Source: Trypanosoma brucei gambiense DAL972 (taxonomy: Eukaryota; Euglenozoa; Kinetoplastea; Trypanosomatida; Trypanosomatidae). From it: a DNA stretch of 64,000 bases. The translations under genes were made by a program, and so were the position numbers. Below, one piece after another: positions 1 to 64,000 of the stretch. The notes beneath the pieces are model-generated. The model was not told where the DNA came from. It saw only the letters and a program-made list of their open reading frames with translations, and did not search any database. The stretch covers positions 1,488,001 to 1,552,000 of the forward strand of contig NC_026744.1 of the NCBI RefSeq assembly GCF_000210295.1, written 5' to 3'. The first letter of the stretch is position 1. The number at the start of each line of letters is the position of its first letter.

Positions 1-2
1 AC

Positions 3-263
3 GGGCAACATGTGCGGCAGCAAGTGTGCATCATCCGTCGCGCGCTCACAGTGAACGGCGTGACAACTAAAGCTGTATTGGATGCTGTGGATACCGTTGC
101 CGGGCAGTTAGACGGCGAAGCGGAACTCACAGCGTCAGGAGCGTCGATGCTTCAAATAAGGAGACGAAAAGTTCCTTTCCGTGGTCCTACCAATGGACAC
201 AACAATAGCCGAACCAGTAGAGGCAGGTATGGCAGTCGTTCAGGGAATCGTCGACGGCGCTGA
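3..263 (+). CDS. C-terminal end of an unidentified gene (5' truncated by the window edge)
   Basis: An open frame enters from the left edge and stops with TGA at 261-263, giving the last 86 residues of a protein whose start lies outside the window. The visible part has a short helical stretch (around ALTVNGVTTKAVLDAVDTV), then a basic tail rich in Arg, Gly and Ser ending GNRRRR. Such RG/RS-type tails are common in nucleic-acid-binding proteins, but no domain is visible, so the function is unknown. There is no ATG near the start of the frame, which supports truncation. The strand and position fit the polycistron that follows. Confidence 0.65.
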   Translation, partial: GQHVRQQVCIIRRALTVNGVTTKAVLDAVDTVAGQLDGEAELTASGASMLQIRRRKVPFRGPTNGHNNSRTSRGRYGSRSGNRRRR

Positions 264-1392
264 GGTCGCAATGGTGTGAAGGATGCTGCTGCTGCTTTTT
301 GGGGTTCCTCGTTTTAGTGGAAGAGAGGAAGTGTGGTGGCTTACAGATGAGAAGGGCAATATTCAGCGTGCGTGAAAGGGTGACAAGGGATACGGTGGCG
401 AGTAGTGGTCGTTGTTAATAGTATGCGAGACGATGTTCCTAAGAATATGGAATAAAGGATGGGCAATACAAGCATTTTAACGCCTATTGCTGAAGACGAT
501 TAAACGAATAACTAGCCGAAATGTGTACTTATGTGCGTGCACGCCAGGTGATAAGAGATGTGTTGGCACAGGAAAGGGGAGATAACGTTGCGTCGCGGGT
601 TGAAAGAGGGAGGTGTGTGATATGGGAGGGGATAAAAAGGTAACTGTGGGTGTTTGAAAAACACGTATAAGGAAACGGGCGCACCCACACGGAAACACGC
701 AAATATCTGTTCTCAACTACACTCTTCCGTCGCGTGAAACGGAACCCTTGGGTTTCACATACCTCACTTTCTGAAGTCACTGCGCAATCAGTGCTGGAAC
801 CGGTTGTAAATAGTCTTTTGTTGTCTTATTTAGGGAGGGCTGGATCCCCATCTACTCATCTTATCGGACAAGGCGTTACACCCCTGTGCAAGCGTACTAC
901 TGGTGTTCACTCTAATGAGGACATTGCGACTAAATCTTTACTCTACTTCTAAGTTTTGACCACTTCTTTGTTTTATCCTTTTTTGTCTTCACCTTGATTG
1001 CTCGTTTCCATATATATTTGTTTTGCCGATTGTCTCACCTATTTTCCCTTTTATTCTCTCATTTTTACCCGTACCGCCTTATGATGCACAAGTGTTTTTC
1101 CACGCAGTAGGTAGAAGCTGCTATTGCGGGGGGAAGGAAGTACTGAAAAAGTGACGCAAGCCAATTATATTAATACATATAGAGGAGTGGAAAGAGGAAG
1201 CCATAATAAAGAATCATAAAGCGTGGAGAAAAACCATTTGCGGCAGGTTACCCAAAGCACACGTGGACAAGCAGAGGCTTGTATATCCATATACATATAT
1301 GGATATACGTCGATTTGCGTTTCGAGAACAATAAGTTTTTCTCTAGTTGTATCAGGGGGTTGCTTATCCCTGTTACGTTTCTTTAACCTCTC
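264..1392. other. Intergenic spacer with splice signals and a perfect hairpin
   Basis: 1.1 kb without a credible gene. The first part is purine-rich (3' UTR-like). From about 957 it becomes T/C-rich and runs to an AG at 1106-1107, with a second short tract and AG at 1345-1346. These are candidate polypyrimidine tracts and trans-splice acceptors for the next gene. A perfect inverted repeat lies at 1281-1308. Short frames here lack ATG starts or family features. Confidence 0.6.
1281..1308. repeat. Perfect 12-bp inverted repeat, 4-nt loop
   Basis: Left arm GTATATCCATAT (1281-1292), loop ACAT, right arm ATATGGATATAC (1297-1308). It ends 84 nt before the ATG of the SNF2 gene. If the spliced leader is added at the AG at 1106-1107, this forms a hairpin in the 5' UTR; if at 1345-1346, it is removed. 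AT-rich but not a simple repeat. Confidence 0.7.
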
Positions 1393-4296
1393 ATGAATTG
1401 CAACTGTGGCACACCGGTGCGATGTGTAGTAGACAAAAGTGGCAAAATCTGTTACGTATGCCAATATCACAGATGCCGCTTTTGTGCCAACTCCCCCATT
1501 CAGGCAGAGGGTTGGCGTCGTATTGTTCCTCAACCTCCACCAAGAAACGGTTCGGGAGCTGTTTCCAGTATGGAGACATGTGCTATTCTGCGATTTGAAG
1601 CCCTTCTGCATCCGGAAAAAAAGGTGATGTATTGCACCGCCACACCGACCGCGCCGATGTGCAAGGAAGTGCTGGCGGTGTTGGAGGACGAACAGTTCAA
1701 ACCAATGTGGTATGTGAAAAGGATGGCGTATGTTTACCCGATAGAATCATACGAACGTTTGATTCTTGCGCTCCGAAAGTTCTCTTCACATCAGCTGCAG
1801 GTAGAAAAGATACCACCGTTTTTCTTCAGTTGTGTACAAGCTGCGAAGGACAACGTACTTGAGCATGAGAAGCAGGTGAAGGTGAATCTGTCTCAGGGTC
1901 CAGATCCAGATGATGTGGTTTACTCTCAACTACACCCTTTTCAAAAACGAGGTGTGGGATTTGTTATTGCTCGTGGGGGTCGTGGGATGATTGCAGATGA
2001 CATGGGTCTTGGTAAGACAGTCCAAGCGATTGCCTTTGCCCATCACTACCGTAACGAGTGGCCACTGCTTATCATTTGCCCGCTTTCCTTGGTAGACAAT
2101 TGGGAAAAGGAAATAATCCGATTTTGCTCGATACCGGTAGGGCGGATAGCCACGGCACACACAACAAAGAGGTTTCGCATCGATGGAGTTCATAGTATTG
2201 TTATTGTACCGTACTCATCTTTAAAATGTCTCGAGGGTGTCTCGGTGACATTTAAGGTTGTTATAGTGGATGAGTCGCACTACATAAAATCAGGCACCGC
2301 TCAGCGAACTACAGCAACACTTAAACTGTGTCGTGCAGCCAAACGAGTCCTGTTGCTTTCAGGAACTCCTGCTATGTCTAGGCCTGTCGAACTATATTCT
2401 CAGCTTCAGGCCTTCGTAAACCCTTCATGCATGCCGTCAAAAACACAATTTTGCGCGAGGTACTGCAATTCTTTTCAAGGCCGCTTTGGTGTAGACTGCA
2501 CCGGACACTCCAATATCAGCGAATTGCATGCGTTAATACAGCATTTTGTTGTCCGTCGAACAAAAAGTGAACTGGCGAACGAGTTACCGTCAAAGAGCAG
2601 GCATTTGCTCTATCTGTACATTACACCAAAAGAAAAAGCAGCCCTTGAAAAGGATATTACAAAACTGCGTGAATGCCTGAGAAATGGTTTGGCATTGCCG
2701 GGTTTGACAGATCCCCTGACACCTTCTGCGTTTGCGTCAGATCCTCATGGCACTCCTGGTGGTCCTCCATCGCAATACTCAGCAGGTAAGCAACTAAATA
2801 TTCTCGAGCTGCGCACAGCAACAGCGAGGGCGAAAACAACGGCTGTCCAGGACTACATACGTGGCGTAGCAGAGCAACTCGTTGAAACAAATGAAAAAAT
2901 GATCGTTTTTGCCCACCACCGTGTCATGTTAGATGGCATTCGTGATGCCATTGAATCTGTCAACCCGCGAAAGCCCCTAGACTATATTCTGATTTGTGGA
3001 AATACGGCTGCCGCACAGCGTGAGGAATTGCTTAACCATTTCCGTACATCACCCACCTGTCACCTTGCTGTATTGTCTATGCTCGTTTGCGGAGTGGGGC
3101 TAAATTTGACATGCGCAACGATGGTTGTCTTCACTGAACTTGACTGGAACCCATGTACACATTTGCAGTGTGAGGATCGTGTGCATCGCATCGGGCAATC
3201 GTCATCATGCTTTATCAAGTATCTCCTAGCTGAAGGAACCTCTGACACCATCATTTGGCCACTGCTTCAAAACAAGCTGAGTGTCACAAAGGCACTACTG
3301 GAGGATGGCGCTGCTGCCAATGGTGTCAACGGTAGGTCTGACGGCCTTGTCAGCAAAAACACTAATGTGGAAAGTGTCCGTCGTTCTGATCTATCGACGA
3401 CTCCACCTCTTCCGAAGGGAAGGCAGCTAACACTAGGAGAATGCAAGAGCAGTCAAACTTCAGGTCCTAGCACACCACGCACACCTTGCACAGAGCGTGC
3501 GGAGGAAACCCCTTCTTCTGCCGCTGAAGGTGATGGTAACAAGAAGACCAACGCCACGCAATTGCCTTCGCAGGGAGGTCAGACGGCGAAATCAGAAGAG
3601 AAGCCTGTTTTTATCGATATACCAACACTGCAGAAGCAGCGTCAAGAGAGGCAATCGAGTCTTGTTGTCCTGCAATCTACATGCAGCGGGGGGCAACCTG
3701 CTCCTAGTGTAGTGATTCCCGTTGCTGTTTCCCCTCAAATTTCTCCATCGGGTTCAAAACCACCCGTGACAACTGTGCTGTTGGGAAAGGGTGTAGTCAG
3801 TAACGAACCTCAGATAAGCACAGCGGAGAAACAAGTATGTATTGCTTCTTCTGCCGCGCTTTCGCCAATGCCAGACCTTGCTGCTAATATAACTCCTGCT
3901 GCTGCCATTACCTCCCCCCGTACTACCACTACTCAGGGTGTTACTAAGTTGGTTGAAAGTCCTGCCACCGGCCCTATTTGTTCCCCGTCTACTCAACTTC
4001 GACCAACGCCGCCGTTTTGTTCTCCCTGCGGTACTGTGAGGAGAACACCTTTTGTGCTTAGTCCCGCAATTGCGATATCTGCTCCTTCAAGCGTATCTCA
4101 GGGTGTAGGTGGGACATGTGTGTCTGCAGTTCCCTCCAACAGGGATGTGGATGATGGTGTCTTGCTTTCAAATGCATCAGCAGTGTCACAATCTGAGGCC
4201 TTACGCAGTTACAACTCAAGGCGCACGCGATTTACCGTAGGCAGTGTGGGGGAGAAGCGAGTGCGAAACAACAATGAAACCGGTGAGACTCAGTGA
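1393..4296 (+). CDS. SNF2-family DNA translocase, SMARCAL1/ZRANB3-like, with N-terminal GRF-like zinc finger
   Basis: 967 residues. Residues 3-31 are Cys-rich (C3, C5 followed by Gly, C23, C28, with C11, C20, C31) and resemble a GRF zinc finger, a module known to bind single-stranded DNA. The SNF2 ATPase follows: DDMGLGKT with K208, DESH Walker B at D293, and LLLSGTP. The C-terminal helicase lobe has DWNPCTHLQCEDRVHRIGQ and ends near residue 635. This lobe pattern is closest to SMARCAL1/HARP and ZRANB3, fork-remodelling and annealing helicases. Residues about 640-967 are Ser/Thr/Pro-rich and probably disordered. ATG at 1393 follows candidate acceptors. Expected to be nuclear, acting in replication or repair (inference). 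The subfamily is less certain than the SNF2 assignment. Confidence 0.88.
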   Translation: MNCNCGTPVRCVVDKSGKICYVCQYHRCRFCANSPIQAEGWRRIVPQPPPRNGSGAVSSMETCAILRFEALLHPEKKVMYCTATPTAPMCKEVLAVLEDEQFKPMWYVKRMAYVYPIESYERLILALRKFSSHQLQVEKIPPFFFSCVQAAKDNVLEHEKQVKVNLSQGPDPDDVVYSQLHPFQKRGVGFVIARGGRGMIADDMGLGKTVQAIAFAHHYRNEWPLLIICPLSLVDNWEKEIIRFCSIPVGRIATAHTTKRFRIDGVHSIVIVPYSSLKCLEGVSVTFKVVIVDESHYIKSGTAQRTTATLKLCRAAKRVLLLSGTPAMSRPVELYSQLQAFVNPSCMPSKTQFCARYCNSFQGRFGVDCTGHSNISELHALIQHFVVRRTKSELANELPSKSRHLLYLYITPKEKAALEKDITKLRECLRNGLALPGLTDPLTPSAFASDPHGTPGGPPSQYSAGKQLNILELRTATARAKTTAVQDYIRGVAEQLVETNEKMIVFAHHRVMLDGIRDAIESVNPRKPLDYILICGNTAAAQREELLNHFRTSPTCHLAVLSMLVCGVGLNLTCATMVVFTELDWNPCTHLQCEDRVHRIGQSSSCFIKYLLAEGTSDTIIWPLLQNKLSVTKALLEDGAAANGVNGRSDGLVSKNTNVESVRRSDLSTTPPLPKGRQLTLGECKSSQTSGPSTPRTPCTERAEETPSSAAEGDGNKKTNATQLPSQGGQTAKSEEKPVFIDIPTLQKQRQERQSSLVVLQSTCSGGQPAPSVVIPVAVSPQISPSGSKPPVTTVLLGKGVVSNEPQISTAEKQVCIASSAALSPMPDLAANITPAAAITSPRTTTTQGVTKLVESPATGPICSPSTQLRPTPPFCSPCGTVRRTPFVLSPAIAISAPSSVSQGVGGTCVSAVPSNRDVDDGVLLSNASAVSQSEALRSYNSRRTRFTVGSVGEKRVRNNNETGETQ

Positions 4297-5750
4297 AAAC
4301 TCTAGTTGTTTTATATTTGGTTAAAATATATTTACTTGTTTTTGCTTTTACGTTCTCTTCCCTTGTGTACCGTTAGCGGTGTTTTGTTTACATATGGCAA
4401 ATGGTGGTCAGATGAAGTGAAGCCAGTTCCCTTCCTTGTAGCCACAAACATATAGGTGCAGTTCTTAATTCATGCGGAAAAAAAATCAATTATTTATGTG
4501 CAGTGTTTTTCTAAGTTTTGTGTACTCGGTCGCTTTTTTTTTCTTTTTTTTTGTGGCGGGTGAGGGAGCATGAATACGTCGGTGTCGTTTGCAGTGACAC
4601 TTTATAAGTATGTGCGGTGCCCTCATATGGATTGGAGTTATGGTTCATCAAACACGGTAAATTTGTTGATTCTTTTTACATTTGGAGTTCTGTGGCATAA
4701 GAATGGATGCGTCAGAGGAGGGAAGGAAAGGTGGAGGAGCAGAAGGAGGAGGAGGAGAACATTTGAGGGAAAATGTTATTTGTGGTGGTCCCACGGTGGG
4801 ATTTATGCAAATGACCGCTCTGCTGCGCGACCCATAAAAGTGGTAACCACCATCTCTTCGGGATCTCTTATCTTTTTTTTTTCTCTTTGCTTTTGTTTTC
4901 GTTGAGAGGAGTATAGTCCAACGGCAGTCCCCTAAATGTTTGGGGTTGTATTTTAACACTTGTCATCATTTTTTTTTCTTTACATTGTTGCACAATTCTG
5001 TGCTAACTAGTTCCTTACCCGCCGCCTTGTATTTCAGTAGCCTGAATATGTGTCTCTTTGCATGCGCGTACTTGGTGGGTGAGAAAACAACGAAAGGTAA
5101 CTTATGCAGTAAAAAAAAGAAAAAACATTTGTGCTCGTCACCGCTCACTGCGCCTGATTACCTCTTTTTGCATCTCTATCTCCTTTTTTTTGTTTTAATC
5201 TTCTCTTTTTGTTACCTCCCATTGCCTTGCATATAGACGCGGTACTCCCCTCATCTTTACAATATATTTAAGCACTTTTAGAAACCGTACACTTGCAATC
5301 GGGGGAGAGTTGAGTGAGATCAACGGAGCGATTTCGATCTTTTTTTTTGTTGTTGTTTGAGGAGTAAGGACAGGAAAAAAACTAACCGGGGAAAAGGGGG
5401 AAATAGTTAATATATTTGTAGTTAGGTGTATAGTCGAAAAGGGATATTGGGGGCGAAGAAGCGGAAAGCACAAAAGAAAAGAAGGAGGGAAGTGAAAAGG
5501 AATTTTAGGGAAAGCGTAATAACAAAGAAAATAAAAAGGAAAAAGTAGAAATCTAACCGTATAAATTGGGTGTAAAGGGTGCGACGTGGGTCATCACCGG
5601 CGCGAGGGGATCGAGGTATTTTTCTGAACGCGAGAATAAATTAGTGGGGAATTGAACAGGAGGGAAGGGGGAGGAAATAATTTTGTATACCTCAAGGAAG
5701 AGTAACGAGATACCTGTGTAAGATAGCGGTGGTCACAACTCTGTGAAATA
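4297..5750. other. Intergenic spacer, 1.45 kb
   Basis: No credible gene. T-rich tracts lie at about 4531-4554, 4868-4895 and 5340-5359. The last is followed by AG at 5360-5361 and then about 390 nt of purine-rich sequence up to the USP start, a typical long 5' UTR look. An ATG-initiated 111-codon frame at 4570-4905 is low complexity and not supported. Confidence 0.5.
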
Positions 5751-8048
5751 ATGGATATCGTTAATAACAATGGTTCTTTTGTGACACGCACTACTGTTTC
5801 CCGTCCCATTCCGTTTGAGCGCTATCGTAAACCGTGCATCGCCACTTACCCGAGAAGTGCCGTTTTTCTCAACAAGCGCCGCGCGAATGAGCTACATTGC
5901 AGTGGCGCACCCGGAAATGAAAATGGAAGTGATGACAATGCGTCTTCCCTCGCCTTTGGTGAAGATAATGGGAAGAATGAGGCGGCAGACGATGACGACC
6001 CGCTGAACATCGACCCAGAAACAATGCTTTGTTCCGATGAGCAACTAAAACAAGTGCTTGCTCTCCGCTGGCGCGACGTTGGTCCTAACGGATGCGGTTT
6101 GCAGAACATGGGAAATACATGCTTTATCAATTGCGTGCTTCAAGCGATAGCGTATACACCTGCTCTTTCGCAATACTTTTCGACTACTTTCCGTTCTCCA
6201 CACACAGACCGGGTGTTGAATGCGCCATTTGACTACGCTTATGCTTTGGGAGAGACAATTCGTAAAATACACACTCCTTCGAGAAACGCATATAAACCAA
6301 CCGTAATCATCAGCAACATTAAGGTGCTTTCACCACACTTTCGCCTTGGAGTGCAAGGTGACGCGCATGAATTTGCCGTGCACCTGCTGCATGCGTGCCA
6401 CCGTTCAATTTTGTTTAGGCAAGTGGGTTCTCGTAAGTTGCCGCAACACATCGAACAAACTTCGACATTACAGCGGATCGTTGGTGGTTACCTTCGTTCC
6501 ACTGTCACTTGGAGTAGGCGGGAGGAGATTCATTACTTGTTAAAGGAGGGGAACCTTCAGGAAGCAAGTAACTTAAAGATGAACGCGAATTCGCGCAAAA
6601 GTGATAGTGATGATGGACACAAGGAACTCATCTCCAACACATATGATCCATTTGTGACGCTTAGCCCAGAGATCTGTGGTCAAACGCTCGAACACTGTTT
6701 GTCCAAACTCTGCGCGAAGGAAAGGTTGGAGGGACGGGTGTATATAACGCCTCGCGGCGTTACCGTGAACGCTACTAAACAATTTATGTTGCATAAGTTA
6801 CCGAATGTTTTAATTATCCATTTGAAACGTTTCAATGAGTTCGGGGCGAAGGTTGGGAAGTTTGTACGATACCCGAAGATACTGAACATGGGGCCCTTTT
6901 GCACGGCCGATGGAACGTTGAAAAAGCTACGTAACCACAAGAGGAGGGGTTACAAGCCCTCGAATGGTCCCGCTAGTTGTGACAGCAGCATTTATAATAG
7001 CGAAGCGAGCAATAGGTCAGTTGAGTGCCTATACGAATTGAACGCCATTTGTGTCCACCAGGGTTCCTCGCTCTCCCATGGGCACTACTTCAGTGTTGTT
7101 CGCGCACGCAATGAATCGTGGATTGAGTGCAATGATGGCCACATTTCACATTGCAGCGAGGACCATGCCCTATCGCAATCAGCGTATATGCTTTTCTACT
7201 CCCGAGTAGCGGAAAGCTCTGCCACGCCCGATATCAAGTGCAGTCGAGACAATCGTACAACACACAGGGGCATGGAACTATCATCGGGTCGTGTTAAACC
7301 CTTTACGGGAAGTACACCACGTAAAATAGTGGGTGAGTGCCCTACTAGCGATGTAGGTCGTGAGTTAACCGACCAAGAGGCGCTACGACTTATTGGAAAG
7401 AAGAGAGAAGTACCCCAGCAGCAGTTAGTACAGACGAACGGTGAGAAGAGAGTTCAACATGTTGGTCTTCCAGCTAGGTTGAAAGGACTCAACACCAAGT
7501 CGTCATCATCTACTGCTGTACGGGACAACAGCTCCAACAACTCACTGTGGAGTGAACAGGAGACGTGTTCATCTTCCTACGCTTCCTCGGCGGCTTTCGA
7601 CAGAGAAGAGAATTCAGTTTGTTCTTCTCGGAAGAATAGTGCACCCGACAGATATTGCGGAATAGTGAAAGCCCTAAAGGTAAACGGGTCGAGGGATGTT
7701 GGAAAGAGAGGGACTTCTCCAACTGACCCTTTGGGGGGCCACAGAAGCAGCGTTGTGGGGGAGGAGGTGTTGAGGGCTATGGAAAAGCATAAGCTGGAGG
7801 CTCCATTGACTGTTATGCGTCAACCCCATGCGCCAAAGTTTCGACAGCAAGTGCGAGATCCTTTGTGGGAGCAGGAGATGGATCGTGGCCGTACAAAGCG
7901 ATCAAGGTTGAAGCGGGATGAAAGCACGGATGAGGAAAACAAATTTCAGAAGGCAGACATTGGGTTTGACAGCCGTGGAAGGCGTCTCCTGAACCAACGA
8001 AATGAACGAGCTAACGGCCGGAGTTTTGCCCACGGAAAATTCTCGTAA
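5751..8048 (+). CDS. Ubiquitin-specific protease (USP, C19 family; USP36/42-like)
   Basis: 765 residues. The Cys box GLQNMGNTCFINCVLQAI places the catalytic Cys at C124, and the His box GHYFSVVRA places the catalytic His at H445, followed by WIECNDGHI with the Asn/Asp position. LIIHLKRF and QGDAHEFAVHLLHAC are further USP family signatures. The compact catalytic core (residues about 118-480) with a long basic, Ser-rich tail (480-765) resembles USP36/yeast Ubp10, which work in nucleus and nucleolus; that localisation is inference. It hydrolyses ubiquitin isopeptide bonds. ATG at 5751 has a TAA six bases upstream and is the only sensible start. No missing catalytic residues. Confidence 0.93.
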   Translation: MDIVNNNGSFVTRTTVSRPIPFERYRKPCIATYPRSAVFLNKRRANELHCSGAPGNENGSDDNASSLAFGEDNGKNEAADDDDPLNIDPETMLCSDEQLKQVLALRWRDVGPNGCGLQNMGNTCFINCVLQAIAYTPALSQYFSTTFRSPHTDRVLNAPFDYAYALGETIRKIHTPSRNAYKPTVIISNIKVLSPHFRLGVQGDAHEFAVHLLHACHRSILFRQVGSRKLPQHIEQTSTLQRIVGGYLRSTVTWSRREEIHYLLKEGNLQEASNLKMNANSRKSDSDDGHKELISNTYDPFVTLSPEICGQTLEHCLSKLCAKERLEGRVYITPRGVTVNATKQFMLHKLPNVLIIHLKRFNEFGAKVGKFVRYPKILNMGPFCTADGTLKKLRNHKRRGYKPSNGPASCDSSIYNSEASNRSVECLYELNAICVHQGSSLSHGHYFSVVRARNESWIECNDGHISHCSEDHALSQSAYMLFYSRVAESSATPDIKCSRDNRTTHRGMELSSGRVKPFTGSTPRKIVGECPTSDVGRELTDQEALRLIGKKREVPQQQLVQTNGEKRVQHVGLPARLKGLNTKSSSSTAVRDNSSNNSLWSEQETCSSSYASSAAFDREENSVCSSRKNSAPDRYCGIVKALKVNGSRDVGKRGTSPTDPLGGHRSSVVGEEVLRAMEKHKLEAPLTVMRQPHAPKFRQQVRDPLWEQEMDRGRTKRSRLKRDESTDEENKFQKADIGFDSRGRRLLNQRNERANGRSFAHGKFS

Positions 8049-8580
8049 GCGGGTGTATATCTTGGAAGCAGCCACCCAACGTTATTTGCCTTTTGTTAAT
8101 GTGGTTGATGGCAAGGTTTTTATTTGTTAGTCGAGTGATGGCTGTAAGAGTTTGGAGGGGGGGGGGGAGTCTCCCCCTTTTTTTTACTTGCAGTAGATGT
8201 GTCGCATCACCACTATCAGTGTATATTTAATAATAGCCCGGTTATTGACTAAGTGAGAAATGCTACATCGCTAAACGGACTAAGAAATATGTACAGTCAT
8301 TCCGTTAACGAAGTCTGTATTTGCCTCTTTGCTCCTTTACCTACGTTTTCCATGATTGAAGGAAAGGGGAGCTAACTCGTCACAGCGTTCTGCTTGTATG
8401 TTGTTCTCTCCCTAATCCTTTACTGCTACGCGCCTCGTCGGTTGGTGCGTTGAAATCACATGGTATTACGCTAGTCGAAGCATGTTCTCTCGCCTTCTTC
8501 ACTGTCTTCCATTTGTCGAAAGCCACTACGTTTTAGAGTCTCACCACAAAACAAAAGTTTTTCTTTATTCACACACCAAG
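8049..8580. other. Intergenic spacer with G-run/C-run/T-run element
   Basis: Contains G11 (8157-8167), AGTCT, C5 and a T9 run to about 8186, then the leader of the ATP synthase c gene with a pyrimidine tract at 8485-8517. No gene seen. Confidence 0.5.
8485..8522 (+). promoter_or_regulatory. Polypyrimidine tract and SL trans-splice acceptor for ATP synthase c
   Basis: T/C-rich tract 8485-8517 followed by the first AG at 8521-8522. It lies inside the open frame that begins with ATG 8482. Splicing here would remove that ATG, so translation should start at 8581. This decides the start. Confidence 0.55.
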
Positions 8581-8937
8581 ATGATGCGCCGCCTTGCCCT
8601 TCAGTCCTCGCTCCGTCGCGTCACGCCCGCTGCCGTTTCTGTGATGACTCCTGCAAAAGTTACGAGCCCAATTGGCCACGCTATCGCCATTCGTCAGGCC
8701 TCCACTGTGGCCATATCTGTGCAGGGCCTGCATTACGTCGGTACAGGTCTCGCTGCCATTGCTCTTGCAGGTGTGGGTCTCGGCATCGGAACCATTTTTG
8801 GTAACCTGCTGGTTGCTTGTGCTCGGCAACCCAATTTGACAAAGATGCTCTTTAATTATGCAATTCTTGGTTTCGCGCTCACGGAAGCTATCGGCCTATT
8901 CGCACTCATGCTTGCGTTTCTGATGCTCTTCTCGTAG
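8581..8937 (+). CDS. Mitochondrial F1FO ATP synthase subunit c (ATPase subunit 9)
   Basis: 118 residues from ATG 8581: a cleavable presequence starting [10 protein letters not shown], then the mature c subunit with two transmembrane helices. The polar loop ARQP is at residues 81-84, and E102 in helix 2 is the proton-binding carboxylate. It forms the rotor ring in the mitochondrial inner membrane. An in-frame ATG at 8482 would add 33 residues, but a polypyrimidine tract and AG lie between the two ATGs and family members start with MMRR. Trypanosomes carry several subunit c genes whose mature parts are nearly identical and whose leaders differ; this is one of them. Confidence 0.95.
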
Positions 8938-9709
8938 AGTAGTTAGTTGAAACAACGAGTTGCATGGGAAATGTGCAAGAAAAAAAAAGTGGCGGAGGGG
9001 GAGAGGGAGAGGGAAGTGGAGGTGCTGTTGGGTCTCGTTGGTGCATTTATGGTATTGTAACCAACATCCCCCACCGAGGCTGCCTTTTCTAGTTGTACCG
9101 TAATTGAATGAATGAATGAATAAATGGGGTCTGCGTGCTGAGGCGGGAAATTCTTATAAGTTTCACCGCGCCCACCCATGCGCAGCATACTTTTGTGTAA
9201 TGAAGAATGCCACAATGGAATGATTATCAACTGGGGGTGGTGGTGGTTGAAAGGTGAGTAGGAGTAAGAGGTGGAGTAATGAATGCAACAGAGCACACTC
9301 ACCGTATTACGTTAAGTGGTGTTTCTGTAGTTGCCGCATAGGATAGGAAAGTAGGGATTTTCTCGCGTTTCTTTTGGTCGTTGGTGGCGTCAAATGGGTG
9401 TTACTTCGTTCGGTGTTGTTTTAGTCCCCATCTTCTTGGGTGTAATGAGTGTCTGCAGCGATAGTATATATTTTCCTGCATCCCTGTATTCATTACAATA
9501 ATTTCTGGTATCATTAGAAAAAAATCTTTCTCTTCCCCCATTATCTCTTTCTCATGCGACCCGTTATTACATTTGTTGATTTTTATTACAGCTGACAAAG
9601 TATTCAAGGCTTTTACGACAAACTGAGGGTGTCTGTGGTGTTAGCAGTTTATACATTTTTTTTTTTTTGACATCAAAACTACCGGCTGTTGTGGTAGACA
9701 GGAACAAAT
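8938..9709. other. Intergenic spacer, 0.77 kb
   Basis: Purine-rich stretch at 8979-9026, a short GAAT-type repeat at about 9104-9125, and a T-run at 9656-9668 followed by AG at 9696-9697 or 9700-9701, the probable splice acceptor for the carrier gene. No gene seen. Confidence 0.5.
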
Positions 9710-10558
9710 ATGGAAGTTGTTGTAAGTTTTTTAAGTGGATGGGCCGGTGGCATAAGTAACCTGCTCGTCGGTCATCCCTTTGATACCGTAAAAACCTTGA
9801 TGCAAGGCAACAAAGGGGAATATAAAAATTCTCTTCATTGCGCGAAACGTATTGTGATGGAGGGAGGACCCTTTGCCCTCTATAAGGGTGTTATTGCTCC
9901 AATGACGGGAACAGGTGTCGTCATGGCTCTTTACTTTGTTGCTTACGACGCCACCGAAACCCTAATCCGTAAACTGAAGGGTGTGGATTCACTCACTCCA
10001 TTGTCTATGGGTGAAATCATGTTGTGTGGCGGCAGTACTGGAGTGCTTGGGTCCCTGGTACTTGGACCTGCAGAACTCCTGAAAGTTCGACAGCAAACCG
10101 CACTAAGCTCCGGTGCCCGTGGGTCATTGCGTGATGTTATTTTAAATATTTATCGGAAAGAGGGACCATTGGGTTTCACACGTGGGATCGGTGCCACTAT
10201 GCTGCGTGATGTTCCTGGAAGTATGGCCTGGTTTGGGGCCTATGAATACACAAAGTTGCTGTTGTGTAAAAACCCAAAGGATCCTTCTGTAGGCGAGGCA
10301 CTTTTTGCCGGTGGGATGGGAGGTATAGCCGTATGGTCCTTCTCACTTCCTCTCGATTGCATTAAGACACGAGTGCAGGCAAGCTCTGTACCCCTCACTC
10401 CAGTGGTTGCATTTCGTGCTATTTTGAGTGAGCACGGAATCAAGGGATTCTATCGAGGCATCGGTCCAGCGTTACTTCGTGCGTTTCCTGCAAATGCTGC
10501 CTGTTTCGCAGCCCGTGATAAAACGAAGTCCACACTAAACAATCTCTGTGGGATGTAG
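9710..10558 (+). CDS. Mitochondrial carrier family protein (SLC25)
   Basis: 282 residues, the usual size for a carrier. Three repeats of about 95 residues each carry the PX[DE]XX[KR] signature: HPFDTVKTLMQ (repeat 1), GPAELLKVRQQ (repeat 2), LPLDCIKTRVQ (repeat 3), with FYRGIGP-type second-helix motifs. Six transmembrane helices in the mitochondrial inner membrane are expected. Overall it looks most like the carnitine/acylcarnitine and basic amino acid carrier branch (SLC25A20/A29), from motifs such as GPAELLK and GSMAWFGAYEY, but the substrate cannot be fixed from sequence. ATG 9710 sits just after a T-rich tract and AG. Confidence 0.9.
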   Translation: MEVVVSFLSGWAGGISNLLVGHPFDTVKTLMQGNKGEYKNSLHCAKRIVMEGGPFALYKGVIAPMTGTGVVMALYFVAYDATETLIRKLKGVDSLTPLSMGEIMLCGGSTGVLGSLVLGPAELLKVRQQTALSSGARGSLRDVILNIYRKEGPLGFTRGIGATMLRDVPGSMAWFGAYEYTKLLLCKNPKDPSVGEALFAGGMGGIAVWSFSLPLDCIKTRVQASSVPLTPVVAFRAILSEHGIKGFYRGIGPALLRAFPANAACFAARDKTKSTLNNLCGM

Positions 10559-11484
10559 CGTATTCCTGATGATGGTGGAATGTGGACCCCGCTGTTTTTA
10601 ACGGTTATTTATATATGTGTCGTGCCGTGAAAGCGTGATGTGAATTGTCGAATCACGCTGACAGTTTGGCAGGCAAAAGCACTTTGCATTGTCACGTCAC
10701 GTGTAGGGTTTCAGTTCATCATCTATATTTTGTTCTTTCAATTTTTTTTTTCGTCATCTACCGTCCCGTTTCCACTTTCCTTTCCAATTGTCAGTGTTTT
10801 CTCCCTCTCCCTGTTACCGTTGTTCACGGTTTCGGTGCTGGATTTCGGTGATGTAGTGCACTTGATTCCTTATTGCATTCACCCCTCCCCCTTTCCCCGC
10901 CTTCCTCTCTCTCTCTCTCTCTCACTCACATGCACATACCATCATTTTTCATAACCCTCAATCAAAAATAATAATAATAATAATAATCTTTTCTCCTCAT
11001 TGGTCAATTTCTACCCTTGTGTTTAGATTGTTGAAGAACCCTCTGTACTTACTTCACTGCGTAGCAACAATGTTTTCTTGCAAGAGGTATATGGTGTGTT
11101 TTTGTTGTTCGTGGGGAGGGGGAGGGGGGCACAGGTGCTCCACACCCTTTAATTTTTTTCCTGCTACTCATTTTTTTTTGAATTTAAAGAACAACAACAA
11201 CAACAACAACAAAACAAAACAAACAAACTTTAAAGCTACCGGCTGACAAGCAATATCGGGGTGTTAGGCACAAAAAAAACATTATACTTTTTCTCTTCTA
11301 TACCCATCGCTCCCCCCTTTTTTTTTTGTGGGAACAACGTGCCTCTGCGTGCGAGTGAAAGTTTGTTTTACTTCTTTCTTTCTTTGAACCAAAAGTGGGT
11401 ATAACAGAATACAGGTCCACGAATAGGACGCACACCTAAAGCGTATTTTAACTGATAAGAAAAGGAGACTATTTGCATTACCGG
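10559..11484. other. Intergenic spacer with microsatellites
   Basis: 0.93 kb with (CT)n at 10905-10922, (AAT)7 at 10967-10987 and (ACA)n at 11190-11211. A C/T tract at about 11311-11328 is followed by AG-containing leader sequence. ATG-less frames only. Confidence 0.55.
10967..10987. repeat. (AAT)7 microsatellite
   Basis: Seven perfect AAT units directly readable in the spacer downstream of the carrier gene. Confidence 0.85.
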
Positions 11485-13185
11485 ATGAATAATAGCCGCA
11501 TTTGCGTTGCGGTGCGTAAACGCCCAATAGTTGATGTGGACAAGGATATTGTTGTGGCGCAGTCCCCGCATTTGGTTGTTAATGAACCTAAAGTGAAGTA
11601 TGATCTGACGCCATACACGGAGCGGCATCAGTTCACCTATGACTGTGTACTGGATGAGAATTCCAACAACGCACTAGTGTATCAGCACTGCTGCTCAAAG
11701 CTCATTGATACTATATTTAACCAAGGTAACGCTACGTGTTTTGCATACGGTCAGACTGGCAGCGGCAAAACACACACTATGCTGGGTAATGATCACGAGG
11801 CAGGTCTCTACGCTATTGCCGCAAAGGAGATATTTGCACGATCTGCCCCACTGAATTCTGACGTTTATGTTTCATTTTACGAGATTTACGGTCGGAAGAT
11901 ATTTGACCTTCTGAACAACAAAGAAAAGTTAGTTGCCCGTGAGGACGCGGACAAGGTCATAAACATATGTGGGTTAACGGAACACAAGGTAACAGACATT
12001 CAGGGGCTTTTTGACATCATTTCACGTGGAAGTACTTACCGTGCGGCTGGCCAAACAAGCGCTAACAACGAGAGTAGCCGGTCACATGCCGTACTACAGA
12101 TAGAGGTACGTGACCCTAATAATCGACGTGGTAAATCTATTGGGCGTATATCTTTTATTGACTTGGCTGGAAATGAGCGAGGAGCGGATACCTTTGACTG
12201 CGACCGCAAGACGCGTATGGAGGGAGCGGAGATCAACAAGTCTCTCCTTGCCTTAAAAGAATGTATTAGGGCATTGGGAATGGGCAAGTCGCACGTTCCA
12301 TTTCGTGGCTCTATTCTCACAGAGGTGCTGCGGGACTCATTTGTTGGTAATAGCCGTACAACAATGATCGCAACCATTTCTCCCACGTCAACTCACTGCG
12401 TGAACACCCTCAACACACTTCGGTACACTCAACGTGTAAAGGATCTCGGTGGTGAGGCAAAAGCAGCGCCGAATGAAAAGGCAGAGCGCCGTCCCGTGAG
12501 GAGATCGAAACTATTCGAGGCACCGCCACCTCTCAAGGCTCGCCCAGAATGGGTTGACAACTTTAGCGCTAACGATGAGGAGCGCGGCGCGGAAGAAGAG
12601 GCCAACAACCAAGCTGATGTCTCGAAAGCACCACCAAAACCTCGTGCCAATAAAATGGTCGGTAGCGGAGCAACTGGAGGCGGGGCACCGTCGGCTGGCG
12701 GCGCCAACAGGGGTCGGCCACCAAAGCGTGAGGTGGTTGTACGGGACCCGAAGATCGCAACGATTGTTCAAAATCACATCTCAGCTCTTGATGATGATAG
12801 TGATGAAACTGATGAGGATGAAGAAGAGGCGCCAGCAGCAGGTGCTGTGCTAGATGCCTTGGCCAAGAGTGAAGAGAAGCAGGTGCGCAAAGTTCATGCC
12901 CATGTTGTGGAAGAAATCGCCAAAGCAGAAGAGAAACTGGTGGCTCTGCACCGTCGACACATTGACGCTAAAATGACAGGCATTAAGGATGAGATACGTG
13001 CCATCCAGGCTTTTGAAGAGTCTGACTCTGTAGATGAGTACGTGGGTCGTGTTCGCACTCTGCTGGTGAAGCAAAAGCAAGATGTGGAAACAATTCTTGA
13101 TTTGCTTAACGGTATCACTGGCATGCTCCGTGAGGAAGAAGAACTTTCTTGCACCCTGAACTCTTCCATGAAGAGACGCAATTAA
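11485..13185 (+). CDS. Kinesin-13 family motor protein lacking an N-terminal neck
   Basis: 566 residues from ATG 11485 (an upstream frame extension has no ATG). The motor starts almost at residue 5: ICVAVRKRP. P-loop AYGQTGSGKTHTM has K95, switch I is SSRSH and switch II is DLAGNE. INKSLLALKECIRALG followed by HVPFRGS and LTEVLRDSF is the kinesin-13 (MCAK/KIF2) signature. Family members depolymerise microtubules. The loop-2 KVD finger is KYD here (38-40). After about residue 325 come a Pro/Ala/Gly-rich linker, an acidic stretch (DDDSDETDEDEEE) and a C-terminal helical, coiled-coil-like region. Kinetoplastids have several kinesin-13 paralogues with nuclear, cytoplasmic or flagellar roles; which one this is cannot be decided here. 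Confidence 0.92.
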   Translation: MNNSRICVAVRKRPIVDVDKDIVVAQSPHLVVNEPKVKYDLTPYTERHQFTYDCVLDENSNNALVYQHCCSKLIDTIFNQGNATCFAYGQTGSGKTHTMLGNDHEAGLYAIAAKEIFARSAPLNSDVYVSFYEIYGRKIFDLLNNKEKLVAREDADKVINICGLTEHKVTDIQGLFDIISRGSTYRAAGQTSANNESSRSHAVLQIEVRDPNNRRGKSIGRISFIDLAGNERGADTFDCDRKTRMEGAEINKSLLALKECIRALGMGKSHVPFRGSILTEVLRDSFVGNSRTTMIATISPTSTHCVNTLNTLRYTQRVKDLGGEAKAAPNEKAERRPVRRSKLFEAPPPLKARPEWVDNFSANDEERGAEEEANNQADVSKAPPKPRANKMVGSGATGGGAPSAGGANRGRPPKREVVVRDPKIATIVQNHISALDDDSDETDEDEEEAPAAGAVLDALAKSEEKQVRKVHAHVVEEIAKAEEKLVALHRRHIDAKMTGIKDEIRAIQAFEESDSVDEYVGRVRTLLVKQKQDVETILDLLNGITGMLREEEELSCTLNSSMKRRN

Positions 13186-14850
13186 ATTTTCGAGCTTTCT
13201 TCAATTTCAATGCTCTCAGTTGAAAGGTAAATATATATGTTTATACATATATAAAGGGGTATAGAAGTTGCCCCTAGAGGTGGCGAACGGTTGGTATTTT
13301 ATTGGGGGGGGGGCGTGTGGTTCTTTTGTTTTTTTCTCTCCCCCTCCTTAAGTTTCATTCTTTTTCTCTTACGTTCTATTTTTGAAAAAAAAAACCTCTC
13401 GGAGCTTCATTAATGTTATTGTTATTTCGTTTCACATATTCTGGAGTTCTGACTTTTTAAAGTTTTCCCGCCGGGAAGTACGGCATCCGACGTTTAACGC
13501 TGGATGACGTGTTTTACTATGATGAGAGAAGAGAAGGTTGCCCGATTCCTCTTCCAAGGGAAATAAGGAAACAGAGAGGCAAAAGGGGGAGATAAATGCA
13601 TACAACCATTTATTATTGAACGTGAAGGGGTAGAGTGCGAAATTGTTACCTCCCTGTGTGGTGCGTATCTTTCGATATATTGAAGTAATGATGCCGTTCG
13701 CGCACGCTCACATCGTTCACGAAAATGCAATCAATCAATACATTCACATCGACACCCACGTAGCGATAGGAATGACAGCGGGCGGGGGAGAGTAAAAAGA
13801 AATATATTGAACTGAATTAAATGGAAGGAAAAGAATGACGGAAAACAAAAAGAAGGAACGGGAGAGATATTAGTGCGAGTTAGTTGGGTGTTAGTCATGT
13901 TGAAAAGTAAAGAAGAGTATGGTTGACGGAGGAGGAGGAGGTTGGAGGGTGGAGGAAGTAAAAAAGGATATGGATGTTGCGATTTGATGTTTTCGTTTCT
14001 CCCTTATATTTTTGTGCACCTACTCGAGTGCGCGTGTTGGGCGAAGGAAAGAAGGGAGGAGGCAAATACGAAGGGAGTACGTTAGTATATGAAGAGAAGG
14101 AAGTGGGTTTGTAAATGCATGGATCACTAATGTTTGACGATAAGGTCCCTTGTTCTGCCCATTTTATTGTCCTATATTTATTGACTTGCTTTCCCTTTCT
14201 TTTGCGTTCTTTTTAGAGCCAAACCCACTGACTTCTGTCCCTACTAAATTGGATCGTTACACTTCTTCCTGGACGCAATGGACACGCATTTCAATGTTAC
14301 ACAATGTTTTTATTTTGTTTGTTGTTTTAGTAACACCGTCCTTCACTTTCCCGTACTTAGCACTGGTGTAGCCAGTGTTGGATATCTACTGTCGCGCGGG
14401 ACACGATTGCACGTGTTTGGCTTCCCTTTTCCTCCAGATCGGTACCCCTCTTTTACGTAATTATTCCTCCTCCCCCTTCCCTCTTCTCGTGGCTCACATG
14501 ACTTCCGAGTTCGATGCCATTTCGTCTCAACACGGACTGCTGCGATTGACTGTTGCATCTGTTATCGCTTCCACCGTCGCTGTTCCCTGTTAAAGCAAAC
14601 CTGTAAATACCTTACATTATCACTTCTTTTTATTTTTTTTTTAATTACCGTCCTTTTCCTTCTCTCCCTTCGTTTTTCTACTGTATGGTCCCTATTCGAT
14701 TACGACTGCTGACTGAACGGAAGCTACGCTTTGTGTAGGGTTGGTTGAGGTAAACCTGCCACCGAGCGCGGTGTGTTGTGTTGCTCACTTACCTAGGGAA
14801 GGGACTGCAAGGTGAACACCAAGGGCGTTTGCGTTTGAGGGAGAGATAAT
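13186..14850. other. Intergenic spacer, 1.67 kb
   Basis: A small hairpin at 13232-13253 just after the kinesin stop, a G10 run at 13304-13313, a purine-rich stretch at about 13780-14110, then a pyrimidine-rich half with T-runs near 14628-14642. Several short frames (for example 14150-14593) are low complexity. No gene seen. Confidence 0.5.
13232..13253. repeat. Small AT-rich inverted repeat in the kinesin 3' UTR
   Basis: Arms TATATATGT and ACATATATA separated by TTAT, 46 nt after the kinesin stop codon. Confidence 0.6.
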
Positions 14851-16821
14851 ATGCCTCTCTGCTGTTGTAAAGATGAAAACAACAGTACTGTTGATAAGAT
14901 ACCGGACACCATTGAAACAGGTGAAGTGGTGCTGAAGCGTTGTGCCCCTCCGGTGCTTACGCGTGATGATTTTGTCGAGGTTCAAGTACATGTCAATGTA
15001 TATAGTCTTCTGAAGCGAAATGGCTGCTTTAAGAAAATAGGTATGGGAGTATTTCACTGCGGTATCGTTGTCTACGGAATCGAGTGGGGTTACGGTGAGT
15101 GTATGGATCCCAACACTGCATCAGGTCTTTTTTGCGTCTGCCCCGGTCATGCAGCTGGGTCGCTGTATCGCACTATATGTCTAGGCGTCACTACCCGCTC
15201 CCCAGAGCAGGTGGACACAATTCTTCACAGACTAGAGAATGAGTGGCGCAGTGCGGACTATCACATCCTTGCTCACAACTGCAACCACTTTGCACAACGT
15301 TTCTGCGACATGCTTTCTACTGTGCAAAAGTTACAGTTACCTGCATGGTGCAATCGTGCGGCACGTGTGTGCAACAAGGTCGTACCGCGACGACTGGCTT
15401 CATATATTCATCGTATGATGGACGAGCCCCCTCCTAAAGCGACACCTGCAGCACCGTCACGCGTAAGGGAACTTCCAACCTCGGTCATACCACCATTATG
15501 GTATAATTATTACTGTGTTTCGAAAAACCCACGGTACGTTACAATACAAAACACGGAGTCGGAGAGGCTGTTCTTCATGCGAGAGAACGGAGATACACCG
15601 CAAGACAAAAAACGATTTGGCGTACAACAGCCTCGTGTGCCTAAGACGAGGGCAGTCGTTCCCAAAATATCCATCGTGCGACGAGGTGGTGTCGGCGTAG
15701 CAGAATGGAGCACGCTTCGTGAAGGTAGTGCCCCACCACCAGCTCCCAAACGGCGTGGTACAAACGTTACGGACAGTCTTGCTATGAAAGATAAAAGTAA
15801 CAGAGTCTGCAACGGTGAGTCTTCTTCTGCTTCAGATAGTGAACCTTCAGGGGTTCTAGATAAACACTCGACGTCTGTAAGGGTTGTTGATTCCCTACGG
15901 TATATTCGTGGTGGAAGTGTGTCTGGTGCGAACACGGATCGTAGAGCGCCAAGTGGCTCGTCGAAGGAGACCCCAGGAGACCGAATCGATCCAGAAGAGA
16001 GCGATGATGAAGATGATGCGTTGTATAGCTCCGAGGATGGGGCGACCATAAGGATAGAAAGGAAGCTCGAAACAGGAAGTTCTCGTACAGATACATCAAG
16101 TACACCAACGGATGAGCATCGCGCTTTCGAAGGGGGTGTTGTTCTCCCCAATGCCGTGTTAGCCTCAGACTTCTCATCTGCGGAGGCTTCTCTAAACGAT
16201 GCACGTGAGTGTAGGGAGGGCTTTAATGGAGCGGAGCAACTCATGAGAAGCAACGACACCGTCAGCCACGTGATTCATGTGCATCATGGTAAAATACTTA
16301 GGAGCGTCAACCAGAGTCAAACACGGGATTCTGCGGGTCAGACATCATTCGTTGACTCAGCAAGAGGCGTTACAGCAATAAAGACGATTGCACCGTCACT
16401 GACAGTCACTTCTATATCTCAAGCATATGGTTCAGGAGATCGTACACGCAACGAAATATCTCGGAGTAGTATTGGCATGCATGGCAGCAGTTGTGGTCTC
16501 AGAGACCTCTCGTTGCCATCAACCAGACGATGTGGAGAAGGCAGTGATTTACCTGATGGCGGGGTTGTAGGTTTTTCTTCTGCACCCGCGAGTCGGGCAA
16601 TGTGTAATGATAGCGTGACAGTGGAGTTGCAGCATGAGGAGAATGGCGATTTGTATAGTGATCCTGGAGGTGGGAGGATTGCAGGGGTTGATAGCTCGCT
16701 ATTTCACACATCGGTATCGTCGACAAAAGGAGGCTCCCTATCAAATAACTTACCAAATCCGCTCCTAGCACTAAATAAGAGACTTGGACCTCATATGAGA
16801 ACTTACTCTTCGCCATTCTAA
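14851..16821 (+). CDS. PPPDE/DeSI-like putative cysteine isopeptidase with long disordered tail
   Basis: 656 residues. Residues about 40-160 form a PPPDE (DUF862) domain. The catalytic His is H69 in GVFHCGIVVYG and the catalytic Cys is C144 in LAHNCNHFAQRFC, with the family's GYGE and FCDML flanks. DeSI-type members remove SUMO or related modifiers, or act as deubiquitinases or protein S-depalmitoylases; the substrate here is unknown. The N-terminus MPLCCCK has three adjacent Cys and could be palmitoylated (inference). Residues about 190-656 are Ser/Arg/Asp-rich, with acidic patches such as ESDDEDD, and appear disordered. The domain is at the very N-terminus, as in other DeSI proteins, but the total length is about three times that of human DESI1/2. 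Confidence 0.88.
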   Translation: MPLCCCKDENNSTVDKIPDTIETGEVVLKRCAPPVLTRDDFVEVQVHVNVYSLLKRNGCFKKIGMGVFHCGIVVYGIEWGYGECMDPNTASGLFCVCPGHAAGSLYRTICLGVTTRSPEQVDTILHRLENEWRSADYHILAHNCNHFAQRFCDMLSTVQKLQLPAWCNRAARVCNKVVPRRLASYIHRMMDEPPPKATPAAPSRVRELPTSVIPPLWYNYYCVSKNPRYVTIQNTESERLFFMRENGDTPQDKKRFGVQQPRVPKTRAVVPKISIVRRGGVGVAEWSTLREGSAPPPAPKRRGTNVTDSLAMKDKSNRVCNGESSSASDSEPSGVLDKHSTSVRVVDSLRYIRGGSVSGANTDRRAPSGSSKETPGDRIDPEESDDEDDALYSSEDGATIRIERKLETGSSRTDTSSTPTDEHRAFEGGVVLPNAVLASDFSSAEASLNDARECREGFNGAEQLMRSNDTVSHVIHVHHGKILRSVNQSQTRDSAGQTSFVDSARGVTAIKTIAPSLTVTSISQAYGSGDRTRNEISRSSIGMHGSSCGLRDLSLPSTRRCGEGSDLPDGGVVGFSSAPASRAMCNDSVTVELQHEENGDLYSDPGGGRIAGVDSSLFHTSVSSTKGGSLSNNLPNPLLALNKRLGPHMRTYSSPF

Positions 16822-18965
16822 TGGGGTACAGCAGCATTCTTCCTTTTCTTCCCATCCTTCTTTAGTCCTCCATGATGCATGTACCTTCTCGCTCCTGTTA
16901 TATGCTAAATTTCCCAACCCCCTAACCCCCTACCCCCACCTCCACACTCCTGTAGAGTATTGCTGTACTGCATGGAAAGCTTCCACTGCTGTGGTGTCCA
17001 CGGCAATTTTTTTTCTGTTTTTGTTTTTTCTTTTCTCTCTTCCTATTGCTTGTGTTTCTTTTCACACGATTGGGTATGATTATTGTGTTTTGTATCGGCT
17101 CCGTTGATATCACATCTCTCAGTAGGTATTATATCCACGTTGAGTAGGTCTGGAATGTGGGGCAGAGACGATTTGTTGCGACTGATATTCGTCGAGGGAA
17201 GATGGAGGGAAAGGCTGAAAAAAAAATGTGTAATAAATATGTGTTTCTGTGCGTAATTTAGATGAGTATTGAATGTTAGTCGTTTATTCTGTGCGCTGGT
17301 TTGCCTTCTGTAGTGAATCCGTTTCTTTTACATTTTTCGTGTAAATATATATATGTATACACGTGGGTTAGTTATTTTGCCTTATTGTTGGCGGATGGCT
17401 TCAGTAGTGTGATCCGAAAGGAGATTGAGGAAACAAGACACTCACCAAAACCTCGTCCTTTTCACCATACAAGGATAAAAACATTTTTTTTTTTACCAAC
17501 GTGCTTGCATGAACAAACAGCAGAAAAAAAAAGATGTACTTGTCGATTTCGTGTGCATGTTGATGCGTGCTTCTTTATGTAACGCAGAACAATTTCCATC
17601 GTTGAGGTACTTGTATGGTTTCTGAAATTTCTTTAAAGATGTGGGGGTTTGTTTAATCGCCAATGGGGGAGCAATTATTCCTTACCATGCCGCACGGCTC
17701 CATTTTTTTCTTTTTCTCACCGCTATCATGCTTCATTTTGTGACCTTCTTTTGATTTCTTTTTTGTTGTTGTTGTTCTTCTTTGAACCACTTGCCGAGAG
17801 AAAAAAAAATGAAGTGTAACTCTATAATGAAGCCTTTCCACCACATACTTTTTTTGAAGGGGGTTGAAAGAAGGGAGGGTGGGAGTCGGAGGAGAGTACA
17901 TTTGGGAACGAAGATCAGGAGTTTGGAAAGATTTACCTTTAAATGAGATGTCTTTGGACGTGAAGCGTGTAATTATACCTGTTTAGAAATAAATATGAAT
18001 CAGCATGTGTGCCGCTGCGTATTCATTATGTTCTTTCCTTATTCATGAGTCTGCCAAAGCTGGAGAGAGGACTAAAGTATAATAGAGCAAAATAAATGAG
18101 TAGAGAAGAAAGCAATCAATAATGGCAAATGGTTAGTAATTTATGCAGACAGAGACACACAAACAGCAAATGCACTTTCATACCCCTGTGGCATTGCTTG
18201 AGATTTAGCCAACTTTTGATGTTTGTTTGTTTGTTTGGTTGATTGTTCTTTTCCATTTTTTTTCTTATTTTGCCGGTTGTAAAGCCTTTGGGGTTGGCCG
18301 CGTTTAATACGCGGGGCATAGTCAAGGGGAGGCTCTTTTTTTTTTGTCTGTGCAATGCGTTTGTATGTGTGTGTGTGGAAGTGTAGCGCAATGAGATTCT
18401 CAATGCCTTTTATGAGAATGGATAGGCGACCGTTTCCAAATATCCTCGTCGTCCAGCCCCCAGTTATGAGTTCCCATGTATTGGAAGTAACTCTTAATTT
18501 CTTTTTGTTATCACTGTTTTTTTCTTTTTCTTTTTCTTTTTTTGTGATGGGGAAAGTACAGCTGCAAAACAAGGAGAAAAGAAATAAGAGATATTGTTTG
18601 TTGATAGCGGGGGGGGGAAGAAAGTGGAATTACGGGTATTTTTTTCCTTTGTTTCTTACTGTGGAAGAAGAGGTTAGATGGAGGAAGGATGAGTTGAAGA
18701 TGCCGTCAGAGGGAATGTACGTTTTTGATATATAAATAATGAGGTATTACAAATGCCTGTGAGCCTCTTTGAAATGACTTATTATTCCCTCTTGGATCCC
18801 AAGCATTGTGAATGTTTTTTTTTTAATTTGCAGTTGCACGTCTCCAATTTTTTCGATGCGTCGCCGCAGCTTGCACCGTCTTTTTTTTTTCTGATGTTTT
18901 AACCGCAAAACCTTTTTGTCTTTTTTAGCGTTAGCTATACACAACTGCCTGCGAAGTCAGTCCCC
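16822..18965. other. Long intergenic spacer, 2.1 kb
   Basis: No coding frame with an ATG and plausible composition is seen. Many T-runs and A-runs (for example around 17484-17493, 18333-18345 and 18815-18824). The T-rich region before 18940 leads to AG near 18959 and the next ATG at 18966. Long enough to hide a small non-coding RNA, but I see no tRNA or obvious snoRNA pattern. Confidence 0.45.
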
Positions 18966-21278
18966 ATGAGTTGGCTTCAGGCTCTCGGAAATCTTCAAAG
19001 ACGAGTTATAGTTTTGGACCGGGGGCGCACCCCGCTTCCCACAGCTGCTGTTTACAATCGTGTCATGACTCCCAGAAACAGCAGGAGATTAAACCTGGCG
19101 GAGCATCCATCAGCTTCTGCCACCGACGAATTCGTTGAACCCTCGACAGCAGCGCTCCGTTGCACCAGTGATACATGGCAAGGGGCACTTGATGTTGTTC
19201 ATTTTTTTCAGTCAAATCTCCAAGAAGATGTGAATTCAACCATGCAGCGCTTCCCGCCCCTATTGGCAGCTCAATGTATTGCCATACTTCTAGAGGCAGG
19301 GAAGAGTGGCCAAGCACTGGAACTTCTTAGAACGTGGGAGATGAACCAAGGAGAATGCACGGTACGTTTAGCGGTGTTTAAACCACATGTAAAGTTCAGT
19401 GTCACACGGCGTTTACGTAAAGCTATCAAGACGTTAGGCATCATTGGAGATGTGGAAACTCTACGGGCATTAATTGCGGTTCTTCATCAATCTTTACTAG
19501 AGTGGCGAGACAACAGACGATATTTCGCTTTATCCCAACCCTCGTCGTCAAGTATGTCACCTTCGCAGTTTGCAGGAAGCGGCCTAACACAGCGAGAGGG
19601 AAGAAGCAGTGGTTTTCTTTCACATTTAGGACGCCAGCGCATGAGGGTGCTACTCGTGGATGCCACTCATGAACTTGTCAGGCAAGATGAGAGTCTCGTC
19701 TCCATGAGTGAAAAACTTACGTGGATCAATGAGATAACGTTGGTGGTGCAAGTGCCGTGCACTCAGGTACCGTGTGTCATTCCCTATAAATTGCAGGATG
19801 ACTTTAGGAAGCACATAGAGTACAGTTCTTCATATAATGAGAATGCTTTGCGGTTAGTAGGACCAACGTTTGCGGAAGGTTTTGTGAACCCTGCACAATC
19901 TAATCTGATAAGTCTGCTATGTACCCCACGAAGCGAAGTGCGGTGGGTACGTGACAACTGCTCTGTTGGAAAATTTGGTGAGTTGTGGGGAGCGGTGAAG
20001 GACCTTGTGTTGCCTCATTCTGAACTCATACAGAACTATGTTTTGGTTGAGTCCCTAATGAATGCCATGCTTAGTCCCGTTGGAGCCAAAAAATCTTGGC
20101 GCCGTTGTCACAGGAGGCTTCGGAAGCTTCTTCCAACGGAGCGGAAGTTGCGCAGCTTCATATGGAGTCAGTTGAATTCAACACGATCTTCTCAGCGGCG
20201 TTTGTGGAGTCATACCTTGCTGCGCCACCCCAGGTTGATGTGCAAGTTAGATATGTCGCCGCTGGTGATATTTAGCGTCTTTGCTCTGACTTTCCGCAGT
20301 AGGTCCACTCATCTCCCGTTCCTTCGCTGTTGTCTCCTGTCGATGCAGCGCATGCGTCGTATAGGTCGTGAAGAAGAAGCTGCGCGACTTGTGTGGAACC
20401 ACGTTTCCCATTGTAGTAGCGCACTGCTCCGTCAATGCATCCGTCGTCCAAACCTACTTGAGGAAGTTACAGTGGCTTTGTGTCGCACAATGCACCGCGG
20501 CATATCGGGTCGTAAAGATTCGTGGATGGGTCATCGATCGCTCGCGGTACTTCGCTCCGGCGCGGCTCTACGTCAGTTCACACCTGCGCTTTGCATTCCT
20601 CTTTGCGCGGCAGCACTGGACTGCGGGGTGCATTTCGCCACCGTTCAACAACATGTTGCGGAGATCTATCGGTGGGACGAGCGCACTGAGCGGTGGGTTC
20701 TCAACATGGTGCGACTCATAGCTGACTGTCACAGTGCTCTCATGCGTGTTCCCCTTAATTGCTCACTGCACTCTTCATACATGCGGGGGTTGGTGCAGAG
20801 AGTTGCGTATGAGCTTCCAACGCTTAGTTCCACCTGCTCTATTGAAGTTCAAGTGCCCTCCCGCAATAAATTACTGGCTCTTTGGACTATAGTTAACGAT
20901 GATGTTGCAAACGGCAGATTGCGGCAACTAACTTGTCAGCTGTTTCTAGACCCGGTGGCACGAAGCGCCTTCAAAGAGATGCGATTGGCGGATGAGGTGG
21001 ATAACTGTAATTCTGGCACTGATGGAGGTGGTGGAAGCAAATGTAGGGTGCCTCGGAGCACCTTAAAAGGTTTACTAAATGAAGAAGTTTTTGTTTCTGT
21101 TGCCGTCAACTGTACCACAGAGCAGGCTTTTGCAATTTTCATGAATGCATTCCTTTCGACACGTCAAGCTCGCGATAAATTGAGATACATGCAATTGGTG
21201 CTGAGTGAGATGCCCTTCGAGTCGACCGATATTTGTCCGCGTTGCACCACTGAAACCGGGAATTGTGAAGTTTCATGA
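18966..21278 (+). CDS. Unidentified 770-residue helical protein, possibly mitochondrial
   Basis: I do not recognise a family. The N-terminus (MSWLQALGNLQRRVIVLDRG and following) is basic and amphipathic-looking, and the protein is rich in Arg, Leu and Ser, which fits a mitochondrial import signal (inference). Several stretches look like helix-turn-helix repeats of the PPR type, for example AAQCIAILLEAGKSGQALEL, but I cannot define repeat boundaries. The C-terminus has a CPRCTTETGNC cluster that could bind a metal. ATG 18966 comes closely after a strong T-rich tract (18815-18935) and an AG at 18958-18959, which supports this start. Coding composition matches neighbouring genes. Confidence 0.8.
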   Translation: MSWLQALGNLQRRVIVLDRGRTPLPTAAVYNRVMTPRNSRRLNLAEHPSASATDEFVEPSTAALRCTSDTWQGALDVVHFFQSNLQEDVNSTMQRFPPLLAAQCIAILLEAGKSGQALELLRTWEMNQGECTVRLAVFKPHVKFSVTRRLRKAIKTLGIIGDVETLRALIAVLHQSLLEWRDNRRYFALSQPSSSSMSPSQFAGSGLTQREGRSSGFLSHLGRQRMRVLLVDATHELVRQDESLVSMSEKLTWINEITLVVQVPCTQVPCVIPYKLQDDFRKHIEYSSSYNENALRLVGPTFAEGFVNPAQSNLISLLCTPRSEVRWVRDNCSVGKFGELWGAVKDLVLPHSELIQNYVLVESLMNAMLSPVGAKKSWRRCHRRLRKLLPTERKLRSFIWSQLNSTRSSQRRLWSHTLLRHPRLMCKLDMSPLVIFSVFALTFRSRSTHLPFLRCCLLSMQRMRRIGREEEAARLVWNHVSHCSSALLRQCIRRPNLLEEVTVALCRTMHRGISGRKDSWMGHRSLAVLRSGAALRQFTPALCIPLCAAALDCGVHFATVQQHVAEIYRWDERTERWVLNMVRLIADCHSALMRVPLNCSLHSSYMRGLVQRVAYELPTLSSTCSIEVQVPSRNKLLALWTIVNDDVANGRLRQLTCQLFLDPVARSAFKEMRLADEVDNCNSGTDGGGGSKCRVPRSTLKGLLNEEVFVSVAVNCTTEQAFAIFMNAFLSTRQARDKLRYMQLVLSEMPFESTDICPRCTTETGNCEVS

Positions 21279-22114
21279 AGTAGTGAAGCCTACTGTAGCA
21301 ACTGTTGCAAACAATAGCGATGGGTAGACGTTTCTGAAACTTTGTCTGATGCTTTGCGAAACATTATTTTATTATTATTATTAATATTATTTTAAATGGT
21401 GCCTGCGCCGCTGCACATCATCAACTGTAACGTTCGTTGTCTGTTTTTGAGTGAAAAGTATTCCTACGTTTACTTGTTTATTTTTTTTAATTTTATCCGT
21501 TCCCTTTTCCTTATTACAGGAGGTTGCTCTGCCACGAGTGCGCAGCAGTGGCGCTCCGTCACTTTGTCGTTGTGTTTAGTTTGGCGATGTGATGAGATAC
21601 TCTAACGAGTAATTCTTTTGGTATGCGGGAATTTAAAAAAAAAAATTACCCGCTTGTTTGTGCGATATCGATTCCTCCACTCGTGTTTCCCAACTAACTT
21701 GGTCACACGAACGTATATATATATATATATATATATATGTCGTATTTGATTTAATCCTCAACATTCTTCTTCCACTTGTATTTGTCATCACAAGGGAGGG
21801 AGAAGTGCAGTATCTTTTCCCTCTGCAGGGATACCTTCCCATAAACATACGGAGATATAAATATATTTGTTTCACATATACATAAGCACGTAGAGGTAGA
21901 AGAAGGTTCACAAGCACACCCACTTAAGCGGAAAACCCGCCTACAGTTTTCCATCCCTGTGAGCAACGGTTTAGACATTTTTATTATAAGAAACTGGAGG
22001 AAAATATAAAACGGGAAGAGGGGTGAACAAAAGGAGGTGGTGAAGGGAGAATAGATATAGTTTGCAAAAGTAGAGAGTGAAAGTGCCCGTTTAACAGTTG
22101 GAGGTAAGAGAATC
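21279..22114. other. Intergenic spacer with (TA)n
   Basis: 0.84 kb with a TTA-rich stretch at about 21366-21393, a (TA)n run at 21714-21738, an A-run near 21635, then a purine-rich leader before the kinase ATG. No gene seen. Confidence 0.5.
21714..21738. repeat. (TA)n microsatellite
   Basis: 25-base alternating TA run. Similar runs occur at 24919-24937 and 27767-27789. Confidence 0.85.
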
Positions 22115-24136
22115 ATGAGGGTGATGAGACACCTCTCAAAAGAGGTTGAGACAGAGTTCAATTATGAGATTAGTAAAGTGAAGCTTGGTTCTGGTAGTAG
22201 TGGTGTGGTGTTTCTCGCACGGCACCGCGTAACTCATGAACTCGCTGCCGTGAAACGTCTTTACATGCGTGGAGCCCCCGAGTGTATGAAGATCTCGCAG
22301 CAACATAACAGCCAGTCTGATAACACCAATGACGCACATATTGGAGGAAACACTTTGGCACCAGCATCACCCACCAAGAGTAGTTCGCACAGGATGCAGA
22401 CAAGCGATAAGAACAGTAACCCTGTTAGCGGCAACCGTTCAAATGGGCTTTGTGAAGAAAAAAGTTTTTCTCACTACACAAGTATGAAGCGTGAACGAGC
22501 ACTTTCCGAAGACAGTTCACCTCCTGCAGCCATTTGTCCTCCGTGGTTACCGTGTGAATACGCTAGCATGAAGTATCTTGGCCCCCATCCGCATATCGTT
22601 CGGTTCCTGGGAAATTGTGCGGATGTAAACGGGGTTTCGTACTTTGCCATGGAACTCATGGATAGTGATCTCGGGAAGGAACTGCGTGCTGGAAACGCAA
22701 GTTTCATGGAGGAGGAGGCCATCAGACCACTGCTTTATTGCGTAAGTTCTGCCATTGTTCATCTCCACGAGCGAGGCGTTGCACATCGGGATATTAAACC
22801 AAGTAATGTTCTTCTTAAGTTTGTTGGGGATATGTGTCCCACAGAGGAGGAGCACGGGATGCCTAACGGAGGCGACAAGGCCTTTCCATCGTCGGACGAA
22901 ACAAAAGATGTTGGTTCTCTCCGAACAAAACATGTAAAAGCGTCGTTAGGTGACTTTAGTACAGCTCATTTTGCAAGCCAAAGCGAGAGTGTCGGTGGAT
23001 TCTGCGGCACACTTTACTACAAGTCCCCGGAGCAGCTGCTTGGTCAGGCTAAAGACTTTCTCGCATGCGGCATGTGGGCCCTCGGTTGCACAATGTTTGA
23101 AATGATAACAGGATCGGTTGCTTTCCGAGGATCAAATGATTTGCAGGTTTTTCACCAGATTTGCTCAAAACTCGGTACGGACTTTCAGCAGTACCCGAAG
23201 AATACACATGAACAAACCATGTTTGACGGAATTTCTGGTGTGTCTACGGAGTTCATTGACTTGCTTAAGGGACTTCTTGCACTAGATCCGTGTGAACGCT
23301 TGAGAGCGGAGGAAGTTCTGAGGCATCCTTTTTTTCGTTCCATTCATCAGGGATGTGGAACCCAAGAAGCCGCAGCGGAGTTGACTTTTCCTATGAAAAT
23401 TTATTGTGCAGTGCCTCCAGGGGTGGTTCGGTTGGCGAGATTCAAACCTATAATTTGTGCACACACCACACGTTCTGGGACGACGAAAGTTAGTGGTTCT
23501 ACGGAAACTAAATTTGGTATGAGTCAGTCGGATAGTCAAGCTTCGAGGACTCTGCATGGAAGCGATCTGTGGCCGTCGCTTATCAGCGGCATGCCGAGCC
23601 CTCTCCAACGATCCGCTTTGCAACCTTCCAGCGATGGCAATGAAGGTCCTTTCCGTCGTTTTACGTCAACCCTCAGCTGTGGAAAAAAATATTCAGTCGC
23701 CCGGCGTCTCTCCGTTTCTTCGTCCGTTACTATGATGAGCAATGGGGCTGTACAAAAACCGGATGACTTTACAGGTATTTCCGACATCAGTGCATCACTT
23801 GCGGCGTTGAATTTTAGTCCAATTCCTTCAGTCGCAAAGTGTTGTGGCGCTACTTCTGCGGAGCGAAGCTTCTCCCCTCTCGGCACACATGTGTCAGCGC
23901 CAGGTTCATGTCATCCGGCGCCAATTCCACTAAAATCATCGCATAGTTTTGCTACAAAGAGCCGTCACCCAGAGCATCAACACGACTCAACGTTTGCTAG
24001 TAATGGCTATCCGCCGCCACGGCGTGTGTTATTTGACAGTGATACCACTGATGGTAATGATGTAGATGAAAGCGTGAACTTAATGCTTCACAACAGTGGA
24101 GACTCCCCAAAAGTTCGCAAGGTGCTGTTTGAGTGA
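22115..24136 (+). CDS. Protein kinase, CMGC-like, with DFS motif and large inserts
   Basis: 673 residues. Glycine loop LGSGSSGVVFLARH, then the ATP-anchoring lysine K47 in AAVKRLY. An insert of about 100 Ser/Asn-rich residues precedes the alphaC/beta4 region (CEYASMKYLGPHPHIVRFLG). The catalytic loop is HRDIKPSN with D226. The metal-binding motif is DFS (D280-F281-S282) instead of DFG, about 54 residues after HRD because of another insert. The activation segment reads GTLYYKSPEQLLG and the F-helix LGCTMFEMITG, most like CDK/CMGC kinases. Residues about 440-673 are a Ser/Pro-rich tail. All catalytic residues are present, so activity is likely. I cannot name an orthologue. Confidence 0.9.
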   Translation: MRVMRHLSKEVETEFNYEISKVKLGSGSSGVVFLARHRVTHELAAVKRLYMRGAPECMKISQQHNSQSDNTNDAHIGGNTLAPASPTKSSSHRMQTSDKNSNPVSGNRSNGLCEEKSFSHYTSMKRERALSEDSSPPAAICPPWLPCEYASMKYLGPHPHIVRFLGNCADVNGVSYFAMELMDSDLGKELRAGNASFMEEEAIRPLLYCVSSAIVHLHERGVAHRDIKPSNVLLKFVGDMCPTEEEHGMPNGGDKAFPSSDETKDVGSLRTKHVKASLGDFSTAHFASQSESVGGFCGTLYYKSPEQLLGQAKDFLACGMWALGCTMFEMITGSVAFRGSNDLQVFHQICSKLGTDFQQYPKNTHEQTMFDGISGVSTEFIDLLKGLLALDPCERLRAEEVLRHPFFRSIHQGCGTQEAAAELTFPMKIYCAVPPGVVRLARFKPIICAHTTRSGTTKVSGSTETKFGMSQSDSQASRTLHGSDLWPSLISGMPSPLQRSALQPSSDGNEGPFRRFTSTLSCGKKYSVARRLSVSSSVTMMSNGAVQKPDDFTGISDISASLAALNFSPIPSVAKCCGATSAERSFSPLGTHVSAPGSCHPAPIPLKSSHSFATKSRHPEHQHDSTFASNGYPPPRRVLFDSDTTDGNDVDESVNLMLHNSGDSPKVRKVLFE

Positions 24137-25227
24137 CCGGTGACCTCGTCATCGTACCCCCCTTATCTGTGTATTTACGCATGGCCATTACTTGACATAA
24201 TTTTGGTGCGATGTTTTCGGTGAAGCCGGCGGTGACGGTAAGTGGAATTTCCATGGAAATTAGGAAGGCACCGAATACGTATGCTCTCTTTTTTTTCTTT
24301 ACTTCAGTGGTTTAGCGGCACTTTGATAGATTCTCTCTTTAATTTTCCTTTTTACATTTCTTTTTATATATATATAAAAAATGAATCATCAGATTGATAC
24401 CGCCTCACCACGTGGTCATTCGTATCGTCCAGTAGAAAAAATTTCTTTTATTCTTTTTTTGTGCACACAAGAGGAGCGGTCTTTACTTTTGTAGCGCGCA
24501 TACAAGCCCGAGCTCGTACTGCATCTGCGTCTAACTTTAAAGTGAACTTGCGGTGTCACCAACCCACTATTAATAGGATCATATTTTCTATAATATCGAC
24601 ACAAACGGTAACACACGTGCAGAGAAATGGTTGCTGGAGGTGTGAAATTCACGAAAGGATAATATGTTCCTCTAAGTGATGCCGATGCCATTTAGAACCC
24701 ATACCACCCTTTTAATAGATAGAAATTCCTTTCTTTTTTTTTACTTTTTTACTTTTTTTCAGGTTTTGCTTTTCTTCTTTCTTCCATGTTCATCAAAATA
24801 AATAAATAAACAAGATAATATATTCCCATCAAGAGTTTTGCTGCTGCTGTTTCTCATTCCTGTTGTCACGTGCCCCAACTCTCATATTCTCTTTATATGT
24901 CTTTTTTAAATCTTTTCTTATATATATATATATATATGTACGTGCATATATATTGTTACATATTTCGAAGTCTATTACGCGGGAGAAAGGATAAAAAATT
25001 GGGAAAGAAAAAGGGCTACTGGTAAGCACGGGGCGGGAGATAGATTTGTCCTGATACATTGTCTGCATTCGTATCAAGTAATATTTATTGACGGGAAACC
25101 TCAAATAAAGTAAAAAACAAAAAAAGCAAATAAAAAGCGATATAGTAGGAAGAGTGATACGAGTTGGGTCACACAAACAGGGTGAGCGAGGGGAAAACGT
25201 AGGGGATCAGGTCAAGTCAGTGGAAGC
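24137..25227. other. Intergenic spacer, 1.1 kb
   Basis: T-rich tracts at 24287-24300, 24337-24370 and 24731-24785, a (TA)n run at 24919-24937, and a purine-rich leader before the transporter ATG. No gene seen. Confidence 0.5.
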
Positions 25228-26679
25228 ATGAAGTGGCGCGTGAAGATATTTGCTGCACTCGGTGGGTTTCTTTTTGGATACGACACCAGTGTAATAAATG
25301 GCGCTCTCTTTCAAATGAAGGAACATTTCGATTTTCCAGCACATTCGTGGATATCCGGCCTCATTGTCAGCATTGCCATAGCGGGGGCGTTTGTTGGCGC
25401 ATTTGCATCCGGCTTCATTTCAGTACGGTGGGGTCGACGGTCGTGCATCGCCTTGGCTGATATATTCTTCACTTTGGGCTCTATCATGATGGCTTTTGCT
25501 CCTAATGTGGAGGTGATATTTGTCGGACGCGCCATTGTGGGTTTAGGCATTGGTATATGCTCTGCAACAATTCCAGTGTACTTGGCAGAAATTACGTCAG
25601 CCAGTAACCGTGGGTCTAGCATTGTGTTTAACAATGTATGTCTCACTGGGGCACAATTCATTGCTTCAGTTGTAACTGCGCTGCTTGTGCAGTTCACCGG
25701 GACAAATTTTGGCTGGCGTGTAGCTCTTGGTTTGGGCGCCGTTCCGTCGGTAATACAGTTTGTCGGTTTGATATTCTTTCTCCCAGAAAGTCCGCGGTGG
25801 TACCTTGCTACTGGCAGAGTTGAGAAGGCACTGAAAACATCTGAGATGTATGATATTGATATTGTCGATTGTGCGGAAGGAGGGGGACTCGTTATTGATT
25901 ATCGTGCCCTCTTTTCAACGGTGATGCGGCGACGACTACTAATTGGTTGCATGCTCCACATATTGCAGCAAACCTCAGGCATTAATACAATTATGTATTA
26001 TAGTTCTGTGATACTGTATGACGCAGGTTTTAAAGATCCTAAAACACCAGTATTGTTGTCGATTCCGCTCGCTGCAATCAACACCCTCTTCTCACTCTTC
26101 GGTGTCTTTACTGTTGATCGCTGGGGTCGGCGTCTACTACTTCAGATTAGCGCATGCGGTTGTTTCGTCGTTACGGTTGGTATGACAGTTGTTGGTTTTA
26201 TGCTTGACAAACAAATTCCATACGAAATCGGTGGTTGGATATTTCTTTCTCTACTTGGTTTCTACCTTGTGTTCTTTGCACCTGGTCTCGGTGCTATGCC
26301 ATGGGTTGTCATGGGGGAAATATTTCCCAACACGCTTCGTACATCTGCGGCTTCTGTTGCAACAATGTGCAATTGGGGTTCGAATGCTCTTGTTTCACAG
26401 GTGTTCCCAATGGTTTTGGGAAGCATAGGAGTTGGTGGAACCTTTAGTTTGCTATGTGCATGTATCATTGCCGCGGTATTATTCATACAATTCTTTGTGG
26501 TGGAAACAAAGGGGCTCACACTGGAGGAAATTGAGGAAATGTTCGACCCGAGAGCGCGCCACAGGGGGAGCGACGGTTCCCAATGCAGTGAAAGTTGTAG
26601 CAAAGTGGAAAGAGAAAATGAAGGAGAGGGAACGGATCATGGATTGAACCAAGCGGAAACCGCCCGTGCGCCCATTTAG
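25228..26679 (+). CDS. HMIT: Major facilitator sugar transporter, proton/myo-inositol symporter type
   Basis: 483 residues with 12 predicted membrane helices. Sugar porter signatures in order: GGFLFGYDTSVINGAL in helix 1, VRWGRR between helices 2 and 3, PESPRWYL after helix 6, QQTSGINTIMYYS in helix 7, VDRWGRR, PWVVMGEIFP in helix 10, VETKGLTLEEIE at the C-terminus. GYDTSVINGA at helix 1 and the absence of a long external loop favour the myo-inositol/H+ symporter branch over the THT hexose transporters of trypanosomes. A T. brucei myo-inositol transporter is known and, as I recall, is encoded near the malic enzymes; that match is from memory. Inositol uptake would feed phosphatidylinositol and GPI synthesis. 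Localisation may be plasma membrane or Golgi. Confidence 0.85.
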   Translation: MKWRVKIFAALGGFLFGYDTSVINGALFQMKEHFDFPAHSWISGLIVSIAIAGAFVGAFASGFISVRWGRRSCIALADIFFTLGSIMMAFAPNVEVIFVGRAIVGLGIGICSATIPVYLAEITSASNRGSSIVFNNVCLTGAQFIASVVTALLVQFTGTNFGWRVALGLGAVPSVIQFVGLIFFLPESPRWYLATGRVEKALKTSEMYDIDIVDCAEGGGLVIDYRALFSTVMRRRLLIGCMLHILQQTSGINTIMYYSSVILYDAGFKDPKTPVLLSIPLAAINTLFSLFGVFTVDRWGRRLLLQISACGCFVVTVGMTVVGFMLDKQIPYEIGGWIFLSLLGFYLVFFAPGLGAMPWVVMGEIFPNTLRTSAASVATMCNWGSNALVSQVFPMVLGSIGVGGTFSLLCACIIAAVLFIQFFVVETKGLTLEEIEEMFDPRARHRGSDGSQCSESCSKVERENEGEGTDHGLNQAETARAPI

Positions 26680-27143
26680 ATGGTTTTCGTTATTTTTATT
26701 TTTGGTTATGATGTTTTTCTTTTCTTTTTTTAAAGATGAAGGAATGGAAAAAAAATAATTATGAACAAGCTTTCGGTAAACTGGTGGACACACGCACGGT
26801 TGTGCAAATGTATCCGACCGTTAACGGAACAGGTTGGTCTAATATCACCACTGCCTTTTGTCGGGCATCATCTCGCACTTGTGGTCGCTTCGTGGAATAC
26901 TCGAAAGATGCGAATAAAAGTTGGTTTGTGCCCGGTTGTTCCCGAAGCTACATTCAACATTGTTCTTTCGTTATGGTTAGTGGTTTTGTTTTGTTTTTTT
27001 CTTCTTTGTTCATACTTTTCCATGTAAGTGCTGTTGTTATTTGAGGCGCCGCTTGGCGGATGTCTGTAATTTGTTGTTGAGTGCTGAAATTACATTGGAT
27101 GAGATAGAGCCGTGTAGTGCCGCAATAATTCGTGAAGGTTAGG

Positions 27144-27170
27144 TTGAGTTGAGTTGAGTTGAGTTGAGTT
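27144..27170. repeat. (TTGAG)n pentanucleotide microsatellite
   Basis: About 5.4 perfect copies of TTGAG. Confidence 0.85.
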
Positions 27171-28546
27171 GGGTGAAATGAATTAAAAGACAATAAATGT
27201 CGTGACCGAAGTGGAACGGGAGAGTGTAACTGAGGCGTTTTAATTGAGTTTTTTTGATTATTTGCGTGTGTGTGTGTGTGTGTTTTGAGGGAAGAACTTA
27301 TTGAGGGGATGGGGGAGGAAGTGAATTATCATCGGTTGGGGTTTACTGGTAAAAAGCATGTCGCTTAGAAGAAGTATGGTTTTCCTCATCTTTTTGTTTC
27401 TTTTTGTCAGTGTTTTTACTTCCATCATTTTCATTTTTTTTATCTTTTTTCATTCAGCCATTTTGGCAATGTTGTTGTCATAAGAACGCATTACCCCTCT
27501 GTAACTTCGCTTACTTCCTAATGTTTATACCCACCACTAGACAGTTGTATGCTCCAACACAACATGAAAGAAAAAGAAAAAAAAGAAACAACGCACAAAT
27601 ACACGCGCAAACACAAACACATACTTCTACATATACAACTGGATCTTTGCGCATGGAATTAAAATTTCAGGTTTTCTCAACACGTGCAACGCCGTACTTT
27701 CCACACGAATGGTTAATGTAATTGCATTGCATTAACTGCTTTGATGTTGCCTCTGCCCGTTTATCTTATATATATATATATATATATATCTTTTCATTTA
27801 TTTGTTTTGCCATGTTTCTTCTTTTTTTTTCTTATTTTACCACACATAACTAATTTGATATTGAATTGGGCCCTGCTTTTCTTCTTCTTTAATGGATATG
27901 ACGGAGTTAAAGCAACTGAGGGTCAAAAATATCTATGGGAAAGAAGGACAATAGAGAGAAAGAAAAAAGAAAGGGGTAAAGAGGAAGAGAAAAGGAACGT
28001 GGTTTTGGTATGTTGAAGGAATTATGTGGGACGGAAAGCGGTTCAGATGATGTTGAGTGTGAGTGTGTGTGCAACTAATAAAGCAAGGAAGTGGTAAGGG
28101 TTGCTGAAGCGTTTATGTTTTATATTACTTATTTATTTATTTCTTCTTTTTTTCTTCTTTATTTGAATAGCATGATGTTCGTTTTTTTTCTTTTTTGTGT
28201 GTATGTGTGACTTTAGGAGGTACGTCTCACCAGTCGCTTTCCCATCCGTCACTCGTTCCATATGAGTTCACTCACAAGGTTTTTTTTTTGCGTTTGTGAC
28301 ATATCGTTTCAGCTTTTTCTTTTCTTTTCTTTTCTTTTTTCGTTTCTGCGGGTTAACACTTTCGTTGATAGTGTCCTTTCATCAAAGCCAGTTGTTGCCC
28401 AAGGGCGTCAGGAACATAATAAGCAAAAAAATAAAAATAAAATAAAATTGGAAAACGACGAACGAAAAAAATGAACGCTGGCACTTGAAGCAAACCCCAT
28501 AACTGTTAAAAGTACAAAAGCAGTAATCGGGCACTGCTATATATTT

Positions 28547-28583
28547 CTTCTTTTATTTTACATTTTTCTTTTTTTTTTTGTAG
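28547..28583 (+). promoter_or_regulatory. Polypyrimidine tract and SL acceptor for the aldo-keto reductase
   Basis: A strong T/C tract ends in a run of ten or more T, then TAG with AG at 28582-28583. The first ATG after this AG is 28793, which fixes the start of the enzyme and gives a 5' UTR of about 209 nt. Confidence 0.65.
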
Positions 28584-28792
28584 GACATATTCGAAAACTA
28601 AATACACGTATCGCTACTCTCCGCTGCTCCCGCTTCTCCATACACTTGCGCTTGCCGAAGGCGGCAATAGGGGAAAGGATAATCACTGATTGGAGTAAGG
28701 GATAAATATTATTAACAATATCGGAGTCTCTGGGAAATAACAATACCGCTTTGACGTATCCCTTTGCGTTCAGTAAAACCTTCCAGGAACTA

Positions 28793-29731
28793 ATGGACCG
28801 TATTCCATATTTGGTTTCATCTGGTGGGATGCAAATTCCTCATATGGGTATTGGCACCTATGAGTTACGTGGTAAGGAGTGCGAAGAGGCAGTTTTATCA
28901 GCATTAAAACTTGGGTTCCGTCTAATCGATACAGCTGCTGGATATAGAAACGAGGAATATGTTGGAGCCGCTATTCGAGCAAGTGGCGTGCCCCGCTTTG
29001 AGCTTTTCATTCTCGTGAAAATTGCTCCAAAGGTAACAAGAACGGAGGAAGCCGTCGAGACATGCATCCGTGAGAGTGTGCGGAAACTTTGCATTGATTA
29101 CGCGGATTGTGTATTAATTCACTGGCCCGGTTGCGGTGGGCGCATGCCACATGAAACAGAGGAACACAAAGCCGCACGCCGCCGCTGCTGGAAAGTAATG
29201 ACAGTCCTTCAGCAGGAAGGGATCGTTCGCCATTTAGGCGTGTCAAATTTTGCTGGAAGACATTTTGCTGCGCTTTCTGAAGATGGGTCGGAGGCAACAC
29301 TGTTTGCGGAAGGGAAAGTCAACAAACCAGTGGTGAATCAGATAGAGTTGCATCCCTTGTGTGTGCAGAAAGATGTCTGTGATTACTGTAAGGAACACGG
29401 CATAATACTTCAACAATACTCTCCTTTAGGACAGTGCAACGCCAAACTTATCGAACATCCGGCTCTTTGCTCCGTTGTGAAGGACACATTCTCTGGGTTT
29501 TCTGTCCATGATGTACTGTTGTTGTGGGGACTGAGCCAAGGCTTTTGTGTAATCGTCCGAAGCAAATCAAAGAAACATATTGAGCGTAATTGGGAGGTTG
29601 CGAAAAGTTTCTTCTCGGAGGGAGCCCTCACTAAGGTACATTTAGAACGGTTACGGGACTTGAGGGAACTCATGAAAGTTGAGGGAACGGAAGACCACCA
29701 TTTTTGTTGGCATAGCAACACGATAGATTAA
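28793..29731 (+). CDS. Aldo-keto reductase
   Basis: 312 residues, standard AKR length. The catalytic tetrad is complete: D46 and Y51 in DTAAGYRNEEYVG, K76 in LVKIAPK and H110 in LIHWPG. Later motifs LGVSNFAGRH, NQIELHPL, LQQYSPLGQ and VIVRSKSKKHIERNW (NADPH phosphate-binding loop) are also present. It should reduce aldehydes or ketones with NADPH in the cytosol. It is not the trypanosome prostaglandin F2alpha synthase as I recall it, which is shorter (about 276 residues) and begins differently; this is another AKR of unknown substrate. An open frame continues 14 codons upstream but without ATG. No C-terminal glycosomal signal. Confidence 0.93.
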   Translation: MDRIPYLVSSGGMQIPHMGIGTYELRGKECEEAVLSALKLGFRLIDTAAGYRNEEYVGAAIRASGVPRFELFILVKIAPKVTRTEEAVETCIRESVRKLCIDYADCVLIHWPGCGGRMPHETEEHKAARRRCWKVMTVLQQEGIVRHLGVSNFAGRHFAALSEDGSEATLFAEGKVNKPVVNQIELHPLCVQKDVCDYCKEHGIILQQYSPLGQCNAKLIEHPALCSVVKDTFSGFSVHDVLLLWGLSQGFCVIVRSKSKKHIERNWEVAKSFFSEGALTKVHLERLRDLRELMKVEGTEDHHFCWHSNTID

Positions 29732-30473
29732 CGGCTGTCGAAGTAAAGGGGCGACATTCCCCCACCTGCAAGTCTTCAACTCATGAATTATGCTGGATGC
29801 ACTTCGGAAGGAAAGACCTAGGACCCTTGATAGTTGCTTGTATTCTACCGTTCGTCTAACATTGCGGTGATCGCAAACGTGCTGAGAAATGCGCAAAGGA
29901 TGCTAAGAAGGAAAGTGCTCGCCGTGTAGACTTTTTTAGTTTCGTCCGTTCGTTGCATTTTAACGTTTTGAAGTGGTATTCATTTTGATGAACTTTCCTG
30001 CAGTTTCTTCACATTTGGAGGATGGAAAAAGTTTATTCCATGTGGTGAAGAACGTAAGCGCTGTGGGTTCTCTCTGGTGAGGGTTCTTGACTCAAAAAAC
30101 TATAATACTGCGGAGGTTCTTTCGGTTGAAACCAAGTCTGTAAAGTAATGATGTTCCAGTGGAGCGGTTTGTGATATACACCCATATGTATATTTAAGGT
30201 AACCATTGGCCGCTGCTTGTACTCCACAGGAGTCGATGACATTGTTATTTCGAATGTCATGTCATCTACGCTATTAGGGCCGAATCAGAGCGATGTCCAA
30301 AGTTCACGTGCGTGTGATACTTCCTCACTGTCTGTCGTGAAGTGCGGTTGCATTCAACATGAGTACAACGTGGGAATGAGGTATAAACTTATTTACCACT
30401 TCAATTCACGCGAATCTGTTGTACCCCGAAACACCACTAGCGCCGTGTTCTATGATAATCATGTTTGCATTTG

Positions 30474-30509
30474 CGTATGTGTGTGTGTGTGTGTGTGTAC
30501 ACACATACG
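30474..30509. repeat. (GT)n microsatellite embedded in an inverted repeat
   Basis: CGTATGTGTGT at 30474-30484 is the exact reverse complement of ACACACATACG at 30499-30509, with GT repeats between them. Confidence 0.7.
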
Positions 30510-30697
30510 TGCGGTTGTTCTGTTATGGACTCGTGATTGTTATTGTTGTGGTTTATTTTTAAGACAGTGTGGATCCTGCGCTGTGGTATACTCTACTACC
30601 ATCTTTTATGCAATGTTATCTGTCGCTCCACTACTTTTCATCAAGTGTTATTGGTAGGATTATATCAGCGCCTTCTAGTTTAACTCAGAGGTCGATA

Positions 30698-30727
30698 CTT
30701 TCTTTTCTCTTTTTTTTTTTCAAACAG
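30698..30727 (+). promoter_or_regulatory. Polypyrimidine tract and SL acceptor two bases before the ATG
   Basis: T/C tract 30698-30720 is followed by CAAACAG, with AG at 30726-30727. The ATG begins at 30730, so the mature mRNA would have only two genomic nucleotides between spliced leader and start codon. Confidence 0.55.
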
Positions 30728-30729
30728 CG

Positions 30730-31014
30730 ATGTTCCGGCAGCGGCTTCTGTTCTCCGCTGTGAAACCTTCCCGTAACCTCCTCCGGGATTGTGGTCGCGA
30801 GAAGCGTCTTATGGAATCTGAAGGTGATTTTGTCGATCGACATCTGGCATCTCTTGTGGCTGAACGAGAAAAGGCTCATGCGGGACTGTTTGGTGGGTCC
30901 CTTGCCGCCACGTGCCTTACGTTTGTTTCAATGGGACTGTTTGGTTTGACATTTGGCTATCATGCTGGAAAAGCAGTCATAGACGCCTATGGAAAAACGC
31001 GAATATCGGCTTAA
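30730..31014 (+). CDS. Small probable mitochondrial membrane protein
   Basis: 94 residues, not recognised as a known family. The N-terminus MFRQRLLFSAVKPSRNLL is basic, hydroxylated and without acidic residues, a typical mitochondrial presequence. One hydrophobic segment (about residues 53-78, Gly/Ala/Leu/Phe-rich, including SLAATCLTFVSMGLFGLTFG) could span the inner membrane. A charged region (residues about 23-50) lies between. It could be an accessory subunit of a respiratory complex or of ATP synthase, many of which are small and specific to kinetoplastids; that is inference. The next in-frame ATG (codon 28) would remove the presequence. Confidence 0.7.
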   Translation: MFRQRLLFSAVKPSRNLLRDCGREKRLMESEGDFVDRHLASLVAEREKAHAGLFGGSLAATCLTFVSMGLFGLTFGYHAGKAVIDAYGKTRISA

Positions 31015-31402
31015 AGAAGATGGAAAGCAAAGTCGGAATAATTTCTCTCCTCCCTGTGAAAGCTCCGGTTGGGTATATCACTAAAAGAAAATCCATTGTT
31101 TTGCGCAGTTGTATATACTACAATCTCTCTGTTTTTTTTGATTTTTTCCTCCCCCTGTGCAAAATGTTGTTTTAACGATTAAAAGTTATCTATTTCGTAC
31201 TTTCGTTTCGTCACTTCTTGCGTTCCCTCCATATTTTTTCACTTTCGGTATGTCCTACGAGTGCCACTAACGCGAACATTGAGCAGTTAGGGCGTACCCA
31301 CGGGCGTAAGATTCGTCAGTCACTTATACATATAGAAGTATTATACTAGAGAGATCACGAGTCCATCTTTGTAATTGCTAATATCTCTTCAGAGGAACAA
31401 CA
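31015..31402. other. Intergenic spacer, 0.39 kb
   Basis: T/C-rich around 31129-31225, then a short AT-rich leader before ATG 31403. No gene seen. Confidence 0.5.
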
Positions 31403-32446
31403 ATGTTAAGAACGAAAAGCACAACCGCTGCTGGCCGGCAGGATAAGATGTTAAAGCACCAAAGAGCATCGGCGCGTGGGGGCGAGACGGGGTCAGGGAC
31501 TCGTACCCCTGAAGGTTTATCTCCATCGCGTGAAGTGCTGCGTCGCAGTGAGCCCCTGGCTACGTACAGAAGATATTCCGACAGCATTGGAGAGGATGGG
31601 TACAGTGACTCTGGGAAAATATACTGTGAACAATATCAGGCCGCTTGGACGAGAGTAACAACAGGGTGTATGTCGGGTATTGCATTCGTCCTAGTTGTTG
31701 CGGTCCTCTATGCCCTATATGTACTCTGCAGTTCTTACATTTACAGTGTTGGCTGTGCTGTGGTCCTTTCTATCGCTCTCCATCCAAATCGTTGTGGTGG
31801 AGAAAGTCGTAATTGGAAAGGACGGTATATCGAAAGAATGCGCTCAACGCGCGAGAAATGGACGGGACGTTCGAGAGTTTTTGGTCTACTGGGTTCCCTT
31901 CTCTCCTTAACTCACTTTTTTCGGTATGCACTCGGGCGTGGTGTCGCCTTTTCTGGCGTTGACAAGCTACTTGGCAGAGCCGGTAAGAGAGGACGCAAGT
32001 TTGTCAAAATATGTGATCCCAGCGCTGGTAGTAACTCGGGGAAGGATTCAAAACTTCAGCAGAAACCAGCCAATGTTTTGCCTGCTGGAGACGCCAATTC
32101 TTTGAAGTGGCAGGAAGAAAGCACGCTTTCTTGTATTCTGTTGGTGGTCCTCATCTGCTTTGTCGCCCATTTGATGTTCGGCATACTGTTATTCCTTGGT
32201 ATACATTCCATACTCATCGCCTTGTTCATCATCACCGTCCCTTTCATGACACCGGATCGCTTCATGTCTGTGATGTGGCGCGTGTGGCTCTTAGCCATCA
32301 CTGTCTTCTTTTTTGTTGGGTTTTCATATAATGTTGCATTGGACGTCATTTCCATCAGCGATGTCGTGAAGCAAACAACATCAGTTGTGGTTGAAGCGGG
32401 GGAAAAGTGGACGGGTGGGGTGAAGGAAGCAATCGTACAAATGTAG
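31403..32446 (+). CDS. TMEM245/AI-2E-transporter-like membrane protein, N-terminal part (frameshifted gene)
   Basis: 347 codons from ATG 31403. A basic, Ser/Arg-rich cytosolic N-terminus (about 85 residues) is followed by hydrophobic segments at about residues 92-130, 150-185 and a strong group at 240-320. The frame stops at 32446. A second frame, shifted by one base, opens at 32395 and runs to 33474 with more membrane segments and the AI-2E-like C-terminus. The two together would give about 690 residues, a sensible size for a TMEM245-like protein. I read this as one gene interrupted by a one-base deletion or sequencing error. The family link is mainly from the downstream half. Confidence 0.7.
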   Translation: MLRTKSTTAAGRQDKMLKHQRASARGGETGSGTRTPEGLSPSREVLRRSEPLATYRRYSDSIGEDGYSDSGKIYCEQYQAAWTRVTTGCMSGIAFVLVVAVLYALYVLCSSYIYSVGCAVVLSIALHPNRCGGESRNWKGRYIERMRSTREKWTGRSRVFGLLGSLLSLTHFFRYALGRGVAFSGVDKLLGRAGKRGRKFVKICDPSAGSNSGKDSKLQQKPANVLPAGDANSLKWQEESTLSCILLVVLICFVAHLMFGILLFLGIHSILIALFIITVPFMTPDRFMSVMWRVWLLAITVFFFVGFSYNVALDVISISDVVKQTTSVVVEAGEKWTGGVKEAIVQM

Positions 32447-33474
32447 CGGCAAGTTTTTCCAACGGAACTGCAGCCTCTTCCTCTTCCTTCGCTGAGTTTG
32501 TGAACATGACGCGCTCGAAACTGAACAAAATGTTTTTACAAGAGCTTGCTTACGCGATGAACCACACAAATGCAACGGAACTTGCCTTGACCGTGCAGCA
32601 CGCAGTTTCTCCCTTGATGTCCTCCCTTTCGTCCGATATTAGCGTTCGTTCACTGCTGAAGAATGGCGGGAATATTCGGGGTAATTTTGCGCAACTCAAG
32701 AAGTTGTATGAACAAGTAGTATGGACCGATGTCGCACAAAAACTCATGGAACGGTGGCAAGAACTCTTTGTCTATGCAAATCAACTCTTGATGAAGCTGG
32801 GATCTAATGTTTTGAACCTCTTTGACTCTGTGTACGCAGTTATGTTATTGTTTGTTGTCATGCATCATCTATTGCAGTTGGAGCACACCGTGCTGTACTA
32901 CATACTGGCGAAGTTGCTAAAAGTGCTAGATCCCCAGTGCGGTGAGTATCACGCACGTAAGATTGAGACTGAGATAACGAACTCTTTCCACACTCTGTTA
33001 CAATCATTTTGGCATAAGGCATGTTTTCGATTTTGCATTACTTTTTGCCTTTTTAAATGCTGGTCGTTTCCAACGCCGTTACTGTTTGGTGTGGTTTCTG
33101 CCGTTATTGCACTTTTGCCACTCGCACCTAAGTGGATATCTCCTGTGGCCCTTACATTCATGTACAAACTCTTCTGCGCGGCATATGGTGATGGGTTTGC
33201 GGCGGCTCTCGCAGATCCTTGTTTGTGGTGTTGCTTCTTGGCTTTTTGTGCAACGTACATGGATGAGCGGTTGCTTTGTGTATCGCAGGGGTTTCTCGAC
33301 GATCGTTCTTCGGTAGCGTCTGCACCAGGGCAGTGGAAGCTGCCAACTGCTGTTATCAGTACCGCACTTGTGTTGGGGTTCTTTCAGTATGGTGTATGTG
33401 GTATCTTTCTTGGACCGATGACAGTTGTCTTGGCAAAAGTTTTATACGATAACTGGGATACGGCAATGGAGTAG
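32395..33474 (+). CDS. TMEM245/AI-2E-transporter-like membrane protein, C-terminal part (same gene, shifted frame)
   Basis: The frame opens after a TGA at 32392-32394 and runs to TAG at 33472-33474. The first in-frame ATG is at 32506, so there is no start near the junction. A polar segment (about 110 residues) with several Asn-X-Thr/Ser sites is followed by at least five hydrophobic segments. The last part, FFQYGVCGIFLGPMTVVLAK, matches the conserved Gly/Pro-rich end of the AI-2E/TMEM245 family. It overlaps the upstream frame at 32395-32446, where G5A4 and G3TG4 runs are likely places for a lost base. Function in eukaryotes is poorly known; a transport or membrane-shaping role is only inference. 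Confidence 0.65.
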   Translation, partial: SGGKVDGWGEGSNRTNVAASFSNGTAASSSSFAEFVNMTRSKLNKMFLQELAYAMNHTNATELALTVQHAVSPLMSSLSSDISVRSLLKNGGNIRGNFAQLKKLYEQVVWTDVAQKLMERWQELFVYANQLLMKLGSNVLNLFDSVYAVMLLFVVMHHLLQLEHTVLYYILAKLLKVLDPQCGEYHARKIETEITNSFHTLLQSFWHKACFRFCITFCLFKCWSFPTPLLFGVVSAVIALLPLAPKWISPVALTFMYKLFCAAYGDGFAAALADPCLWCCFLAFCATYMDERLLCVSQGFLDDRSSVASAPGQWKLPTAVISTALVLGFFQYGVCGIFLGPMTVVLAKVLYDNWDTAME

Positions 33475-34047
33475 ACAATGTTTCTGCTCATTACGATTGT
33501 ACACTGTATCTTTAAATTTTAAATATTGAGGACTCAATGTCCTGGTGTTGTGCCCCCCCCTCCTCCTTGCATGTACCGTACACGTTAGGAATAGGTATAG
33601 CAACGGATCGGGAAGCAGGGAAGATAATAAAGAGAAATATGGAACAAAAGTCGGTGGAAGCCGTTGAGATACGGTAAGACGTAGTGGGCACTTCATGGTG
33701 TGGAGTTGTTTTTCGATAAACTGTAATCTGCCCTTGCTCCTACGTGCTTTATCGTCATCGTTGATCCACAAGGTGACAATATACATGTATGTACACATGT
33801 ACGGAAAACCACTAAGTAATAAACGAAGCGACCGTCGGTGTCTTGACGACGTATTGCTTGTTCCGTTGATTATAGTGACAACCGCACATACTCGTTCATG
33901 GAAGCTTTTGCTCTTCTATTCCTCGTGGACCCTTCGTGGTAACTCGTGTTGTGTGTTGCTTCCTGCGGACGGTCTCTGTCCATCCGTTCTCCTCTTTTGA
34001 TTATGGTTGTTTTATAAAGGTGAGTCTATTCATACTCTTTCTCCTTC
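33475..34047. other. Intergenic spacer, 0.57 kb
   Basis: C-run at about 33553-33560, purine-rich 33590-33660. A pyrimidine-rich stretch at 33970-34013 ends in AG 34018-34019, probably the acceptor of the next gene. No gene seen. Confidence 0.5.
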
Positions 34048-34896
34048 ATGAGATGCAGCCGTGTCACATTTTGTAGACTTGAAATTCACAGGCAACTTGA
34101 GGTTTATCTGCGTCACTATAGCTGCGGCAGCCATTCTTCCGCTGCCATTCCCTCGGCGGTTGCTGCAACGCCTGTGCCATTGGTGCTCAAACCAACCTTT
34201 TTAGTGAGCGCCTGCCTCTTAGGAGAGCCTGTCACGTATCGTGGTGAGAGTATTAAACCACGTAACCCGTGCTGCACACCAATTGGATTTATCGTTGATT
34301 TCTTATGGCGTAGGTGTGGTTTGATTGACTGTATTGCAGTGTGCCCTGAGATGGATGTTTTAGGTATGCCGTCACCACGGCCCCCATTACGTTTAGTACG
34401 CGATGCAGCAACTGGGCAGCGCTCAGCGTTATCGTCTGATGTTGCTGTTAGGTTGCCTCTGACGCCATTCACTGATAACTGGACGGATGATAGCGGACTT
34501 AAGCAAAGGTTGACGCTTAGGGATCCGCGATTGGTTGAGGAACTTCTGCAAAAGCGGCTGATGGGTGTCGACGGTTGCGTGCTTAAATCCCGTTCTCCAA
34601 GCTGCGGTGCGGGCGATGCAAGACTTTACAACAATGTGGCGGGAGGAAAGTACCTGAAGACGGATGGTTTTTTCGTGGAGTCGTTCATCCGTCCCTTTCG
34701 TTCGGATGGCGAGGCACCTTTACCGGTTGTAACAGAGAAGTCATTGTATTTTGATGATGACAAAGGGCAAACAAGAAAGAACGAAGCCAAGAAAAGTTGT
34801 AATTGTGGTGTGCTCGCTTTTTTAAATAGTGCGTTGAAGCGTCACGAAGCCCGCAAAGGCAACAGTGCTCTTGTTTCTCACCGGTATCCCTACTGA
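34048..34896 (+). CDS. DUF523/TudS-like protein (putative [4Fe-4S] desulfidase), bacterial-type
   Basis: 282 residues. After about 50 N-terminal residues that may be an organelle signal (basic, no acidic patch after residue 20), the DUF523 (YbbK) core appears: LVSACLLGEPVTYRG with C56, VCPEMDVLGMPSPRPP with C99, and KSRSPSCGAG with C186. In the bacterial TudS enzymes three conserved Cys at these motifs hold a [4Fe-4S] cluster that removes sulfur from 2-thiouracil. The cluster-binding Cys are all present here, so the chemistry may be kept. The physiological substrate is unknown. The family is mainly bacterial, suggesting lateral transfer. The C-terminus (about 230-282) is a basic tail with CNCG. 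Confidence 0.85.
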   Translation: MRCSRVTFCRLEIHRQLEVYLRHYSCGSHSSAAIPSAVAATPVPLVLKPTFLVSACLLGEPVTYRGESIKPRNPCCTPIGFIVDFLWRRCGLIDCIAVCPEMDVLGMPSPRPPLRLVRDAATGQRSALSSDVAVRLPLTPFTDNWTDDSGLKQRLTLRDPRLVEELLQKRLMGVDGCVLKSRSPSCGAGDARLYNNVAGGKYLKTDGFFVESFIRPFRSDGEAPLPVVTEKSLYFDDDKGQTRKNEAKKSCNCGVLAFLNSALKRHEARKGNSALVSHRYPY

Positions 34897-35110
34897 TCAC
34901 ACGAGTCGTTTCGCATTGATTCTAAAGCATTGTGCTCTATGTCATGAAGTGTTCTTATTTGCTGGTGGGGCCACCGGTCTCCTGTTTTCGTAACTTCCGT
35001 ATGCCTTTTACCTATTTGCATTTGTGCATGCGCTCTGTTTCCGCTGCCGTGTAGTCTGAATTCCAGTATCCAACTGTAGGTCACTTTTACCTTCTCGCTT
35101 TGTTATATAT

Positions 35111-35142
35111 TGTCCCTTTTTATCTCTTTTGGACACTTCTAG
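35111..35142 (+). promoter_or_regulatory. Polypyrimidine tract and SL acceptor for the small Tim gene
   Basis: TGTCCCTTTTTATCTCTTTT followed by GGACACTTCTAG with AG at 35141-35142; 48 nt before the ATG. Confidence 0.6.
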
Positions 35143-35190
35143 GAGTGTTTTCGTTAAGTTCGGATATCGCAAGGGTGGTGCGCTGTACTC

Positions 35191-35442
35191 ATGAATCAGT
35201 CTAGTTCATTATGGGGCGAGGAGTTTGAGGTGCTCAAGCAAATGCAGGAGGATCGCATGAACTTCGCCAACAACATGACGTGCCACGAGCGCTGTGTCTC
35301 GCAATATTGGTTCAACAACTTCTACGGACCGGAGCACCGTTGCATGAGGAACTGCTTGGAGAAGTTAAATCAGGTTGGCGTTATCACAAATATTGTTTTC
35401 ACAAAACATGAACAGGGTAAGACAGGAAGCAAAGGAAAGTAG
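35191..35442 (+). CDS. Small Tim chaperone (Tim9/10/8/13 family), mitochondrial intermembrane space
   Basis: 83 residues with the twin CX3C pattern: C31-X3-C35 and C51-X3-C55, separated by 15 residues, as in small Tim proteins. The flanking helices (WGEEFEVLKQMQEDRMNF and MRNCLEKLNQVGVITN) fit the helix-loop-helix fold. These proteins form hexameric chaperones that carry hydrophobic precursors, such as mitochondrial carriers, across the intermembrane space to the TIM complex. Which of the trypanosome small Tims it is cannot be read from sequence alone. ATG 35191 follows a good acceptor and no other ATG fits. Confidence 0.88.
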   Translation: MNQSSSLWGEEFEVLKQMQEDRMNFANNMTCHERCVSQYWFNNFYGPEHRCMRNCLEKLNQVGVITNIVFTKHEQGKTGSKGK

Positions 35443-36342
35443 GATGCCGGGCATTTAGTTGGCATAGGCCCTTCCTTGGATATTTTCCTAAAGGCAAAGT
35501 GCAGAAGGGGGTCATAGTGTGCCTAAACCGCTTGAGGGGTAAAGGACGTCGGCAATTCGGCGGTTGCTTTTGTTACTCGTTGTACCAGTTACATCATCAA
35601 TTTTCTAATCATTCTGCGAATAGTCAAGGAGAAATACTGCTGTACGTACATTTTTTAAAACTTGTCTTTCACATGTATTAGCACACGCGAATGCAGGTTT
35701 AAGTAGGCGATTCACTTTTCGTTGCGCACTTTCATTCTTTTTGTTAATTTCTATTGAGGTATGTTCTATCGTCAGTATCTTCTGCGTACGTTTGTGTGGT
35801 GTTCGCTCCTCTTTCATATCCGTATCTGAAAAAAAAAAATAAGACAGAGGGAGAACATTATGCCGAAATGCGAAAGGCAGGACTCCTTGATGTCTGGTGG
35901 TTAAAAAGAAACTAAAAACCATCACTAAGCATATCTCATCGGTGTTTTCGTTAGTCAATACTTCACAAAAAACTGTGTGTGTGTGTGTGTGTGTGTATTG
36001 GGATGTGGGGAGGGGAGGGGGTGATCAAACACAGGAAGGAGAAACAGTAACATAAAACGTAGCATTGAGACGGCTGCGAAAATGAAATTTGCTGGCACGT
36101 TATTCATTATCATCATAAAACACATTACAGTTGTGTGTGTTGTCCTTCTCTGTCATTCCCAGCGCAGGGAAATAGCAACATATGCATATGTGACTATGAA
36201 CGTACTAATGAATAACCGCATTTGGCGTTTTCACATGTAGATATATTTGTCTTTTGACTAACAAATAAACTCCAAAACTTTGTGGTTTGTATTTACTTTA
36301 GTAAAGGAAGGAAAACTCTTTGAACAGAAAAGATTGTGGAAG
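35443..36342. other. Intergenic spacer, 0.9 kb
   Basis: (TG)n at 35974-35996, an A-run near 35828-35838, and a candidate acceptor AG at 36300-36301 just upstream of the SRP54 ATG. No gene seen. Confidence 0.5.
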
Positions 36343-37806
36343 ATGGTGTTAGCAGAACTCGGACAAAAGATCGGGGCGGCGATCTCCAAAATGTCATCCA
36401 AGTCGTTTGTCGGCGAGGATGACGTGAAGGAGTTTTTAAATGAGGTTGCTCGAGCACTTCTTCAAGCCGATGTGAACGTCAAAACGGTGAAGGAGCTCCA
36501 GCAAAATGTCCGTGCCGAAGTCGCCATTACGGCAGAAGCAGCGGGGCTAAACAAACGCAAGATGCTTCAGACCGCCGTTTTCAATGGAATCAAAAAAATG
36601 CTTGACCCTGGTGTGAAGCCATTTATACCTGCCAAGGGTAAGACAAGCATTGTGATGTTTGTGGGCTTGCAAGGATCCGGGAAAACGACGTCATGCACTA
36701 AGTACGCTGCATACTTCCAGCGTAAAGGCCTTAAGACGGGTTTAGTGTGTGCCGACACCTTCAGAGCCGGAGCCTACGACCAATTACGCCAGAATGCAAC
36801 AAAAGCAAAAGTACGCTTTTATGGTTCGTTGACCGAGGCCGATCCGGTCATCATTGCCAAAGAGGGAGTGCTGGAGCTGAAGAAGGAAAAATATGATCTC
36901 ATTATCGTCGACACTAGTGGGCGCCACAAGCAGGAATCGGCACTGTTCGAAGAGATGAAGCAGGTGCAGCAGGCAGTGAAACCAAATGATATTGTTTTCG
37001 TAATGAGTGCAACAGATGGGCAGGGTATAGAAGAACAAGCGCGACAGTTCAAGGAAAAGGTGCCTATTGGTTCCGTCATCGTTACAAAGCTTGATGGTCA
37101 GGCAAAAGGTGGTGGTGCCCTTGCGGCTGTAGCAATGACAAAGAGCCCTATTGTGTTCATTGGAACGGGTGAACACTTCGACGATTTTGAACTGTTTCAA
37201 CCAGAAAGTTTTGTCAGTCGAATGCTTGGTATGGGCGACATGCGGGCATTGGTAGACAGCATGAAGGACGCAAACATTGACACTGATAGCGAATTGTACA
37301 AGCGCTTTCAAGATGGACAATTCACTCTACGGGACATGTACGAACATTTACAAAACGTTCTCAAAATGGGGTCGGTCAGCAAAATTATGGATATGATTCC
37401 TGGTATGTCAGGCTTTACTGGGAATGCCGGTGACGCTGGTGACGTGACACTAAAAACGTTTATCCACATGATGGACAGTATGACCGCTGCTGAACTTGAC
37501 GACTCTCGAGTAAAAAAGACAATGACTCCGACCCGTATTCACCGAATTGCTAGGGGAAGTGGTCATACCATTCTGGAGGTGCACAACCTCATCACTAGCT
37601 ATACCAAATTCGAGGATGTGGTAAAAAAAATGGGGAAGGTGAACTTTAAGGCCATGACGCAAGATTCCAGTACCGCCTTCTCTGGAAAAATGGGGCAGCA
37701 GCAGGTACTGCAGTTAGCAAAGGCGCTTAATCCCACAATGCTACGCCAGATAGGTGGACTTACAGGCCTCCAGGACATAATGAAGCAACTTCAGAGCATA
37801 AAGTGA
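36343..37806 (+). CDS. SRP54: Signal recognition particle 54 kDa subunit (SRP54)
   Basis: 487 residues from ATG 36343. The open frame continues 21 codons upstream but only from a TTG, and the first ATG after the acceptor at 36300-36301 is this one. N domain (1-90) with ALLQADVNV, GTPase G domain with P-loop GLQGSGKTTSC (K114), DTFRAGAYDQL, DTSGRH and TKLDGQAKGGGAL, then the Met-rich M domain (about 300-470) with TPTRIHRIARGSG. It binds signal peptides and 7SL RNA in the cytosol and targets ribosomes to the ER through the SRP receptor. Length is close to the usual 500 residues. No unusual features. Confidence 0.97.
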   Translation: MVLAELGQKIGAAISKMSSKSFVGEDDVKEFLNEVARALLQADVNVKTVKELQQNVRAEVAITAEAAGLNKRKMLQTAVFNGIKKMLDPGVKPFIPAKGKTSIVMFVGLQGSGKTTSCTKYAAYFQRKGLKTGLVCADTFRAGAYDQLRQNATKAKVRFYGSLTEADPVIIAKEGVLELKKEKYDLIIVDTSGRHKQESALFEEMKQVQQAVKPNDIVFVMSATDGQGIEEQARQFKEKVPIGSVIVTKLDGQAKGGGALAAVAMTKSPIVFIGTGEHFDDFELFQPESFVSRMLGMGDMRALVDSMKDANIDTDSELYKRFQDGQFTLRDMYEHLQNVLKMGSVSKIMDMIPGMSGFTGNAGDAGDVTLKTFIHMMDSMTAAELDDSRVKKTMTPTRIHRIARGSGHTILEVHNLITSYTKFEDVVKKMGKVNFKAMTQDSSTAFSGKMGQQQVLQLAKALNPTMLRQIGGLTGLQDIMKQLQSIK

Positions 37807-38639
37807 GTAATTTGTTCTTGTTAGTGAAACTTTGTTTGAACCGGCGGAAATAGTCCAAATTATTGCAGATGTGCCAATGAAGGTAAAATGGAGAGGTGAT
37901 AGGGAGATCAAAGGAGAGGGAACAAGTTGTAGTGGCGGGAGGGGGAAGAAATCAGAAATCTGCGATAGGGAAAAGTAACAAATGGGGAAATGTTTGCAAT
38001 TGTGTGGTTTGCGGTGTGTTTGTATTGTGACAGACTTGCTCGTGGCGTGAACTTGTTGTCTTTTTTTTTTTCCCCCTGTGAAACGTAAAAATACCACCAC
38101 ATCTGTAGTACTTCTGTTCTCTGTTTAGTTGCCATATTTCCTATCACTGTCAGTTGTGTTCTGTGCCCCTTATAAAGACTGTCATACCGAATTGAGCGTG
38201 TGCATGTATTCGCACTTTCCTCTCGAAGTCGCGTGATGCAAGTGGTATAGCGGCACTGGTGTGTGTGCGTACTAGCGCTTAAACATATTTCTTGTTTTCA
38301 CTCTCCTTCATTAAGTTTCTTCAATTGTTTCTTTTTACTGGCGCTCTGCTTTTCTTGGGGAAACTGCCCGGCAATATTTGCGTTTTCAGTTCCTTCACAC
38401 GTTGCCTTTCTCTCCCGTTATGTCTGTTCTCCTTGGGGAAGCAGCTTACTTCTACACCTTCCTAGTTTCGGAGGATAGAGAAACATAGATAGAAACGGCC
38501 GCGCGCATATACATAGTGTAGCATATACGACTTTTGTCTGCAATATATATATATACAAACGAGGTTGCACACAAATAACTCTTCAAAAACACACACACAC
38601 ACACAGGTGCATCAGGCGTGTTGTGTAATCGGACATTCG
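37807..38639. other. Intergenic spacer, 0.83 kb
   Basis: T-run at 38061-38070, C/T-rich stretch at 38300-38460, a TA run near 38544-38554 and (AC)n at 38589-38605 directly before AGGTGCATCAG. No gene seen. Confidence 0.5.
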
Positions 38640-40592
38640 ATGATCGAAAATGTTACCGCAGTGTGCTGTGAGCAGACGGTTTCCGCGTCCGACAAAGTAG
38701 AGGGTATGATTCCTTCCAGTGGTGCTGCAGCAGACACAGACACTTGTAGCGTGTCGAATAGTGCATTGGGTGGCGACAACGAGAACCGAGCTAAGGAAAC
38801 CGTTCATTTCCCCCGGACACCCGTTCGTGTGGTAACCCCTCTGCAGAGAAGATCCCCACTGGGGCATTTAACTCCACCTGCCACCCCGCTATGTCGTACA
38901 CCACCTTTAGCAGTCCCCTGCACTCCGGACGGCGAAAGGCTCCCGCCTAATCACAGTAAATTACTATGCCCAAATGACCAAGATGAGCGTTTTCAAACAC
39001 CCACAGTGAAAACGCCGATGCTCGCGGCAGATCAAGAGAGCCCAGTAAAGCATCGCCATCAGAGGCGCAAGTTCCTCGATAACTATTTCTTCTTGAAAAA
39101 CCTTAACGCACTACCGCTGACGCCTGAGCGCAAAAAGGAGCGGGAGGCCGGGCCTTTTTGCAGACGAGCGCTACAATTTCCCTCCCCCAACACCTCAATG
39201 CACTCCGTTGGAATGGATGCCATCTCTTCTCCGCTACCACCACTATCACCGTCGACGCCAGTAACCCGACCCCCTCAACCATCTGCAGAAGGCAGTGATG
39301 TAACGGAGGTTCAAACAGCTGGTAGACGGTTTGTACGCTCATTCACCACACAGTCCGCTGAGCAAAGTTACACTAAATCAGGTGATATATTATCCGTGCC
39401 TGAGGGGGAACGGTGTGAGGGTGTACAGGCATCTGTGAAAGAGGTTTGCCTCGTGGCAGATGCTTCTTCACGTGCAAGCAGTTCGCTGGGTGAACAAAAC
39501 GACAAGGGGCGTTCGCCGTCGCCCATTGGAGTGGATGAGGAAGGTGAGGTCACTCGCCCACCGCATGAAGTGGCAAGGACGGTGACACCCTGCCCCCTAA
39601 GGTCAAGTGAAGTGGGCGGAAAGGCAGAGGATTTTCCCCCTGATGCTCCGATAGATGCACAAGAGCAAGGTGTGCAGCCGTTGGACAATAGCGGCATCGC
39701 ACCAATTGGCGTAAACGACGTTTCCCTTCATATCACTTCAACGGCTTCGTGCCAATCAGGTGAACAATCGACCGTCTGTGAGGGGCATGATTGCCCGGAG
39801 TTGGGGGTTTTAAATACAAAATGCGTTACTGTTGGTGCACGTACGTCTTTACGAACGGATGGAAGCAAATCAGGAGGAAGAGTAGAAGGACTCTCCCTAG
39901 ATCAAAGGAAATTGTTGACGGAGCAACCCACACGTTCGCGGGGTGGCGCTGTCTTTCCAACAGAAGAATCTTTACGCGGCTTTTCTGATAAACTTTTCGA
40001 CCAGTACCAAAATAAACTTGCTCATTTGGCCTTTGATGTTCTTTATACACGAATGGTGGCCTCTCCGGTCACCCAAATGTTGGAGAGTCATGGACGGCGA
40101 CTTATATGCATGCGGCGCGATGCGTGGATCAGGGAGTTGATTGAGTTGGAAAGGCTTCTCCTTCCTTTAGTAAGGGGCCGATCCCGAAGTCGCGGAGGAA
40201 ATAAAAACTCCGCCAGAAGTAAAAGCAGTAAACGTGCGGAAAGTCCGCGTAGCGACGGGAGCTCAAAACGATCACGCAGTGCTCGCTGCTACATTGTCCC
40301 GACCGTACACGATGATAAAGGGTACACACGTGATTATTTGGGTGACGGCCCCAGCTGCAAGGGGTTTAACAAGAATGTCACACAGAGTGTTGTTATTATG
40401 GATGCAACAGATGTCGTGGAGGAAGAGGAAAAGCCAAAAGCACACACCACAGCACCTGATCCAATCCTGTCATCACACCACAAGGTAGTCAACAGCGGTG
40501 GGTGTTTTCCATTTGTTCACCGACTAAGTTCCCGTGGTGGAAGGCGAAAGGAAAGGCAGTCGCGTGGTGCTACTACAATACCGGCTGAATAG
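38640..40592 (+). CDS. Unidentified protein with dense Ser/Thr-Pro sites and an RS-rich tail
   Basis: 650 residues from ATG 38640; the frame is open further upstream but only with non-ATG codons. I do not recognise a family. Residues about 57-235 hold around fifteen TP or SP dipeptides (RTPVRVVTPLQRRSPLGHL, TPPATPLCRTPP, QTPTVKTP, LTPERKK and others), a pattern expected for a substrate of CDK- or MAPK-type kinases (inference). A structured segment is likely at about 455-540 (ESLRGFSDKLFDQYQNKLAH, LERLLLPL). After it comes a basic RS stretch, RGRSRSRGGNKNSARSKSSK, which could bind RNA or serve as a nuclear signal. Probably nuclear or cytoskeletal; low confidence. Confidence 0.78.
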   Translation: MIENVTAVCCEQTVSASDKVEGMIPSSGAAADTDTCSVSNSALGGDNENRAKETVHFPRTPVRVVTPLQRRSPLGHLTPPATPLCRTPPLAVPCTPDGERLPPNHSKLLCPNDQDERFQTPTVKTPMLAADQESPVKHRHQRRKFLDNYFFLKNLNALPLTPERKKEREAGPFCRRALQFPSPNTSMHSVGMDAISSPLPPLSPSTPVTRPPQPSAEGSDVTEVQTAGRRFVRSFTTQSAEQSYTKSGDILSVPEGERCEGVQASVKEVCLVADASSRASSSLGEQNDKGRSPSPIGVDEEGEVTRPPHEVARTVTPCPLRSSEVGGKAEDFPPDAPIDAQEQGVQPLDNSGIAPIGVNDVSLHITSTASCQSGEQSTVCEGHDCPELGVLNTKCVTVGARTSLRTDGSKSGGRVEGLSLDQRKLLTEQPTRSRGGAVFPTEESLRGFSDKLFDQYQNKLAHLAFDVLYTRMVASPVTQMLESHGRRLICMRRDAWIRELIELERLLLPLVRGRSRSRGGNKNSARSKSSKRAESPRSDGSSKRSRSARCYIVPTVHDDKGYTRDYLGDGPSCKGFNKNVTQSVVIMDATDVVEEEEKPKAHTTAPDPILSSHHKVVNSGGCFPFVHRLSSRGGRRKERQSRGATTIPAE

Positions 40593-42077
40593 CCTCGCAA
40601 CACTTCAAACAACCCTATTAAGTTACCTGTTGAGATTGTTCTTGAGAGTGTCACAACTGCTGTAAGGGTCCATTAACACAACGGCTAAATGGTTCGATGA
40701 TGTGAGTGAAATATCTTTACCATGACTGCCATGTATTGTCCTTTTAATTCTTAAAACGCAAATCTTTCCCCCTCTTCATTCGGACCCCTCAGGCCCGTGT
40801 CAACTGCAAGTGTGGCCTCTTCCCTATATTTTGAACATGCGTCCATTTTTTTCTGCAAAAAAAAAATCCATCTACTTGGCCGTCTGCGTTGTGTGGTTGA
40901 GGCGGCTTCTGTCAGTGGTGGCTGCTCTGTTGTTTTTTTTTTTTGTCAATTCTTTTGTGGCAATATTTTCTGCTTCCGCCGCCGCTTTGTTTTCATTTGC
41001 TTTGGGGATAAACTATGTTATTTTGTTTTTAGTCCTTTCTACCTGCGGTGCTCGTGTGATTGGGGTGGGGGCGGTTGTCGCTGGTGGTGTGAGGCGGAAC
41101 ACGGCTAGAGTTCGCAAGGCGGTAAATGGTTGTAGGTGCCAATGTAAGTACAAGTACATTTCTCTTTACTTTTATGTACTTATTTGTGACATGTGGCCAC
41201 GTGCGTGTTGCAATATGTCGAATAGGGAGAACGTAGTTGAGAGGGGGGGGGAAGGTTCATTCGGCGTGTCTGAGGTGACGTTCCTACGCAAAAAGGGTTC
41301 ATATCTTTTCAACTAACTAGCAGAGGTGTACAGCAACTTTGTAGTGCTCTGCGGCAAGTTTCTTTCTCCTTCGCTGAACAACTTGTGGTTGCAAATCATA
41401 GAGAAATTACATTGAGGAATACACATATATTTATATATAGATATGATTCCGGCTGCTACAGAATTTTGCCATTACAGAAGGTAAGGTGGTATCGTCTGCG
41501 TCTCTGTTCTTTTATCGTCCTGTGAGGGTTGTTATTTTAATACTTTTTATTTTCCTTTACTCGAGATACTTGTTGTTTTGCTCTTCCTCTCCTCCCGTTT
41601 TAGTTGTTTTTCTTTTTCTGTTACTTGTGTGAATGTTGGCCGTTTTGGTGGACGGGGCCCACTGAGTCAAATTGGTTTCTGGCACAACTTCGTCTTGTCA
41701 GGTTATAAATAGGCTTGGATGAACCCGTATAGAGAGTAGGAGATGATGGAAGGGAGCTGTTATTAAATATTGAAGGAGGCGAAGAACTGGCGCATTAACC
41801 TATGAAACATATCATTTATAATGAAGAATGGTCCTCTATCTTTCCTTACACTTACTGTTATGATGTCAATTTTTTGTGTGCCTTAAAAAAAAAAAAAAGA
41901 AAAATTTCTTACTATAAACGGCTGCCACTAGAGTAGCATTCATAAATGAAAGCTACTACGGGATGTCTGCAACTGTTGTTTTATTTTCAACTGCCTGTTT
42001 TATCTACCTGTACATTCGTACCGTTACCTCTCTATCCGAAGCGCCCTTGTGTGGTGTAGGGGTAGTTTCACAGATTG
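40593..42077. other. Intergenic spacer, 1.5 kb
   Basis: T-run at 40926-40942, A-runs at 40857-40867 and 41886-41898, and T/C-rich 41505-41620. One hydrophobic frame (40837-41316) is listed separately as doubtful. The end of the spacer gives the leader of the HAD gene. Confidence 0.5.
40837..41316 (+). CDS. Doubtful small hydrophobic ORF (159 codons)
   Basis: ATG-initiated frame with three hydrophobic stretches, the first including a run of Phe encoded by a T-tract that is probably a splicing signal. A Cys-rich region and a basic tail follow. No family recognised. It lies 244 nt after the previous stop in a long spacer. Composition is T-rich like the spacer, so chance is the more likely explanation. 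Kept only because it starts with ATG and is longer than other spacer frames. Confidence 0.2.
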   Translation: MRPFFSAKKKSIYLAVCVVWLRRLLSVVAALLFFFFVNSFVAIFSASAAALFSFALGINYVILFLVLSTCGARVIGVGAVVAGGVRRNTARVRKAVNGCRCQCKYKYISLYFYVLICDMWPRACCNMSNRENVVERGGEGSFGVSEVTFLRKKGSYLFN

Positions 42078-43070
42078 ATGACCCAAGCTGTAGAAATGGC
42101 GCAATGCGATCGCGTCGTTATATTTTTAGACGTCGACGGCGTACTTTTGCCTGTACCACGTTTTACCTTTGGTGGAGGTGATCTCTCTCCTCAATGTGTT
42201 GGATACCTGCTGAAGATTGTTGACGCTTGTGGTACGGCAGAGAAAGTCACCATTATTCTTTCGTCCACGTGGCGCAACTTCCCTGCGCAGGTGCAGCGAC
42301 TGAATAATTTCTTCGCTAAAACAGTAGGTGACGCCGTTCCACCAATTGCTGGTGGAACTCCAAACGGCACACCGAAGGTGACAGTGGTGTCGTATTATGC
42401 CGATGACCCAAGCGAACAACGTCTCGTCCGTGATCGTGTTGATGAGATAAAACGGTGGATAAACACGAACATGCGTGAACACCCTGAAGCCGTAGGCGGG
42501 CGCTGGTTCGCCATTGATGATATGCAGTTGGATGTGGATGAACGTATGCGAGGTCATTTCCTGAAGACAACAACTGAAATCGGCTTGGTGGAAGATGATA
42601 TCGAAAGAGCAAGGGAAATTATTGCTGCTTTTCCTCCACCTGAAGAAGCAGCTCGTAATGCAGCAGCGGCCCTCGTTGATCCCGCTCTTAAGGATGAGGA
42701 AATCGATATATTAGAAACGCGTTGTCGAAGTCTCTCAGAGACCGCGGAACAACTGAAGAACGACTTGGCAGAAGCACACGAAGAGATACGCCGCCTTCAA
42801 GGAGAGCGCACTGCGAGGGAGAGGGATATGAAGGAGTTGACAAGACGTTTTGAAGATGTCAGTTATCGCTTAGCCCAGTATGATTTTTCGAAGAAAAACG
42901 CTGTGCTTCGCTCAGCAATAGAAGCTCTTGCGTCAAAAACAGGCAAGGAGCGTCGGGAGTTGGAGGACCGCATAAAAACACTAGTGAATCTTCTGCGCCA
43001 TAAAAAGGAGTTGGAGAAGATGGCGGCAAAAAATAGGAAGAAAGAGGGTCAAACACAAGTAAAGAATTGA
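42078..43070 (+). CDS. HAD-superfamily domain (SAK RNA-repair-like) with C-terminal coiled coil
   Basis: 330 residues from ATG 42078 (a second ATG at 42096 could also serve). HAD motif I is VIFLDVDGVLLP with D18 and D20. Motif II is ILSSTWRN with S62-S63-T64, and an acidic motif FAIDDMQLD holds D147-D148. The STWR pattern and small cap resemble the HAD domain first described in Swiss-army-knife RNA repair proteins; this family link is from memory of the pattern. Residues about 200-325 are a charged coiled coil (heptads in ILETRCRSLSETAEQLKNDL and following). It may hydrolyse a phosphate monoester, substrate unknown. It does not resemble CTD phosphatases (no DXDXT). Confidence 0.8.
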   Translation: MTQAVEMAQCDRVVIFLDVDGVLLPVPRFTFGGGDLSPQCVGYLLKIVDACGTAEKVTIILSSTWRNFPAQVQRLNNFFAKTVGDAVPPIAGGTPNGTPKVTVVSYYADDPSEQRLVRDRVDEIKRWINTNMREHPEAVGGRWFAIDDMQLDVDERMRGHFLKTTTEIGLVEDDIERAREIIAAFPPPEEAARNAAAALVDPALKDEEIDILETRCRSLSETAEQLKNDLAEAHEEIRRLQGERTARERDMKELTRRFEDVSYRLAQYDFSKKNAVLRSAIEALASKTGKERRELEDRIKTLVNLLRHKKELEKMAAKNRKKEGQTQVKN

Positions 43071-43870
43071 TGGGAATCGAGTCACATGTGTTCCCAGTCT
43101 GTGTCGTTCTAGCTCACAGGGGTTTGAGGTTGTTAATTGAAAAATATTGTGATGCCATTTATCTGTTGTTCAAAAAAAAAAATTAATTGACTATTCAAAT
43201 GGAGTGATGTCGCGAGCTTTTACGCGGTCAAACTAAACATAATATATTGATGCTGTCGGCTTCCAGCTACCGTCCAACTGATTATTCAATTCTTTTCTTT
43301 GGTGCGGTAATTACGCATTTTTGGGTCTCCTTTTTTTTTTTTTAATTATTCATTCTTGTGGGCGCTCGTTCGTGTTTACTTACCAATTTCAAAAAAAAAA
43401 AACGAGGCTCATCCGAATGACGTGAGGTGTGAGTAAGCCAAAAGGGAATGAAGTGGGGGTGACACTGCTTTTGTGCCTTTGTTTTTGGACGGAAAGGAGT
43501 TGAGTTGGCTGCATGTTATCGTTCCTTGGCGACGATGTTGCACCCGGGAGAAACGTTTTTTTTTTTGTTTGGCTCTGGCGCTGCACATTTTGTCTCATAT
43601 TCATCCTGATTCCCCAACCTACTAAATCATATTCGACGAATTAAGCAAGGCATTGTGATGCCACTAGCAATATTCTGGTACTACTCGTTGCCTACTGTTG
43701 TGTTAACTGTTCTGTACATGCCATTTGTATTCGGTGTTTACTTCAGGTACATCAACTTTTGTTACTTGATTTTTATTCCTCATGCACTTTCTTTATTATT
43801 TGTCTTTCACACCTTTGATATTTGACGGTTGTATTCACTGCTGGTTGGACTTGTTGGAAGGAGCTCCGAT
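43071..43870. other. Intergenic spacer, 0.8 kb
   Basis: A-run 43171-43180, T-run 43330-43343, A-run 43390-43401, and a pyrimidine-rich stretch 43768-43818 before the RAD54 ATG. No gene seen. Confidence 0.5.
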
Positions 43871-46800
43871 ATGCCAGTTTTTCGTAATTCCACTGGTTTT
43901 GTCACTCCCTTTCGAATTCCGAGTGCCGTAAGCAGAGAAGACTCATCGTCAACCACAACAACACCTCGCTCTTCTACTGTGTTGCAACGACAAAAGCGGG
44001 AGGTGGTGTACCCAGATTCCAGAGGCAGTTCAGGCAATGAAGTAGTTGCAGCGCGTCTAGCTAAACGCGCAAACATTGATTACCATCAACCAATAAAAGA
44101 GAACAAAACCTTTCCCAACCATGGAGGGCCCAATGCTGAAGTTCACGATGATAACGCCAATGAGAAGACGACAGAAGAAGGCCCAGTTTCGTCGAAGCCG
44201 TCTGTTCCTCCGACAAGTGGTGTGCAACAGCAGCAACCACAGGAAACGGCACCTGTTTCTACGGATGCTACGGGAGCAGATGAAGGAAGTGTTGAGAAAA
44301 GTACCGAAATTGTTTCTCTGTATCCAGTAAGTCCCCATGGCTGTCTTTATTTTCAAGTGGAAACAGAGGCGGCCACCCGTCACGACTCAGTCGGTATTAT
44401 TGTCATCAACACGGAACTTCTGGGTGTCATGATGTACGACTGTGCAGGAAGACAATATGGCAACAGACCAGAACCCGGCTACCCTATATCGGAAGAAGAT
44501 ATGAAGAGCGCTAAAGCCGGTGCCAAACTTAAGGTGGGGCAAAAAAGTGTACTTCTCGTTACTGCGCTATTGGAGGAATCATTCCGAAGCGGTGAGTTCT
44601 TCCTTCGGTCTGAGCACCTTTCTCGTAAGAGGGAAGAGGACAAAAAGGCGAAGGAAGAAGCAGCTGCAGCAGCTGCTCCTCGACGAGTAGTGCCAAAAAT
44701 GACATTGGGTGAAACTTTACTAGGGAATATGTTTGCCTCACCCATTTTCCGTAAGCGACCGCGTGAGGGTCAAACTGGGTTCGTTGTTCCAATTGCTGGA
44801 CGTGTGAAACCTGGAACCAGCGGAATTGGTGCTGAGTTGAAGTCTTTGCACGATCCTGACCGAGAAGGGGCAGTGGTACTTTTTCATGCTCACTACAAAC
44901 GGGACGTTAATGGCCGTCTGCAAGTTTCGGTTGTTGTGGATCCGATTATTGGTGACAAACTTCGACCGCATCAGCGAATCGGGGTGAAGTTTCTTTTCGA
45001 TTGCATTACGGGTCAGCGGATGCCCGGCTACCACGGTGCCATCTTAGCAGATGAAATGGGTCTTGGAAAAACCATTCAAACAGTTGCTACCGTTTATACT
45101 TGTCTCAAACAAGGGAGGTATGGGGTACCCACAGCACGAAAGTGTTTGATCGTTACCCCATCTTCCCTAGTGAAGAATTGGTGCAACGAGTTTGACAAAT
45201 GGTTGGGTGTGGGGGCTGTTAAATATCTCTCTATATCGGAGTCCACACCAAAAGGCGATCGCATCATTTCTCGCTTCGATGGCGACGGTGATGTTCTCGT
45301 CATTTCGTACGATCAGCTACGCAAATACATCAGTCGCATTTCGACGCTGAAGTCGGTTGAGTTAGTTGTCTGCGATGAGGGACACAAACTGAAAAATGCA
45401 GAGGTGAAAACAACGAAAGCAGTTGATATGCTCCCTACGCGGAACCGCATCATCCTTAGCGGTACACCCATTCAAAACGACTTATCAGAATTTCATGCCA
45501 TGGTGGGGTTTGTTAACCCCGGTATCTTAGGCACTCGTGATGTCTTCGGTCGCGTATTTGAGGAACCCGTGACGCTTGGACGGGACCCCGACTGTCCTGA
45601 GCATCTCCGGATGTTGGGAGCCGACCGCGCACATTACCTTTCCACTTTAACCCAGCGTTTCATTCTTCGGCGCACGCAATCCATTAATGAGTCGTACCTC
45701 CCACCGAAGGTTGATCTTACAGTGTTCGTACGACTGGGTGAAAAGCAGCGCGAGGCGTATGAGAAGATTTCTGCTATCGTGGAGAGCTCGCAGTGTACCC
45801 CGCTTGTTCTGATCTCGTCATTGAGGAAACTTTGTAATCACATGGATCTTTTCCACGAGGCGGTGGTTAGCTCCAATGGGGATCAGAAGGGTAAGGGTGG
45901 TGGAATTCCCAAATCGGTGCTTCCGAAAGGCTACAAGGTTGGGACTCTTTCCCAAGAGGTGGGCAGCAAGATGCAGTTTGTTTCCCTCATGCTAGACGAG
46001 TTATGCAGTAATGGGGATCACGACAAACTAGTGATCGTTTCGAACTTCACTCAAACACTGGACGTCATTGCTGCCATGTGTAAAACCAAAAAGATTAGTT
46101 TCTTTCAGCTCGACGGTAGTATGCCCATCAAAAGGCGGCAGGAGGTGGTTGATCGGTTCAATGTCCCCAATTCTCAAGAGATTGTTTTCTTGCTTTCTTC
46201 CAAGGCTGGTGGAGTAGGCCTCAATCTTATTGGGGCGAATCGGCTAATTCTATTTGATCCTGACTGGAACCCTGCTAACGATGCACAAGCTATGGGTAGA
46301 GTGTGGCGTGATGGACAGAAGAAGCGTGTCTTCATATATCGTCTTTTAAGTACCGGTTCAATTGAGGAGAAGATTTACCAGCGACAGGTCAGTAAGCAAG
46401 GCCTCTCTGCAAACGTTGTTGATATGCAAACAGACTCAAAGCAACATTTTACACTGGAAGAACTTCGGTCACTTTTTCGTTTTCGGAGTGACACCGACTC
46501 AGAGACACACGATCTTCTGCATTGCACGAGTTGTGAAGCGGTTATGAATTCAGGAGGTGGTAGGGCCTCTGGAAGAGCAAGATTAAAAGAGCAGGAAGCA
46601 CCAATGAAGTTCCGCCCTGTAACTGTGAAAAAGAGCGGACCCCGTATGGACGAACTAAAAGGGTGGAGGCATTTCTCTCAGTGTGCAACTTTCCCCTTGG
46701 ACAAAGTTATACGTGCCATAGCCACGGCAGCACCGGGCATCTGCAGTTTCATCTTTGCTGATGAGCGTGACACCACCGCGACGACCGCATCGAAAGATGG

Positions 46801-46984
46801 CAAGGGAGGTAAGAGTGGTGGTGCCAAGGTTGAACCCGTGATGAAAGTGGAGCGGGCTTTTGCTGAAGACGAGGAAGCAATTATATGCATGAGCCAAACA
46901 GAGGAGATGGTAAGAGAGTCTCAACTTGAGATTGAGATCCATGAGGATGACGATGATGATGATTATCCCTCTGGTGACGATTAG
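43871..46984 (+). CDS. RAD54: RAD54 homologous recombination DNA translocase
   Basis: 1037 residues from ATG 43871; 14 further upstream codons lack an ATG. N-terminal RAD54-type segment (MPVFRNSTGFVTPFRIP), a long disordered part to about 270, then DPIIGDKLRPHQRIGVKFL entering the SNF2 core: ADEMGLGKT with K400, DEGH with D502, ILSGTPIQNDLSEFHAM, and QLDGSMPIKRRQEVVDRFN. The C-terminal lobe has SSKAGGVGLNLIGANRL and DWNPANDAQAMGRVWRDGQ. These match RAD54, which remodels RAD51 filaments and chromatin during homologous recombination, relevant to antigenic variation in trypanosomes (general knowledge). It ends in an acidic tail HEDDDDDDYPSGDD. Longer than human RAD54 (747) mostly through the N-terminus. 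Confidence 0.95.
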   Translation: MPVFRNSTGFVTPFRIPSAVSREDSSSTTTTPRSSTVLQRQKREVVYPDSRGSSGNEVVAARLAKRANIDYHQPIKENKTFPNHGGPNAEVHDDNANEKTTEEGPVSSKPSVPPTSGVQQQQPQETAPVSTDATGADEGSVEKSTEIVSLYPVSPHGCLYFQVETEAATRHDSVGIIVINTELLGVMMYDCAGRQYGNRPEPGYPISEEDMKSAKAGAKLKVGQKSVLLVTALLEESFRSGEFFLRSEHLSRKREEDKKAKEEAAAAAAPRRVVPKMTLGETLLGNMFASPIFRKRPREGQTGFVVPIAGRVKPGTSGIGAELKSLHDPDREGAVVLFHAHYKRDVNGRLQVSVVVDPIIGDKLRPHQRIGVKFLFDCITGQRMPGYHGAILADEMGLGKTIQTVATVYTCLKQGRYGVPTARKCLIVTPSSLVKNWCNEFDKWLGVGAVKYLSISESTPKGDRIISRFDGDGDVLVISYDQLRKYISRISTLKSVELVVCDEGHKLKNAEVKTTKAVDMLPTRNRIILSGTPIQNDLSEFHAMVGFVNPGILGTRDVFGRVFEEPVTLGRDPDCPEHLRMLGADRAHYLSTLTQRFILRRTQSINESYLPPKVDLTVFVRLGEKQREAYEKISAIVESSQCTPLVLISSLRKLCNHMDLFHEAVVSSNGDQKGKGGGIPKSVLPKGYKVGTLSQEVGSKMQFVSLMLDELCSNGDHDKLVIVSNFTQTLDVIAAMCKTKKISFFQLDGSMPIKRRQEVVDRFNVPNSQEIVFLLSSKAGGVGLNLIGANRLILFDPDWNPANDAQAMGRVWRDGQKKRVFIYRLLSTGSIEEKIYQRQVSKQGLSANVVDMQTDSKQHFTLEELRSLFRFRSDTDSETHDLLHCTSCEAVMNSGGGRASGRARLKEQEAPMKFRPVTVKKSGPRMDELKGWRHFSQCATFPLDKVIRAIATAAPGICSFIFADERDTTATTASKDGKGGKSGGAKVEPVMKVERAFAEDEEAIICMSQTEEMVRESQLEIEIHEDDDDDDYPSGDD

Positions 46985-47610
46985 TATCAGTTAGTGAAAT
47001 ATTTGTCGTTAGGTTACTTCTGGGTCAACTCGTACGTGCGCCCAGTTGCTCCACTGCTAAGTTTTCACAAGGGGTGCTATTGCGTACGTGCGTCACCGAC
47101 ACACGTGCTCTATATTAGTACGCAGGGTGAAGAAACTGGGGAAATAAAGGCGTTATGCCAATGCGCCCGGGGGAATCATCGTATTGCATTACCTTGTTGT
47201 GTTTCATTTGCTTTCTTTTTATCTGCGTCAAATCCCCAAAAGCAAGAGGATGGGGATGCCGCACGAAACTTTATTTGCCAAGTCATAACTTTAGTCTTTC
47301 CATAGTTCTCACGCGCACATTCACATTTGTTTGTCCCCTCCTCTCGTTCCAATGCCAGACTTACTGCCTAGGTGCTGTGGGGAGGCAGTACATACGAGGT
47401 TCAACTCTTTCTAATTATGTTTCCGCACATCTACTAACCTACCCCTCTCCAAAAGAAGAAAGAAGACTAATACGTCATTTTAGATTTTAATCTTTTGTAC
47501 CTTGGGCACCAGAGGAACACGGACAGTGTAAAAGAAGGTGAATAATCATTTATATCTATATCACCGCGCAAGCGATACGTATTCGTCTGTGCACAGATTT
47601 AGCTACTGAC
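46985..47610. other. Intergenic spacer, 0.63 kb
   Basis: Pyrimidine-rich region 47286-47350 and 47400-47455, followed by AGs, then the leader of the first malic enzyme. No gene seen. Confidence 0.5.
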
Positions 47611-49305
47611 ATGACGCATCAATCAACTGATGTGTCCGGGCCGTGTGGCTCTGCCGTTCTAACAAATCGTTATCTCAACAGAGGAACCGCCTTTACCATT
47701 GAAGAACGCAAACAGTTGCATATTCTCGGGCAGCTTCCTACAGTTGTTGAAACCCTGGAGCAGCAGGTGAAGCGTGCGTACAATCAGATGAAGAGCTGTG
47801 GCAAGCCCATCGATCAGTACCAACAGCTTGCTGCACTTCACGCTACAAATACAACCCTTTATTACGCGACCATCTTTGCGCACCTTGAGGAAACACTTCC
47901 CATTATTTACACACCTACAGTGGGAGAGGCTTGCCAACGGTACAGCAGCCTTTTGTTTCGTGAGCGCGGGCTGTACTTATGCCGCACGTACAAGGGTATG
48001 TTCCGTACCATCATGCGCGATTCAGGGTACGAGAATCCGAAAGTTGTTGTAATAACTGATGGTTCTCGCATCTTGGGTCTTGGTGACCTCGGAGCAAACG
48101 GTGTGGGCATCAGCATTGGCAAATGTTCACTATATGTTGCCGGCGCCGGAATCAATCCAAAGAATGTTGTCCCCGTTGTACTTGACGCAGGGACAGATAA
48201 TGCGGCTATGTTGAGTGACGATAATTATATCGGTGTGCGTGAAAAACGCCCCTCTGATGAGGATTTCTACGCTTTGTTGGATGAGTTCATGGAGGCTGCG
48301 AGTGAAGCATGGCCGGAAGCCGTTATACAATTTGAGGACTTCAGCAACAACCATTGTTTTGACATGCTTGAGCGGTACCAAAACAAGTATCGATGCTTCA
48401 ATGATGATATTCAGGGAACTGGTGCTGTAATTGCTGCAGGCTTCCTAAATGCTGTGAAGCTTTCAAAGGTGGATCCCCTTGACCATCGTATTGTTGTGTT
48501 TGGCGCTGGTTCCGCTGCTATTGGTGTGGTGGACAATATTGCGGAGCTCACTGCACAACTGTACAACCTCAAGTCCGATGATGTGAAGAAGACATTTTAT
48601 CTCGTTGACACAAAGGGTCTCGTTACCACTACGCGTGGCGACAAGTTGGCCTCCCATAAAGTGTCACTGGCTCGTACCGATGTCTCTGCAGAAGATTCAG
48701 CGAAATTGAAGACGTTGGAAGACGTTGTAAATTTTGTGAAACCGACAACGCTCCTCGGACTTGGCGGCGTGGGCCCGGTATTCACGGAGAGCATGGTGAA
48801 GGGTATTCTAAACAACACGAAACGGCCAATTATATTTCCACTTTCCAACCCCACCAGCAAATCTGAGATCACCGCAGACAACGCCTTCAAGTGGACCGAT
48901 GGTAAGGCAATTGTCGCAACTGGCAGTCCCTTCCCGCCCACAACTCTGAACGGCAAGACATACAAAGCATCCCAAGGTAACAATTTGTATGTTTTCCCCG
49001 GTATTGGACTTGGTTGTGCCATCGCGAAACCGGCGTATATTCCCAATGATTTACTTATTGCCGCTTCTCGCTGCCTTAACGGCCTTGTTTCAAAGGTGGG
49101 GCTTGAAGATGGATCTCTGTACCCTCCTCTGAGTGATATCCACAACATTTCTGCCAATATTGCTACCGATGTCATTATGGAAGCACAGCGCTTGAAGATT
49201 GACAACAACTCTTCGTTGCCCCGCACACGAGCGGAGTTGATGGATTATGTGAAGCATGCCATGTGGAAGCCGGAGTATCCAACAGGCATTCTCCCTGACG
49301 AGTAA
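47611..49305 (+). CDS. MEc: Malic enzyme, cytosolic type (NADP-dependent, decarboxylating)
   Basis: 564 residues. It converts malate to pyruvate and CO2, giving NADPH. Catalytic residues are present: Y100 in PIIYTPTVGEACQ, K171 in GISIGKCSLY, metal ligands E242, D243 (FEDFSNNHCF) and D266 (CFNDDIQGT). Nucleotide-binding motif VVFGAGSAAIG. The segment LVDTKGLV keeps the Lys that binds the NADP 2'-phosphate in animal enzymes. There is no presequence, so cytosolic location is likely. Tandem with the mitochondrial form downstream (1.8 kb spacer); several blocks are identical at DNA level, which indicates gene conversion. No glycosomal C-terminal signal. Confidence 0.93.
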   Translation: MTHQSTDVSGPCGSAVLTNRYLNRGTAFTIEERKQLHILGQLPTVVETLEQQVKRAYNQMKSCGKPIDQYQQLAALHATNTTLYYATIFAHLEETLPIIYTPTVGEACQRYSSLLFRERGLYLCRTYKGMFRTIMRDSGYENPKVVVITDGSRILGLGDLGANGVGISIGKCSLYVAGAGINPKNVVPVVLDAGTDNAAMLSDDNYIGVREKRPSDEDFYALLDEFMEAASEAWPEAVIQFEDFSNNHCFDMLERYQNKYRCFNDDIQGTGAVIAAGFLNAVKLSKVDPLDHRIVVFGAGSAAIGVVDNIAELTAQLYNLKSDDVKKTFYLVDTKGLVTTTRGDKLASHKVSLARTDVSAEDSAKLKTLEDVVNFVKPTTLLGLGGVGPVFTESMVKGILNNTKRPIIFPLSNPTSKSEITADNAFKWTDGKAIVATGSPFPPTTLNGKTYKASQGNNLYVFPGIGLGCAIAKPAYIPNDLLIAASRCLNGLVSKVGLEDGSLYPPLSDIHNISANIATDVIMEAQRLKIDNNSSLPRTRAELMDYVKHAMWKPEYPTGILPDE

Positions 49306-51069
49306 TGTAAGGGACGTGAAGGGAGCGATTGACACTCCGTGCTTACACCAATATCGGTGAGCGGAGCATCCCTTTTACGAAGAAATTTCAGGTGAACACC
49401 CTTTTATATACTAAAAACGTGTGTCTTGTATATCTTCTACAGACAAAGCATATATATATATATATTGTCGTTTCATGTTTTATTTATTAATTTCGTCTTC
49501 ATTTTACGTTCGCAGCAGCACTTTTTTTTGTTTATTTTCTCTATTTTTCTTTTACATTTTATTCGTCGCCTCGTTTCTGAGGTCTTTCGCCACTTTTACC
49601 CTTTGTTGGGGGCTGTTTGCAGTATGGTGAAAGTCTTTTACTGCTGGGATAATGAAATTGTGTGTCGCATAACTGCGTGTAGAAAACGAACGGAATAAAT
49701 TGGACATGAGCCAGTTACCGAGGTTTATGAAAGGATTAACCACAGTTGTGGAGTGCCGTATACAAATGATGAAACGTATCGAAACGTGGTGAAGAGAGAA
49801 AAGAAGTAGGCACGAGAGGGGATAAATTTTTTTTTTTGTGATATGAAGGAGACGTTCGTAAGTTTTTCTCTTTTTTAGCCTATGAGCGTGTGTGCCGCAG
49901 CACAGGCTCTAGAGTTTCGTGAAGTATGAGGGTTCGAATGGGTTCCCGTACTTTTTCATATTTGAAAAACATTTTTTTTTTTCATATGTGTCTGGTGGTT
50001 CATATTTGTTAGCCACTTTTTCCCCCTTCCTCTGTTTATGGTGAACGCGTAAATAACAATTACTGTTGTAATCGCTCATCACACCGTGGCGGATTGCGGT
50101 AGCCAAACTTCTCACGAAGAGGATGGAGCTGCGGGGAGCGGAGGATTAATTGATAACGTCATGATAGTAAACAGGAGACACTTTTTTCATCAGTGTAAAA
50201 CTCACGGTTCCGCAACAATACACGCCGAAGAGCCTCTACTTTTTTTACTGCAGTAATTAATTGCTGAGGAAAAGCAAATGCTTTTATATTGCAGGGAAAG
50301 GGGGGGGGATGCAAGGGGGGAAAATATTGATATTGCAATCTTTTTCTTTTTAGGGGGGGGGGAGATGCGGTGTAAGAGCGTAGAGGGACAGAGGTACATC
50401 AATGAAACACCAACTTTCAATGCGCTGTGGTTGCTTCTGTTGTGTCGGATTATGTTCGTCTGTTAATTGAGTTGGATGTGGTGCCTGTATGTGTCGGGTT
50501 TTGAATTACAACTTCCAGATGCTCCTGTGCTTCATTGTCGATATATGTTTTCATTTATTTCTATCTTTATTTTTGTTTTGTATGTTTTGCCGTGTGTGCG
50601 TTGTGATTCTGTGATGAACTCATAGTTTTTGAAGAGATAGGGTGGGCTCAGTGGGAAAATATTATATTTAAAATAAACTAGGAGGAAGAAATAACTTAAA
50701 GAGAAAGCACAATCAACGAGGAGGAAGACGTTCAGAAACGCAAAAGACACACGAGCAGATCCAATATCATCATATCGCTTCTCACTACGAGAATAAACTG
50801 TCACTTTTATTTGTTTCCTCCTATTAACGTTGAGCGAAAGGAGGAAGGTAAACAAATTGAAAGGGAGTAAGTTGTCATTTGGATGACGAAACTACACTTG
50901 TTTTTGGCATCCCTCTTCAAAAAAATTTCCACTTTCGTTTTATGATTTAAAGAATTGTTATAAAAAACAAGATAAGGACGTGTTGACGAGTACAAACAAA
51001 AAAGGAGGAAACTAAGGTTACTTAAGCAAGTCATACTCTGCTTTGAAGAAAAATCAGGTAACAGGTGCG
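49306..51069. other. Spacer between the malic enzyme genes, 1.76 kb
   Basis: TA run at about 49448-49465, T-rich 49480-49570, T-runs at 49828-49838 and 49971-49982, three G-runs at 50294-50362, and an A/G-rich leader to the second gene. Unlike the coding regions, I see no blocks duplicated from the other malic enzyme flank. Confidence 0.5.
50294..50362 (+). other. Cluster of G-runs, possible G-quadruplex
   Basis: GGG at 50294-50296, G9 at 50300-50308, G6 at 50315-50320, G10 at 50353-50362 on the transcribed-sense strand. The first three runs alone satisfy a four-tract G-quadruplex pattern. Confidence 0.45.
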
Positions 51070-52785
51070 ATGTTGGGCCGTTCGTTTAAACTTTGTGTTT
51101 CCACAAACGCCCGTGGGATCGATTTTCTCCGCAACCGTTTCACCAATAAGTCAACCGCGTTCACACGGAAGGAACGAGAACACCTCGGTGTTGTTGGGCT
51201 ACTTCCACCCGCGGAGGAGACACTTGACGACCATGTCAAGCGCTGCTGGACACAATTGACCCATTTGGAGTACCCAATCAACAAATACCAACTCTTACAG
51301 GGAATTCTCAGCACTAATACTGTTCTTTATTACAAGATTGTGGAAACCTACATGAAGGAAACACTTCCCATTATTTACACACCTACAGTGGGAGAGGCTT
51401 GTCAAAAGTACGGAAACATCTTTCAAAGAGACCATGGACTCTACATAAGCATGAAGGAACGTGGGGTGATCCGGCAGACCCTTGAAAACCTTCGGAAACC
51501 TGAGGTTGAAGTTATTGTAATAACTGATGGTTCTCGCATCTTGGGTCTTGGTGACCTCGGAGCAAACGGTATGGGCATCAGCATTGGCAAATGTTCACTA
51601 TATGTTGCCGCCGGTGGAATTAACCCGAGCCGCATCCTACCAGTTATGATGGACGTGGGGACAGATAATGAAGGACTTCGTGCGGATCCTCAATATCTTG
51701 GTTTGCGCCAAAAACGCCCCTCTGATGAGGATTTCTACGCTTTGTTGGATGAGTTCATGGAGGCTGCGAGTGAAGCATGGCCGGAAGCCGTTATACAATT
51801 TGAGGACTTCAGCAACAACCATTGTTTTGACATGCTTGAGCGGTACCAAAACAAGTATCGATGCTTCAATGATGATATTCAGGGAACTGGTGCTGTAATT
51901 GCTGCAGGCTTCCTAAATGCCATCGAGGCAAGCGGCATTCCTGCAGAGGATCATCGAATAGTGTTTTTTGGCGCTGGTTCCGCTGCGACAGGTGTGGCCA
52001 CCTGCATTGTTGACTTGGTTGCCGCAAAGTACAAAAAGACGTTCGCAGAAGTGCAGAATAACGTATATCTTCTTGATACCAAGGGTGTCATAACAACCAC
52101 GCGTGGCGACAAGTTGGCACCACACAAGGTCCCGTGGGCCCGCACTGATATTTCAGCCGAGCAGAGCAAATCGCTTTCCACATTGGTGGATGCTGTGAAG
52201 TTTGTCAAACCAACAGCGCTGATCGGCCTTGGAGCCCAAGGTGGTGTTTTCACTGAGGATATTCTAAAGTTTATGCGATCATACTGCGAGAAGCCCGTGA
52301 TTTTTGCACTTTCCAACCCCTCAAGCAAAGTGGAGGTTACTCCAGACAACGCCTTCAAGTGGACCGATGGTAAGGCAATTGTCGCAACTGGCAGTCCCTT
52401 CCCGCCCACAACTCTGAACGGCAAGAAATATGAGGCATCCCAAGGTAACAATTTGTATGTTTTCCCCGGTATTGGACTTGGTTGTGCCATCGCGCAGCCG
52501 AAAAATATCCCACAGGAGGTACTCCAAACAGCGGCCGTCACCCTCAGTAAGTTAGTGGATCGTAATGTCATGGCTTCTGAGGGAGCACTGTATCCATGTA
52601 TTGATGAAGTGCGTGAAGTGTCGAAACAGGTGGCAGCTGCTGTGATTGAAAAGTTGCAAGAGATGGGTTTGGCAAAGGAGGGGTTGCCCACAAGCAAAGA
52701 GGAACGATTGAAATTGGTGGAGGAACGGATGTGGACACCCAAGTATCTTGAACCGGAATATTACCTGTCGAAGAAGCTGGAGTAA
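51070..52785 (+). CDS. MEm: Malic enzyme, mitochondrial type (NADP-dependent, decarboxylating)
   Basis: 571 residues from ATG 51070; nine upstream codons of open frame lack an ATG. The N-terminus MLGRSFKLCVSTNARG is basic, without acidic residues, and fits a short mitochondrial presequence absent from the upstream paralogue. Catalytic residues are conserved: Y103 in PIIYTPTVGEACQ, K174 in GISIGKCSLY, FEDFSNN and CFNDDIQGT for metal, VFFGAGSAATG for the nucleotide, LLDTKGV with the NADP-type Lys. It would supply NADPH and pyruvate in the mitochondrion. Five DNA blocks of 46-211 bp are identical or have one mismatch to the first gene, while intervening segments are strongly diverged. Confidence 0.93.
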   Translation: MLGRSFKLCVSTNARGIDFLRNRFTNKSTAFTRKEREHLGVVGLLPPAEETLDDHVKRCWTQLTHLEYPINKYQLLQGILSTNTVLYYKIVETYMKETLPIIYTPTVGEACQKYGNIFQRDHGLYISMKERGVIRQTLENLRKPEVEVIVITDGSRILGLGDLGANGMGISIGKCSLYVAAGGINPSRILPVMMDVGTDNEGLRADPQYLGLRQKRPSDEDFYALLDEFMEAASEAWPEAVIQFEDFSNNHCFDMLERYQNKYRCFNDDIQGTGAVIAAGFLNAIEASGIPAEDHRIVFFGAGSAATGVATCIVDLVAAKYKKTFAEVQNNVYLLDTKGVITTTRGDKLAPHKVPWARTDISAEQSKSLSTLVDAVKFVKPTALIGLGAQGGVFTEDILKFMRSYCEKPVIFALSNPSSKVEVTPDNAFKWTDGKAIVATGSPFPPTTLNGKKYEASQGNNLYVFPGIGLGCAIAQPKNIPQEVLQTAAVTLSKLVDRNVMASEGALYPCIDEVREVSKQVAAAVIEKLQEMGLAKEGLPTSKEERLKLVEERMWTPKYLEPEYYLSKKLE

Positions 52786-53996
52786 AGCCGAGGGCCTCTG
52801 TCGTTTAACTCATTGGTGTTGCATATTCTCTTTTATTTTTCTTTCTTATCTTTTTTCTTCGACTTCCGTGCTTTATTATGTTTCCGTTGTTGTGATAGTT
52901 TTTTTTTTGTTATTTATTTGAATGTGAGCCAATGTAAGACACGCGGTGATCTTTCACATGGTGACTGTTTGTTTCTTCTCACTTCATTTTTATCCGACAT
53001 TTCTTTCGATAATTTGCGTCGATTGATCCGTCTGTTTGCTTCCAAACACAAAACTAATGGTTAGTAACAATAATAGCAATAGTGACAGACACAAAGAGGG
53101 GAGGGAGCGTTTTCAAGAGGGGCTGGGGTGAATTGAACAGGTAGGAGGAGAATGTGGGGAATACGATAGGCGGAAATTACATCGATTTGTTCAACCGCCA
53201 AGCAATAGATTTACTTTTTATTACTATTATTGTTTTATTACTATACCAATATCTTTTTCCCCCATATCTACAATACAATTCCTTGGTGGACATCGATTCC
53301 CACAATAAAGTATGCACACGCCACCGCATTTTCTTTTGTTTCGCAACGACTGTGTTCACGTGCAAAGTTAGTTCCGCACCCCTTCCTGCACGTACACACT
53401 AACACGCACACACACACACACACATATCCGCATACATGCAAGGGATCACACTTATAGTTTACCTCGCAACTCGTCTGTTTTTGTCACTTACGTACCAACT
53501 GGGAACAGCGATGAGGAGTGCTTTGCATAGGTGTTTGCGTAGAGGGGAAAAAAAAACGTATGTGCCTAGGTGTGCACGCTTACGTAAAAAGCAATGTTAT
53601 ACGTAAATGTGGCTGCCGTTTTCTTTACAATTATTTTCCATGTTTTTATCCCGTTGATTGTCACATGCGAATAGCACATTTTTTTTCGTTCGCAGCGGGT
53701 GAGTACCGCAAAGAGCGAGAGGTAGGAGTTGGCACTCGGAATATCGCGTCGCAGTAGGGTCAAGTAATGAATTATGAGAGGAAAAGAATTGTGCTGCCGT
53801 GATTTTTGTTGGATTCAGTTTAGCTATCAAATGTGTCAAATGCTTCGCTGTCTCCACTGCTCCCTTGTATGCACTAAAAAAATTTTGTGACCTGCTATAC
53901 AACCACCTGTTTGAGTCTCCGCACAACCACATATCAAAAATTTGTTCTGTTACCTGTCGTAGTTTTTAGGGGTGATTTGTTCCAGGGGAAAGTTAA
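52786..53996. other. Intergenic spacer, 1.2 kb
   Basis: T-rich 52826-52860 and 52899-52912, (CA)n at 53407-53424, A-run 53548-53556, T-run 53680-53688. Short frames are low complexity. No gene seen. Confidence 0.5.
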
Positions 53997-54659
53997 ATGA
54001 CAAATTCCCCAGATGACGATGTGGACGACAATATGTTCGAGTACGTCTCCCCATCGGCTAAATCACGGACTGGCGACACGCCGACTGACGGTGGCAGGAG
54101 GACTAAGAAAACGGTATATGAACTAGAGCGTGAGGCGCGCATTAACACTATTTTGAAGGAGGGAGGTTTAGTTTTACCTCCACCATCGGGTGAAGCGACT
54201 GTAACAACGGTGGCGATATCGCAAGGCATCTCGTCTTCAAGTGTTTGCACACCTGTTGCTGCGTCATGCCTTTCTCCTGCATCGCCGCCGAACATCAGTG
54301 GTGGCATGGGGCCCGTTTTAGGGATATCTGGAGATAGTGAAGCAACCAGAAAGGCAGCGACGCAACGCAGTTCTGCAGAGGAAGCACAGCGACTAAAGGA
54401 TCAGCGTTACGCTATTTTTCGTCGAAACAAGGCTTTGAATCAAAATGCTCTTAGAGAAGTGGATCCTGACACGAAACGATATGTTCAAATAGCATACACG
54501 CCAGCTGATGGCGGACCCCGACAGTTACGAGGTATGGGAAGAGGAAGCGGTAGAGGTACCGGCCGCGGAAATTATGGTAATACCTCCAATGGGATGTCCC
54601 GAGGCGCTCGGCGGCCTATGGGGCGTGGCGGGCGGGGGTTTAAGCGAACGCGAGATTGA
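53997..54659 (+). CDS. Unidentified protein with RG-rich C-terminus
   Basis: 220 residues. The N-terminus is acidic (DDDVDDNMFEYVSPSAK), the middle holds two charged helical segments (TVYELEREARINTILKEGG and EEAQRLKDQRYAIFRRNKAL), and the last 45 residues are RG/GRG repeats (RGMGRGSGRGTGRGNYG and following). RGG-type tails bind RNA and are targets of arginine methyltransferases, of which trypanosomes have several; an RNA-binding role is inference. No folded domain recognised. ATG 53997 is preceded by pyrimidine-containing leader and an AG at 53991-53992. Composition and length support a real gene. Confidence 0.75.
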   Translation: MTNSPDDDVDDNMFEYVSPSAKSRTGDTPTDGGRRTKKTVYELEREARINTILKEGGLVLPPPSGEATVTTVAISQGISSSSVCTPVAASCLSPASPPNISGGMGPVLGISGDSEATRKAATQRSSAEEAQRLKDQRYAIFRRNKALNQNALREVDPDTKRYVQIAYTPADGGPRQLRGMGRGSGRGTGRGNYGNTSNGMSRGARRPMGRGGRGFKRTRD

Positions 54660-55001
54660 ACTGGATTATGTGAGTGAAAAGAACCTAAAAGTCTGAGGTT
54701 CCCTTTTCTTCTTGTGTGCGACAAACCGTTACGGACGATATACTGAAGAGAGAAATGTGTGTAATATTTGGGATCTTCCAATTTAAGTGAAATAAATGTC
54801 CCAGTGAGGACGGAAGTGTGATTCTGTTCAAAAGTTTTCATGATTTTAACGCCCATTTTTCCTTTGACAGGTGACGTTCTCTCGATTCGTAACTCTTTGT
54901 ATTTTTTTTCTCTGTTGTAATCACTGCTCAGGTACGAAAGGAGGAAAAGAGAAAAAGGAAAGACAGAGTAGCTGAGGGACTGAGAGTAGGAAATAAACCT
55001 A
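54660..55001. other. Intergenic spacer, 0.34 kb
   Basis: Short spacer with a T-run at 54901-54910, then CTCTG and candidate AGs before ATG 55002. No gene seen. Confidence 0.5.
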
Positions 55002-56255
55002 ATGTCTTTTTTTGAAGATAGCGCAGACGAACCCCCAAGAAAAAGAAGCCATGCTGAGCGGCAGTCATCTGGGCAAGGGCAAAGTAGCGGTCGAAGCTCT
55101 CAGAACCGGGTTCGGGGTTGTGAGACGGAGAGCGATGATGAGGATGCGGCACCAGTGTTTTCTCGCGATGCAAGCGGACGTGTTGGTTTGCGATTACTGC
55201 AGCAAATGCAAAAGTCTACTCCACAGGTGGGGAGTTCTTCTTCAGTCTCAACTGGTGTATCAAATACTGGAAAATTACTTGTGGTAGAGGATTACGTACC
55301 GCTATCCGTTGGTGGTTTCATGGAAACCTCGACCGAGTCTGCAGCGAACAGCCTTGACAACATTAAACCAGGCGATATTATGTGTCTGCGGTGCCCTTCT
55401 GATTTTCGGGCTGAACCAAATGGTAATGTGAAATGTTCTAAAGTCTCGAGTAGCACATCGTGTGGCACAACGGCGGGTATTAACTTTGTCAAGGAAACAG
55501 AACTAACAGCGGAGGAAAGGCAGTATGGGCGCCGCTTGACATGTGAAATGATGAATGAAATGTTTGAAGTAAGCCGCCTTGATCGTGCCACAAACTCTCT
55601 GGAAGCCGTTTTCCTTGACGGGACACGAAAGAAACTTAAAACTTATGCAGTTCGTCCTGCGGGTTTTGTTGAATCTGAGCTATACAAACGATGGAAGGCT
55701 GATGAAAGTTCGCGGCCCGTTCGGGCCGTATACGCGGCGCAGAAGCTTCAGGTTACCGAGTCCTCTGGAGCCAATTCTGGAAGCAGCAGGGATGTTGATG
55801 GCAAAACCGCCGCAAGTGCGGTGCAATCCGCCGTGTGGTGGGTTGTGCCCCAACTTATCGTGCGTCTTGTGGAAGAGAGTGCCGGAGACCTTTTTGGAAA
55901 GAAGTTTGTTGTGAAGTCTATAGCGCGGAAGGATGGAAAGATACGTCTTGAACCGCTCCGTGTTCCGGATGTTACCGTTTACAAAGATACCAGAGACCAT
56001 GCTTTGCCCAACAGAGGGACGGAACACTCGGCTGTGGATGTCTTCGGTTGTGCAGCACTCGAAACTGTGATACCTCGTTTAGGAGAACAGGGGCTTATTG
56101 TTCAGGGCCCTATGCGTGGCGAACTCGTGGTCGTTACATCACGTGTGCGGAGTCCAAATGGGGGTCTTGAGAAAGTTAAGGTGCGCTCAACATTGACGGA
56201 GGAGGAATTCTCTGTTGAACCGCATATGTTGTGCATGATGGTTACTCAGCGGTAG
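55002..56255 (+). CDS. KOW-type protein resembling the C-terminus of KIN17/GPKOW
   Basis: 417 residues. The N-terminal 75 residues are basic and disordered. The C-terminal domain (about 279-417) begins WWVVPQLIVRLVEES and contains ALETVIPRLGEQGLIVQGP followed by MRG. This matches the tandem SH3/KOW region of KIN17 and GPKOW, where WxxPxIxVRxV and LETVIP lie in the same order. Those proteins bind RNA and associate with the spliceosome or DNA replication. The middle (105-230) includes LVVEDYVPLSVGGF, reminiscent of but not clearly a G-patch. A role in trans-splicing is possible but only inferred. ATG 55002 is the first sensible start. Confidence 0.75.
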   Translation: MSFFEDSADEPPRKRSHAERQSSGQGQSSGRSSQNRVRGCETESDDEDAAPVFSRDASGRVGLRLLQQMQKSTPQVGSSSSVSTGVSNTGKLLVVEDYVPLSVGGFMETSTESAANSLDNIKPGDIMCLRCPSDFRAEPNGNVKCSKVSSSTSCGTTAGINFVKETELTAEERQYGRRLTCEMMNEMFEVSRLDRATNSLEAVFLDGTRKKLKTYAVRPAGFVESELYKRWKADESSRPVRAVYAAQKLQVTESSGANSGSSRDVDGKTAASAVQSAVWWVVPQLIVRLVEESAGDLFGKKFVVKSIARKDGKIRLEPLRVPDVTVYKDTRDHALPNRGTEHSAVDVFGCAALETVIPRLGEQGLIVQGPMRGELVVVTSRVRSPNGGLEKVKVRSTLTEEEFSVEPHMLCMMVTQR

Positions 56256-56377
56256 TTGTTCATATATCACGAATGAACAGGTGGTAAATTGCCCTGCGTA
56301 GCACCTTAATTATTTTTCTGTGCGTTTGGGAAGGTTCGTTATTTTCTGGTGAGTATTCATTGTGAGTTTATTGTACG

Positions 56378-56419
56378 TTTTTCCCCTTTTATTTGCGTCC
56401 GTCGTTTGGTTTCGTTTAG
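56378..56419 (+). promoter_or_regulatory. Polypyrimidine tract and SL acceptor for the exonuclease-Tpt1 gene
   Basis: T/C-rich stretch ending GGTTTCGTTTAG, AG at 56418-56419, 81 nt before the ATG at 56501. A C10 run at 56453-56462 lies in the resulting 5' UTR. Confidence 0.55.
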
Positions 56420-56500
56420 GATACCGATCGCGAGGTTTCTAAAACCATTTTGCCCCCCCCCCGGAAGTGTACTCAGTACCTTGTGCGATTTTGTGGATAG

Positions 56501-58123
56501 ATGATGAACATATCACCTCAATTTAAACGGTGGGGACAAAACACCCGGAATTTGCAACAGCAGGAAGCATATCCCTTGCGGGAACCTCCCTTCGATACAT
56601 ACATGGTGTTAGATTTTGAAGCTACATGCGAGCGCCACCAACGTCTTGAAGTGCCGGAAGTTATTGAATTTCCTATAGTCCTCGTAGATGCGCGGAATGG
56701 TAATACCATTAGTGAATTCCAGCAGTACGTGCGACCGGTAGTTAACCCTCAGCTCTCTGAGTTTTGCACTGAGCTTACGGGTATAACGCAATCAGTGGTA
56801 GATAGAGCAAGCACATTTCCCGACGTATTTACCGCTGCGATGAACTACCTTCACCAAAATAATTGTGGTGAGACAGAAATAAACAAAAGATATCTCCCCG
56901 TGACATGTGGTGACTGGGACCTCAAGACAATGCTTCCTATTCAGGTGAAAGCGTGTATCCAACAGGGGTTTACGGTCAACGTGCCTCCATCCCTTCGCCG
57001 GTGGTTCAATATCAAACAGTACATGCAAAGAGTTTTATCTCCGGGTTTGGGACAAACGGTGTCACAACCTATACACGATCTTCCAGATATGATGTCTGTA
57101 CTCGGTCTGGAGATGAAGGGCAGGCACCACAGCGGGATAGATGACTGCAGAAATATAGCCGCTGTGCTATGTGAACTTATCAAACTTGGCCATGTTATTA
57201 CCCCAACAACAGACTACAATAGTGAGCTCACACGGGGTACCTCGTGGGTTAATGTCGGTGCAACTACGTCCTTGAAGCCCAGTGCAGGTTTAGGGAAGTG
57301 TCAGCAAATGCCTCACTGCCGAGAGGAGGGTTCGAACAACTCTGCCATGGGACGGAAGAGGGCTGCTAGTGACACAGTGAACAATCAACAGAGCATGATC
57401 AAGAGGATTCATATTAACGTGCTTGAAAATGAAGATCCGCTACAAGACTTGCTAAACTTGAAGACTGATGACAGAAACAGGATGGGTAGTGAAGACATGA
57501 CAAAGGAAAAGGTGGTTATATATTCTAAGGCCCTCTCCCGCATTCTCCGACATGGAGCAGACAAAATGAAAATTACAATCTCGGATGCCGGGTATGTGCT
57601 AGCCGACGATTTAGTACGCTGTGCGCCCTTCTCTAACGATAAGGCAGCGCTGACCCATCTCGCCTGGGTGGTTTATTCCAACGACAAGAAACGATTTAAA
57701 ATGGCTTACGATGAAAACAGGCGTGTATACATACGCGCTAACCAGGGGCACAGTTTGTCTGGGATTAATCCCGAACTGGTTCCAATCACTAGCGAGACTC
57801 AAGTCCCTTTTGCTGTGCATGGCACGTATTATTCTGCGTGGGAACGAATACGTGGCTGTGGTTATCTTTCAACAATGGGACGACAACACATTCACTTTGC
57901 CAAGGGGATGCCAGGGTCCGACGGCGTTATAAGTGGAATGAGAAATACCTCAGAGGTGCTTTTAGTTCTTGACGTGCCGTTGCTTTTGAAGGAATCTGTG
58001 GAGTTGTGGGAAAGTGCCAACGGCGTGCTACTTACCCGTGGTGTAAGTGGCACGGGTCGACTGCCTTTGAAGTATATCAGTTCTGTGGTCGATCGCCGGA
58101 CAAATGATCTACTACCACGGTGA
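56501..58123 (+). CDS. Fusion of an ERI1-type DEDDh 3'-5' exonuclease and a Tpt1/KptA RNA 2'-phosphotransferase
   Basis: 540 residues in two modules. Residues 33-235: ERI1/3'hExo-like exonuclease with Exo I LDFEATCE (D38, E40), FQQYVRPVVNPQLSEFCTEL, Exo II GDWDLK (D140) and Exo III HHSGIDDCRN (H210, D214/D215), the complete DEDDh set. A linker (about 240-335) is Ser/Asn-rich. Residues 340-540: Tpt1 with SRILRHGADK (R350, H351), IRANQGHS (R412) and RQHIHFA (R461), the four catalytic residues of yeast Tpt1, plus GVLLTRGVSGTGRLPLKY. Tpt1 uses NAD+ to remove the 2'-phosphate left by tRNA ligation. ERI1 proteins trim 3' ends of rRNA, histone mRNA or small RNAs. Both active sites look intact. The frame is continuous, so the fusion is not a prediction artefact within this sequence. 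Confidence 0.92.
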   Translation: MMNISPQFKRWGQNTRNLQQQEAYPLREPPFDTYMVLDFEATCERHQRLEVPEVIEFPIVLVDARNGNTISEFQQYVRPVVNPQLSEFCTELTGITQSVVDRASTFPDVFTAAMNYLHQNNCGETEINKRYLPVTCGDWDLKTMLPIQVKACIQQGFTVNVPPSLRRWFNIKQYMQRVLSPGLGQTVSQPIHDLPDMMSVLGLEMKGRHHSGIDDCRNIAAVLCELIKLGHVITPTTDYNSELTRGTSWVNVGATTSLKPSAGLGKCQQMPHCREEGSNNSAMGRKRAASDTVNNQQSMIKRIHINVLENEDPLQDLLNLKTDDRNRMGSEDMTKEKVVIYSKALSRILRHGADKMKITISDAGYVLADDLVRCAPFSNDKAALTHLAWVVYSNDKKRFKMAYDENRRVYIRANQGHSLSGINPELVPITSETQVPFAVHGTYYSAWERIRGCGYLSTMGRQHIHFAKGMPGSDGVISGMRNTSEVLLVLDVPLLLKESVELWESANGVLLTRGVSGTGRLPLKYISSVVDRRTNDLLPR

Positions 58124-58260
58124 TACTTGGGCGAAATCGTGCTCTGGTGACAGCTGAGAGTTATCCGTATTGAATACTGTAGACATCCTTTCTTGCATCA
58201 CATTGACTATTAATGTGTTTAGTTCTAACTTTCTCCCGTTGCTAAACTTCTCCCAGCTCT

Positions 58261-58317
58261 TTGTTTTTTTTTTTAAAAACGGTGATTAGTACTTCCCCTG
58301 TCTTCCCCGGGTGCCAG
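58261..58317 (+). promoter_or_regulatory. T-run and candidate SL acceptors deciding the SAC start
   Basis: T-run 58264-58274, AG at 58288-58289, then a second C/T tract and AG at 58316-58317. These lie inside an ATG-less upstream extension of the frame, so the ATG at 58324 is the start. Confidence 0.5.
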
Positions 58318-58323
58318 TGGGGA

Positions 58324-61300
58324 ATGATGGACAGTGATTTGCAGGGTCACCGTAACAGTGGACAACGATGCTCACCGTGGGTAAATTGTGATGCATTCCT
58401 GCAACCGGAGATCACTAAACCACTTAGGAACATTGTTGTCTGTGACCTCCCAGCACAATGTTACATTATTGGCACGAGTTCCAAAAAAAACATCGAGCAG
58501 AAAGAAGTGTTGTTGTTTAATAAAAGTGATGGTGGACCTCTTGTCTATAGCTATAGCAGATCATACACGGCGGACGAAGTGGACTCGCTTACCGCTTGTG
58601 CATCGAAAGAGGGGCGGCTGCTACATGTCAAAGCACTACTGGGATGCGTTCGCTTTACTAGTGGTTATTACCTACTTTTGGCAACTAGGCGGCAAACGGT
58701 AGCGCGTATAGGCTTTAATCGCATTTTCGAAGCTCTCGATATTGAACTTGTTTCATTGTGTCTTCCAAAAATGATAGCTTTAACGACCGTAGTGGCCACA
58801 AAGGCGGCGACGGTGTTGGGAGTAAAGGGGCCGGCGAGCTCGTCAATACAAAAAGCTCGTCTTCAAGAGGAGGAGTATTGTCGACAGTTTCTTTCATCAG
58901 CACATAAGCAAAACCTGTTTTACTCGCGCACATATGATTTGACAAACACGCTGCAGTCCAACATGACCATCCCCAGCCAGAGACGGCTTGTGCGGACAAA
59001 GTTTGTGTGGAATGAATTTCTTTTGGAACCGTTATTCACTCTACAGGAGACGGAATCTGTTCGGTGCGAGAGAGAATCTGCTCAAAATGGTGGCCAATCA
59101 TATGAGGCAGCACCGCTGTGCCCTAAGGATTTGCGGCGGTGGTTTGTCTACGTTGCACAAGGGTCTATTGTCCAGCGTGCCGTGTGGTGTGGGTCCCGAC
59201 CACTGCTCTTTACACTGATAGCTCGCACAAGTAAAAACTACGCTGGTGCCCGTTACTTTCGTCGCGGTGTGAATGGGAACGGCCACGTTGCAAACCATGT
59301 TGAGATCGAGCAAATTATCTCCGACGAATCAACGTTGCACGACTATGGGCGAAGAGGCAGTTTTACATCTTACGTCCAGGTACGTGGTTCGGTACCCCTT
59401 CACTGGTTTCAGCCACCTACACAACTCCCTAAACCACCTATTAAATTGGGCATGAGTAATTTTTATTGCGTCGACACCTGCAGACACTTCCAGGAACTTC
59501 TAGGGGACTATGGTGCACCAGTTATTGTTGTGAACTTGCTACGAAAGCGGGAGAAACACCTCCGTGAAGGTGCTCTTGGCAGTGAGTTTAAGAAAGCTGT
59601 GGAAACTTTAATTGGATACACGAAAAAGGATTTTTTAGGTGGGTGCGAAAGCTCATCAAACGTGTTGATCTACAGGGAATATGACATACGGGCCAGTGCA
59701 CAAGACGCCTGGAACAAGACAACATCGCTGGCGGAAGAGGTGTTCGCCAAGAACGGGTTTTTTGTATGTGGTACTGACGCGAGCACTGGTGTCGACACTG
59801 GTTGTTATGGTCGGTGTTGCATTCATAGTAATGGTTATGATGCAGAACGGAGTGTAAGACTACAACAGGGTGTAACTCGCAGCAACTGTCTTGACTGCGT
59901 TGATCGAACTAATTTAGCCCAGTATTTCTTTGGTTTGCATGCACTCGGGTATCAACTGCATGCTCTTGGTCTTCTCCATTCACCAATAGATCTCTCTCTT
60001 TCGCCCCAGGTACGCGAGCAGTTCCTGCACATGTACCTATTGATGGGAGATATTATTGCCTTGCATTATGGCGGGTCGGCACAGGTGGGGGCTGGTGTGC
60101 TAAACCGAGGAACGGGGTGGGACAAAATGATGGGTATCAAGCGGTTGTACAACAATATCCTCGGTGATCGCGAGAAACAGTTGTTCATGAACCTCTTTCT
60201 CGGTCGGTTTCAGCCATGTCCAAATCGGTGCTCCCCTTCCCAAAACCCAGTGATGCGCATCCCTGATGGTGAACAGCAGGGCACTGGGAGCGATGGAAAA
60301 GGCAATGAGTCCAACGAATCAACTAATTCCAGTAAACAGGTTGCTTGTTTAGCAGACCTGTCTGAGGGAGCATCTGACTACTACTTAGTGGTCAATGGTG
60401 GCCCATCGCTCCCCGATCCCACTGAACTAGTCGGATGGTGGAAGAAGCCATTACAATTCTTTAGTAGCTTCTTCCAGCCTCGCCAACGGTCCTTGCTGGA
60501 CGAGAACGCACCTTCCTCTCCTGTGTCCTTCGGTTTCGTACCGCACGAGGGCGGGAATGGTAAAGGATCTGCAGATGATGAGGAAGAGTACATTGTTCGA
60601 GAAATATGCATTGATGAACGTGCGGCAGCCATTGATCCATATACTAATAGGGGGTTGGTCGGCGCAGGTGCAGGTGAGTTGAAAGAGGAAGGTTCAGCTG
60701 TATTGTTGCAACGAACAACAGCGGCCACGACATCACTTAACCGGAAAACACGGACCCTTCTAACCGCTGCGCACACCGAACCGTCACCACAGATTTTATG
60801 GTTCGTGCAGGATTCCTTGTGCAATGAGCAGCACCAGGAAGCTGAATTTCCACAGAGCGACGTTGCGTCCAACAAACGTGACATCCCGACTGAAAAGATA
60901 CCTGATGATTTACTCTACTATGATCATCTCACATATCCTGATTACGTGTTAGGGAGTGAATTTAACAAGAACATTGAAACAGCAAGATGTATGTGCGATA
61001 ATTGCGTCCCCGAGGATGACCTCCAACGCATGCAGTTGGAGGTAATGCACAAATATGGTGATCCATGTGACTGGGGTGTGGAAACAGTTATAGACGCTCT
61101 GCTAGATGTGGAACCGGGTGTGAAGCGCGAAACCATAGATGCATTGCGACAGATGAATGTTCATGGACGTACGCTACTCAATATGAACACAAAATCTCTG
61201 GAAGAGAAGGTTTTGCTTCAACGCTTCATCAGGTTGGTGGACAAACTGTTTCGTTCAGCATCCAGCTCCCCTCCCCAGCATGTTAGGGACGACGAGATGA

Positions 61301-63006
61301 GTGAATTATGGTTGCTCCACCAACACAGTGATGCTTTAGAAAAGTCAAATATATTCGCTTCTTGCAAAATTGTATCTTGTCCGGACGCTACGCAACGGGT
61401 GCTGCAACCCTTCTTTCGTGATTTGTTGGCACCGGATATTATTGCGGCGACACTGAGAACATTAATATCGAAGATGGCCGATCCTGACTCCGGCGTCCCG
61501 CGCAGTGATCGAATTCGCTACCGTGAGGGAAGTGGCTGCCAATACGTTCCTCCTGTTGTAGTAGCACAGCAATGCTTTAGTTCTAATGAACTGCATGAAT
61601 GGTTGCTCACCGAATCACCGCGCTTGGGCCTCACATTACATGAGCATGTCGAGTCGCACGAAAGGGCACAAGCGTGTTGGCAATTTGTTCTCTGGTTAGT
61701 GCATGCAAAAATTGTCGTTCCAATATCTATTGAACTAGTCTCCGGTGTTTTAGTGCCCCCTGTTGTTACAAGGGCTGATGTGACATCATCTACAAGGCTG
61801 TTTACATTGAGTACAATACAGGAACTCCACGTGCTCAACGAAAGTGAGCGTCACCCGTGTGGTGACGTGGATGTGCTGAGGGTTAAAATAAACCCAATCA
61901 AATCAACCCCTTTGCTTCTCACCGGAGCTTCTGCTCTCGCATGTGCCGAAACTCTGGTTGCTGTGGCGTTGGATACATTGCTTTACATGCAGGATATGTC
62001 CTCACCTACTGTACCCCCAGATGTGTCCCACAACCCCACTGCTTGGAAGTTGTTGGAGACGGTATCCACTTCCAGTGCTCACCTTGCAGCGGTTAACATC
62101 AGAGGGCTTGAGCGCCGGGAGCTGTTCTGCTTCTGGGCGAACGTTTTCAACGCCTTGTACATTCATGCATGGATGTCAACACTAGGCAAACGGGCACAGG
62201 ATTTTACATGCTTCTACAATACAAATGGTTATAACGTTGGCGGTTGCTTCTTTTCGTTGAGTGACATCAAAGATGGCATATTAAGGGGAAACAAACCCGC
62301 CTACTACGCTGTTCTACCTCCGTTCAGCAAGTCTGACCCGCGATTGTTTATGGTTATCCCCCCAGATCCGAGTGACATTGAAGTGGAACTGCAAATGAAA
62401 TCCAGAAATTGTTTTGATGATAAGCATATCACCACCTCAAGTCGCCGTGATCTTCATACACGTATTTTGCTTGCTTTAATTGACGCCTACCTGGTGCCGG
62501 AGAATTTTGAAGACATGCCGTCGTACAACCCGCGAACGCTCCTCTTTGCAAGTTCCCCCACTGTTGCGTCACGCAGTGCAGAGGGAAGTAACAGCAGTTT
62601 CCTGGAGGATGACTTGGAAATTGACGAATCTTATCGATCGCGTACTACTGTGGGGTTGTGGCACGCGAATAGTATTCCTGTCGTTGCTGCGACCTGGCTA
62701 TCGTCATGGTTCAACCAGCGCCACACGAATAAAAGCTCCACTCTTGCCAATCCATGTGTTCCACTTACTTCAGAACACCTATTGCAGCAAATACATGCCG
62801 CGGAGAGTTTTGTGTTGCGCTCACTCAGTCGCGCTCCACAGCCCACTGTTCCACTTCATGGCGTGCATGTCCCTCGAGCTTTGCTGCCGCTGTTTGTCAA
62901 TATGGACAACGCTAGTATTGATGAGTTCATGCAATTACTGTCCGTTTCGCCACGGTCAGAAACATCACTTCGATGTGATATGTGGATTTCTAACCCACCT
63001 GCGTAA
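58324..63006 (+). CDS. SAC-domain phosphoinositide phosphatase fused to SAM-like, DEP and DUF547 domains
   Basis: 1560 residues from ATG 58324. Residues about 100-650 form a SAC phosphatase: LLGCVRFTSGYYLLLATRR, WNEFLLEPL, RYFRRGVNGNGHVANHVEIE, and the catalytic loop RSNCLDCVDRTNLAQ with CX5R (C522, R528). This family removes phosphates from phosphoinositides. An acidic and Ser-rich linker follows. Residues 916-976 (WGVETVIDALLDVEP to VDKLF) look SAM-like. About 1075-1140 (FSSNELHEWLLTES, ERAQACWQFVLWLV) is DEP-like, a module that binds membranes. About 1265-1390 (FWANVFNALYIHAWM, YNVGGCFFSLSDIKDGILRG, DPRLFMVIPP) is DUF547. DEP-DUF547 pairs are known from other proteins; the fusion to SAC is unusual. 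Likely acts on membranes. The DUF547 function is unknown. Confidence 0.88.
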   Translation: MMDSDLQGHRNSGQRCSPWVNCDAFLQPEITKPLRNIVVCDLPAQCYIIGTSSKKNIEQKEVLLFNKSDGGPLVYSYSRSYTADEVDSLTACASKEGRLLHVKALLGCVRFTSGYYLLLATRRQTVARIGFNRIFEALDIELVSLCLPKMIALTTVVATKAATVLGVKGPASSSIQKARLQEEEYCRQFLSSAHKQNLFYSRTYDLTNTLQSNMTIPSQRRLVRTKFVWNEFLLEPLFTLQETESVRCERESAQNGGQSYEAAPLCPKDLRRWFVYVAQGSIVQRAVWCGSRPLLFTLIARTSKNYAGARYFRRGVNGNGHVANHVEIEQIISDESTLHDYGRRGSFTSYVQVRGSVPLHWFQPPTQLPKPPIKLGMSNFYCVDTCRHFQELLGDYGAPVIVVNLLRKREKHLREGALGSEFKKAVETLIGYTKKDFLGGCESSSNVLIYREYDIRASAQDAWNKTTSLAEEVFAKNGFFVCGTDASTGVDTGCYGRCCIHSNGYDAERSVRLQQGVTRSNCLDCVDRTNLAQYFFGLHALGYQLHALGLLHSPIDLSLSPQVREQFLHMYLLMGDIIALHYGGSAQVGAGVLNRGTGWDKMMGIKRLYNNILGDREKQLFMNLFLGRFQPCPNRCSPSQNPVMRIPDGEQQGTGSDGKGNESNESTNSSKQVACLADLSEGASDYYLVVNGGPSLPDPTELVGWWKKPLQFFSSFFQPRQRSLLDENAPSSPVSFGFVPHEGGNGKGSADDEEEYIVREICIDERAAAIDPYTNRGLVGAGAGELKEEGSAVLLQRTTAATTSLNRKTRTLLTAAHTEPSPQILWFVQDSLCNEQHQEAEFPQSDVASNKRDIPTEKIPDDLLYYDHLTYPDYVLGSEFNKNIETARCMCDNCVPEDDLQRMQLEVMHKYGDPCDWGVETVIDALLDVEPGVKRETIDALRQMNVHGRTLLNMNTKSLEEKVLLQRFIRLVDKLFRSASSSPPQHVRDDEMSELWLLHQHSDALEKSNIFASCKIVSCPDATQRVLQPFFRDLLAPDIIAATLRTLISKMADPDSGVPRSDRIRYREGSGCQYVPPVVVAQQCFSSNELHEWLLTESPRLGLTLHEHVESHERAQACWQFVLWLVHAKIVVPISIELVSGVLVPPVVTRADVTSSTRLFTLSTIQELHVLNESERHPCGDVDVLRVKINPIKSTPLLLTGASALACAETLVAVALDTLLYMQDMSSPTVPPDVSHNPTAWKLLETVSTSSAHLAAVNIRGLERRELFCFWANVFNALYIHAWMSTLGKRAQDFTCFYNTNGYNVGGCFFSLSDIKDGILRGNKPAYYAVLPPFSKSDPRLFMVIPPDPSDIEVELQMKSRNCFDDKHITTSSRRDLHTRILLALIDAYLVPENFEDMPSYNPRTLLFASSPTVASRSAEGSNSSFLEDDLEIDESYRSRTTVGLWHANSIPVVAATWLSSWFNQRHTNKSSTLANPCVPLTSEHLLQQIHAAESFVLRSLSRAPQPTVPLHGVHVPRALLPLFVNMDNASIDEFMQLLSVSPRSETSLRCDMWISNPPA

Positions 63007-63437
63007 CTGGTGCAGTACATTCGTATGGAAATGAATGACTTCCGTGCTGCCTTGCTGTCAAGCGTGAAGAGGGAGAAAATGCCTTGCATTTCCCCATTGC
63101 ACGGGATTCCTCGGAACGAATGTGCACGAAACTGATGTGTAGAAATAGGAGGCACACCGTTACTTCTGTTCTCACTGCATTTTATTACCATGCATTCATT
63201 TATCTTTCAACTATTCTGCAAACTTTCTCCTGTATACTTTATTGATGTGCCTTTATTATTGTGGATTTTCTGCTATACGCTCTGTTCCCTCTCCCTTTAG
63301 CTTAATACATCCCTTTGTCAAATTTACCCACATTTTTTAAAAAAATTGCGTTGTTGTGCTTGTTTCTACATTTCGTGATGATGGAAAAAGTTGAAAGGGG
63401 TAAGTGAGGTGACGTACCCTTGATATAGAAAATCGGG
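63007..63437. other. Intergenic spacer with splice acceptor
   Basis: T/C-rich stretch 63235-63298 ends CTCTCCCTTTAG with AG at 63299-63300, the probable acceptor for the last gene. No gene seen. Confidence 0.5.
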
Positions 63438-64000
63438 ATGCTTCGCTGCACTGTTGTGGGACACCACAGGAGTGGCAAGGCCCGCGCATTTGTGTTTCGC
63501 GACCCATCACTTCGAATGATGCGGGCGGGAAGCGGTTATCAACAGCTGCGGCGCATGGGCATGCCGATGCAGGTAGGAATGGGGTGGCGGAAGGTTGACA
63601 GCTTCCACGCCAATACACAGTATCAACATGCTTGGCCCCTGCTTTCTCACGATGATTTGGGTAACAGCGACCAGTCAAATAATACAAAAAACATTATGTA
63701 CTCTATGTACATGCCAAAACGTAATAAGGGCACAGCTCCATGGTTTCGCGGGGCGGATACATACAGTGTGAAGTATTGTGAGCAAGGTCGTTATGAGTAC
63801 CAACGCTACCTAATGATTAACAGATTTCCAAGTGAGTACAAGAAACACTTTTTGTCGTTTCTTTCCAATATTCGTATGTCCTCGGGATCGGCAACGATTC
63901 CTCAGGAAGCTCTTCATTGGCTTCTGCGAATGATCGTAGATAACTTTAACCCGCAGCATGTGCACTATATAGCGGCTATGAAAACTCTTCAGAGTGCTGG
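63438..64000 (+). CDS. 5' part of a probable mitochondrial protein (runs off the window)
   Basis: An open frame from ATG 63438 continues to the last base, giving the first 187 residues. The N-terminus MLRCTVVGHHRSGKARAFVF is basic and rich in Arg/Ser/His, without acidic residues until residue 22, as in mitochondrial presequences. The rest (many Tyr, Met, Arg, for example YEYQRYLMINRFPSEYKK) is typical of kinetoplastid mitochondrial ribosomal or RNA-processing proteins, and the end (LHWLLRMIVDNFNPQHVHYI) may start a helical repeat. No family can be named. The ATG is 138 nt after a good acceptor. Confidence 0.75.
   Translation, partial: MLRCTVVGHHRSGKARAFVFRDPSLRMMRAGSGYQQLRRMGMPMQVGMGWRKVDSFHANTQYQHAWPLLSHDDLGNSDQSNNTKNIMYSMYMPKRNKGTAPWFRGADTYSVKYCEQGRYEYQRYLMINRFPSEYKKHFLSFLSNIRMSSGSATIPQEALHWLLRMIVDNFNPQHVHYIAAMKTLQSA

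What the first reader, a model, noticed from the sequence alone, without database searches (positions are those of the whole stretch)
56501..58123. ERI1-type exonuclease fused to Tpt1 RNA 2'-phosphotransferase in one continuous frame
Seen: a complete DEDDh exonuclease (D38, E40, D140, H210, D214/215) and a complete Tpt1 catalytic set (R350, H351, R412, R461) in a single 540-residue frame. Known: Tpt1 removes the splice-junction 2'-phosphate made by plant/fungal-type tRNA ligation, with NAD+; ERI1 trims structured RNA 3' ends. Inference: one polypeptide could repair or mature RNA by trimming a 3' end and clearing a 2'-phosphate. Trypanosomes have very few intron-containing tRNAs, so a dedicated fused enzyme suggests further substrates, such as broken or ligated RNAs. 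I know of no described enzyme with this pairing.
Basis: partly seen in the sequence, partly recalled or inferred. Interest (0 to 1): 0.82.

Follow-up and report, generated by a model that had tools for sequence, protein, structure and literature searches.

The report
ERI3-like exonuclease fused to Tpt1
Trypanosomes make a single protein that joins an RNA-end-trimming enzyme to the enzyme that erases the 2'-phosphate scar left by RNA ligation, and unrelated algae and protists have joined the same two enzymes in the opposite order, which suggests that erasing the scar and trimming RNA ends belong to one job.

Summary
Confirmed: one 540-codon frame (56501-58123, +) holds an ERI-family DEDDh exonuclease domain and a full Tpt1/KptA 2'-phosphotransferase domain. 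Corrections: the nuclease matches ERI3 slightly better than ERI1, and the third Tpt1 tetrad arginine is R398, not R412. It is the only Tpt1 match in this Trypanosoma brucei-group assembly. The fusion is not a trypanosome oddity. All 21 named ERI-Tpt1 records are kinetoplastids, including Bodo; named Tpt1-ERI records are chlorarachniophytes, brown and raphidophyte algae, Chromera and a green alga. Both catalytic sets are intact in 50 of 50 ERI-Tpt1 proteins; in 68 Tpt1-ERI proteins they are intact in 66 (nuclease) and 59 (Tpt1), exceptions being gapped but for one. On chosen rows, trees reject one common fusion clade (AU p 0.001 ERI, 0.04 Tpt1), so the pairing probably arose at least twice. No paper listing or passage I saw describes it, though database records already name both domains. 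Best mechanism (inferred): Tpt1 erases ligase-made 2'-phosphates, which block exonucleases, and the tethered nuclease trims or degrades the cleared 3' end. Activities and shared substrate are untested.

The parts
56501..58123 (+). single-frame gene, 540 codons, ERI3-like exonuclease + Tpt1 RNA 2'-phosphotransferase
   Evidence: only Tpt1 match in the 22.1 Mb assembly; probably Tb927.11.5480, inferred because the next gene downstream carries the SAC1 domain expected of Tb927.11.5490 = SYJ3
56582..57217 (+). ERI-family DEDDh 3'-5' exonuclease domain (residues 28-239); D38 56612-56614, E40 56618-56620, D140 56918-56920, H210 57128-57130, D215 57143-57145
57218..57514 (+). linker (residues 240-338), mostly disordered in the model
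   Evidence: pLDDT under 50 at 240-296; no pyrimidine run of 8+ in 57215-57520
57404..57457 (+). conserved motif in the linker (residues 302-319), confidently modelled although it follows a disordered stretch; found mainly in ERI-Tpt1 order
   Evidence: pLDDT block means 94 and 90 for 301-310 and 311-320; hydrophobic in 95-100% of the ungapped rows among 39 at 305, 307, 314, 317, 318
57515..58042 (+). Tpt1/KptA RNA 2'-phosphotransferase domain (Pfam residues 339-514); R350 57548-57550, H351 57551-57553, R398 57692-57694, R461 57881-57883

Best explanation
The gene encodes a bifunctional RNA-end enzyme. Its Tpt1 domain is the only recognisable NAD+-dependent RNA 2'-phosphotransferase in this assembly, so it most likely finishes tRNA-Tyr after Trl1 ligation and clears any other 2'-phosphate that Trl1-type healing leaves (internal 2'-PO4 at junctions, or 2'-PO4/3'-OH ends made by the ligase's phosphodiesterase). 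Its ERI3-like domain is a 3'-5' exoribonuclease. I propose that the two act in sequence on the same RNAs: Tpt1 removes the 2'-phosphate that would stall 3'-5' digestion, and the tethered nuclease then trims or destroys the cleared end ('unblock and trim'). Shown here: the fusion, its conservation, intact active sites, fold matches, a single Tpt1 match, a Trl1-type ligase in the genome, and recurrence of the pairing in the opposite order. Inferred: both enzyme activities, a shared substrate, and the order of the steps.
For: Both domains and both catalytic sets intact. Two opposite orders: 50 ERI-Tpt1 and 66 Tpt1-ERI among the 121 proteins, query included. One clade of all fusions is rejected on the chosen rows: AU p 0.001 (ERI), 0.04 (Tpt1). 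Recurrent fusion of the same pair argues for linked function. 2'-PO4 blocks exonucleases: PMC6456296 reports that a 2'-phosphate stopped Xrn1 and, citing Munir 2018, that an internal 2'-phosphate protected RNA from 3'-5' decay by PNPase (passages); removing Up47 made archaeal tRNA more sensitive to RNase I (PMC9095486 passages). Only Tpt1 match; Trl1-type ligase with ligase and P-loop domains; PMC10598085 gives T. brucei Trl1 a cyclic phosphodiesterase domain (passage). Rare extra domains in Tpt1-ERI proteins fit RNA-end chemistry: MJ1316 'RNA cyclic group end recognition' in Chromera, above cut-off, and a NADAR match in P0082, 35.0 bits against a cut-off of 35.1.
Against: No activity, localisation or substrate datum was found here for any member. 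AF2 gives no sign of a fixed arrangement of the two domains: pTM 0.53 and 0.64. The genome has three further ERI-type nucleases, so the fused nuclease is not the only one available. Diplonema, Naegleria and others have a Tpt1 of separate length, so fusion is not universal. No Tpt1 frame lies in 46 of 46 bacterial loci with ERI3-like genes (my own profile, no positive control). The published blocks concern Xrn1, PNPase and RNase I, not an ERI nuclease. Most extra-domain scans showed only the two domains.
Confidence: 0.45

Rival explanations
1. Tether only: the fusion brings two independent enzymes to the same place or RNP (for example cytoplasmic tRNA maturation), Tpt1 finishing the splice junction and the ERI domain trimming tRNA or rRNA 3' trailers, with no chemical coupling between the steps.
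For: Long, mostly disordered linker and no sign of a fixed domain orientation; linker length varies from 65 to 233 residues in 50 ERI-Tpt1 and from 7 to 420 in 68 Tpt1-ERI proteins. tRNA splicing is cytoplasmic in T. brucei (PMC9067531 passages).
Against: Would not by itself explain why this pair was fused in both orders; a 2'-phosphate is reported to stop exonucleases.
Confidence: 0.3
2. Quality control of splicing: the ERI domain degrades unligated or mis-ligated tRNA halves and excised introns, while Tpt1 acts on correctly ligated tRNA; the fusion is a sorting device, not an unblock-then-trim enzyme.
For: Only Tpt1 match in the assembly; one intron-containing tRNA with cytoplasmic splicing by Trl1 (passages).
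Against: Pfam shows no further RNA-binding domain in the protein; no other search for tRNA recognition was made.
Confidence: 0.15
3. Neutral fusion: the pair became joined by chance once in kinetoplastids and persists without functional meaning.
For: Diplonema, Naegleria, Percolomonas and others have Tpt1 records of separate length (whether they also hold a fusion was not tested).
Against: Opposite-order fusions in unrelated lineages, one-clade origin rejected, and both active sites kept in 50 of 50 ERI-Tpt1 proteins. The background rate of Tpt1 fusions with other domains was not measured.
Confidence: 0.08
4. Gene-model or assembly artefact: two separate genes read as one.
For: Only one named Trypanosoma record, T. 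conorhini P0052, lacks a Tpt1 match; it breaks off after the start of that domain.
Against: Same fusion in 21 named kinetoplastid records; no long pyrimidine run in the linker DNA; transcriptome-derived records of the reverse order, e.g. P0062 and P0065.
Confidence: 0.02

Closest known systems
ERI3 / ERI1 (3'hExo) DEDDh exoribonucleases
   Same: fold and DEDDh residues; among the best PDB matches are 2xri and 7k05 (ERI3) and 1w0h (3'hExo)
   Different: those solved chains matched only the nuclease part; here the nuclease is followed by a linker and Tpt1
Tpt1/KptA/TRPT1 tRNA 2'-phosphotransferase
   Same: fold and full Arg-His-Arg-Arg tetrad (tetrad's role from PMC6333775 passages)
   Different: solved human (253 residues), mouse (249) and 7yw4 (230, which I take to be the yeast enzyme) chains matched only the Tpt1 part
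Tpt1-ERI reverse-order fusions (Amorphochlora, Partenskyella, Ectocarpus, Heterosigma, Chromera, Cymbomonas)
   Same: same two domains in one chain, with the catalytic residues in most
   Different: opposite domain order; mostly lack the kinetoplastid linker motif by a loose pattern (2 of 68 against 32 of 50, pattern drawn from the latter)
KptA-Nudix protein of Bodo saltans mimivirus (PMC9503650 passage)
   Same: a KptA domain fused to another RNA/nucleotide-processing enzyme
   Different: partner is Nudix, proposed to process the ADP-ribose product, not a nuclease

Membership tests
Tpt1/KptA RNA 2'-phosphotransferase | PTS_2-RNA domain above Pfam cut-off | tested here: met
   179.8 bits against a cut-off of 26
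Tpt1/KptA RNA 2'-phosphotransferase | Arg-His-Arg-Arg tetrad | tested here: met
   R350, H351, R398, R461, by alignment to 7yw4 and in 50 of 50 ERI-Tpt1 proteins; the tetrad's role is from PMC6333775 passages
Tpt1/KptA RNA 2'-phosphotransferase | NAD+-dependent removal of an RNA 2'-phosphate | not testable with these tools
   needs purified protein
ERI-family DEDDh exonuclease | RNase_T domain with D, E, D, H, D set | tested here: met
   77.7 bits against 24; invariant in 39 of 39
ERI-family DEDDh exonuclease | ERI3 rather than ERI1 subfamily | tested here: inconclusive
   ERI3 slightly better by E-value but tied by Z; human ERI1 was a long branch in the tree
ERI-family DEDDh exonuclease | 3'-5' exoribonuclease activity | not testable with these tools
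   needs purified protein
one single fusion family covering both orders | all fused proteins form one clade in each domain tree | tested here: not met
   AU p 0.001 for ERI, 0.04 for Tpt1 (would not survive correction for the five tests run)
kinetoplastid ERI-Tpt1 family | ERI-Tpt1 proteins form one clade | tested here: inconclusive
   one side of a branch in the careful ERI tree, support 61/74; not rejected in the Tpt1 tree, p 0.534; quick trees needed 4 and 2 changes

The most novel reading that the evidence does not exclude
Eukaryotes have an undescribed RNA-clearance pathway in which 2'-phosphates left by healing and ligation act as nuclease-resistance marks, and a dedicated enzyme, built independently at least twice by joining Tpt1 and an ERI nuclease in opposite orders, erases the mark and then digests the RNA from its 3' end.
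Probability: 0.3. Interest if true: 0.82.

Novelty: new variant of a known kind. Interest (0 to 1): 0.6.

Why it matters
What Tpt1 does beyond tRNA splicing is an open question: PMC6333775 (passages) says that its reactions are not obvious in taxa without a fungal-type ligase, and that loss of mouse or E. coli Tpt1 has no phenotype. A nuclease fused to Tpt1 in two opposite orders names a candidate partner activity and makes the question testable with one purified protein and one defined RNA. In the T. brucei-group assembly searched it is also the only Tpt1 match, beside a Trl1-type ligase.

Tried and rejected
Bacterial gene neighbourhood: 46 loci encoding ERI3-like nucleases, flanks up to 6 kb, held no Tpt1 frame by the profile built (0 of 46; no positive control was run), so no support from operons. 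Viral origin of the short-linker Tpt1-ERI group (P0096, P0105, P0107, P0109, P0111, P0112): one scan of viral contigs found no relative. Domain interface: neither AF2 model has a pTM that would fix the arrangement; I had no coordinates, so I do not say what the linker motif contacts. Quick trees of 102 rows gave 4 and 2 changes for the ERI-Tpt1 group; the Tpt1 domain of P0047 lay outside the group and inside it. The short record P0122 nests beside Leptomonas and may be a fragment of a fused protein; it was left out. The careful trees used chosen rows only: 60 of the 238 Tpt1-bearing proteins and, for ERI, 60 of the 241 ERI-bearing proteins plus human ERI3. P0092 was dropped from the latter after it came out as a long branch, and human ERI1 too. 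Truncated Tpt1-ERI rows, double-ERI proteins and many full-length rows were left out of the trees. The Tpt1-ERI group alone was rejected as one clade for ERI (p 0.035) but not for Tpt1 (p 0.276), so its number of origins is open. PF08302 in the own genome: no match, but the control rang nowhere, so uninformative. The homologue counts are biased: one search used a two-domain query and lists the best 120 of 728; searches list 120 of 344 and 120 of 1453 and by design exclude long proteins. on ERI1 chemistry gave nothing I used.

Full report
What is there. The frame 56501-58123 (+) encodes 540 residues without interruption. Pfam finds two domains above cut-off: RNase_T at 36-223 (77.7 bits) and PTS_2-RNA (Tpt1/KptA) at 339-514 (179.8 bits). 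The window lies in a 22.1 Mb assembly of 11 contigs and the protein is 99% identical to a cluster that includes Trypanosoma equiperdum (P0002), so this is the T. brucei group. The next gene downstream carries a SAC1 domain; a T. brucei table lists Tb927.11.5490 as synaptojanin 3 (PMC7595295 passage), so the gene is probably Tb927.11.5480. That is inference; no paper in the library holds this identifier.

Is it real and conserved? Among the 121 proteins (query plus the best 120 of 728), 50 have ERI-Tpt1 order, 66 have Tpt1-ERI order, 4 have two ERI copies and 1 has ERI alone. All 21 named ERI-Tpt1 records are kinetoplastids: Trypanosoma, Leishmania, Leptomonas, Phytomonas, Novymonas, Porcisia and the free-living Bodo saltans; the other 29 are the query and 28 records without an organism name. 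The one named kinetoplastid without a Tpt1 match, T. conorhini P0052, contains the linker motif and the first residues of Tpt1 and then departs from the family, which looks like a damaged gene model. Named Tpt1-ERI records are Amorphochlora, Partenskyella, Ectocarpus, Heterosigma, Chromera and Cymbomonas (Partenskyella by its taxid); they fall in Rhizaria, Stramenopiles, Alveolata and Chlorophyta. Of 49 Tpt1-ERI and 39 ERI-Tpt1 members chosen for alignment, all 88 match both Pfam families. The DEDDh set is intact in 50 of 50 ERI-Tpt1 and 66 of 68 Tpt1-ERI proteins, and the tetrad in 50 of 50 and 59 of 68; the rest are gapped at the site except one with a serine (the 68 include two fragments).

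One fusion or several? Tpt1 records of separate length exist for Diplonema papillatum, Naegleria and Percolomonas, and in a record labelled PhF_6 that I recall as a prokinetoplastid. That last one (P0127) and an unnamed separate protein (P0124) join the ERI-Tpt1 group in the Tpt1 trees, at unresolved positions near its base, as expected if a separate Tpt1 gained the nuclease in the kinetoplastid line. Holding all fused proteins together in one clade is rejected for the ERI domain (p 0.001) and marginally for Tpt1 (p 0.04). Five such tests were run and a sixth was not needed, so only the first would survive correction. The ERI-Tpt1 group alone is compatible with one origin in both careful trees. 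The Tpt1-ERI group alone is rejected for ERI (p 0.035) but not for Tpt1 (p 0.276), so more than one origin, or losses, are open. Many inner branches are weakly supported, and the trees hold chosen rows (see Tried and rejected). The opposite order itself requires either two fusions or a rearrangement.

Pathway setting. The gene is the only Tpt1 match in the assembly. A Trl1-type protein has an RNA ligase domain and a P-loop (AAA-type) domain where a kinase would lie (weak matches to solved tRNA ligases; its C-terminal end is cut off in the locus), and an RtcB is also present. PMC10598085 (passages) says that T. brucei Trl1 has ligase, kinase and cyclic phosphodiesterase domains and joins tRNA exons. 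PMC13247085 (passage) and PMC12699882 (passages) place trypanosome RtcB in mitochondria, the latter noting a further report to compare. PMC9067531 (passages) says that tRNA-Tyr is the only intron-containing tRNA and is spliced in the cytoplasm. So a 2'-phosphotransferase is expected and this is the one candidate found. Three other ERI-type nucleases occur in the genome (L002, L003, L004), so the fused nuclease is probably specialised.

How it most likely works. Trl1-type healing leaves 2'-phosphates. PMC6456296 (passages, abstract included) reports that a HAC1 fragment with a 2'-phosphate resists Xrn1 and cites protection from PNPase, a 3'-5' enzyme. PMC9095486 (passages) shows that removal of an internal 2'-phosphate raises sensitivity to RNase I. 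A nuclease fused to the eraser could therefore remove the block and continue. Rare extra domains in the reverse-order proteins point to the same chemistry: MJ1316 'RNA cyclic group end recognition' in Chromera (35.0 bits, cut-off 26.3), an FHA domain in P0084, and a NADAR match in P0082 just under cut-off; one of 49 aligned Tpt1-ERI proteins has a Tudor domain and most have nothing extra. I give this model 0.45; the tether-only rival 0.3.

Novelty. Six paper searches showed no description of the pairing. I saw listings and starts of abstracts, with passages of some papers; some searches listed 15 of 32, 25 of 160 and 15 of 299 papers. The library is open-licence and lacks most subscription journals. 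Database record names already give both domains. I rate it a new variant of a known kind, with interest raised by the two opposite orders.

Noticed in passing
window 58261-63006 (+): Next gene joins a SAC1 phosphoinositide phosphatase domain (Syja_N) to a DUF547 domain in one 1560-residue chain when read from 58324; probably SYJ3.
   Followed up: partly
window 47611-49305 and 51043-52785 (+): Two malic enzyme genes on the same strand, about 1.7 kb apart.
   Followed up: no
window 55002-56255 (+): Upstream gene has only a weak match to the GPKOW C-terminal domain (17.6 bits, cut-off 65).
   Followed up: no
own genome C3:1312956-1321098 (L002, L003, L004): Three further ERI-type nuclease genes lie within about 8 kb of each other.
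   Followed up: partly
window 57404-57457: Linker motif, confidently modelled and conserved in ERI-Tpt1 proteins; its contact partner is unknown.
   Followed up: partly
P0001 residue 412 and equivalents: An arginine nearly fixed in other Tpt1 proteins is replaced in 35 of 50 ERI-Tpt1 proteins, though not in this one.
   Followed up: no
P0115 (Chromera), P0082, P0084: Tpt1-ERI proteins with an extra MJ1316, NADAR (just under cut-off) or FHA domain.
   Followed up: partly
L012-L057: ERI3-like nucleases in Nannocystis, Sandaracinus, planctomycetes and other bacteria, 46 loci, none with a Tpt1 frame in the fetched flanks.
   Followed up: partly
P0050, P0057: Two unnamed Tpt1-ERI proteins grouped with Diplonema's separate Tpt1 in the quick tree but not clearly in the careful one; if diplonemid, both orders would occur within Euglenozoa.
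   Followed up: partly
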